From Gammaproteobacteria bacterium (lineage in GTDB: Bacteria > Pseudomonadota > Gammaproteobacteria > DSM-19610): a stretch of DNA of 40,716 bases. A program made the position numbers and the translations under genes. Positions 1-40,716 of the stretch are shown here, in pieces (the stretch's first letter is position 1; each line of letters opens with the position of its first letter). The stretch spans positions 1 to 40,716 of the forward strand of contig DRNU01000095.1 in the NCBI GenBank assembly GCA_011374975.1, read 5' to 3'. The notes beneath the pieces were generated by a model. It was given only the letters and a program-made list of their open reading frames with translations, searched no databases and was not told the DNA's origin.

Positions 1-425
1 ACGTCGAACCATTCGGCGCGGCCCGGGAACTGGGCGCTGACCAGCGAATCCTGCAGCAGGGCATGCAGGTCGTTGGCCGCCTGGCGCACGGTGCCGAACA
101 GTTCACCCAGGTTGCCGGTGCGGGCGGCCAGGTCTTCCTGCAGGTGCTGCAAGGTGGCTTCGTTGTCGTCAAACTGTTGTTTCAGGGCCTGGCCACGGTT
201 GCGTTGTTGCTCAACGCGCCGGCGCATGTCCTCCAGTGCCGCCTTGCGGTTGTTTTTCCCGGACAGGAACTGTTGCTCGCGCTCACGGCGCACGGCGGCT
301 TCGCGCTGGCTGGCTGCCTGTACCTGGCGCAGGAGATCGTCCAGCCCGGTCGGGTGGTCAGCGAATGCCGGCAGGCTGGCGCATACCAGCAGCCACAGGC
401 CGGCCAGCGGATACTTACTCCGCAT
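1..425 (-). CDS. MotA/TolQ/ExbB-family proton channel protein, TtpC-like, N-terminal part (runs off the window)
   Basis: This is the 5' part of a minus-strand gene whose 3' end lies left of the window. The ATG at 423-425 overlaps the last bases of the DUF3450 gene (stop 415-417) by 11 bp. About 141 residues are visible: a signal-like hydrophobic stretch ending near LPAFA, then a long charged helical region rich in Q, R and E (for example AALEDMRRRVEQQRNRGQAL) that looks like a periplasmic coiled coil. The ExbB channel domain itself is not in the window. The assignment rests on gene order: a TonB-dependent receptor, a DUF3450 protein, then a protein with a signal and coiled coil is the known arrangement of TonB2-type systems, where this place is held by TtpC, an ExbB with an N-terminal periplasmic extension. 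It would help energise TonB at the inner membrane. Moderately sure. Confidence 0.72.
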   Translation of the reverse strand, partial: MRSKYPLAGLWLLVCASLPAFADHPTGLDDLLRQVQAASQREAAVRREREQQFLSGKNNRKAALEDMRRRVEQQRNRGQALKQQFDDNEATLQHLQEDLAARTGNLGELFGTVRQAANDLHALLQDSLVSAQFPGRAEWFD

Positions 426-1200
426 CGTCACGGCTGGCCGCTGCGATCGGCAGATCGAGGAGTTGCGGGGCGGTTTGCTGACGGGCGATACGCAGGGCGC
501 GTGTTACGGACAGCCGACCGGCGGCATCCATGGCCGTCCAGTTTTGCCTGGCCGCGTCCCAGTAAGCGGCCTCGTGCCCGTCCAGTGTCACATAGTAGAG
601 ACCGAGGCGACCGACACGCAGCACATCGACGGTGAGCGGCTGCTTGCCGTCGTTAATGTCTTCCTGGTAGGCCTCCAGGGTGCGGCTGTAATCGAGTTCG
701 ATCTGGTAGGCTTCCAGTACCCGGCGGTATTTTTCGGCAACGGAAACATCCGCCCTGTCCATCAACCTGCGCAGCAGTGTAACCCGTTGCCGACGCTCTT
801 CCTGCAGGAAGGGCATGTCGTCGGTCACGAAGCTGTCCAGCTGACCGATCATGCGCAGCATCAGCGGGACGATTTCGCGCTGGGTCAGTTCGATGTCGGC
901 CATCTGCTGCGCGATGAGCGATTTTTCCTCGTCCTGTGAAGCCACCAGGCGCTGCAACTGGTCGTTGTAGACGGTCAGGGAATCCAGTTCCCGGCTGAGC
1001 GTGAGATATTCCTCGAGCATCACCCGGGTCTGTTCACTGAGCCGGTCGATTTTCTGCTGGGTGTCGCGTTCGCGGCTGTTGTTTGTGTCGCTCAGCGTAA
1101 TGGCCTTGTCCAGGGCATCGGCCATGACAGGCATCGCCGGTACCAGCAGTACGCACAGCGGCAGGGCAGTGAGAATCGCATGCAGGGTTGGTGTTTTCAT
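415..1200 (-). CDS. DUF3450 family periplasmic protein
   Basis: 261 aa. Residues 1-27 form a typical signal peptide ending in MPVMA-DAL, so the protein is probably periplasmic. The rest is mainly helical: a coiled-coil region at about 35-125 (KIDRLSEQTRVMLEEYLTL, NDQLQRLVASQDEEKSLIAQ), the segment DDMPFLQEERRQRV, and a C-terminal part with GRLGLYYVTLDGHEAAYWD, which is characteristic of DUF3450. DUF3450 proteins sit in TonB2-type clusters between a TonB-dependent receptor and the TtpC/ExbB genes; a structural role around the proton channel is assumed for the family but I know of no fixed biochemical function. It overlaps the next gene by 11 bp, so the two are very likely co-translated. A GC-rich hairpin lies between it and the receptor gene upstream. 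The family is clear, the function is not. Confidence 0.85.
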   Translation of the reverse strand: MKTPTLHAILTALPLCVLLVPAMPVMADALDKAITLSDTNNSRERDTQQKIDRLSEQTRVMLEEYLTLSRELDSLTVYNDQLQRLVASQDEEKSLIAQQMADIELTQREIVPLMLRMIGQLDSFVTDDMPFLQEERRQRVTLLRRLMDRADVSVAEKYRRVLEAYQIELDYSRTLEAYQEDINDGKQPLTVDVLRVGRLGLYYVTLDGHEAAYWDAARQNWTAMDAAGRLSVTRALRIARQQTAPQLLDLPIAAASRDDAE

Positions 1201-1270
1201 GGCATGCGGAGTCTACACGATCTGGCGAGTGATTCTAGACGTGCTGATTATGTTTTCCGGCATGTCTGTA

Positions 1271-1300
1271 ACCGGGGGCGGCCACCAGCGCCGCCCCGGT
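1271..1300 (-). terminator. GC-rich hairpin between receptor and DUF3450 genes
   Basis: ACCGGGGGCGGC and GCCGCCCCGGT pair with a single bulged G around a short loop. The hairpin begins 27 bp past the stop codon of the TonB-dependent receptor gene and lies 70 bp before the DUF3450 start. No U-tract follows on the minus strand, so it is not a classical intrinsic terminator. It may reduce read-through or protect the receptor mRNA 3' end, giving unequal receptor and TonB-complex expression (inference). Confidence 0.45.
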
Positions 1301-1327
1301 ACAGTCAGCACATCCGTTTGTCGTCGA

Positions 1328-3433
1328 TCAACGATAGCGGTACTCGAGCGTGGCATAGTAGTTGCGGCCGGCCCCCGGCACATGTTCACCGACCGCCACG
1401 TCGGAATTCGCGACCCGGTTGATGCCGGACAGGTGTGGCTGGTAGTTCTTGTCGAGCGCATTCTCGATGCCGAGCTTGACACTCAGGTCGCGCATCAGGG
1501 AGAAGCCGCCGCGCAGGTTCATCAGTGCATAACTGTCGGATTTCTCTTCGCTGTTGGTATCCGACACCTTGTTCTGTTTGGCATAGCCCACGCCTTCGAT
1601 ACCGGCCCACCAGTGTGACTGCGTGTAGCTCAGCATGGCGTTGCCGTTCAGCGGGGCAATGCGGTACAGGTCATCATTGATGTCATCGCGTTCGCCACGT
1701 ACATAGCTGACCACGCCGTCGAGCCGCCAGTTGCGGTCGAAGCCGACCCCCCAGTCCATGTCGATGCCGTACAGTTTGGCATCGACATTACTGAACTGCA
1801 GCGGGTTCGGGTCACCGTTGGCGGTGCTCACCATAATGACCACCGGGTCGGTTGAGGGTGTGCCCTGGATATAGTCGTCGACGTAACGGTAGAACAGGCG
1901 CGGTGCCGCGTAGAAGCGGTTGCTGCGCCAGTCGAGGCCCAGGCCGACTTCATAGGCCGTTTCTGAATCCAGGTTGATATCGCCCACGTAGTTGTGGCCA
2001 TCGGCGAGGCCGTTGGTGGCCTGCAGGGGAACCCACAGGTAGAGCTCCTGGTAGGAAGGGGCCCGTCTCTTGATGCCGGCTTCACTGATCAGGCTCAGTT
2101 GTGACGACAGGGTGTAGTTGAGTTTTGCGACCAGGTCGATATTGTCCTGGTTATTGTCCCTGTCCGCCGAATTGAAGCGGTTTTGCAGCGTAGCTATTGC
2201 CGGGTTCATTCCCGCCATGAAGTGGGAGACACTGCCGGAGCTGCTTTCGATGCGGTTATAGCGCGCACCGACTTGCAGGTTCCAGTCCGCGGCGAGGTCG
2301 CCGGTCCACTCTGCAAACAGCCCGAATGCATCACGCTCGACGTCGTTAAAAGCCTCTACATTGAACGCCGGGTTGGCCGGGTTGACGACGGTCGCATCGT
2401 GGCTGTCGAAATGACCGTCGCTGCCCAGCAGCAAGGTGCCCGGGCCCAGTCTGAAGCCGGCATCGAAACGGTAGCCGAGGGTGTCGCTCTCGGCCTGATT
2501 CAGGCGCTGGGCGGCAGGCGAGGCGACATCGCGCAGGGTGTAGTTGGACATCTCGTGGTCGACGTCGGAATAGTACAGCTTGCCGTTCAGGTCATAGCTG
2601 CCGGCCTTGCCGGTGTAGCTGGCTTCATACATGTCAGTATCGATGAAGATGATATCCATCGGCAGCGACGGCGTGCCGGTTTCGTCGGTACGGTTGCGAC
2701 GTATGTCGAACGAGATTTCCTGGTCGCCGCTGCGGAACCCGTAGCCGGCACCGTAGTTACGGCGCTCGTGGCGCGATGGGCGGATCTTGCCGTCCGGGAT
2801 TTCGATGTTGCTGCCTTTCTCTTCCGAACCGTAGGCATGCAGGCGATGGTTCCGGTTTGCAGCAGTGGCAAGACCGCCGAATATGTGTGACGAGTCCACT
2901 GTCGCACCGCCCAGGGTGAGGTCCACGCCCGGCTTGAGTGTTTCATCGCTGTTAAAACTGCTGCTGCGGGAGGTGGCGATAATGGTTCCGCCGATGGACT
3001 CCACACCGGAGCTGACGGGCGCGATGCCGCGGATGACTTCCAGTGACTGCAACTGTGAACGGGGGATGTAGGACAGTGCCGGATCCATGCCGTTAGGGCC
3101 GCCACTGCTGATGTAAGTACCGTTCACCTGCACGTTGACCCGGTCCCCGTACATACCGCGGTACTGTGCAAGGCCGGTCAACGGGCCGTTACGGTTGACG
3201 TTGGCGCCGGGTGCACGTTCCAGCAAGGCGGCGGTATCGGGTGTGGTTACCGGTGTCTGCCGGAGATCAATGGGGTAGACCTCGGGGCCGGCAACTGACT
3301 CGCCCTCGACCGTGATATCCGGGAGTTGGCGTGGCTCATCGGCAAAAGAACAGGTGGAGAAACTCGTCCCCAGGGTAATGAATAACACTGAAAAGTGTGC
3401 GGGTACAGGGTGTGTCACTACAGGCATGCTCAT
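1328..3433 (-). CDS. TonB-dependent outer-membrane receptor
   Basis: About 701 aa, the usual size for a TonB-dependent transporter. A signal peptide ends near STCSFA-DEP. It is followed by a TonB-box-like segment (LPDITVEGE), a plug domain (about 45-160, with QYRGMYGDRVNVQVNGTYI and LQSLEVIRGIAPVSSGVESI), and a 22-strand-type barrel ending in aromatic NYYATLEYRYR. The plug stretch NGMDPALSYIPRSQLQSLEV recalls OprC/NosA-like copper receptors, but I cannot confirm the metal-binding residues, so the substrate is open. Start: the frame is open back to an ATG at 3445, but GGAG lies inside that longer reading, just before the ATGs at 3433 and 3427, so one of these is preferred. The gene heads the DUF3450-TtpC-like locus that should energise it. 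I saw no cobalamin riboswitch and no clear Fur or Zur box upstream. Confidence 0.9.
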   Translation of the reverse strand: MSMPVVTHPVPAHFSVLFITLGTSFSTCSFADEPRQLPDITVEGESVAGPEVYPIDLRQTPVTTPDTAALLERAPGANVNRNGPLTGLAQYRGMYGDRVNVQVNGTYISSGGPNGMDPALSYIPRSQLQSLEVIRGIAPVSSGVESIGGTIIATSRSSSFNSDETLKPGVDLTLGGATVDSSHIFGGLATAANRNHRLHAYGSEEKGSNIEIPDGKIRPSRHERRNYGAGYGFRSGDQEISFDIRRNRTDETGTPSLPMDIIFIDTDMYEASYTGKAGSYDLNGKLYYSDVDHEMSNYTLRDVASPAAQRLNQAESDTLGYRFDAGFRLGPGTLLLGSDGHFDSHDATVVNPANPAFNVEAFNDVERDAFGLFAEWTGDLAADWNLQVGARYNRIESSSGSVSHFMAGMNPAIATLQNRFNSADRDNNQDNIDLVAKLNYTLSSQLSLISEAGIKRRAPSYQELYLWVPLQATNGLADGHNYVGDINLDSETAYEVGLGLDWRSNRFYAAPRLFYRYVDDYIQGTPSTDPVVIMVSTANGDPNPLQFSNVDAKLYGIDMDWGVGFDRNWRLDGVVSYVRGERDDINDDLYRIAPLNGNAMLSYTQSHWWAGIEGVGYAKQNKVSDTNSEEKSDSYALMNLRGGFSLMRDLSVKLGIENALDKNYQPHLSGINRVANSDVAVGEHVPGAGRNYYATLEYRYR

Positions 3434-3445
3434 TTTTCTCCACAT

Positions 3446-3754
3446 TTTTATCAGGGCAATGGGTTAAACCCCTGTGGATACTAGCAATGCCGATTTATGT
3501 TAGGTATGTGGCAAATCGTCGCACTGTGGGCAGTCTGGTCGCGGTTAGCCGGGAGGTGAATATGAACTGCACCAAATTAAAGCACAAAACGCCATTAATC
3601 CATTTTTATTCAGGATGTTGTACGCACTGCCGATGCTAGTGACAGGGCAATATGGATGTTTTGCAAACCCTGGCCAGACAGATAAAAAACCCATGTGCCA
3701 CTAATTAGTAAAGGTTGCTTCCGTGATATTGAGCGTCTACCGAACAGTGCTGCC
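3446..3754. other. Divergent intergenic region between receptor and HD-GYP genes
   Basis: 309 bp without a certain gene. It holds the 5' regions of the receptor (-) and HD-GYP (+) genes and a possible 25-codon micro-ORF (separate entry). It is AT-richer than its surroundings, as expected of a promoter region. A weak plus-strand promoter candidate for the HD-GYP gene is TTGCAA at 3661-3666 with TAAAAA 16 bp further on. No tRNA, riboswitch or clear metal-regulator box is visible. Confidence 0.5.
3562..3639 (+). CDS. Possible Cys/His-rich 25-residue micropeptide
   Basis: An ATG at 3562 is preceded by a strong Shine-Dalgarno sequence (GGGAGGTG, ending 3 bp before the ATG) and opens 25 codons to a TAG at 3637. 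The peptide has five cysteines and three histidines and ends in SGCCTHCRC, unusual for a random short frame. It lies divergent from the TonB-dependent receptor gene and 115 bp before the HD-GYP gene on the same strand. It could be a metal- or redox-sensing leader peptide, a small metal-binding peptide, or chance. The SD spacing is a little short and no homologue can be checked here, so treat it as a candidate only. Confidence 0.3.
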   Translation: MNCTKLKHKTPLIHFYSGCCTHCRC

Positions 3755-4951
3755 ATGATAAAGAAAATCCCGACCAGTGAACTGAGAATCGGCATGTATA
3801 TTCATGACCTGGACTGCAACTGGATGGACCACCCCTTTGCCATCAGCAAATTTGCTGTCAAGGATTCAGCAACGGTGCAGAAAATCGCCAGCGCCGGGAT
3901 ACGTCATGTCTACATCGATGCCGGTAAAGGAAAAGACGTTGAAGCGGCCCCTTCTGTCCATGAAGTCGAGCAGGCAGTACAGGAAAGACTCGAGGAAAGC
4001 ATAAAAGGGGCCGATTCTCCCGAGGCCGTCTCCGTCGCTTCGGAATTGACCCGTGCCAAGTCGCTGTTCCGCGAAGCCACCTCGGTTATCCGCAACCTGA
4101 TGGAAGACACCCGCGTTGGCAAACAGGTGGAAGTCGAATCTCTCGAACCGTTTGCAGAACGTATGGTTCAGTCTGTATTTCGCAATCATCACGCCCTGAC
4201 CGGGATTTCCCGGATTAAAACCAAGGACGAATATACCTTCATGCACTGTGTCAGTGTGGCCGGCCTGCTGGTGACATTTGCCAGGGAACAGGCCTTTTCG
4301 GAAGAAGACATACACCAGGTCGCCATTGGCGGTCTGATCCATGATATCGGCAAGACCATGACACCCCAGGAAGTGCTCAACAAGCCCGGCAAGCTTGACC
4401 CGGACGAATTCCAGGTCATGAAAAGCCACGTTACCCATAGCCGGGAGATTCTCGAAGCAACACTGGGGATCAGCAAAACGGCAATGGATATTTCGGTGCT
4501 ACACCACGAGCGTATCGACGGAACCGGCTATCCGCTGGGTTTGTCGGGCGACCGGATCAGCCTTATCGGAAAGATGTCTGCAATTGTCGATGTCTATGAC
4601 GCCCTTACATCGGTGCGCGTCTACAAGAATGCCTGGGAACCGACACTGGCCCTGAAAAAACTCATGGAATGGAGCCCTGATCACTTCGATACCGAGCTGG
4701 TACAACACTTCATTCGCTGCCTGGGCATCTACCCGGTGGGTTCGCTGGTCGAAATGGAGTCAGGGCTGCTGGGCATAGTCATGGAGCCGGGGATTGACTT
4801 GCTGCGGCCAAAGTTACGCATGATATACAACGGGAAAAAGCGCCGCCATGAAAAAGTGCGTGATATTGACCTGGCGAAAGTCCAGGCCGACCGTATTGTT
4901 GCAGCCGTAAATCCGCTGGATTATAAAATTGATCTGGGTGAGTACCTCTAA
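3755..4951 (+). CDS. HD-GYP domain protein with N-terminal DUF3391 (probable c-di-GMP phosphodiesterase)
   Basis: 398 aa from the ATG at 3755; a GTG at 3695 would add 20 residues unlike the family, so 3755 is chosen. Residues 1-140 are a DUF3391 domain (IPTSELRIGMYIHDLDCNWMDHPF), common in front of HD-GYP domains. The HD-GYP core (about 150-325) has the metal and catalytic residues in place: H164, H196-D197 (IHDIGK), H225, H250-H251-E252 and G258-Y259-P260 (DGTGYP), then D279. A short tail (330-398) with IYPVGSLVEMESG is also usual. HD-GYP proteins hydrolyse cyclic di-GMP to GMP. No membrane segment is seen, so it is cytoplasmic. A PAS-GGDEF cyclase gene lies on the opposite strand 1 kb downstream. 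The complete motif set predicts an active enzyme. Confidence 0.92.
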   Translation: MIKKIPTSELRIGMYIHDLDCNWMDHPFAISKFAVKDSATVQKIASAGIRHVYIDAGKGKDVEAAPSVHEVEQAVQERLEESIKGADSPEAVSVASELTRAKSLFREATSVIRNLMEDTRVGKQVEVESLEPFAERMVQSVFRNHHALTGISRIKTKDEYTFMHCVSVAGLLVTFAREQAFSEEDIHQVAIGGLIHDIGKTMTPQEVLNKPGKLDPDEFQVMKSHVTHSREILEATLGISKTAMDISVLHHERIDGTGYPLGLSGDRISLIGKMSAIVDVYDALTSVRVYKNAWEPTLALKKLMEWSPDHFDTELVQHFIRCLGIYPVGSLVEMESGLLGIVMEPGIDLLRPKLRMIYNGKKRRHEKVRDIDLAKVQADRIVAAVNPLDYKIDLGEYL

Positions 4952-5055
4952 TCCCGGTCTCCCGATTGAAACGAACTCCAGCCGACCGGTGCGATACCGG
5001 GAGATAGCCGCGCTGCGCTCGCAATAACCGGAGCAGGCCGGGGGGACACGTGCTG

Positions 5056-5919
5056 TTAGCCTGAAAGTCCGGCGCGTTTCAGGAAAGTAACCAGTTGCTC
5101 TCCATGTTCCTCAACCCTGTCGACAGAATCATGGTCGGCGCCTTCAATCAGAAGCAACTCCGGAGCGTGTGTGCCGCAGCTCTTCTGGATCGCTATGGCA
5201 TCTGTTACAGGTACTGTCCTGTCCGCCGTCCCGTGAACCAGCAGGACAGGGCACCTTGCCCGGCATGCGGTGTGCAAAGGGGAAATATCGTCATAGCGGT
5301 GTCCAATGACCCATTCCACGTAACGCAGAATCCAGGCTGTGAACAGTTTTGGGACTTTGTGTCGGGCGAGGTAGCGGCGCATCATCCATTCCGGGTGGGC
5401 AAACGCAGCAATACTTATTACCGCGGCAATATCACCACGCCGTGAGGCTTCGAGCAGTACCGCCCCGGCACCCACCGAGTGCCCAAGCAGGGCAATATGG
5501 CCAGGCTGGTCCTTATACTGATTTTTTACCCAGTCAGTGGCTGCGCCGACATCTTCAGCAAACCGGGGAAGGGAAGAAAAACTGGCGGAATCACTGCGAC
5601 CATGATTGCGCGCATCCAGTAGCAGCACATTCATGCCCGCACTGTGTAAGGGGAGCGCCAGGGGGAGCATCATTTCTGCATTTCCGCCCCACCCGTGTAA
5701 CAGTATGACGGTTGGAGCGGTGGAGCAGGCGGGGACCCACCATGCAAAAAGTCGTTTCCCGCCGGTCGTGAGGATATCCGTCTCGCTGTACCCCAGGCCA
5801 ATATCGGCCGGGCTTCCCTGCTCGACGCGTCTTGGTGCCCGGAAGCCCGCATGTATCACCAGCAAAGTTACTGCGAGTGTTGCAGCTGCTGCCAGGGCCA
5901 AAGCGAGGAAAACATTCAC
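5056..5919 (-). CDS. Membrane-anchored alpha/beta hydrolase (serine hydrolase)
   Basis: 287 aa from the GTG at 5917-5919. The frame is open upstream to 5985, but that would overlap the cyclase gene by over 50 bp; the GTG starts 10 bp after the cyclase stop, directly before a hydrophobic anchor (VFLALALAAAATLAVTLLVI, residues 3-22). The hydrolase fold follows: HGWGGN (75-80, oxyanion region), nucleophile elbow GHSVG (146-150, Ser148), acid Asp233 (HGTADRTVP) and His263 (GADHDS). The triad is complete, so it should be an active esterase-, lipase- or peptidase-like enzyme with its catalytic domain outside the inner membrane if the anchor is N-in. The substrate is not deducible. It is probably transcribed with the PAS-GGDEF gene. 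No strong ribosome site precedes the GTG, so the start is the weakest point. Confidence 0.8.
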   Translation of the reverse strand: MNVFLALALAAAATLAVTLLVIHAGFRAPRRVEQGSPADIGLGYSETDILTTGGKRLFAWWVPACSTAPTVILLHGWGGNAEMMLPLALPLHSAGMNVLLLDARNHGRSDSASFSSLPRFAEDVGAATDWVKNQYKDQPGHIALLGHSVGAGAVLLEASRRGDIAAVISIAAFAHPEWMMRRYLARHKVPKLFTAWILRYVEWVIGHRYDDISPLHTACRARCPVLLVHGTADRTVPVTDAIAIQKSCGTHAPELLLIEGADHDSVDRVEEHGEQLVTFLKRAGLSG

Positions 5920-5929
5920 ACGGCACGGA

Positions 5930-6862
5930 TCAGTAGTATGTTGTAACCTGGTTACGCCCTTTCTTTTTGGCGACATAGAGCGCATCGTCAGCCTTAATCA
6001 GGAGCGCGTCAATATTTTCATCGTTGCCGCTGGATGTGGCTACGCCAAAACTGGCGGTAATTTTGATTTTATCGCCGTCGCTTTCTACAACGATATTTTC
6101 AATCTCGGCTCTTAAACGCTCCGCCAGATTTACTGCGTCTTCAAGACCGGTTTCAGGCAGGGCGAATGCAAACTCTTCCCCGCCGATGCGGGAAACAACG
6201 TCTACTTCCCGGACCAGCGCCTGCAATGGCTCTGCCAGCGCCTGCAAAACCCTGTCACCGGCAGAATGACCGTAGTTGTCATTGACCAGTTTGAAGTGGT
6301 CAATATCCATCATTATGACTGAAACAGGGTGGGCAAACCGTTTCGACTGCTCAAAAATATAACGGCCCTGCTCAAAGAAGGCGCGCCGGTTTCTGAGCCC
6401 GGTCAGTTCATCTTTCTGGGCCAGTTCCTCGGCGTATTGCTTCGCCGCCCTCAGTTCTTCTTCTACACGTTTACGATCCGTGATATCAGTCGCTATTTCC
6501 AGCCGCACCAGGCGCCCGTCAGTCCAGCGGATGGCCAGGTCACGGCACTGGTACCAGTGCTTGTTGACAGTGTTCTGGAACTCCCAGACATAAACCCCCG
6601 TGGGCATGCCTGACTCGTCCAGCAGGCGGTCGTTGGTGCAGAAAGAACAGGGCCCGTCCTGGTTCTTCTGCAGGACTTTCCAGCAGGTCTTGCCCTGGAT
6701 GTCGCCCCAGATTGACCGTCCATATTCATTGGTGAACAGCAGTTCGTAGGTCTGCATGTCAGAGACATAAACCAGGGCGTCAAGGCTGTCGAGAATAGTC
6801 GCTATACTGCGATAGTTTTCATCGCAGGGCTCGTCCTCGTTCTCATCTTCCTGTTTACTCAT
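5930..6862 (-). CDS. PAS-GGDEF diguanylate cyclase
   Basis: 310 aa, cytoplasmic. A PAS domain spans about 18-128 (DSLDALVYVSDMQTYELLF to DITDRKR), followed by a helical linker (129-150) and a GGDEF domain (151-310). The active-site motif is GGEEF (227-231), a functional variant. The metal-binding segment is MMDIDHFK (Asp186), and an inhibitory I-site RxxD (R218-E-V-D221) sits five residues before the motif, so product inhibition by c-di-GMP is expected. The PAS domain carries cysteines at 60, 72, 75 and 106 (GPCSFC gives a CxxC), suggesting a redox or metal ligand role (inference). It makes c-di-GMP from GTP. The hydrolase gene follows by 10 bp, and the HD-GYP gene lies convergent beyond it. 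Confidence 0.93.
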   Translation of the reverse strand: MSKQEDENEDEPCDENYRSIATILDSLDALVYVSDMQTYELLFTNEYGRSIWGDIQGKTCWKVLQKNQDGPCSFCTNDRLLDESGMPTGVYVWEFQNTVNKHWYQCRDLAIRWTDGRLVRLEIATDITDRKRVEEELRAAKQYAEELAQKDELTGLRNRRAFFEQGRYIFEQSKRFAHPVSVIMMDIDHFKLVNDNYGHSAGDRVLQALAEPLQALVREVDVVSRIGGEEFAFALPETGLEDAVNLAERLRAEIENIVVESDGDKIKITASFGVATSSGNDENIDALLIKADDALYVAKKKGRNQVTTYY

Positions 6863-6970
6863 TGAGCGGTTTAATGCTACCTGGCCGGCCGGGACTGATA
6901 GTTTTCATACATCCATCCGTAAAGTATAGGATAGTTTAAAGGTTGATGTTTGCCGGTCTGCCCGGGGCTG

Positions 6971-7987
6971 TCAACTTTCCATATCGGCCCGGTAGTCGCC
7001 GAGCATCGCAAGGTGGTTGAGACGCGCACGTTCGAGCAGGGCCTGTTGTGCGTCCTGCACCTTGTCCGTCTCGCCCATCCAGGCGTGCAGTGCGGTCTGT
7101 TGCAAGGCGCGCCCGTAGGAAATGCTCAGCCGCCAGGGGGCATCCGGTGCCTGCCGGTTCAGTGCGTTCAGGTTGGCGGTAGCTTCCTCCGGGGTCTGGC
7201 CGCCGGACAGGAAGTTGATGCTTGGTACGGCGGCCGGGACGTTACGCCTCAATACCTCGAGTGTGGCCGCGGCTACCTCGTCCGGTTCGGCACGGCGGCA
7301 GTCCTTGCCGGGCAGGATCATGTTGGGTTTCAGGATCATCAGTTCCAGTGCCACGTGATGCCGGTGCAGGGCGTGGAACACCGCATGCTGCACGGCTTCG
7401 GTGACCTCGGCATGGCGCTCGATATCATGATCGCCGTCCATCAGGACTTCCGGTTCGACAATCGGCACCAGTCCCTCGGCCTGGCAGATGGCCGCGTAGC
7501 GGGCCAGCATTTCAGCGTTGGCCTCGATGCCGTGTTGTGTGGGTACATGTCTTTCGATGGCGTAGACCTCGCGCCATTTGGCGAAGCGTGCGCCCTGCGC
7601 TTTGTAGTGCTGCAGGCGTTCGGCCAGGCCGTCCAGGCCCTGGGTGATCAGGTCGCCCGGTGACAGCGCCAGCGGGATCTTGCCCTTGTCGACCTTGATG
7701 CCGGGGACGATTTTTTGTGCCCAGGCGGCTTCCGGGATGGTTGTCCCGCTGTCGGTTTTCTGGTCCAGCGTCTCCTCGAACAAAATAATACCGCTGATGT
7801 ATTCACCCAGCCCGGCCGTGGTGACCAGCAGGCTGCGCCAGGCGCGCCGGTTCTCTTCGCTGGATTCAACGTCGATAGCCTTGAAACGTTTGGCGATCGT
7901 GGGCGAGCTTTCATCCGCGGCAAGGATGCCGCGGCCTTTCTGTACCATGTCGCTGATAGTGGCTTGCAGTTCTGTCCGGTATTGCAT
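6971..7987 (-). CDS. fba: Fructose-bisphosphate aldolase, class I
   Basis: 338 aa from the ATG at 7985-7987, which has a near-perfect Shine-Dalgarno (GGAGGT) 5 bp before it; a longer frame to 8023 lacks this. It belongs to the eukaryotic-type class I family: GRGILAADES (19-26), the active-site lysine in FAKWR (Lys137), VPIVEPEVL (174-182), the Schiff-base lysine in LMILKPNMI (Lys220) and NFLSGGQ (258-264). It cleaves fructose-1,6-bisphosphate to dihydroxyacetone phosphate and glyceraldehyde-3-phosphate, or runs in reverse for gluconeogenesis, without a metal ion. This family is less common in bacteria than class II. The gene lies 47 bp after ppsA on the same strand, pointing to joint transcription. 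Confidence 0.95.
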   Translation of the reverse strand: MQYRTELQATISDMVQKGRGILAADESSPTIAKRFKAIDVESSEENRRAWRSLLVTTAGLGEYISGIILFEETLDQKTDSGTTIPEAAWAQKIVPGIKVDKGKIPLALSPGDLITQGLDGLAERLQHYKAQGARFAKWREVYAIERHVPTQHGIEANAEMLARYAAICQAEGLVPIVEPEVLMDGDHDIERHAEVTEAVQHAVFHALHRHHVALELMILKPNMILPGKDCRRAEPDEVAAATLEVLRRNVPAAVPSINFLSGGQTPEEATANLNALNRQAPDAPWRLSISYGRALQQTALHAWMGETDKVQDAQQALLERARLNHLAMLGDYRADMES

Positions 7988-8034
7988 GTCGCACCTCCTG
8001 TTCGGAACATTGAAACTTGTCACGGGCTGTCAGT

Positions 8035-10452
8035 TCATGGTCGGATGTCGAGCTTCTTTTCCACGTCCAGCACATGGCGGGTGGTACTGAGCACCGTGTC
8101 CGGATTCAGACTCATGGAGTCGATGCCGATCTCCACCAGGTACCCGGCCATTTCCGGGTAGTCGGACGGGGCCTGGCCGCACAGGCCGGAATGGCGCCCG
8201 TTACGCCGGGCACCTTCGACGGCCAGGCGAATCATCTCTTTTACGCCGTCATCCCGCTCATCAAAATCGAACGCTACGATCTCCGAATCCCGGTCCACGC
8301 CCAGGGTGAGCTGGGTGAGGTCGTTGGAGCCGATGGAGAAGCCGTCGAACAGTTCGGCGAAGCGGTCGATCAGGATCACGTTGTTGGGGATCTCGCACAT
8401 CACGTAGATCTCCAGACCGTTCTCGCCGCGCTTCAGGCCATGTTCAGCCATGGCTTTCAGCACCCGCTTGCCTTCATCCACCCGACGGCAGAAAGGGATC
8501 ATCAGCTTCACGTTGGTCAGCCCCATGTCATCACGTACCCGTTTCATGGCAGCACACTCCAGGGCAAAACCTTCCGCATAGGCGGGATGAGTATAACGCG
8601 CGGCCCCGCGAAAGCCGATCATGGGGTTGTCTTCCTGCGGTTCGAACCCGCGACCGCCCAGCAGGGTGGCGTATTCGTTGGTCTTGAAATCGGACATACG
8701 CACCACCACCGGTTTGGGCCAGAAGGCGGCGGCGATGGTGCCCACGCCTTCGGATAACTTCTGGATGAAGAATTCGGCGCCATCCCGGTAGCTGTGGGTC
8801 AGTGTCTCGATGGCCTTGCGCTCGCTTTCATCTTCTACCCGTTCAGGGTGCAGCAGGGCCATGGGATGGGCCTTGATGTATTCGTTGATAATGAATTCCA
8901 GGCGCGCCAGGCCGACCCCGTCGTTGGGCAGGAAACGGGTGGAAAAGGCGAGATCGGGATTGCCCAGGTTGATCATGATTTTGGTGCGGGGGCGGGGCAG
9001 GTCGGATAGATCGGTGCGTTCCACTTTGAAGGGAATCGCACCCCGGTACACCCGGCCTTCGTCACCACCGGCACAGGAGGCTGTGATGGTCTCGCCATCG
9101 GGAATCCTGTCCGTGGCGTTGCCACAGCCGACCACCGCGGGGATGTTCAGTTCACGGGAGATGATGGCGGCATGGCAGGTTCGGCCGCCGTGGTTGGTAA
9201 CGATGGCGGCGGCCTGTTTCATGACCGGCTCCCAGTCCGGGGTGGTGGTATCCGCTACCAGCACTTCACCGGGCAGGAACTCGTGCAGGTGGGCCACGTC
9301 GGCGATATAGCGGGCCTTGCCGGTGGCGATGCGGGTACCGACCGAGTAGCCCCGGGTCAGGATTTCACCGCTGCCCTGCAGCTGGAACTGTTCCAGGATA
9401 GAGCCCTGCTGCTGTGAGGCGACTGTCTCCGGCCGTGCCTGTACCAGGTAGAGTTTGCCATCCAGCCCGTCCTTGGCCCATTCCATGTCCATGGGTTTGG
9501 CGTGCTCCGCCTGGTCGCTGTAGTGCTGCTCGATCTTGATCGCGTAGTCGGCCAGTTGCAGCACGTCTTCATCATCGATACAGAAGCGCAGCTGGTCCGG
9601 TTCGGGTGTCTGAATGTTGCGCGTCGCTTCCCGGGTCTGGCCCGTGGCGTAGATCATCTTGAGTGCCTTGCTGCCCCGGTGACGGCGCAGCACCGTGCGG
9701 TGCCCCTGCATGAAGGTGGGTTTGTGGACGTAGAATTCATCCGGTTCCACGGCACCCTGGACCACGTTTTCCCCCAGGCCGTAGGCGCCGGTAATGAATA
9801 CCACATCGCGGAAGCCGGTCTCGGTATCCAGCGAGAACATGACGCCGCTGGCGGCCAGGTCGGAGCGCACCATTTTCATGACACCGATAGAGAGCGCCAC
9901 CTTGAAATGATCGAAACCCTGGTCGATGCGGTAGTGGATGGCGCGGTCCGTGAACAGGCTGGCAAAGCAGCGCCGGCAGGCGTCCAGCAGTACGGCCTCG
10001 CCGGAGATATTGAGGTAGGTGTCCTGCTGGCCGGCGAAGCTGGCGGTGGGCAGGTCTTCGGCGGTGGCGGATGAGCGCACGGCCAGGCTCAGCCCATCCC
10101 CGTATTCTTCCTGCAGTTGCCGGTAGGCCAGCCGGATCTCCTGTTGCAGGTCTTCCGGGAGACCGGCGCTGTAGATAATCTCCCGTGCCCGGGCGCCACG
10201 CCGTGCCAGATCCTCCACATCGTCCGGGTCCAGCCCGTCCATGCTGTCGTGCAGGGCATCCCAGGCACCGGCCTGGTCCAGCATGTAACGATAGGCCTGG
10301 GCGGTAACGGCAAAACCGTTCGGGATACGCACCCCGCGTGGTGTGAGTTGCTGGTACATCTCGCCCAGCGAGGCATTCTTGCCGCCTACCAGCGGGACGT
10401 CTTCGATGCCCAGGTCTTTGAACCAGCGGATATAAGCGGATTTGTCGGCCAT
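8035..10452 (-). CDS. ppsA: Phosphoenolpyruvate synthase
   Basis: 805 aa, the family's normal length. The start at ATG 10450-10452 has AGGA 8 bp upstream; a longer frame to 10470 adds six residues. Order of domains: N-terminal nucleotide-binding domain (about 15-350; LVGGKNASLGEM, VRSSATAEDLPTASFAGQQDT), swivelling phosphohistidine domain (about 385-470; GGRTCHAAIISREL with His427) and the C-terminal PEP/pyruvate barrel (about 490-795; GSNDLTQLTLGVDRDS, and GLCGQAPSD with Cys758). It converts pyruvate, ATP and water to PEP, AMP and phosphate, the entry step of gluconeogenesis. It sits between the P3A ATPase gene (59 bp upstream) and the aldolase gene (47 bp downstream), so the three probably share the promoter near 13,000. 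Confidence 0.97.
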   Translation of the reverse strand: MADKSAYIRWFKDLGIEDVPLVGGKNASLGEMYQQLTPRGVRIPNGFAVTAQAYRYMLDQAGAWDALHDSMDGLDPDDVEDLARRGARAREIIYSAGLPEDLQQEIRLAYRQLQEEYGDGLSLAVRSSATAEDLPTASFAGQQDTYLNISGEAVLLDACRRCFASLFTDRAIHYRIDQGFDHFKVALSIGVMKMVRSDLAASGVMFSLDTETGFRDVVFITGAYGLGENVVQGAVEPDEFYVHKPTFMQGHRTVLRRHRGSKALKMIYATGQTREATRNIQTPEPDQLRFCIDDEDVLQLADYAIKIEQHYSDQAEHAKPMDMEWAKDGLDGKLYLVQARPETVASQQQGSILEQFQLQGSGEILTRGYSVGTRIATGKARYIADVAHLHEFLPGEVLVADTTTPDWEPVMKQAAAIVTNHGGRTCHAAIISRELNIPAVVGCGNATDRIPDGETITASCAGGDEGRVYRGAIPFKVERTDLSDLPRPRTKIMINLGNPDLAFSTRFLPNDGVGLARLEFIINEYIKAHPMALLHPERVEDESERKAIETLTHSYRDGAEFFIQKLSEGVGTIAAAFWPKPVVVRMSDFKTNEYATLLGGRGFEPQEDNPMIGFRGAARYTHPAYAEGFALECAAMKRVRDDMGLTNVKLMIPFCRRVDEGKRVLKAMAEHGLKRGENGLEIYVMCEIPNNVILIDRFAELFDGFSIGSNDLTQLTLGVDRDSEIVAFDFDERDDGVKEMIRLAVEGARRNGRHSGLCGQAPSDYPEMAGYLVEIGIDSMSLNPDTVLSTTRHVLDVEKKLDIRP

Positions 10453-10511
10453 GATGTCTGTCCTGTGCAAAGTGTGCTGTCAATAGTCCTGCGCTTCCCC
10501 CGCCCGGTCGC

Positions 10512-12956
10512 TCACCGCACAAACTCGGCCTTGAGCGCTTTAAGAAAGTTCTGGTGGCGTGGCGTATGGTGGCGCAGGTGTCGGTATACCGCCACCTTGA
10601 CCAGGTCGGTTACGTAAGCGGATGCGATAGAATACCCCCAGATAAGGGCGATCTCCGGCCAGCTGATAGCCGTTATCAGGCCGAAGCCATAGGCCGCCAG
10701 CAGTGTCGCCGCCAGCTTGGTGACGACCGCCGACCAGATCATGATGGGGGCCGGCCAGGGTTTTTTCCAGAAGTGCCCCTTGCTGCGCGCCACGAACAGC
10801 ACCAGGTGTCCGGCCACCGCCATCTTCAGGAACACATAGGTCTGGATCTGTTCGATGCTCAGGTGCAGCCAGTCCATGGCGATCAGCAGCATACCGAAAC
10901 TGCCGATGACCCCGGTCACGCCCATGGCGGTAGCGACCGTAATCACCTGCCGCATGTCCCACCTCACGGGGTTCTTTTCCAGGCTGGTGTGATCGTAGGC
11001 GATGGTCATGATCGGGATGTCGTTGAAGAATGCCAGCAGGATGATCATCACGGCGGTGATGGGATAGAAATTGAAGAAAATCATCGCCAGCACCACAAAG
11101 AACATAATGCGGATGGTCTCGCTGATGCGGTAGATGGCATAGGCGTTCATGCGTTCGAAGATACGCCGTGCTTCTTCTATGGCATTGATGATGACTGACA
11201 GGCCGGGGTTGGTCAGCACCAGGTCGGCGGCGGCACGCGCGGCATCGGTGGCGCCGCTGACGGCAATGCCCACGTCCGCCTGTTTGAGTGCCGGGGCGTC
11301 GTTGACCCCGTCCCCGGTCATGCCGGTGATGTGGTTGTCGCCTTGCAGGATGCGCACGATGGAGAACTTGTGCTCGGGGAAGACCTCGGCAAAGCCGTCG
11401 GCTTTCTCCACCTGGCCGGTGATACCCCTCAGCGTAGCGGTATCGGTATCGTCGGTCGGCAGAATGTCCGCTTTCAGGATATGAGTGCCAAGCCCCAGCT
11501 TGCCCGCGATCTGGCGGGCAATGGCGACGTTGTCACCGGTGACCATTTTTACATCGACCCCGTGCTCGCGGGCACTGGCAATGGTCTCGGTGGAGTCTTC
11601 ACGCGGCGGATCGAACAGGGACAGGATGCCGAGGAATGTCCACGGCATGTCATCCTGTTGCCGGCGTGCGACGCCCAGTGCCCGGTAGCCCTGGGTGGCG
11701 AAGTTATCCACCACCTGCTGCGCCCGTTCCAGGTCGGCGCCGGTCAGGCCGGCGAGCTGCATGATGACCTGTGGCGCGCCCTTGCTGACCCGGAATGTGT
11801 GTCCTTCGCTGTCGTCTATGCTCGCCTCGGTACGTTTATGCACCGGGTCGAAAGGCACGAAGGCGGTTTTCCTGAAGCGTTCGATATGACCCTGTTCACC
11901 GAGTCCCTGGAGTACCGCTTCGTCAATGGCATCCCGGTCTTCTGCCCGCGAAGCCAGTGCGGCAGACAGCAGCACTTCCTGTTCATCCCCGGCATCGAAC
12001 AGTTCGATATCGCCCAGGGTCAGCCGGTTCTGCGTGAGGGTGCCGGTCTTGTCCGAGCAAAGCACGTCCATGCTGGCCATCTCCTCGATGGATTCCAGCC
12101 GGGTGACGATAGCCTTGCGTTTCGACAGCGCCATGGCACCCAGCGCCATGGTCATGGAGAGCACGGCCGGCATGGCGACGGGGATGGAGGCGACGGTGAG
12201 GATCAGCGCAAACTGCACCAGTTCCAGCCACGGCATGTGGCGGTGCAACTGCACCAGTACCAGGGCGATCACCAGCGCCAGGCTGACATAGATCAGGTAG
12301 TCGCCGATGGTCAGCACCGCTTTCTGAAAGTGGGAGACGGTCTTGGCCTGTTCCACCAGGCTGGCGGTCTTCCCAAAGCGGGTGTCCTTGCCGGTGGCTG
12401 TGACCCGGGCCATGGATTCGCCCTGTTTAATGATGGTCCCGGAGAAGGCCTCGTCACCCTGCTGCCGGGTGACCGGCAGGGACTCCCCGGTGAGTGCCGA
12501 CTGGTCGATGTCCAGGTAGGCGTCGTCCAGCAGTCTGACATCGGCGGGTATCACGTCGCCGAGGCGCAGGCGGATGATGTCGTCCGGTACCAGCCGGGTG
12601 GCATCGATTTCCTGCCATTGGCCGTCGCGCAGCACCCGGGCTTTCAGGGCAAGTTGTTTCCTGAGCGCCTCTACGGCGTTGCCGGCGGTGTATTCCTGCC
12701 AGAACCCGACCCCGGCGTTGAAGATGAGTAACGTGGTGATAATCCAGAAATCGGCCCAGTGCCGGATCAGGGCGGAAAGGATAGCCGCCACTTCGATCAT
12801 CCACGGAATGGGGCCCCAGAAGTAACCCAGCAGCTTCAGCAACGGGGAGACATTTTTTTCCTCCAGGGCGTTGGGGCCGTACTGCTGCAGGCGTTCAGCC
12901 GCCTGTGTGGAGGTGAGCCCGGTTGCCGGGACGTTCTCAGTGTCTGAGTCAGTCAT
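10512..12956 (-). CDS. P-type ATPase, plasma-membrane proton pump type (P3A)
   Basis: 814 aa from the ATG at 12954-12956 (AGGGA upstream). All core motifs are present: actuator TGES (156-159), SIPVAMPAV in M4 (257-265), phosphorylation site CSDKTGTLTQ with Asp302, the KRTEA region of the nucleotide domain, MVTGDN, and MTGDGVNDAPAL. The M6 segment FFNDIPIMTI matches the plant and fungal H+-ATPase signature, in which the Asp of the ND pair is the proton-binding residue. There is no CPC or heavy-metal-binding domain, and no long C-terminal autoinhibitory domain. It should export protons at the expense of ATP, for pH control or membrane energisation. It is first in a likely operon with ppsA and aldolase, and its 5' region contains a palindromic operator shared with the divergent gene at 13135. 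Confidence 0.93.
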   Translation of the reverse strand: MTDSDTENVPATGLTSTQAAERLQQYGPNALEEKNVSPLLKLLGYFWGPIPWMIEVAAILSALIRHWADFWIITTLLIFNAGVGFWQEYTAGNAVEALRKQLALKARVLRDGQWQEIDATRLVPDDIIRLRLGDVIPADVRLLDDAYLDIDQSALTGESLPVTRQQGDEAFSGTIIKQGESMARVTATGKDTRFGKTASLVEQAKTVSHFQKAVLTIGDYLIYVSLALVIALVLVQLHRHMPWLELVQFALILTVASIPVAMPAVLSMTMALGAMALSKRKAIVTRLESIEEMASMDVLCSDKTGTLTQNRLTLGDIELFDAGDEQEVLLSAALASRAEDRDAIDEAVLQGLGEQGHIERFRKTAFVPFDPVHKRTEASIDDSEGHTFRVSKGAPQVIMQLAGLTGADLERAQQVVDNFATQGYRALGVARRQQDDMPWTFLGILSLFDPPREDSTETIASAREHGVDVKMVTGDNVAIARQIAGKLGLGTHILKADILPTDDTDTATLRGITGQVEKADGFAEVFPEHKFSIVRILQGDNHITGMTGDGVNDAPALKQADVGIAVSGATDAARAAADLVLTNPGLSVIINAIEEARRIFERMNAYAIYRISETIRIMFFVVLAMIFFNFYPITAVMIILLAFFNDIPIMTIAYDHTSLEKNPVRWDMRQVITVATAMGVTGVIGSFGMLLIAMDWLHLSIEQIQTYVFLKMAVAGHLVLFVARSKGHFWKKPWPAPIMIWSAVVTKLAATLLAAYGFGLITAISWPEIALIWGYSIASAYVTDLVKVAVYRHLRHHTPRHQNFLKALKAEFVR

Positions 12957-13040
12957 GATGTATTCCCTGGCCCGCGGGGCCACGCTTCCAACAGCCTGCT
13001 TTGTTCATGTGCGGATTGTGCACGTACCCGCGGTGCCCGG

Positions 13041-13058
13041 CTGTAACCTGGGTGACAG
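13041..13058. promoter_or_regulatory. Crp/Fnr-type palindromic operator, copy A (divergent promoter)
   Basis: CTGTAACCTGGGTGACAG, read as TGTAA-N6-TGACA. It lies 84 bp before the ATPase start (-) and 76 bp before the 13135 start (+). Seventeen of 18 bases match copy B at 16190. On the plus strand a TATAAA at 13077-13082 would place the centre near -40, and on the minus strand CACAAT at 13020-13015 would place it near -41.5; both suit class II activation by a Crp/Fnr-family protein. The likely ligand protein is the regulator encoded at 15403-16164 (inference). Confidence 0.65.
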
Positions 13059-13134
13059 CACGGGGACTGCGGGCGCTATAAAGTGACGCCAGGCTTATTA
13101 ATTCTGTTCGTGCTGAAGGGGAGTCACACACGCT

Positions 13135-13701
13135 ATGGGACAACCAGGGAATGCGCGGCTGGTACTGACGGTTGGCATCTATGACAACGAGAAAAAGGCG
13201 GTGCGAGCCATTGAAAAGCTGATCGGGGAAGAGTTTCCCGCCGACCGGCTCTCGTTGCTGCGCAAAACCGGCGGCATGGGTGACGATATGCTGGGTCTGG
13301 CCTATACCAACACGGCGGAACGGGTAAAAACCTGGGGCGAGCACGGTGCCGCCTGGGGTGCGCTGTGGGGCCTGCTGGCCGGCGCCACCGGCCTGTTCGT
13401 GTTGCCGGGTATCGGGCCGCTGCTTGCCGCCGGCCCGGTGGTGGAGGCGCTGGGCGGGGCCATTGCCGGTGCCGCCGCCGCGGGTGGTGTCATGAGTGGC
13501 GCGGCGGTGCTGACCGAACTTGCCAGTGCGCTGCACAGGATCGGTGTGCCGGAACAGGAGATCGAGCAGATCCACGACGCCATAGAATCAGGTCGCTACG
13601 TTGTTATCCTTCACTGCGAGCCGGACCAGGCCGAGCATTGTGCCATGCGTCTGGGATGGGCGGGCGCCGACCAGGTGATTGTCATGCCCATCAAGTACTG
13701 A
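13135..13701 (+). CDS. Glycine-rich hydrophobic-core protein, general-stress-17M-like
   Basis: 188 aa. An N-terminal alpha/beta part (VLTVGIYDNEKKAVRAIEKLI, DRLSLLRK) resembles the general-stress-protein 17M-like (YflT) fold. It is followed by a Gly/Ala-rich hydrophobic centre (about 70-127; WGALWGLLAGATGLFVLPGIGP) that could form two glycine-zipper membrane helices, and a C-terminal part (LHRIGVPEQEIEQIHDAIESGRYVVILH). Such proteins occur beside stress regulators; no biochemical activity is established to my knowledge. The protein at 16265-16807 is a paralogue with the same plan. GGGGAG lies 11 bp before the ATG. The gene opens a rightward cluster and has operator copy A 76 bp upstream. Confidence 0.75.
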   Translation: MGQPGNARLVLTVGIYDNEKKAVRAIEKLIGEEFPADRLSLLRKTGGMGDDMLGLAYTNTAERVKTWGEHGAAWGALWGLLAGATGLFVLPGIGPLLAAGPVVEALGGAIAGAAAAGGVMSGAAVLTELASALHRIGVPEQEIEQIHDAIESGRYVVILHCEPDQAEHCAMRLGWAGADQVIVMPIKY

Positions 13702-13715
13702 CTGGTGACTACCCC

Positions 13716-15110
13716 ATGAAAATATCATTTCACGGTGCCGACCAGGGCGTTACCGGCTCCTGCCACCTGGTTGAATGTGCCGGCAAGCGGGTGCTGGTTG
13801 ATTGCGGCCTGTACCAGGGCGGGCGCGAGATCGTCGAGGAAAACTCGGAGCCTTTCGGCTTTGAGCCGGCGGATATCGACTTTCTGCTGCTGACCCATGC
13901 GCACCTCGACCATTGCGGGCGTTTGCCGCTGCTGGTCAAACGGGGTTTTACCGGTGAAGTGGTTACGACCGCAGCGTCGGTCGAACTGGCGCGACTGGTC
14001 ATGCTCGATGCGGCCGGGCTACAGGAGGAAGAGGCCCGTTACCAGTTACGCAAGGCACACCGTCATGGCGCGAATCATGTGCGTAATATCGAGCCGCTGT
14101 ATACCACGCTGGATGCCCTGAACAGTCTTGAATACTTCGGCCGCAAGGCCGGTTACGGTCAGCCCGTACAGCTGGCGCCGGGGATACGCGCCACGTTTTT
14201 CGATGCCGGACATATCCTCGGTTCCGCGAGCATCCTGCTGGAGCTTGAGGAAGACGGGCGCGCGCACCGACTGCTGTTTTCCGGTGACCTGGGCTACGGG
14301 GGGCGGGCCATACTGCGTGACCCGACGCCGCCCCCGCAGGTCGATAGCGTGGTCATGGAAACAACCTATGGCGACCGCCTGCACAAGCAGTTACAGCCTT
14401 CGATAGATGAACTCTACGAAGTGATCAACGACACGATCGGCCAGGGCGGCAATGTGATCATCCCGACGTTTGCGCTGGAGCGCGCCCAGGAGATCCTCTA
14501 CTACCTGCACGAAGGCGTCAAAAGCCGGCGCATCAAACAGTTCGCCAATGTCTTTCTTGACTCGCCCATGGCAATTTCCGCCACGGAAATCTTCCGGCGA
14601 CACCCGGAATGCTTCAATACTGAAACATTGAAAATATCGCGTGATGGCGGGGACCCCTTCAACCTGCCAGGTTTGCATTTTACCCGGCAAACCGCCGACT
14701 CCATGGCCATTAACCAGATCGATGGCGGTGCGGTGATCATGGCCGGTTCCGGCATGTGTACCGGGGGGCGTGTCCGCCACCATCTCAGGCATAATCTGTG
14801 GCGGAAACAGAACAGTATCGTGTTTGTCGGGTACGCTGCATACGGTACCCTTGCCAGGCGTATTGTCGATGGCGCTGACCATGTACGTATCTTTGGTGAA
14901 GATATCCCGGTGCACGCCAGTATTCATACAATCGGCGGATTTTCCGCCCATGCCGACCAGGCGGAACTGCTGGCCTGGCAGCAAAAGACGGGCAATCCGA
15001 AAACAACATTCCTTGTACATGGTGAAAAAGATACCATGCAGGTGTTTTCCGGGAAGCTGCACAATACCCGGGTCGAGATGCCGGAGTTGCATCAATCCTT
15101 CACGCTGTGA
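13716..15110 (+). CDS. Metallo-beta-lactamase / beta-CASP / RMMBL family protein (RNA-processing nuclease type)
   Basis: 464 aa from the ATG at 13716, 14 bp after the preceding stop. It has the zinc signature HAHLDH (H61, H63, D65, H66), H166 (DAGHILGS) and D191 (FSGDLG), then the beta-CASP part (about 210-400) with METTYGDR, and the RMMBL end with GGFSAHADQ (H412) and FLVHGE (H435). Proteins of this plan (CPSF73/YSH1-like, bacterial relatives) are zinc-dependent ribonucleases, and all metal ligands are present here. Substrate in this organism unknown; many bacteria carry such a gene in stress or low-oxygen clusters rather than in core RNA-decay operons. It is probably co-transcribed with 13135 and the downstream DUF3096 gene. 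Confidence 0.92.
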   Translation: MKISFHGADQGVTGSCHLVECAGKRVLVDCGLYQGGREIVEENSEPFGFEPADIDFLLLTHAHLDHCGRLPLLVKRGFTGEVVTTAASVELARLVMLDAAGLQEEEARYQLRKAHRHGANHVRNIEPLYTTLDALNSLEYFGRKAGYGQPVQLAPGIRATFFDAGHILGSASILLELEEDGRAHRLLFSGDLGYGGRAILRDPTPPPQVDSVVMETTYGDRLHKQLQPSIDELYEVINDTIGQGGNVIIPTFALERAQEILYYLHEGVKSRRIKQFANVFLDSPMAISATEIFRRHPECFNTETLKISRDGGDPFNLPGLHFTRQTADSMAINQIDGGAVIMAGSGMCTGGRVRHHLRHNLWRKQNSIVFVGYAAYGTLARRIVDGADHVRIFGEDIPVHASIHTIGGFSAHADQAELLAWQQKTGNPKTTFLVHGEKDTMQVFSGKLHNTRVEMPELHQSFTL

Positions 15111-15159
15111 ACGCATCCGGACAGAGCGTGATTCATTCCCCGCTTACAGGAGTGTTGAA

Positions 15160-15312
15160 ATGAACATGAGCTTTTTTATGGTCGGTCCGCCGCTGGTGTC
15201 GCTGTTATCGGGCATTGCGATCCTGATCTGGCCCAGACTGCTGAATTACATCGTGGCTTTCTATCTTATCGTTTTCGGGCTGGCAGGACTCGTGCCCCTG
15301 ACCCTGGTCTGA
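15160..15312 (+). CDS. DUF3096 small membrane protein (50 aa)
   Basis: A 50-residue protein that would be missed by a length cut-off. AGGAG lies 9 bp before the ATG at 15160. It is almost entirely hydrophobic, with two membrane segments separated by a short polar turn: PPLVSLLSGIAILIWP and LLNYIVAFYLIVFGLAGLVP. The PRLLNYIVAFYLIVFGL stretch is the DUF3096 signature. Function unknown for the family. It lies 49 bp after the beta-CASP gene and 90 bp before the Crp/Fnr regulator gene on the same strand, so it is part of that cluster. Confidence 0.85.
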   Translation: MNMSFFMVGPPLVSLLSGIAILIWPRLLNYIVAFYLIVFGLAGLVPLTLV

Positions 15313-15402
15313 AAAGGCGCGTGGAATCTCGCTAATGATCGCTGTATCCTGAAGGTTGACGGCTGTCTGCCTGACGAGCCATAACCCAGGGAGTCTTTCC
15401 GC

Positions 15403-16164
15403 GTGAAAAGGGATCCGGTCTATTACAAGCACTGTAAAGATATATTGTCAGGCTCGCCGTTATTTACAGGGTTGTCGGATGACTTGCTCGATGACATGTT
15501 GTCGATGTTCCGGCGCGACACCTGGCGCCGGGGAATTCACCTGGACCCGGCTATTTTCCAGGAGCGGTTTTACCTGCTGATCGAGGGTCGCCTCGAGGTC
15601 ATGCGCATCAACCAGGAGACAGGAAGAAGTATTACCCTGTTCCTGCTGAGTCCGGGCGACGGCATCGACATGGTTACCCTGTTGAACGGCCACCCGCATG
15701 AGGTGATGTCCGTGGCCCTGGACGATGTAGCCCTGATTTCCGTCCCGATCCAGGATGCCAGGAACTGGATCGACCGGCACCCGGAATTCAACCGTAACCT
15801 CTTGCCCTACCTGGGCGAGCAGATACGCCGGATGGAAGACCTTGCCACTGACCTGGCGCTGCACGACACCATGACCCGGCTGGCCCGCCTGATACTGCGC
15901 CATGTGGCGCCGGGACACCCGCAATCCGCGAACGGCCGGTATCACCTGAAACTGATTCACGATTTGCACGATGAATCGCTGGCGCGCATGGTGGGTTCCG
16001 TCCGCCAGGTCGTGAACCGGCACCTTCAGCACTGGCGCAAGCAGGGTATCCTGCACAAGCATAAGTTTCACACTCAGGTTACCGAGCTGGAGGCCTTGCA
16101 GGATTATGCCAGCGAGGCCATGCCGCAGCCAAAGCCCAAAGACAAGGTTTCCTCGGCGCGTTAA
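15403..16164 (+). CDS. Crp/Fnr-family transcriptional regulator without Fe-S cysteines
   Basis: 253 aa, GTG start with AGGGAG 9 bp upstream. Residues about 15-130 form the cNMP-type beta-roll sensor domain (FTGLSDDLLDDMLSMF, FYLLIEGRLEVMRI, LLSPGDGIDMV). Residues 130-160 are the dimer helix, and 175-225 the winged helix (DESLARMVGSVRQVVNRHL). Only one cysteine (Cys11) is present, so it is not an [4Fe-4S] FNR; the effector could be a nucleotide, heme ligand or other small molecule. The recognition helix reads S-V-R201-Q202-V-V-N-R206, with Gln where CRP has its G-contacting Glu, consistent with a half-site other than TGTGA. The two TGTMA-N6-TGACA palindromes at 13041 and 16190 flank this gene and are the obvious targets (inference). 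Confidence 0.9.
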   Translation: MKRDPVYYKHCKDILSGSPLFTGLSDDLLDDMLSMFRRDTWRRGIHLDPAIFQERFYLLIEGRLEVMRINQETGRSITLFLLSPGDGIDMVTLLNGHPHEVMSVALDDVALISVPIQDARNWIDRHPEFNRNLLPYLGEQIRRMEDLATDLALHDTMTRLARLILRHVAPGHPQSANGRYHLKLIHDLHDESLARMVGSVRQVVNRHLQHWRKQGILHKHKFHTQVTELEALQDYASEAMPQPKPKDKVSSAR

Positions 16165-16189
16165 ACCGGCCCGGCCGGAATCAGCCTTC

Positions 16190-16207
16190 CTGTCACCTGG
16201 GTGACAG
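16190..16207. promoter_or_regulatory. Crp/Fnr-type palindromic operator, copy B
   Basis: CTGTCACCTGGGTGACAG is a perfect 8-bp inverted repeat (CTGTCACC / GGTGACAG) with a 2-bp centre, read as TGTCA-N6-TGACA. It begins 26 bp after the regulator stop and lies 57 bp before the ATG at 16265. Copy A at 13041 differs by one base. As RNA it could also fold as a short hairpin after the regulator gene, but no U-tract follows and the match to copy A favours an operator. A clear -10 box is not seen downstream (CACAGT and TACAGG are weak candidates). Confidence 0.62.
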
Positions 16208-16264
16208 CTTTCCCGGTGTCTTTTCGACACAGTACAGGTGGTCAATGAAGCAGGACTGCTGCCT

Positions 16265-16807
16265 ATGGAACCTGTTGCCACCCCGATAAATGCAATGCGG
16301 GAAAAGAACTGTTGCGTGTGGATTGGTCCGACACACCAGGCTACGCAGCAGGCACTCGGAGAACTGCAGAAAGCGGGTTTCGATCTGTGCCAGGTGTCGG
16401 TTGTCGGCAAGGGCTACCACAGTGAAGAACACCCGATCGGTTTTTACAGCCGGGGTGACGAAATCCGGTACTGGGGGCTGCAGAGTGATTTCTGGACTGG
16501 CTTGTGGAACCTGTTGGCGGGCGCCGCGTTTTTCTGGGTGCCCGGTTTCGGGCCGCTGGCGGTTGCCGGCCCGATTGCTGCCGTGCTGGTGCGCGGCCTG
16601 GACGATGTCGCGATTGATGGCGGTTTTGGTGTGCCTGGCGCCGCGCTCTACAGCATGGGTATACCAAGGAGCAGCATTCAGCAGTACGAAGAGGCCGTCC
16701 GGGCAGACCGGTTTTTATTGATCGTCCACGGTGGGCACCGTGATGTCGAACATGCCTGCAGCATTTTGCACGGTGAAACACGGCAGGTGACAGTACACCG
16801 GGCCTGA
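16265..16807 (+). CDS. Glycine-rich hydrophobic-core protein, paralogue of 13135-13701
   Basis: 180 aa from the ATG at 16265, with AGGA 6 bp upstream; a GTG at 16238 would add nine residues but has no ribosome site. The plan matches the 13135 protein: an N-terminal alpha/beta part (ATQQALGELQKAGFDLCQVSVVGKG), a hydrophobic centre (about 74-112; WNLLAGAAFFWVPGFGPLAVAGP) and a C-terminal part (YSMGIPRSSIQQYEEAVRADRFLLIVHG). Shared landmarks are WxLLAGA, PGxGPL, AGP, the GVP/GIP turn and the closing LxVH or VxLH strand. The function is unknown; a membrane-associated stress role is likely. Operator copy B lies directly upstream. Confidence 0.72.
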   Translation: MEPVATPINAMREKNCCVWIGPTHQATQQALGELQKAGFDLCQVSVVGKGYHSEEHPIGFYSRGDEIRYWGLQSDFWTGLWNLLAGAAFFWVPGFGPLAVAGPIAAVLVRGLDDVAIDGGFGVPGAALYSMGIPRSSIQQYEEAVRADRFLLIVHGGHRDVEHACSILHGETRQVTVHRA

Positions 16808-16828
16808 TATAACCCGCGGCGCGTGTGT

Positions 16829-17611
16829 TCAATAATACGCCGTGTTGTCACCATTCAGTAACAGCAGCCCGACAGCACCCGCGCTCAGTATCAGGCTGAT
16901 CAGCCAACTGTGCCGCCAGCGGACCCGTATGCCGATGACCGGGCTGGCAAGCAGCAGCGCCGCCGAGGCAAGAGGCAGTTCTGCATAGACGCGGGCTATG
17001 CCCAGCAGGGCCAGGTAAAGGGGCAGGAAAACCAGTACCTGTTGTGTGCTGAATGGCGTCCTGTGCAGGCGGCTGGCTATCTCGGCCAGGGCATATACTC
17101 CGGTAACAGCGGCCAGCGCCGTTAACAACTGGCCGACCAGGAGACTGCCGCCCAGTGCACTGGCAATCGCCAGCCCGCCGGCATTGATCGACAGGGTGAA
17201 TGCCGGCGCGACCGACACTGCCTGTTCAGCCCGCCTGAACAGGAAGCTGCCGGCAATCACGAGAATAACAAGTTCGCCTGCTACTGCCGCCGAAGGCTGG
17301 TAGTACAGCACCGGCCAGACGACAGCCGTAAGCGTTCCTGCGAGTATCAGTGTCAGGGGTAACCACCGCGCGTGATGTTGCGTGATGTGACAGACTGCAT
17401 AGCTTGCCACGAGCAGCAACCAGAGCCAGTCAACGGCCTCCTTCGGCGGGATAGCGGGAAACCCGGTGATCCAGCCATAGGCCAGCAACCAGGCCAGGGC
17501 ATTACCGGCCACCCTGTACCCGTCCCGGGTCGGGCCCAGCCATAACAGCAGGCCGGATACCCCGATGGGCAGGATAATACCCTGGATAATGAGTGTCAGG
17601 TAGGGACTCAT
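16829..17611 (-). CDS. Polytopic membrane protein of unknown function
   Basis: 260 aa with about eight or nine predicted membrane segments (near 5-25, 34-52, 59-76, 83-104, 107-125, 138-178 as a pair, 189-212, 213-228 and 235-252) and very short loops. I do not recognise the family, and no catalytic or substrate motif is apparent. It starts 18 bp after the yceI stop on the same strand, so it is probably co-transcribed; no good ribosome site precedes the ATG, which fits translational coupling. It ends convergent with the gene at 16265-16807, 21 bp away. A small transporter or quinone- or lipid-associated membrane protein is possible, but this is a guess. Confidence 0.65.
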   Translation of the reverse strand: MSPYLTLIIQGIILPIGVSGLLLWLGPTRDGYRVAGNALAWLLAYGWITGFPAIPPKEAVDWLWLLLVASYAVCHITQHHARWLPLTLILAGTLTAVVWPVLYYQPSAAVAGELVILVIAGSFLFRRAEQAVSVAPAFTLSINAGGLAIASALGGSLLVGQLLTALAAVTGVYALAEIASRLHRTPFSTQQVLVFLPLYLALLGIARVYAELPLASAALLLASPVIGIRVRWRHSWLISLILSAGAVGLLLLNGDNTAYY

Positions 17612-17629
17612 GTACCGGTTGCTGTTTTG

Positions 17630-18226
17630 TTACTCTTTGATTGCCTCGATATTCAGTGTGACAGTGATCTCGTTACCGATACCGCCGGGCATGAAGTTCA
17701 TCCCGAAATCGCTGCGTTTAAGGGTGGTCGTGGCATTGAAACCGGCGCGGTATCCGCCCCAGGGGTCTTTGCCGGCACCGACGGATGATAGCGCCAGCGA
17801 CACGGGTTTTGTTTCACCATGCAGGCTCAGCTTGCCATGCAGCGATACCGGCTGTCCCTGTTTGTCGTAACTGACCTTGTCAGAGACAAAACGCATCACC
17901 GGGTACTGTTTGCTGTTCAGGAAATCGGGGCTGCGCAAATGTGCGTCCCGCTTGTCGTGGTTGGTGTCCACGCTGGCGGTTTTGATCGATACGTCGACGC
18001 CGGGTGCCTGGTTCGGGCCGATCACAAAATTGCCTTCAACAACATTGAAGCGTCCGGTCAGTTCGCTGGTGCCGAGATGGTTGACAGTAAACAGCACAGT
18101 CGTATGCGCCGGATCGATGCGGTAGTTGCCTGGCGCAGCAACCTCGGCGAAAGCGGTCTGCGCAAGGCCGAGTAATACACCCAGTGCGAGGGAGTTCAGG
18201 ATAGATTTGGCGAATTGAAATTTCAT
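17630..18226 (-). CDS. YceI-family periplasmic lipid-binding protein
   Basis: 198 aa from the ATG at 18224-18226. A signal peptide (1-27, ending in LAQTAFA) is followed by the YceI beta-barrel: APGNYRIDPAHTTVLFTVNHLG, GRFNVVEGNFVIG, ASVDTNHDKRDAHLRSPDFLNSKQYPVMRF and FGMNFMPGGIGNEITVTLNIEA. YceI barrels bind isoprenoid or other amphiphilic chains in the periplasm. Length and strand order match the family. It is divergent from a LysR regulator gene that probably controls it, and precedes the unknown membrane protein by 18 bp. Confidence 0.93.
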   Translation of the reverse strand: MKFQFAKSILNSLALGVLLGLAQTAFAEVAAPGNYRIDPAHTTVLFTVNHLGTSELTGRFNVVEGNFVIGPNQAPGVDVSIKTASVDTNHDKRDAHLRSPDFLNSKQYPVMRFVSDKVSYDKQGQPVSLHGKLSLHGETKPVSLALSSVGAGKDPWGGYRAGFNATTTLKRSDFGMNFMPGGIGNEITVTLNIEAIKE

Positions 18227-18275
18227 TTGCAGGCTCTCTCTTTGTTTTGGACTCAGGTGAGGCACTTTAACAACT

Positions 18276-18331
18276 TCCCATATATAAGATTATATGTAGA
18301 ATATGGAAATTATTATTCTATATATGGAAAT
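18276..18331. promoter_or_regulatory. AT-rich repeat region in the yceI / LysR divergent promoter
   Basis: An inverted repeat TTCCATATATA (18276-18286) and TATATATGGAA (18319-18329) matches perfectly over 11 bp. Within it, ATATGGAAAT occurs twice in the same direction (18301-18310 and 18322-18331), 21 bp apart, or two helical turns. The region is strikingly AT-rich compared with both sides. It is well placed to be the binding site of the LysR regulator acting on both genes (inference); the second repeat also supplies the ribosome-binding GGAA of the regulator gene. Confidence 0.5.
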
Positions 18332-18335
18332 ATTC

Positions 18336-19244
18336 ATGCCTCTTGATCTGAATGCCATGGCCTTGTTCGTGAAGGTGGTTGAGCACAAGAGCTTTTCCGC
18401 GGCTTCCCGGCACCTCAGTGTTCCGATTTCCACGGTAAGTCGCAAAGTGAGTGAGCTGGAAAAGGCCCTGGGTGTCCGTTTGCTGGAACGCTCCACCCGC
18501 CGGCTGCGATTGACTGAACTGGGGCAGGATTATTACGCTTACTGCCGGCGCGGGCTGGAGGAAATTGAAACCGGGACACTGATGCTGAATGAACGTCAGG
18601 CGGAAATTTCGGGCATCCTGCGCCTGTCGGTACCGCCCGGTCTGTCTGACCGGTTGATTGTTCCCCTGGTCAGCGCATTCCAGGCCGTCTATCCGGCCGT
18701 GACGATAAGGATTCTGATTACCGAACGGCATGTTGATTTTATCCAGGATGCTGTCGACCTTGCGCTGCGCGTTGGTGAACTTGAAGACAGCAGCCTGGTG
18801 GCCCGGCCGCTTATCCGTTACCGGCATGTGCTGGTCAGTACGCCCGGCTACCTGGAGGCCTCCGGCACACCCGTTCATCCCCGTGACCTGCAAGCGCATC
18901 GCATGATTACGTTTGGCGGCTGGTTTGACAACGTGTCGCTGAAACTGATGAACAACGGCAGCGTACACACCATGCATGTCAAAGGGGTGTTGGCGTTGAA
19001 CGATTATGCCGGCATTCTGTGTGCGATCGAGGCCGGACAGGGTATTGCCGAAATTCCGTCTATCATTTGCGGCGAAGCCTTGCGTAGCGGCAGGCTGGTT
19101 GAGGTTATGCCGGACTGGCGCCTCCCGCCCACGATCCTGTCGGCTGTTTATCCGTGCAACCGTAACCTTTCGCGAATCGTCCGGCTATTTAAGGATTTCT
19201 GCGTTGAGCATGTGGATGCCCTGTCCCCCCATGCAGATATTTAG
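18336..19244 (+). CDS. LysR-family transcriptional regulator
   Basis: 302 aa from the ATG at 18336; an upstream ATG at 18303 adds eleven residues unlike the family. The N-terminal winged helix spans 4-64 (LNAMALFVKVVEHKSFSAAS, then VSRKVSELEKALGVRLLERS). The effector domain occupies about 92-295 (GILRLSVPPGLSDRLIVPLV, and LNDYAGILCAIEAGQGIAEI). The AlsR/DhcR-like subgroup is suggested by the short linker, but the ligand cannot be deduced. It is divergent from yceI and 118 bp upstream of phosphoketolase, so either could be its target. Confidence 0.92.
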   Translation: MPLDLNAMALFVKVVEHKSFSAASRHLSVPISTVSRKVSELEKALGVRLLERSTRRLRLTELGQDYYAYCRRGLEEIETGTLMLNERQAEISGILRLSVPPGLSDRLIVPLVSAFQAVYPAVTIRILITERHVDFIQDAVDLALRVGELEDSSLVARPLIRYRHVLVSTPGYLEASGTPVHPRDLQAHRMITFGGWFDNVSLKLMNNGSVHTMHVKGVLALNDYAGILCAIEAGQGIAEIPSIICGEALRSGRLVEVMPDWRLPPTILSAVYPCNRNLSRIVRLFKDFCVEHVDALSPHADI

Positions 19245-19287
19245 GCACCATCAATTTCACCGTCTATACTTTACCCAGCGGCATAAC

Positions 19288-19314
19288 CAGTCTATAGACT
19301 GACGGTAGTCAGTC
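19288..19314. promoter_or_regulatory. Overlapping palindromes in front of phosphoketolase
   Basis: CAGTCTATAGACTG (19288-19301) is a perfect 14-bp palindrome. It overlaps GACTGAC-GGTA-GTCAGTC (19297-19314), a perfect 7-bp inverted repeat with a 4-bp loop. The shared unit AGTC/GACT therefore occurs four times in 27 bp, ending 48 bp before the ATG. Two readings are possible: a repressor or activator site, or, if transcription starts before it (TATACT at 19264-19269 could be a -10 box), alternative hairpins in the leader RNA. Confidence 0.5.
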
Positions 19315-19362
19315 CGGATGGGGCTGGGTCACAAGGATTCTAAAATATCGGAGGATTTTGTC

Positions 19363-21756
19363 ATGTCTGTAGCTGCATCAGCGCTGGAAACCCTTGAAAA
19401 ACCCCTGTCCCCGGAAGTGCTCGCGAAAGTCGATGCCTACTGGCGGGCCTGCAACTACCTTGCAGCGGGGATGATCTACCTGCAGGAAAATCCCCTGCTG
19501 AGGGAGCCGCTCAAGCCCGAGCACATCAAGAACCGCCTGCTGGGCCACTGGGGTGCGAGCCCGGGTCTCTCTTTCATGTATACCCACCTGAACCGCCTGA
19601 TTGTCAAAGAAGACCTGAACGCTATTTTCCTGGCGGGTCCGGGTCACGGTGCACCCGGGGTGCTGGCGCCGGTCTACCTGGAAGGCACCTATTCCGAGAT
19701 CTACCCGGAAAAGAGTGAAGACGAGGAGGGCATGCAGCACTTCTTCCGACAGTTTTCGTTCCCCGGCGGTATTGGCAGCCACTGTACCCCGGAAACCCCG
19801 GGATCGATCCACGAGGGCGGTGAGCTGGGTTACAGCGTGTCGCACGCGTTCGGTGCCGCCTTCGATAACCCCGACCTGCTGGTGGCCGTCGCGGTCGGTG
19901 ACGGCGAGGCGGAAACCGGTCCGCTGGCCACGTCCTGGCACTCCAGCAAGTTCCTGAACCCGATCCGCGACGGTGCGGTGCTGCCGATCCTGCATCTGAA
20001 TGGTTACAAGATCAATAACCCGACTATCCTGTCACGTATCCCGCACCAGGAGCTGGAAGACCTGTTCCGCGGCTATGGCTGGAATCCCTGTTTCGTCGAG
20101 GGTGACGACCCGATGATCCTGCACCAGACCATGGCCGCGACCATGGACCGCTGCCTGGCCGAGATCCGTTCTATCCAGGGGCAGGCGCGCGAAAGCGGCC
20201 AGGCGACACGTGCACGCTGGCCGATGATCGTGTTACGCACACCCAAGGGCTGGACCGGCCCCAAAGAGGTCGATGGCAAGCGGGTTGAAGGTTTCTGGCG
20301 CGCGCACCAGGTGCCGTTATCGGGTGTGCAGGATAATCCACAGCATCTGCAGATGCTGGAAGACTGGTTCAAGAGTTACAAACCGGGCGAACTGTTTGAT
20401 GAGAAAGGCAAGCTGTTGCCGGAACTGCGGGCGCTGGCACCGGTCGGCGAACGGCGCATGAGTGCTAACCCGCACGCCAACGGCGGCCTGTTGCGCAAAG
20501 CCCTGCGCATGCCGGACTTCCGGGACTATGCCGCGGAGGTCACCGAGCCTGCGCGTATCAAGGTGGCGAATACACCGCCGCTAGGCGAGTTCCTGCGCGA
20601 TATCATGCGCAAGAACATGGATAACTTCCGCGTCTTCGGGCCGGATGAAAATACCTCCAACAAGCTGAATGCAATCTACGAGGTGAGCAAAAAGCTGTGG
20701 CTGTCCGAGTACCTGCCGGAAGACGCGGACGGGGGTGAACTGGCGCCCGACGGCCGGGTGCTGGAAATGCTGTCCGAGCATACCCTGGAGGGCTGGCTGG
20801 AGGGCTATTTGCTCAGCGGACGGCACGGTTTCTTTGCCACCTATGAAGCGTTCGTGCACGTTATTGATTCCATGTATAACCAGCACGCCAAATGGCTGGC
20901 GATTTGCGAAGAGATCCCCTGGCGGGCGCCGGTTTCTTCCCTCAATCTGCTGATCACCTCCACGGTATGGCGCCAGGACCACAACGGTTTTACCCACCAG
21001 GATCCCGGTTTTCTCGATGTGGTGGTCAACAAGAACCCGCATGTGACGCGCATCTACCTGCCGCCGGACGTGAACACCCTGTTGTCCGTGGCTGACCATT
21101 GCCTGCGCAGCCGGGACGACATCAATGTCATCGTCGCCGACAAGCAGATGCACCTGCAATACCTGGATATGGACGCGGCGATCAGACACTGCACCAAGGG
21201 CATCGATATCTGGGGCTGGGCCAGTAACGACCAGGGCTGCGAGCCGGACGTGGTGATGGTGGGCTGCGGTGATATCCCGACCCAGGAGGCGCTGGCCGCC
21301 ACCGCCATGCTGCGCGAGCACTTCGAGGACCTGAAAATCCGTTTTATCAATGTCGTCGACCTGTTCCGCATGCAGTCGGCCGGTGAACACCCGCACGGCC
21401 TGTCGGACCGCGACTTCGACAGCCTGTTCACCGTGGACAAGCCGATTATTTTCAATTTCCACGGCTATCCCTGGCTGATTCACCGCCTGGCCTACCGCCG
21501 CACCAACCAGAAGAACCTGCATGTGCGCGGCTATAAGGAGAAGGGCAATATCAACACACCGCTGGAACTGGCCATTGAAAACGAAATCGACCGTTTCAGC
21601 CTGGCCATCGATGTTATCGACCGCGTGCCGCGCCTGCAGGTGGCGGGTGCCCACGTGAAGGAAAAATTGCGTGACATGCAGATCGAATGCCGTAACTATG
21701 CGCATGAGCACGGTGTGGATAACCCCGAGGTTCGCGACTGGACCTGGCCTTACTGA
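19363..21756 (+). CDS. xfp: Xylulose-5-phosphate / fructose-6-phosphate phosphoketolase
   Basis: 797 aa from the ATG at 19363, which has GGAGG 8 bp upstream; the frame is open to 19318 without a ribosome site. Family landmarks are all present: [11 protein letters not shown] (61-71), GPGHGAP (92-98), [19 protein letters not shown] (140-158), the thiamine-diphosphate motif [16 protein letters not shown] (179-194) and [10 protein letters not shown] (211-220). It splits xylulose-5-phosphate (or fructose-6-phosphate) with phosphate into acetyl-phosphate and glyceraldehyde-3-phosphate (or erythrose-4-phosphate). Whether it accepts both sugars cannot be told. The glycogen phosphorylase gene follows by 32 bp and pta-ackA, which use acetyl-phosphate, converge from the other side. 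Confidence 0.97.
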
Positions 21757-21788
21757 CCCGGTAACCCGATTTCCGCAAGGAGTAGCAC

Positions 21789-24371
<2,583 letters not shown>

Positions 24372-24374
<3 letters not shown>

Positions 24375-24396
24375 CGGAAGATCACGGTTATCCGCT
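24372..24396. terminator. Possible weak bidirectional stem-loop between convergent genes
   Basis: TAGCGGA (24372-24378) can pair with TCCGCTG (24390-24397 region) across a 12-base loop, using one G-U pair. It spans the glgP stop and lies just before the stop of the minus-strand gene at 24398. There is no T-tract on either strand, and only 23 bp separate the two genes. Low confidence. Confidence 0.25.
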
Positions 24397-24397
24397 G

Positions 24398-25408
24398 CTA
24401 CAGGAAATCCCGTTTTGGCAGCAGATCGTCACGCGGGAACCTGGTAATCGACAGGATGCGTTTCAGGTTTTTGCCAAGCGACGCTTCACTCAGTTCCAGG
24501 GTGTTGCCGGTGGCGGACGACAGTCCGTCCAGTTTGATGTTCATGCCGCTCAGGCACATGGAGATACGGTTCAGTCTGAGGTGTGCCTGCGGGTCTCCCA
24601 GCACATCTGCGATGCGGTCGATATAGTCATCCAGGGTTGTGAGCCGGGCGTGGGCCTGTTCGAGCGCCTGGCCGGTGTGTGCCGCCTGTTCGCGCAGGTC
24701 CTCTATATCGATATTCCCGCTACCCCTGGGGGGGGCAAGACTCTGGCTTCTCAGGTGTGCGATTTTGAGCTGCATTCCCAGCAGGTGGTTTTGCTCTTCC
24801 AGCGAGTCCCGCGCAGCGACCAGTTCTGTGATCCGTTCCAGGGCATAACTTATCAGAACATCAAAAGCCCGTTGTTCAAGGTTTTTCCGGAGTTCTTCTT
24901 CACTTGCTGAAGGCTTGACGACCCAGTGGTCGGTAAAGCTTACGCTGATTTGTTTGATATCCCGTTTAAGCACCTCTCCGCGCATTTCCATGCCCAGCGT
25001 TGTGCGTTCGTTGCGTTCCATGCTCAGCAGTGCGTAACAGAGGCCGGCGTCAGGGCGCCGGTCAAAAAAGTCACGCACCTCCTTGTTATGGCTGAATATA
25101 CGGCGTAAATCCCCGGCTGTGGAGAAGAACGCCTTGACCATCGGGTCTTTGCCCCAGGACTTGCTGCTGGCTTCAATGCTCTCCGGTATACGGTCAACCA
25201 GGTCGGAACAATAGGTGAGGGTGCGTTCCACGCAGGGCCTGAGTTTTTTCCGGTAGCCACCCAGTGCCCGGATGCGGGGATCGACTTCATCGACCACGTG
25301 TTCGATGGCTTCCTGCAGTTCACGCTCCCTGGCTTGCTCTGTCGCCTTGATACGCCTGCGTTGGCGGCGTTTTTCCCTGAATGCGAAGACGAGTTGTTGC
25401 AGGCCCAT
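24398..25408 (-). CDS. Unknown coiled-coil protein co-transcribed with pta-ackA
   Basis: 336 aa from the ATG at 25406-25408; a TTG at 25417 is possible but its ribosome site (GGAG) would be too close. Not recognised. The N-terminus has a very basic stretch (11-30; REKRRQRRRIKATEQARERE). Residues 31-165 are mixed helical with conserved-looking WGKDPMVKAFFSTAGDLRRIF and FFDRRPDAGLCYALLSMERN. A coiled coil runs about 172-222 and again 236-262. The end (MCLSGMNIKLDGLSSATG, GKNLKRILSITRFPRDDL) is neutral. No signal peptide or membrane segment, so cytoplasmic. The gene starts 5 bp beyond the ackA stop, which suggests a role with the acetyl-phosphate enzymes or shared regulation. Confidence 0.75.
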   Translation of the reverse strand: MGLQQLVFAFREKRRQRRRIKATEQARERELQEAIEHVVDEVDPRIRALGGYRKKLRPCVERTLTYCSDLVDRIPESIEASSKSWGKDPMVKAFFSTAGDLRRIFSHNKEVRDFFDRRPDAGLCYALLSMERNERTTLGMEMRGEVLKRDIKQISVSFTDHWVVKPSASEEELRKNLEQRAFDVLISYALERITELVAARDSLEEQNHLLGMQLKIAHLRSQSLAPPRGSGNIDIEDLREQAAHTGQALEQAHARLTTLDDYIDRIADVLGDPQAHLRLNRISMCLSGMNIKLDGLSSATGNTLELSEASLGKNLKRILSITRFPRDDLLPKRDFL

Positions 25409-25413
25409 GCCGG

Positions 25414-26625
25414 TCAATGCTCCGTGTTGCGGATGCAGCCAACGGTTTGCAGGGCGATTTCAAGTTCTTCATTGGTTGGTATAACCAGCAGACTGACCGG
25501 GGAGGCTGCATCGTGTATGTCAAAGGCCTCATTGCCGGTCGAGGCGTTTTTCTGCGCATCGAGCGTAATCCCCAGTGTCTCCAGCCCGCTGCAGCATTGA
25601 GCGCGCATCCAGATGTCATTCTCGCCAATACCCCCGGTAAACACCACGGCATCCAGCCGGCCCAGCACGGCGTAATAGGCGCCGATGTACTTCTTGATGC
25701 GGTAGCAATACATGTCCAGTGCGAGCCGGGCCTGCGCATCGCCGGCATCGGCCAGGCGGTGTACTTCGCGCATGTCGTTGGCGCCACAGATACCTTTAAG
25801 GCCGCTCTCCTTGTTGAGCATTGATTCGATCGCATCGTTGTCCATACCCGTGGTGCGGCCCAGGTAGAAATGGATGGCCGGGTCCAGGTCCCCGCAGCGG
25901 GTACCCATGATCAGCCCCTCCAGGGGTGTCATGCCCATCGAGGTATCCACGCTTCGCCCCTGGGCAATGGCCGCCGCACTGGCGCCATTGCCCAGGTGCA
26001 GTGTTACCAGGTTGAGCGACGCCAGCGGCTTGCCAAGCAGGATGGCGGCCTGTTTTGCCACGTAAGCGTGTGATGTGCCGTGAAAGCCGTAGCGGCGTAT
26101 GCGCTGTTCGGTATAGAGCCGGTCGGGCAGGGCATAGCGCCAGGCATGCGGGGGCAGGGACTGGTGAAAGGCGGTATCGAATACGGCAACCTGCGGGATA
26201 TCCGGCGCCTGTTGCAGGGCGACCTCGATACCCATGACGTTGGCGGGATTGTGCAGCGGGGCGAGCGGTATCATGTCCCGGACCTGTTGCAGCACGGCGG
26301 CATTGATCAGCGTGGGCTCCCGGAAGGATTCGCCGCCGTGTACCACACGATGGCCGATGGCAAACAGTTCTGACAATTCTGTGACTGCCCCGGATTCGCG
26401 CAGCAGGGTTCCGATGCATGACAGTCCCTCGCGGTGATCGGCAACAGCTTGTTCGTGTCGGCTTTCAGTGATGCCACTGTCACTGTGTACCCGGTGACGG
26501 TGCAGGCTTTGCGCCTCGCCGATACGCTCGACGGCGCCGGACGCGAGTACTGTCCCGCCATCCATGTTGAACAGCTGATATTTGATGGAGGAGCTGCCCG
26601 AGTTGATCACCAGTACCTTGATCAC
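25414..26625 (-). CDS. ackA: Acetate kinase
   Basis: 403 aa. The GTG start at 26623-26625 overlaps the pta stop by 4 bp (GTGA), a translational-coupling arrangement. Family motifs in order: VINSGSSSIKYQLF (6-19), GHRVVHGGESF, VAVFDTAFHQSLPPHAWRYA, RYGFHGTSHAYVAKQA, VTLHLGNGASAAAIAQGRS, GMTPLEGLIMGTRCGDLDPA and VFTGGIGEND near the end. It makes ATP and acetate from acetyl-phosphate and ADP, or the reverse. With phosphoketolase opposite, it would give the ATP-yielding last step of the phosphoketolase route. Confidence 0.97.
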   Translation of the reverse strand: MIKVLVINSGSSSIKYQLFNMDGGTVLASGAVERIGEAQSLHRHRVHSDSGITESRHEQAVADHREGLSCIGTLLRESGAVTELSELFAIGHRVVHGGESFREPTLINAAVLQQVRDMIPLAPLHNPANVMGIEVALQQAPDIPQVAVFDTAFHQSLPPHAWRYALPDRLYTEQRIRRYGFHGTSHAYVAKQAAILLGKPLASLNLVTLHLGNGASAAAIAQGRSVDTSMGMTPLEGLIMGTRCGDLDPAIHFYLGRTTGMDNDAIESMLNKESGLKGICGANDMREVHRLADAGDAQARLALDMYCYRIKKYIGAYYAVLGRLDAVVFTGGIGENDIWMRAQCCSGLETLGITLDAQKNASTGNEAFDIHDAASPVSLLVIPTNEELEIALQTVGCIRNTEH

Positions 26626-28715
26626 GGCGCGTCTCCCGCTTGCGCCTGGACAGCGGTAATCACCACCGTGTTGACGATGTCAGTGACCGTGCAGCCGCGG
26701 CTGAGGTCATTGACCGGTTTGTTCAGGCCCTGCAGAACCGGCCCGATGGCTATCGCATCCGCCGAACGCTGCACGGCCTTGTAGGTATTGTTGCCGGTGT
26801 TGAGGTCGGGGAAGATAAACACCGTCGCATTACCGGCAACCGGGCTTTCGGGCAGCTTGGTGCTGGCGACGCCGGCATCGATTGCGGCATCGTATTGTAT
26901 CGGCCCTTCGATCATGACATCAGGTCGCAGCTCCCTGGCGAGCTGCGTGGCTTCGCGTACCTTGTCCACCGCCGCGCCCTTGCCCGATGCGCCGGTGGAA
27001 TAGGACAGCATGGCAACGCGTGGCTCGACGCCGAACTGGTGTGCGGTGTCAGCCGAACTGACGGCGATGTCAGCCAGCTGCCGGGCGTCGGGGTCCGGGT
27101 TTACCGCACAGTCGCCATACACCAGTACCCGGTCCTCCAGACACATGAAAAACACGCTGGAGACGATAGCGGTTCCGGGCCGGGTCTTGATGATTTCGAA
27201 GGCCGGGCGAATGGTGTGCTGCGTGGTGTGTACCGCGCCCGAAACCATGCCGTCAGCCTGTCCATGGTGCACCATCATGGTCCCGAAATAACTGACGTCG
27301 GCCATCGTATCGAAGGCCATCTCGCGTGAAATGCCCTTGTGCTGGCGCAGGGTGTAATAGGTGTCGGCATAGCGTTCACGCAGTTCCGAGTTCAGCGGGT
27401 CGATAATATCGACCCCGTCCAGGTGCAGGCCCAGGGCCTGGATCTTTTGCTGTATTTCGGCGCTGTCACCCAGCAGGGTAAGCCTGACCACACCGCGCAG
27501 TGTCAGTATCTCGGCCGCGCGCAGAATACGTTCCTCGCTGCCTTCGGGTAACACGATGTGCTGAATGTTCTTCCTGGCCCGTTGCGCCAGTTCGTACTCG
27601 AACATCAGCGGCGTCACGCGGGTGTCGCGTTCGCTGGCAAGCATCCGCTCGAGTTCCGGCAACGCAATGTGCGCCTCCACCAGGCCGAGCGCCGCCGCAA
27701 TTTTGTGTTCGTTCTCCGCTGTCAGTGTGCTGCTGACACGGTTCACCTGCATCGCCGTGGTAAAGGTGTCGCCGTCCGTGCCCAGCACGGCAAACGGCGG
27801 TTTGCCCAGCCCGGCAAGCAGTTTTACCAGCTGGGGGGCGGGCTGGAGGCCGCCGCTGAGCAGCAGCCCGGATATCTGTGGACAGGCGGTGGACGGGTAG
27901 GCCATCAGGCAGGCGAGGATAATATCGGCGCGGTCGCCCGGGGTTATCACCAGGCCGCCGGCTTCCAGGTGGTCGAGAAAATCCGGTACCTGCATCGCCG
28001 CCACGGTGTAGTGGGTGATTTCCCGGTTCAGGTTGTCGGTGTCGCCATAGATTACCCGGGCGCCGAGACTGCGTGTGATATCGCCGACAGTGGGCCTGGA
28101 CAGTGCCGGCTCCTCGGGTACCAGGTAAACCGGCGCCGTGCCCGGCGTGTGTGCGAACTGTGTTTTCAGCTCGTCGAACTGCGAGCGGGCCACACCGTTG
28201 ATGACTGTCGCGAGAACATCGCAGTTACGTTCCTGCACGGATTTAAGGAAGCCGGCGGTGGCATCCCGGATTTCCGCGTTACTGCGCCCGATACCGCGCA
28301 CCACGGGCATGATGAGGCAGCCCAGATTGTTGGCGACATCGGTATTGAAGTCGAACTCCAGGGTGGCGTAGGCGTGGGAGTAGTCGGTGCCCACACACAG
28401 CACGCGGTCGTATTTTTCCTGCAGGCGCCGGTATTTTCCCAGGATCTGTTTCAGTAGTTCGTCGTAGCGGTCTTCCGCGATCAGCCGGCGCGCGACATCA
28501 CTGCTGCACCCGTACAGGTCTTCATAGGGTGAATCGATACGGTAGCGTTGTGTGATCAGGTGTATGAGCTGGTCGTGCTGTTCGTCGCTGCGCGTGACCG
28601 GCCTGAAAATACCGGCCTTCCCGGTGTTCCCGGAGAAGTATTCCATCATCGCCAGTACGATGACGGATTTGCCGCTGCCCTGTTCCGCGCCGGTTACATA
28701 GAGGTCTTGTGCCAT
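26622..28715 (-). CDS. pta: Phosphate acetyltransferase, long form with BioD-like and DRTGG domains
   Basis: 697 aa from the ATG at 28713-28715; a frame open to 28742 adds nine residues. Domains: an N-terminal P-loop, BioD-like domain (about 1-200; LYVTGAEQGSGKSVIVLAMM), a DRTGG regulatory domain (about 215-330; GDTDNLNREITHYTVAAM, and VITPGDRADIILACL), and the catalytic domain (about 370-690; NIQHIVLPEGSEERILRAAE, and MLSYSTGASGKGAAVDKVRE). It interconverts acetyl-CoA plus phosphate and acetyl-phosphate plus CoA. The long form is allosterically regulated in enteric bacteria. First gene of pta-ackA-unknown; divergent from cardiolipin synthase. Confidence 0.97.
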   Translation of the reverse strand: MAQDLYVTGAEQGSGKSVIVLAMMEYFSGNTGKAGIFRPVTRSDEQHDQLIHLITQRYRIDSPYEDLYGCSSDVARRLIAEDRYDELLKQILGKYRRLQEKYDRVLCVGTDYSHAYATLEFDFNTDVANNLGCLIMPVVRGIGRSNAEIRDATAGFLKSVQERNCDVLATVINGVARSQFDELKTQFAHTPGTAPVYLVPEEPALSRPTVGDITRSLGARVIYGDTDNLNREITHYTVAAMQVPDFLDHLEAGGLVITPGDRADIILACLMAYPSTACPQISGLLLSGGLQPAPQLVKLLAGLGKPPFAVLGTDGDTFTTAMQVNRVSSTLTAENEHKIAAALGLVEAHIALPELERMLASERDTRVTPLMFEYELAQRARKNIQHIVLPEGSEERILRAAEILTLRGVVRLTLLGDSAEIQQKIQALGLHLDGVDIIDPLNSELRERYADTYYTLRQHKGISREMAFDTMADVSYFGTMMVHHGQADGMVSGAVHTTQHTIRPAFEIIKTRPGTAIVSSVFFMCLEDRVLVYGDCAVNPDPDARQLADIAVSSADTAHQFGVEPRVAMLSYSTGASGKGAAVDKVREATQLARELRPDVMIEGPIQYDAAIDAGVASTKLPESPVAGNATVFIFPDLNTGNNTYKAVQRSADAIAIGPVLQGLNKPVNDLSRGCTVTDIVNTVVITAVQAQAGDAP

Positions 28716-28834
28716 AAGCCTGATACGCCAGTAGTTCGGCAAAACTATAGCAAGTCTTCCGCAAATATGCTCTCCGGGCCTGTGCGTTCCGTGGCATGTT
28801 ATTCTCGTATCTCCGGGTAAAGTGCAGGCGCACC

Positions 28835-30280
28835 ATGGGCGACGAATTCATTTCATCCTGGCCAACGCTGTATTATGTCAGTGAATGGCTGGTAAGACTG
28901 GTCATGCTGGTCATTGTGATTGGACGCCCCCCGCCGCGCGCGGCGATGAGCTGGTTGCTGGTGATCTTCTTCCTGCCCTGGCCGGGGCTGTTGTTATACC
29001 TGTTTATCGGCGAGAACCACCTGCCGCGCCGGCGGCTGACAAAGCGCAAGGCGCTGCTGGCCGGGCTGGAGGACATGCGCAGGCGCTACATGCCCCGCGG
29101 GCAGGATGTCTCGTCAATGGTGGGCCGTGAATTTCTGCCGACGGTCACGCTGGCCGAGCGACTGGGTTATATGCCCATTATGTCCGGTAACCAGGCAACG
29201 CTGCTGACCGATACGGATACGGTGATTGACCGGCTGGTCGGGGATATCGATGCCGCACGGCACCATGTGCATATCCTGGTCTATATATTTGCGGTAGACA
29301 GGACGGGGGAGCGCATCGTGGCCGCGCTCGAACGTGCAGCCGCGCGTGGCATCGAGTGCCGGCTGCTGGCCGATGCGCAAGGTTCCCGGAAATTCCTGAA
29401 AAAGATGTTACGGCGGCTGGCTGGTGCGGGTATCGAGGTATACCCGGCATTGCCTGTCAGTTTGCTGCGCGCCTGGGTTGCGCGCATCGACTTGCGTAAC
29501 CACCGCAAGATCTTTGTCATCGACGGGCAGATCGCCTATACCGGGTCACAGAATATCGTCGATGCCGGCTACGGACACCGGCATTTGCGCTGGCATGACC
29601 TGATGGTGCGTTTGACCGGCCCGGTCGTGCTCGAATTGCAGGCGGTATTTGCCGGCGACTGGTTCGCGGAAAGCGATGAACTGCTGGACGGACCCGGCAT
29701 ATTCCCGGACGGCACCACAGCAGCGGAAGGGGGTGTTGCGGTTCAGACCCTGCCCAGTGGCCCGTTGTTTCCCGCCGAAAACTACCAGCGCCTGACTGTC
29801 GCTGCACTGTATGCCACGCGCCGCAAGGTTACCATTACCACGCCCTATTTTGTGCCGGATGAAGTCTTCCTGGAGGCCATGGAAACCGTGGCCCTGCGCG
29901 GGGTTGTGGTCGAGCTGATTGTTCCGTTGCAATCCGACCAGATACTGGTAGCCAATGCCGCCAGGGGCTATTACGATCGGTTGTTGAACAGCGGTATCAG
30001 GATTTACCTGTTTAACAGGGGGCTGGTGCACGCAAAGAGCATAACAGTCGATGATTCACTGGCTTTCCTGGGGTCCAGTAACTTCGATATTCGCTCGTTT
30101 GCGCTCAATTTCGAAATCAATATGATTGTATACGATGCAGGGTTTGCCGCAACATTGCGCCAGCAGCAGGACTGGTATCGGGCGCATTCCCGCCAGCTCA
30201 CGCTGGCGCAGTGGCAACAGCGCCCTCGTTACCAGAGGATCCTGCAGAACATTATAAAGTTGTTGAGCCCATTGCTCTAA
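28835..30280 (+). CDS. cls: Cardiolipin synthase (phospholipase D family)
   Basis: 481 aa from the ATG at 28835, the usual length; an ATG at 28796 adds 13 residues without a ribosome site. Two N-terminal membrane helices (about 12-33 and 36-58; VRLVMLVIVIGR, AMSWLLVIFFLPWPGLLLYLFIGE) are followed by two phospholipase D domains. Each has a complete HKD motif: H223-x-K225-x4-D230 (NHRKIFVIDG) and H399-x-K401-x4-D406 (VHAKSITVDD), both followed by the GS-x-N element. It condenses phosphatidyl donors to cardiolipin at the inner membrane. It stands alone, divergent from pta and convergent with the Bat operon. Confidence 0.95.
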   Translation: MGDEFISSWPTLYYVSEWLVRLVMLVIVIGRPPPRAAMSWLLVIFFLPWPGLLLYLFIGENHLPRRRLTKRKALLAGLEDMRRRYMPRGQDVSSMVGREFLPTVTLAERLGYMPIMSGNQATLLTDTDTVIDRLVGDIDAARHHVHILVYIFAVDRTGERIVAALERAAARGIECRLLADAQGSRKFLKKMLRRLAGAGIEVYPALPVSLLRAWVARIDLRNHRKIFVIDGQIAYTGSQNIVDAGYGHRHLRWHDLMVRLTGPVVLELQAVFAGDWFAESDELLDGPGIFPDGTTAAEGGVAVQTLPSGPLFPAENYQRLTVAALYATRRKVTITTPYFVPDEVFLEAMETVALRGVVVELIVPLQSDQILVANAARGYYDRLLNSGIRIYLFNRGLVHAKSITVDDSLAFLGSSNFDIRSFALNFEINMIVYDAGFAATLRQQQDWYRAHSRQLTLAQWQQRPRYQRILQNIIKLLSPLL

Positions 30281-30357
30281 TGACCGGGTGTTGCGATGCC
30301 TGTGGGCTTTGTTATGGCGGGATCACCGCGCTTACTGCGGCGAGAACTAAAACCCGG

Positions 30358-30387
30358 GACAAGTGATGGCTTGCGCCATCACTTGTC
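30358..30387. terminator. Perfect 13-bp hairpin between cls and the Bat operon
   Basis: GACAAGTGATGGC and GCCATCACTTGTC pair perfectly around a TTGC loop. It lies 77 bp after the cls stop and 9 bp beyond the batD stop, in the gap between convergent genes. Being symmetric it can act on both transcripts. No strong T-run follows on either strand, so it may be a 3'-end protector or Rho-dependent boundary rather than a true intrinsic terminator. Confidence 0.65.
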
Positions 30388-30396
30388 TGCTCCGCT

Positions 30397-32280
30397 TCAG
30401 GAGTGTTGCGGGTAAAGGGGATTGAGCCTGTCATCCTGACCGGCTTTGGCAGCTTTTTTTTCCGGTATACCATGCCTGAATTTATCCCACAGTGTCGCGC
30501 CGTTCCAGTCGCCGGCGTCGGCGGCATAGAGGCTGCGGTCCAGCGCTCTGAGCAGTGACTGTCCGCTTTCAATGCGCGCCGCCAGGGCCTCAAGGCTACG
30601 TGGCGGCGCGTCCGGCCAGTGCGCCTGGCCGAGGTCCAGCAGGGCTTTGGCAGCAGCATGAGGGTCATTGGCCGTACAGGACTTTTCCAGGGCCCGCAGG
30701 GCGGTCTTCCGGTTCGGGGCGGCGGCGTGACGCGGGATGGATGGCGTTTGTTCGGCCGCGTCCGTTGCATTTGTCTGGCGGCGCTGTTTCGTGCGCCGTG
30801 CCAGCCGTACAGCCAGCATGGCAAGCAACAGGCCGCTGCCGACGGCCGGCCAGAACCGGTATTCCCTGATGACACCGAACGGTTCATGTTCCGCTTCTGT
30901 TTGCTGTGCCTCATTCACAGGCGAGGCCGGCTGTGCAGCCGGTTCCGGTTGGCGGGGGGATGCCGGCGCTTCGCTTGCGCTGCCGGCGGCACCGGGCAAT
31001 ACTTTGAACTGCCAGGCGGGCAGGGTGGTGCTGGCAGCCCTGTCGTGACGGGTGTCCCACCAGTTGAGGGTGATGGCCGGCACGTCCAGCGTACCCTGTG
31101 TATCCGGGATGTAGGTCAGTGTCTGGCTGCGGACACCGTAAATGGTTTTGCCGTCAGTGCGACTTTCCTGTTCCGGCGCTTCCGGGTACACGCGGGCATT
31201 GGCCGGTGCGGGGATGGCGAGTTCGGGGATCTGTGAACCGGACAGGCCTTTGGTCTGAATGGTAATGGTGCGTTCGACCGGTTCGCCGGCCCTGAACTGT
31301 GGCGGGTTCCTGGTCCAGCTGTCGCCCAGTGTTACCGCTTCGGCCGGTAGCCAGTCGCGGGCGGCTGTTGCCGGCCGGGGTTTGACATCGATAGTAACCG
31401 CCTGACTGCGGGCAGCCACCGGCTTGCTTGCATGGCCACCGAACAGGGGGCTGTTGAACAGGTTGTCGCGGAAAAAGGGATCGTTGGCAAACGGGCTGTT
31501 GCCAAGGAACTCTTCCATCAGGCTGCCGGGCCGACTGCTGCGCCCGCGCTGCTGCGGCAGCGTGATGCGGCCCCGGAAAGTGGCGGGTGGAATATGCAGG
31601 GCGCCACTTTTCTCCGCTGAAATAACGTAGTGGCGCTCGATAACATTGTAGGACTGACCGTTGCGCACAGTGCTGTAGTTTTTATCTTCCCCAAGCTGTT
31701 CGACCACGGCGTCTTCCGGTTCGGGCGCACTGAGTTCGCCCTCCTGCACGCGGTCATCGTAATACAGGCGCACGGTGTAGGGGATCTGTTGTTGCACATA
31801 GGCCTGCTTGCCGGTTGAACTGACCTCGGCCTCGATGAACACATGCCGGCCGGGCTGTGCCGTCGTCTGCTGTGGTGCCTCGGTGATGTCCAGTTCCAGC
31901 GCTGCGGTCTGTTCCCCGCCGACGCTGAGCGGCGGGATACGCAACCGGCCTGTGTGGTGCGGCTGGAGTTGCACCTGCCACAGGGTTTTGTCGGAGCGGC
32001 GACCGTTGATGATACTGACCTGGGTGCTGGTACTGGTGCCCAGTATGTCGAAGTCTTTTTCCAGGGGCGCAAGGTCCGGCTGTTGCCCGGATTGCAGGCC
32101 GTCGCTCTCGATAGTCAGGGTCAGGGTGTCACCCGCGTAGACCGTGTCACGGTCGAGCGTGGCGCGTACCGCCGCTGCACCCGGGCCGGCCGCCAGCATC
32201 AGCAGCAGTGCCAGCAGGGAAGCCGGCCACAGCGCCGGGTTGTTGAGCCTGTGCATTGAAGTGTATGTGGCGGATTTCAT
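30397..32280 (-). CDS. batD: BatD-like membrane protein
   Basis: 627 aa from the ATG at 32278-32280, with GGAG 9 bp upstream; a long in-frame extension to 32412 overlaps the preceding gene and is dismissed. A signal peptide (about 14-36; ALLLMLAAGPGAAA) leads a BatD/oxygen-tolerance domain of beta-rich repeats (RATLDRDTVYAGDTLTLTIE, and TVRLYYDDRVQEGELSAPEP; about 38-430). A Pro/Ala-rich linker and one membrane helix (about 475-495; FWPAVGSGLLLAMLAVRLAR) follow, then a cytoplasmic tail. It is the last gene of the moxR-bat operon, 20 bp after the vWA-TPR gene. Bat proteins act with MoxR ATPases in the periplasm or membrane; the exact substrate is unknown. Confidence 0.88.
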   Translation of the reverse strand: MKSATYTSMHRLNNPALWPASLLALLLMLAAGPGAAAVRATLDRDTVYAGDTLTLTIESDGLQSGQQPDLAPLEKDFDILGTSTSTQVSIINGRRSDKTLWQVQLQPHHTGRLRIPPLSVGGEQTAALELDITEAPQQTTAQPGRHVFIEAEVSSTGKQAYVQQQIPYTVRLYYDDRVQEGELSAPEPEDAVVEQLGEDKNYSTVRNGQSYNVIERHYVISAEKSGALHIPPATFRGRITLPQQRGRSSRPGSLMEEFLGNSPFANDPFFRDNLFNSPLFGGHASKPVAARSQAVTIDVKPRPATAARDWLPAEAVTLGDSWTRNPPQFRAGEPVERTITIQTKGLSGSQIPELAIPAPANARVYPEAPEQESRTDGKTIYGVRSQTLTYIPDTQGTLDVPAITLNWWDTRHDRAASTTLPAWQFKVLPGAAGSASEAPASPRQPEPAAQPASPVNEAQQTEAEHEPFGVIREYRFWPAVGSGLLLAMLAVRLARRTKQRRQTNATDAAEQTPSIPRHAAAPNRKTALRALEKSCTANDPHAAAKALLDLGQAHWPDAPPRSLEALAARIESGQSLLRALDRSLYAADAGDWNGATLWDKFRHGIPEKKAAKAGQDDRLNPLYPQHS

Positions 32281-32300
32281 TTCACGTTCTCCATTGCCGA

Positions 32301-34163
32301 TTACCAGGGCTGCCGGCTGCCGGTGCCCTCGCGTTGTGCCCGTTGTTGATACTGGTACAGGAACTTGCGCCGCAGCAGGCCGCCGGGATCGTCCGGTATG
32401 CGTCGCAGCCATTGTTCGGCTGCCATCTGCTCCTCGCTGCTGAGCGATTCTGCCTGCGCCGGCGGGCCATCGGTTTGCGGTTGCTGTTCGGCCTGTGTCT
32501 TGCCGCTGTTCCGGTCGCGGTTTTTATCCTGCTGTTGCCCGGCCTGTTGTTCCGCGGCGGAGTGTTCTCCGGCGTTTTGCTTTTCCAGCGCCTTCGCCGC
32601 ATCGGCAAACTGGTTTTTACCGGCGTCACCCTTGTTTTGCGGTGTTTTATCCTGCTGGCCCTGTTCGCCTTGCTGGCTTTGCTGAGCCAGGCTGTTCTGC
32701 TGTCCTTGCTTGCTTTGCTGGGCCGGCTTGTTCTGCTGTCCCTGCTCGCCTTGTTGAGCCTGTTTGTCCTGTGCCTGATCCTTTTCCTGCTGTTTTTGCC
32801 GGCGCAGTAGTGCCTCGACCGCCGCCTTATTGGCCAGGGCATCTTCCATGCCGGGCGCCGCTTGCAGGGCACTGTCATAGGCGCTGATGGCTTCCTCGTA
32901 GCGACCGAGTCTGGCCAGTGCGTTGCCGCGGTTGTATTCGGCTGTGGCCCCCTCGGCCCGGGAAAAATCTTCCAGCGCCTGCGGGTAATTACCGCGCCGG
33001 TACTCGGCACTGCCTCGCAGCAGGGGATCTTCCGCCACCCGGCTGGCGCGCTCATAGTCCTTTTCCGACAGGGCTTTTGCCGCTTGCTGATCGGGGCGCT
33101 GCCAGAGGTCCTGCCAGCCGGCGGCCATGGCCTGCTGCGGTGGTGACACGACACCGACCAGGAATACCAGGCTCAGCAGCCAGCCGCGGCGGAAAGCCAG
33201 TGCCGCCAGCGGCAGCAGCAATACTGCCAGCCAGGGGCCGCGCTGTTTCCAGTGCTGCCCCTGCATTTCCTGGCTGACCAGCTCCCCGCTACGCAGTGGC
33301 ACGCTGTTGTCCAGCAGGGCATCGATATCGCTGTCGTTGCCGGTGAAGGTCCGGTAGTCACCGCCGCCGGCTTCTGCCACGGCCTGCAGCGCGGTGCTTT
33401 CAAGCTGCGGCACGATGAGTTTGCCGTCAGTGGTGCGCAGTAACTGGCCCTGCGCGTTGGTCAGCGGTTCGGCTTTCTCAGTGCCGACGCCGAGTACCGA
33501 TACCCGGTAACCCTGTTGACGTAATTCGGCGGCAGCCTTGCGTGCCCGGTTCCCGCTCACGCCATCGGCCAGCAGCAGGATGTGACCGTCGCGCAGACCC
33601 GCCTGCCGCAACAGTTCGCCGGCCTTCTCCAGGCCCAGGTCGGCACGGCTGCCCTGTACCGGCATGAGGCCGGGATCGAGCGCCTTGAGCAGGGCGCGAA
33701 TGGTATCCACGTCACGGGTCAGCGGTGTCACGGTAAAGGCATCACCGGCAAACACCACCAGCCCGGTCTGTCCTTCCTCGTTGCGGGCGAGAATGTCCTC
33801 GATTTTGAAACGTGCCCGCACCAGCCGCGAGGGCTTCAGGTCCCGGTCGAGCATGGAACGCGACAGGTCCAGCACGATGACGCGTGCCGCGCTGGTCTGG
33901 TAAAGCGGTTGCGGCTGTTTCTCCCACACCGGGTTGGCCAGCGCCAGGGCGGCGAGCAACCAGCCGAGCCCGAGCAGCCATAACAGGCTGCGGCCGGCCC
34001 TGTGCGCCTTGCCCACCAGCAACAGGGGCTGCAGGCGGGCATCGATAATGCGGGTCCAGGGATTGTCACCGGCGGCGGACTGCCGCAGGCGCCAGACCAG
34101 CAGGGCAAGCGGGATCAGGCTGAGCAGCCACAGCGGCTGGAGAAAATGAAATTGCTCAGGCAT
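32301..34163 (-). CDS. vWA-TPR protein, BatB/BatC fusion type
   Basis: 620 aa. The ATG at 34161-34163 overlaps the batA stop by 8 bp. Membrane helices at 7-26 and 58-77 precede a von Willebrand A domain (about 92-290) with MIDAS motif DLSRS (D99, S101, S103) and ADGVSGN. Two more helices (310-325, 328-345) follow, then TPR repeats (about 360-445; NRGNALARLGRYEEAISAYD). A Gln/Lys-rich low-complexity tract (455-565) precedes a conserved end (EEQMAAEQWLRRIPDDPGGL, RRKFLYQY). In other bacteria BatB (vWA) and BatC (TPR) are separate; here they are one protein. The metal site is intact, so it should bind partners in a metal-dependent way with BatA and MoxR. Confidence 0.92.
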   Translation of the reverse strand: MPEQFHFLQPLWLLSLIPLALLVWRLRQSAAGDNPWTRIIDARLQPLLLVGKAHRAGRSLLWLLGLGWLLAALALANPVWEKQPQPLYQTSAARVIVLDLSRSMLDRDLKPSRLVRARFKIEDILARNEEGQTGLVVFAGDAFTVTPLTRDVDTIRALLKALDPGLMPVQGSRADLGLEKAGELLRQAGLRDGHILLLADGVSGNRARKAAAELRQQGYRVSVLGVGTEKAEPLTNAQGQLLRTTDGKLIVPQLESTALQAVAEAGGGDYRTFTGNDSDIDALLDNSVPLRSGELVSQEMQGQHWKQRGPWLAVLLLPLAALAFRRGWLLSLVFLVGVVSPPQQAMAAGWQDLWQRPDQQAAKALSEKDYERASRVAEDPLLRGSAEYRRGNYPQALEDFSRAEGATAEYNRGNALARLGRYEEAISAYDSALQAAPGMEDALANKAAVEALLRRQKQQEKDQAQDKQAQQGEQGQQNKPAQQSKQGQQNSLAQQSQQGEQGQQDKTPQNKGDAGKNQFADAAKALEKQNAGEHSAAEQQAGQQQDKNRDRNSGKTQAEQQPQTDGPPAQAESLSSEEQMAAEQWLRRIPDDPGGLLRRKFLYQYQQRAQREGTGSRQPW

Positions 34164-35169
34164 GTCGCGCCTCCACACGGCCAGGTGCCGCCCGCCGGCC
34201 AAAGGCCGCGGACAGGGCAATCAGCACACTGAGTAACAGGGCAGCGCCCAGTGGCCAGAAATAGAGTTCCTCCACCGGCCGCCAGGTCTGTTCATCTCCG
34301 GATACCGGTTCAATGCGATCCAGCAGGGCGTAGATTTTCGCCAGTTCGGCGGTATCGCGGGCACGGAAATAACGGCCCTCCGTCTTGTCGGCGATGGCCT
34401 TGAGGGTGGCCTCGTCGAGATCGCCGGTTGCTACCCGGCGTACACCGAAGGGCGTGCGCACCTGTGTTTCGCCACTGCCGATACCGATGGTGTAGATGCG
34501 CACACCCTCACGCGCGGCGAGGTCGGCAGCCTTGAGTGGATCGACGTTACCGGCGGTGTTGGCGCCGTCGGTGAGCAATATCAGTACCCGGTTGCGGTCC
34601 GGTTCCTTGCGCAGGCGCTTGATCGCCAGGCCGATGGCATCGCCGATAGCGGTGCGCTTGCCGGCCAGGCCGATCTGCGCTTCATCCAGCAGGGTGTGCA
34701 CGGTGTTGCGGTCAAAGGTCAGCGGCGCCTGCAGGTAGGCCTGGTCGCCAAACAGGATAAGGCCGAGGCGGTCGCCCTTGCGTTGTTCGATAAATTCGCC
34801 GGCCACCAGTTTGACAGCGGAGAGGCGGCTGAGCTGACGGCCGTTGATCTGCATGTCCTCGTTCTGCATGGAGCCGGAAATATCCACTGCCAGCATCAGG
34901 CTGCGGCCGCTGACCGGCAGGTGAACGGTCTCGCCGATCAGCTGCGGGCGTGACGCCGCCAGCACCAGTAACAGCCAGGCCAGTACCGCCAGAGTCAGCC
35001 GCAGCCTTGAGCGCCGGCCGGTATGGCTTTGCAGGCTGGCCTGTAGCGCGTCATAGAAGGGGAAGCGCAGTGCGGACGGGTTCGCATCGGCCGCACGCGG
35101 CAGTAACAGGGCCAGCAGTGGCAGGGGCAGGGCGGCAAACAGCCAGGGCCAGGCAAATTCAATCGTCAT
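34156..35169 (-). CDS. batA: vWA-domain membrane protein, BatA type
   Basis: 337 aa. Helices at about 7-25 and 56-73, a von Willebrand A domain (about 90-285) and a C-terminal helix (about 308-330; EELYFWPLGAALLLSVLIAL) give the typical BatA topology. The MIDAS motif DISGS (D96, S98, S100) is followed by ILLTDGANTAGNV with its conserved Asp and Thr. It overlaps the DUF4381 gene by 11 bp and the vWA-TPR gene by 8 bp, so translation is coupled. BatA is thought to bind partner proteins for the MoxR chaperone-like ATPase at the inner membrane. Confidence 0.93.
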   Translation of the reverse strand: MTIEFAWPWLFAALPLPLLALLLPRAADANPSALRFPFYDALQASLQSHTGRRSRLRLTLAVLAWLLLVLAASRPQLIGETVHLPVSGRSLMLAVDISGSMQNEDMQINGRQLSRLSAVKLVAGEFIEQRKGDRLGLILFGDQAYLQAPLTFDRNTVHTLLDEAQIGLAGKRTAIGDAIGLAIKRLRKEPDRNRVLILLTDGANTAGNVDPLKAADLAAREGVRIYTIGIGSGETQVRTPFGVRRVATGDLDEATLKAIADKTEGRYFRARDTAELAKIYALLDRIEPVSGDEQTWRPVEELYFWPLGAALLLSVLIALSAAFGRRAAPGRVEARHA

Positions 35170-35650
35170 GGCGGCGTTCCGTGTTCTTTTTTACCCAGTC
35201 GCGCACCAGGTCACCCAGCGCCCGGGTATCCAGGTCGGCGGGCAAGGCGGGTTGATAGGGGCCATTGGCCAGTACCTGCCCGGAGCCATGGCTGAAACGT
35301 CCCTCGCCACCGGACTCATCAAGGAAACCCAGCCAGTCGTTGCCGGTGAGGGCGGCGACCCGTTGGCGGGGGTAGTGCATCAGTGCCAGGCGGCGCAGCA
35401 GGATGGAGATCTGTGCGATTTTCTCCGGTGTCGTGTCGGTGTCCTGTTCCAGTGCATCGAGCATGGCGAGGATGCGTTGGCGCTGGCGCCGCAGACGGTA
35501 ACGACGCGTGGCGACCCAGGCCGCCCAGGCCAGCAGTACAAGCAACAGCGCGGCGAGGATCCACCAGCCCGGGGCCGGCGGCCAGAAGCCGGGTTCGGCC
35601 GGCAGGTGGATGTCGCGCAATTGCAGTGCTGGCCGGGCGGCAGGGGTCAT
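35159..35650 (-). CDS. DUF4381 membrane protein
   Basis: 163 aa. An N-terminal periplasmic segment (LRDIHLPAEPGFWPPAPGWW) leads one membrane helix (about 30-48; ILAALLLVLLAWAAWVA). A cytoplasmic helical domain with RRYRLRRQRQRILAMLDALE and LLRRLALMHYPRQRVAALTG follows. This is the DUF4381 plan, found in moxR-vWA operons between DUF58 and BatA. It overlaps both neighbours: by 4 bp (ATGA) with DUF58 and by 11 bp with batA. Function unknown, presumably structural within the complex. Confidence 0.9.
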   Translation of the reverse strand: MTPAARPALQLRDIHLPAEPGFWPPAPGWWILAALLLVLLAWAAWVATRRYRLRRQRQRILAMLDALEQDTDTTPEKIAQISILLRRLALMHYPRQRVAALTGNDWLGFLDESGGEGRFSHGSGQVLANGPYQPALPADLDTRALGDLVRDWVKKNTERRHDD

Positions 35651-36684
35651 GCTGCCACCTCCTCTGCCATAGTGATCGGTGTCGGGGCCAGGCCGCGCCG
35701 CAGCGTGCCGGCGACGTCATCCCCGGTGGACAGTTGCAACAGCGGGATGGCCCGGCTGCGCATGAGATCCTGCACCTGTTTGTGGTGCAGGCTGAAAAAA
35801 TCGCTGTAGGCTTTCCGTGCCGCCGCCGAACCGGTGTTGAGAATGCCCTGCTGCCGGCCGTCGCTGACGGCGTAACGCGCCGGGGGCGGTGGGGCAAGTT
35901 CCAGGGCGTCGACGATCTGGATGGCGACCACGTCGTTGTGCCGGCGCAGCCGCATCAGGTGGTTACCGCTCTCGTCATCGATGCCGTAAAAATCACTCAG
36001 CAAAAAGATCAGGCTGCCGGGCCGGCTGACCCGCCGCAACCGCGCCAGCGCGCCATTGAGGCCCTGCGGGTGGGGCGGGTGTTTGAGGTTCTCCAGCGGG
36101 TCGCTCTGCGCCACCAGCTGACGGATCAGGCGTAGCACGCCGTGCTTGCCGCCGCGTGGCGGCAGTTCATGGTGATCGCCGTTGAACAACAGGGCACCGA
36201 TGCGGTCACCGTGGGCGGCCGCGGCCCAGCCGATCAGGCCGGCGGCGCGCGCGGCGATCACGGATTTGAGTGCACCCCGGCTGGCGAAGAACATGCCGGG
36301 GTTAAGATCCACGCACACCACCACCGGGCGTTCACGTTCTTCCTGGTAGAGTTTGGTATGCGGCCGGCCGGTGCGGGCGGTGACCCGCCAGTCCATGCTA
36401 CGGATGTCATCGCCGGGCTGGTAGATGCGCGATTCCTGGTAGTCCATGCCGCGACCGCGAAAGCGTGAGGCATGGCTGCCGGACAGTTGCGACCGCGCCG
36501 CCTGTTTGCGCACCAGGTCGAACTTGCGGGCCTGCTGGCGCAGGGCGATGAGTTCGTCGATGCTGACCTGGGTGGCCGGGTTGAGCGCCGGGTTGCCACT
36601 GTCGTCAGCCAGCCCGGCCGTCCGGTCGGCAGACCGGTGACGGCGTTTTTTCAGGCCGGCGAGGATGGTGTTGGCGAGTTTCAT
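35647..36684 (-). CDS. DUF58 domain protein
   Basis: 345 aa from the ATG at 36682-36684, one base after the moxR stop; a TTG at 36693 is in frame but less likely. The hallmark segment is YQESRIYQPGDDIRSMDWRV followed by TARTGRPHTKLYQEERERPV (about 82-122), then a vWA-like Rossmann part with VVVCVDLNPGM. The MIDAS motif is degraded (DLNPG in place of DxSxS), which is usual for DUF58. It is a conserved partner of MoxR ATPases. No membrane segments, so it is cytoplasmic. It ends with a 4-bp overlap on the DUF4381 gene. Confidence 0.93.
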   Translation of the reverse strand: MKLANTILAGLKKRRHRSADRTAGLADDSGNPALNPATQVSIDELIALRQQARKFDLVRKQAARSQLSGSHASRFRGRGMDYQESRIYQPGDDIRSMDWRVTARTGRPHTKLYQEERERPVVVCVDLNPGMFFASRGALKSVIAARAAGLIGWAAAAHGDRIGALLFNGDHHELPPRGGKHGVLRLIRQLVAQSDPLENLKHPPHPQGLNGALARLRRVSRPGSLIFLLSDFYGIDDESGNHLMRLRRHNDVVAIQIVDALELAPPPPARYAVSDGRQQGILNTGSAAARKAYSDFFSLHHKQVQDLMRSRAIPLLQLSTGDDVAGTLRRGLAPTPITMAEEVAA

Positions 36685-36685
36685 G

Positions 36686-37696
<1,011 letters not shown>

Positions 37697-38056
37697 GTTT
37701 GAATGACTCCTGTGAGTGTATTCGGTGTGCCGGGTGCTGCGTTTACCCGGCCGGTTTTTCGCTTGCGGCATTGATGACGATGCTGTGGTGAACCAGGCCT
37801 GCCGGGATATCCGTCAGCGCCGGGTAACCTGTTCGGTTTTTTTCCGGCAAGTAATGTGAGGGTGGATTCGATTTTTTCAAGTGCCGCCGTGACCGGCGGA
37901 TCGACAAAGTGGCGACCGATTTTCCTGTGCTGGTACGCATGTGGCTGTCCTCGCGTCGTTGCAACCCGGCGTCGGGTTTCCCGGAGCGGCCGCGCTTCAA
38001 TGCCGGCCTGGATGCAACAGTACGTGGTCCGGGTTTAACAGGAGGTGGAGGGAAGA
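37697..38056 (-). other. moxR leader region
   Basis: 360 bp between the sensor-kinase stop and the moxR start. It holds a response-regulator-type repeat at its upstream end (38053-38072), a small hairpin AACCCG-GCGT-CGGGTT (37963-37978), a T7 run (37837-37843), and the AGGAG of moxR. A 65-codon frame (separate entry) and an overlapping 113-codon frame without any ATG, GTG or TTG (38034-37693) both run through it. No certain gene. Confidence 0.5.
37743..37940 (-). CDS. Doubtful 65-residue protein in the moxR leader
   Basis: An ATG at 37938-37940 with GAGGA 7 bp upstream opens 65 codons ending 47 bp before moxR; the frame extends further upstream to 38000. The product is very basic at its N-terminus (LSIRRSRRHLKKS) and not recognised. 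The last third (GYPALTDIPAGLVHHSIVIN) looks more protein-like than the middle, where the next frame reads more plausibly (FVDPPVTAALEKIESTLTLL). Either a small unknown gene, a decayed one with a frameshift near the T7 run, or no gene. Confidence 0.25.
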   Translation of the reverse strand: MRTSTGKSVATLSIRRSRRHLKKSNPPSHYLPEKNRTGYPALTDIPAGLVHHSIVINAASEKPAG

Positions 38057-38072
38057 TTAAGATTTGTTAATG
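38053..38072 (-). promoter_or_regulatory. Response-regulator-type direct repeat, copy 2 (moxR side)
   Basis: On the minus strand CATTAACAAATCTTAATCTT, with TTAA units 10 bp apart. It shares 16 defined positions (CATTAACAA-N3-TTAAT-N-TT) with the copy in front of the response-regulator gene at 40215-40234. It overlaps the sensor-kinase stop codon and lies 356 bp upstream of moxR. TTAA direct repeats one helical turn apart are typical sites of OmpR/PmrA-type regulators. Role inferred. Confidence 0.5.
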
Positions 38073-39451
38073 TTTGAGACGCGGGTTGCCGGGAACTCGC
38101 AATGGACCCGCAGCCCGGGGTGGTTGTCTTCCAGCCGCAGCGTCATGCCGTGGATTCTTGCCACTGCCGCCACCAGGCTCAGGCCCAGCCCGCTGCCGGG
38201 TGTGGTGCGGCTTTTTTCCAGCCGGTAAAAACGCTGGAATACCTGCTGGCGTTCGGCCTCGGGAATACCCGGGCCGCTGTCGGAAATGGTGATCCGGCCA
38301 GTGCCGTCCTGTTCCTCAAGGCTGATCTCGATCCGTCCCTGCGGCGGGGTGTACTTGATGGCGTTGTCCAGCAGGTTGGCCATGGCCTGGAACAGCAGGT
38401 CACGGTCGCCCTGCATCTGCACGCCCGTGGCCGCCTGCAGGGCCAGGGTCTGGCCTTTTTCCTCGGCCAGCGGCTCATAGAGTTCAACGACGTCGTGCAG
38501 CAGGGCGCCCATGTCCGTCGCCGCGAAGGTTTTACTGTGTTGCCGGGTTTCGATTCGCGCGATGCGCAACAGCGCATTGAAGGTTTTCAGCAGGCCGTCG
38601 GCATCGCTCAAGGCCTGTTCCGCCAGGCCCGTGTCCTGACCGGTCTTCTGCTGTTCGGCGTACAGCAGTTCAAGCCGGTTACGCAGCCGGGCCAGCGGGG
38701 TGCGCAGGTCGTGGGCGATGCTGTCAGACACGCGCCGCACGCCTTCCATCAGCTCCTCGATGCGGTCGAGCATGGCGTTGAGGTTGCCGGCCAGCGCATC
38801 GAATTCATCAGCGCTGTGTTGCCGGGGAATACGCCGCGACAGGTCGCCGTCGATGATTTCGCGGCTGGTGGTGTTGATGGCTTCGAGGCGTTTCATGACC
38901 CGGCGGCTGAGCACGAAACCGCCGGCGCCGCCCAGCAGCAGGGTGATGACAAAGCCGAGCACCAGGGTGCGGATGATGCGTTGCTGGGTTTCTTCCAGTT
39001 CGTAGATGTCGCGCCCGACCAGCAGGTGGAAGCCGCCGGACAGGGTGAAGCTGCGTGCCCGGGCCAGGTGGATTTCGTTCTTGTTGTGGCCGGCGTTCTC
39101 CAGCCTGAAATTCAGCCAGCCGTCCTTGTCGGCCGGCGCCTTCGGCCAGCGGTTGATGTTGCCGGCGATGCGCGTGTTGATCGCCGTGGTGAGCAGGTAG
39201 ATGGACGAGCCGGTGGGTTTGCGCGACAGGCGTTCGTTGATGACCTCGATCAGCCCGGCCAGGCCGTCCATGTCGTAGCGTTCCGCCAGGCCGGTGATTT
39301 CGGCGTCGATGGTGGCATCGGCCTGGCGAGCCATGTAGGCCGCCGTCGACCAGTAGATGAACCACAGCAACAGCAGTACCGAGGCGCCGAACAGCGCCAT
39401 GTAGGTAAAGGCCAGGCGGAAACCGAAGCTGCGCAGCAGGCGGTGTTGCAT
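38057..39451 (-). CDS. Sensor histidine kinase
   Basis: 464 aa. Membrane helices at 12-33 and 160-182 enclose a periplasmic sensor domain of about 125 residues that I do not recognise. HAMP (183-235), HisKA with VSDSIAHDLRTPLARLRNRL (phospho-acceptor His247) and an HATPase_c domain follow: N-box LLDNAIKYTP (Asn363), DSGPGIP (391-397) and GSGLGLSL (419-426). All catalytic parts are present. It starts 3 bp after the response-regulator stop, so the two are an operon. The stimulus is unknown; membership of the metal- or envelope-stress group cannot be decided from sequence alone. Confidence 0.95.
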   Translation of the reverse strand: MQHRLLRSFGFRLAFTYMALFGASVLLLLWFIYWSTAAYMARQADATIDAEITGLAERYDMDGLAGLIEVINERLSRKPTGSSIYLLTTAINTRIAGNINRWPKAPADKDGWLNFRLENAGHNKNEIHLARARSFTLSGGFHLLVGRDIYELEETQQRIIRTLVLGFVITLLLGGAGGFVLSRRVMKRLEAINTTSREIIDGDLSRRIPRQHSADEFDALAGNLNAMLDRIEELMEGVRRVSDSIAHDLRTPLARLRNRLELLYAEQQKTGQDTGLAEQALSDADGLLKTFNALLRIARIETRQHSKTFAATDMGALLHDVVELYEPLAEEKGQTLALQAATGVQMQGDRDLLFQAMANLLDNAIKYTPPQGRIEISLEEQDGTGRITISDSGPGIPEAERQQVFQRFYRLEKSRTTPGSGLGLSLVAAVARIHGMTLRLEDNHPGLRVHCEFPATRVSNINKS

Positions 39452-39454
39452 GGC

Positions 39455-40144
39455 CTAGCCGGGTTCCGGCGCCGGTTCGCGCAGGCAATAACCGGCCCCG
39501 CGCACCGTCTGTAACAGCGGTACGTCGAAACCCCTGTCGATCTTGTTGCGCAGACGGCTGATGTGCACGTCGATAATGTTGGTCTGTGGATCGAAGTGGT
39601 AGTCCCAGACGTTTTCCAGCAGCATGGTGCGGGTGACGATCTGGCCGGCGTGTTGCAACAGGAATTCCAGGATCAGGTATTCGCGCGGCTGCAGGTCGAT
39701 GATTTTGCCGGCCCGTTTTACCGTGTGTGTCAGGCGGTCCAGTTCCAGGTCGGCCACCTTCAGCAGGCTGGTTTCGGGCTTCATCTCCCCGCGCCTGAGC
39801 AGCGCCTCGATGCGCGCCAGCAGTTCGGAAAAGGCAAAAGGCTTGACCAGGTAGTCATCGCCGCCTGCTTTCAGGCCCTGCACCCGGTCATCGACTTCAC
39901 CCAGGGCACTGAGAATGATCACCGGCGTCTGCCGGTCCGAGCTGCGCAGGGTCTTCAGAACCGACAGGCCGTCGAGGGCGGGCAGCATGCGGTCGAGGAT
40001 GATGATGCCGTAGTCATTCTCCAGCGCCATGAACAGGCCGTCCTTGCCGTCGTCGGCCTGATCGACCGTGTGCCCGTGTTCTTTCAGGCCCCTGGCAATG
40101 TAGTTCGCTGTTTCGGTGTCGTCTTCGATGACAAGAATGCGCAT
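39455..40144 (-). CDS. OmpR-family response regulator
   Basis: 229 aa. Receiver domain 1-118 with acidic pocket EDD (7-9), phospho-acceptor Asp51 (IIILDRMLP) and the conserved Lys in DDYLVKPFAF. A winged-helix effector domain (about 130-222; LELDRLTHTVKRAGKIIDLQ, and TNIIDVHISRLRNKID) follows. It is cytoplasmic and should be phosphorylated by the kinase encoded 3 bp downstream. A TTAA direct repeat lies 70 bp upstream and a matching one in front of the moxR leader, suggesting autoregulation and control of the Bat operon. Confidence 0.95.
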   Translation of the reverse strand: MRILVIEDDTETANYIARGLKEHGHTVDQADDGKDGLFMALENDYGIIILDRMLPALDGLSVLKTLRSSDRQTPVIILSALGEVDDRVQGLKAGGDDYLVKPFAFSELLARIEALLRRGEMKPETSLLKVADLELDRLTHTVKRAGKIIDLQPREYLILEFLLQHAGQIVTRTMLLENVWDYHFDPQTNIIDVHISRLRNKIDRGFDVPLLQTVRGAGYCLREPAPEPG

Positions 40145-40214
40145 GGTGTCTGTTCCGGAATGACAGCGGGTCGACTGTCAGCATACCTGTTTGCAGCTGG
40201 CGAGAGGAGAGGAA

Positions 40215-40234
40215 AACATTAAACATTGTTAATG
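40215..40234 (-). promoter_or_regulatory. Response-regulator-type direct repeat, copy 1 (own promoter)
   Basis: On the minus strand CATTAACAATGTTTAATGTT, with TTAA units 10 bp apart, 70 bp upstream of the response-regulator ATG. CATTAA and TTAATG also form a 6-bp inverted repeat with a 6-bp centre. The spacing and base composition fit an OmpR/PmrA-type site, and the motif recurs at 38053-38072. The surrounding stretch is AT-rich for this genome. Confidence 0.55.
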
Positions 40235-40289
40235 CTTCAGTTTGCCTGGAGCTGCCCGGGCGGGCGGTTTTACTCGCGTTGTCCCGGTT

Positions 40290-40652
40290 TTATAGTGAAG
40301 GTGTTATGTACCACAGGCCGACCAGTGCAATCAGGGAGCAGGCTATAAGTACAAGGCTTGAGAGTTTCACCATGCCGACCGGAATCATCCTGACATCGAG
40401 ATGCGCCATCCCGACGTGCAAGTGTTCGTAGCGCCATGCTGCCAGGAAGAACGAGGCTGCGCTGAAAATCAGGAGCATTGCTGCAATGGCGCGGATACTC
40501 CAGAGCGGCATGCTGTCCACCAGGAACCGGGCGATGCCAAGGCCTGTTACAAGTGAGGCGAGGCCGGTGCGTATCCATGCCGCGTAGGTTCGCTCGTTGG
40601 CGAGTACTGTGCGGTCCAGGGCAAGCGTGTTTGTATCGGGTTCAGGATTCAT
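40290..40652 (-). CDS. DUF202 (YidH-like) membrane protein
   Basis: 120 aa. The family signature LDRTVLANERTYAAWIRTGL (12-31) leads three membrane helices (about 28-46, 51-73 and 97-115). Between helices 2 and 3 is a charged loop (YEHLHVGMAHLDVRMIPVG). DUF202 proteins are small inner-membrane proteins with no settled function. It lies 145 bp upstream of the response-regulator gene on the same strand, with the TTAA repeat in the gap, so it is probably a separate unit. The ATG at 40650-40652 has only a weak ribosome site. Confidence 0.88.
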   Translation of the reverse strand: MNPEPDTNTLALDRTVLANERTYAAWIRTGLASLVTGLGIARFLVDSMPLWSIRAIAAMLLIFSAASFFLAAWRYEHLHVGMAHLDVRMIPVGMVKLSSLVLIACSLIALVGLWYITPSL

Positions 40653-40716
40653 TTGTTTTCAGTCCGGGAGGAATAGACATCACAGGTTTACTTGCCTGCA
40701 GTATAAAACAAATCAG

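Follow-up and report, generated by a model that had tools for sequence, protein, structure and literature searches.

What does a gene with no recognisable relative among the acetate enzymes do as the third gene of a pta-ackA run? The question is posed by gene X in the window, by which we mean the whole stretch of 40,716 nucleotides analysed here (contig DRNU01000095.1 of the gammaproteobacterial assembly GCA_011374975.1). A sequence-only reading of the window had proposed X as a basic coiled-coil protein, scaffolding, nucleic-acid-associated or regulatory, and as a new component of the node formed by the acetyl-phosphate enzymes and phosphoketolase. We followed this up through the gene itself, its family, its predicted fold and its neighbours in other genomes.

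A third gene behind pta and ackA

Gene X (24398–25408, minus strand) encodes 336 residues in a complete open reading frame, from the ATG at 25408 to the stop at 24398–24400, and homologues were found. The acetate kinase gene ackA (25414–26625, minus; Pfam PF00871, E 3e-145) ends at 25414, and the measured gap to X is indeed the 5 bp first read. Upstream lies pta for phosphate acetyltransferase (ORF limits 26622–28742, minus; PF01515, E 1.2e-134), overlapping ackA by 4 bp; its true start may be the ATG at about 28715. A GGAG at 25420–25423 (minus), inside the end of ackA and 11 nt before the ATG, is the likely ribosome-binding site of X; translation could also begin, with lower likelihood, at the in-frame TTG at 25417.

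A simple pattern search of 24200–29200, compared with shuffles, gave one promoter-like site (shuffles 1.8) and seven terminator-like sites (shuffles 4.3, s.d. 2.3). On the minus strand the scan gave one of each, the promoter-like site within X itself and the terminator-like site within pta, and found neither kind between ackA and X. Together with the gene spacing, from which co-transcription is read, this makes a single pta-ackA-X transcript plausible. Four other genomes of the genus keep X at 55–64% identity over 327–336 residues, and this conservation and the many diverged homologues indicate that the ORF is more than chance.

On the opposite strand the convergent glycogen phosphorylase gene (21789–24374, plus; PF00343) ends 23 bp short of X, and the phosphoketolase gene xfp (19318–21756, plus; Pfam XFP_N, XFP and XFP_C) precedes it. 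Phosphoketolase had been counted as part of the setting of X, a link that proves weak across the family, since Xfp lies within 8 kb of X homologues at 4 of 111 loci. Directly upstream of xfp and the glycogen phosphorylase gene, Pfam marks a LysR-type regulator (18303–19244), a candidate regulator of that node. On the other side a PLD-like gene of cardiolipin-synthase type (28796–30280, Pfam) diverges from pta, followed at 30397–37771 (minus) by BatD, two VWA proteins, DUF58 and a MoxR-type ATPase (Pfam), an arrangement resembling a Bat operon.

Family searches and distribution

The window protein had four Pfam matches only (E 0.098–0.39), none usable, one PHROGs match (E 0.075), no usable match in NCBIfam and none in PADLOC. 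Among 80 members, Pfam gave scattered weak matches, mostly to coiled coils in the best 25 of 102 families listed, and NCBIfam gave weak matches to 13 families. Searched against the PDB, the family profile met mainly coiled-coil chains, best a seryl-tRNA synthetase (E 0.0034) limited to profile positions 185–255, and Pfam places no catalytic domain of that enzyme in the window protein. A CHAD domain is likewise absent by Pfam.

The first judgement that X resembles no known acetate-metabolism enzyme stands: searches of Pfam, NCBIfam, PADLOC and PDB sequences did not give it a name, nor did Foldseek. A literature search, mainly of freely accessible papers, found no description of X or its gene cluster. 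By these searches X belongs to an undescribed protein family. A structural or regulatory role appears likelier than an enzymatic one because no catalytic motif was recognised.

Whole-genome surveys covered the relatives, the class and the phylum of the window organism. With its own genome counted each time, 17 of 144 relatives carry a homologue, as do 22 of 369 class genomes and 5 of 398 phylum genomes. All these five belong to the window's class, and in one (G566) the coiled-coil part alone matches. Genome contigs supplied 80 named loci (80 of 90 relatives kept), including some from Competibacteraceae, Chromatiaceae, Thiobacillus, Dechloromonas and Thiogranum. By their titles they come from Proteobacteria or subgroups, except for two loci of one metagenome-assembled genome titled Phycisphaerales.

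Eleven plasmid records of Cupriavidus, Paraburkholderia, Caballeronia and Eleftheria carry a member. Phage records held no family match, and IMG/VR no relative of L041, the one member searched there. A defence or phage origin of X was set aside on the absence of a PADLOC match and of any phage record, with only the PHROGs match at the E value above.

Several gene models needed care. In genome G053 the member is split over two ORFs (L046, 6869–7477 and 7774–8124) and the gene looks broken. An apparent FabI-X fusion in L134 and L135 was rejected because all-frame translation shows the FabI stretch of the long ORF to be in the wrong frame. The extra N-terminal part of L043 was not taken as a fusion because a run of N separates it from the family part.

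For over-long ORFs (L086, L091, L166 and L172, for example) the profile-matched part alone entered the counts over 111 loci, and an earlier neighbour comparison still used them whole. Neighbour comparisons leave out L047, where no homologue was called, and 12 unnamed loci that duplicate the protein of a named one exactly; the 111-locus counts also leave out L046.

Predicted fold

The AlphaFold2 model of X, built with 80 sequences, has a pLDDT of 95.3 and a pTM of 0.86. It starts with a helix at residues 3–42 and a helical part to 117, followed by a long beta hairpin at 123–167 (24908–25042, minus). The C-terminal part has helices 170–222 and 235–255, further helices, and strands 277–286, 302–311 and 315–325. 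The long coiled coil expected from the sequence appears here as a coiled-coil hairpin at 170–255 (24644–24901, minus), whose helices would pack antiparallel, judging by its matches to known hairpins.

Residues D40, R47, L56, F95, G139 and F158 are invariant in the 80 sequences, and E36, G41, T42, D43, R45, Y52, E134, R149, D150 and Q153 are among the near-invariant ones. The beta hairpin thereby holds conserved E134, G139, R149, D150, Q153 and F158.

Foldseek with the whole model reached E 0.049 at best in the PDB and 0.020 among viral models, with no match that names X. VIA matches lie mainly in residues 176–274. The best is the seryl-tRNA synthetase arm, a hairpin of similar length (Z 8.3, rmsd 3.6, 76 aligned); PspA resembles X in the hairpin only (Z 7.5, rmsd 4.0, 82 aligned). 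Both are confined to residues 182–274, and hairpin matches of this kind are common for coiled-coil hairpins.

The helix/beta body has no relative among the matches listed. Residues 1–170 folded alone (pLDDT 89.8, pTM 0.60) gave a best Foldseek E of 0.79 and a best VIA Z of 3.6 (rmsd 3.3, 60 aligned). A missing fold relative does not prove a new fold. The divergent members L045 (8659–9597), L102 (6826–7713) and L043 lack profile positions about 210–256 in the middle of the hairpin, which could thus be an extra element or one that members can do without.

N-terminal helix

The strongly basic N-terminus first read in X is real in the window protein, with a net charge of +6 over residues 1–30, and is limited to the window's clade. 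There six members carry +4 to +10 over the first 30 residues; in the remaining 102 rows the mean is +0.5, and only 3 reach +4 or more. The proposal of a nucleic-acid-associated protein rests on this basic start, a feature that does not carry over to the family at large.

Residues 1–42 of X (25283–25408, minus) form by model, charge and moment an N-terminal helix with a hydrophobic start and then a polybasic stretch. This region is the place of a short hydrophobic motif in many other members. A motif of the LFQSIF type, defined after the sequences were seen and with start codons picked by a simple rule, falls in the first 12 residues in 68 of 108 rows; in the rest of these proteins 0.15% of windows contain it. 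The window protein itself does not satisfy the strict motif.

The mean N-terminal hydrophobic moment is 0.47 against 0.31 in shuffled sequences, with p ≤ 0.05 in 44 of the 108 rows (of 110) that this test covers. Membrane-targeting amphipathic helices are known in MreB and MinD, and the N-terminal motif of the family may resemble them. As the basic feature is clade-specific and a hydrophobic motif takes its place elsewhere, the polybasic stretch is a local variant, in the window's clade, of what may be an anchor.

Neighbours in distant relatives

AckA lies within 8 kb of the family member at 14 of 111 loci, Pta at 11 and PPK2 at 23, with some loci not reaching 8 kb in both directions. At 13 of the 111 loci PPK2 comes within 500 nt, on the same strand in all 13 and upstream in 12. 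The density of PPK2 falls from 12 per 100 kb in this nearest bin to between 0 and 1.2 in the other four.

On a quickly built tree of 120 rows, which leaves many forks unsettled and omits L043, L045, L046 and L102, AckA or Pta within 6 kb marks 19 rows and takes at least 12 changes, gain and loss not being distinguishable. PPK2 marks 22 of the 120 and needs 12 changes. A first tree had left out L043 and L046.

The 19 rows fall in distant clades. Four of the six members of the window's own clade belong to them, namely the window, L027, L028 and L026, the last counted by hand since its AckA is only a piece at a contig end. Competibacteraceae contribute L119, L121, L132, L134, L135 and L137, and Burkholderiales L216, L218, L219, L220 and L221. 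The others are L110, from a paralogous subfamily in the window's genus, and L091, L156 and L122, where AckA and Pta are on the strand opposite to X and PPK2 is on the strand of X. Plasmid neighbourhoods, taken at 12 of 13 places from 11 of 12 records, have AckA or Pta within 6 kb in 5 of the 12.

The Burkholderiales runs read ppk2-(sulP)-DUF3141-pta-ackA-fabI-X. The deposited annotation of Caballeronia grimmiae gives ppk2, phosphate acetyltransferase, acetate/propionate kinase, fabI and X as a hypothetical protein, and BLAST found DUF3141 in an unannotated gap. Eleftheria terrae is annotated with DUF3141, pta, ackA, fabI, an RNA-binding protein and X. In Caballeronia zhejiangensis, sulP is inserted between ppk2 and DUF3141.

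Thus the proposed tie to the acetyl-phosphate enzymes holds in part. It recurs in distant clades, and 101 of the 120 rows have AckA and Pta beyond 6 kb or absent, so the objection raised in advance, that homologues might live mostly in unrelated neighbourhoods, applies to some extent. From its recurrence, the AckA/Pta neighbourhood of X does not look like an accident of one genome.

Within the window's genus X occurs in 10 of 17 genomes and ackA in 15. X adjoins ackA in 5 of these 15: the window, G006, G007 and G016 with orthologues, and G013, where the gene is a paralogue of 34% identity. In 11 ackA regions of the other 10 genomes, a survey that excludes one partial ackA (G008:C44), no family member appeared among 870 ORFs of at least 40 residues. 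Three of these regions (L200, L201 and L202) have pta-ackA intact without X. Since 10 of the 15 genomes with ackA have no X beside it, X is an optional partner, not needed for the acetate pathway.

Two genus genomes have different X subfamilies behind ackA, as if a slot had been refilled, and related small proteins downstream of X (L026, 6064–6411; L040, 9088–9399) that look membrane-type by eye.

An upstream gene was called at 116 of 123 loci. Taken without selection, the immediate upstream gene is MdoG at 14 of the 116, PPK2 at 11, a FabI-type reductase at 8 and AckA at 6. RapA, a DAO oxidoreductase, Ppx and a histidine phosphatase also occur next to X or often near it. In a group of loci mostly from Competibacteraceae (L125, L126, L133, L149, L155, L182 and others), MdoG and X form a block that has Endonuclease V, HisG and Ndk close by. 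Two proteins with no Pfam match recur within 500 nt of X, relatives of a 149-residue one (L041, 8598–9047) at 9 of 111 loci and of a 97-residue one (L078, 8427–8720) at 7.

At the level of whole genomes, PPK2 is present in 21 of the 22 class genomes with X and in 193 of the 347 without it (Fisher p 8.6e-5, kinship ignored). The X, PPK2 and PhaC_N draws of 369 genomes were taken here as the same set, their handles agreeing where shown.

Discussion

We tentatively favour X as a peripheral-membrane coiled-coil adaptor for the ATP-regenerating enzymes of acetyl-phosphate and polyphosphate metabolism and a recurrent accessory gene of their clusters, at a probability well below even. X would be cytosolic and peripheral to the inner membrane through its N-terminal helix, held by the short hydrophobic motif in many members and by the hydrophobic and polybasic helix in the window's clade. 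Its body and hairpin would serve as the adaptor for phosphotransferases, AckA/Pta here and PPK2 elsewhere. It would thereby keep these enzymes near the membrane or transporters when energy is short.

The clusters concerned are those of pta-ackA, fabI, DUF3141, ppk2 and sulP. Judged by gene order, the same-strand linkage to ackA/pta or ppk2 is recurrent in distant clades. Because linkage to the same energy genes recurs in distant relatives, X is a candidate overlooked partner of the acetate and polyphosphate energy genes. A more specific version, in which X sets up a membrane-tethered 'phosphagen' station, with a single adaptor family recruiting AckA/Pta or PPK2 by lineage at the inner membrane under energy starvation, is very unlikely. 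Beyond the family, the predicted fold and the linkage, all of the role proposed for X is what we infer.

What speaks most strongly for the adaptor is the link to ATP-regenerating phosphotransfer genes; the strongest competing fact is the envelope neighbours, MdoG foremost. X could accordingly be an envelope or osmotic-stress protein acting on the membrane like PspA, the energy clusters sharing only the same stress expression. MdoG is the commonest immediate upstream neighbour, MscS and SulP genes lie near some members, as does a cation-antiporter-like gene named by eye in L081 and L213, the N-termini are amphipathic, and PspA and VIPP1/IM30 chains are among the hairpin matches (Z 7.5 and 7.3). 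The MdoG link, however, is one tree group of 38 rows, mostly Competibacteraceae, whereas the PPK2 and AckA/Pta links are spread. Moreover, most fold matches listed span the hairpin alone. PF04012 (PspA/IM30) is touched by 2 of the 80 members (best E 0.034) and is absent from the four Pfam families that the window protein matches at E ≤ 1. We regard this explanation as somewhat unlikely; both types of neighbour would fit an X sitting on the membrane.

The two other functional alternatives fare less well. Competibacter and Chromatiaceae, both known storers, are among the hosts, and X might be a phasin-like protein on the surface of polyphosphate or PHA granules. Its neighbours include PPK2, Ppx with a CHAD gene (L038), and DUF3141, for which two papers describe a connection with PHA depolymerase or synthase (PMC8050969, PMC8601165). 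PhaC_N at E 1e-10, however, was found neither in the window's genome (88.8% complete) nor in G016 (99%), and it occurs in 7 of 22 class genomes with X and 64 of 347 without (p 0.16, kinship ignored), so PHA is not required for X. For polyphosphate, the basic stretch is clade-specific. A granule role as the general one was disfavoured after this survey and is distinctly unlikely. Highly unlikely is a nucleic-acid-binding regulator of the operon, suggested by the polybasic N-terminal helix of the window's clade and by very weak matches to SMC/Rad50 coiled coils. Those matches are such as any coiled coil gives, Pfam finds no DNA-binding domain in the window protein, and most of the family lacks the basic stretch; DNA binding was disfavoured on the charge comparison. 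Finally, X may be an accessory gene unrelated in function to its neighbours, with a few old operons inherited and shuffled. The neighbourhoods are very varied, the family is patchy in its class, and some copies are on plasmid records, but the same few genes are linked to it repeatedly in distant clades with a bias of strand and order, and this account too is distinctly unlikely.

The adaptor reading sets X apart from the systems it most resembles. The window has both genes of the pta-ackA operon, overlapping, with X at 5 bp, and differs in adding a third gene of an undescribed family; the E. coli ackA-pta operon is not known to have such a gene. In the DUF3141-pta-ackA-fabI clusters of Burkholderiales and Competibacteraceae, some with ppk2 and sulP, X is at or near the end of the run in the same orientation. 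The window differs in having xfp and glycogen phosphorylase opposite, and ppk2, fabI, sulP and DUF3141 were not found near its pta-ackA.

Phasins and other storage-granule proteins resemble X only in how they might work, by an amphipathic start, a coiled coil and storage genes nearby. Unlike them, the window protein matches no phasin model in Pfam or NCBIfam, and PHA synthase was not found in its genome. Among the members, phasins appear neither in the 25 Pfam families listed of 102 nor in the 13 NCBIfam families. The low-oxygen-activated (lxa) locus of Burkholderia may be a further lead, since it carries phbB and a phosphate acetyl/butyryl transferase along with universal stress proteins (PMC6127331, PMC3759415).

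Both pta-ackA and ppk2 are textbook energy genes, and an unnamed family travelling with them would point to an unrecognised layer, of placement or control, in bacterial ATP regeneration from acetyl-phosphate and polyphosphate. This layer would concern sulfur oxidisers, purple sulfur bacteria, wastewater bacteria and Burkholderiales, and X, with its confident predicted structure, is a concrete candidate on which it can be tested.
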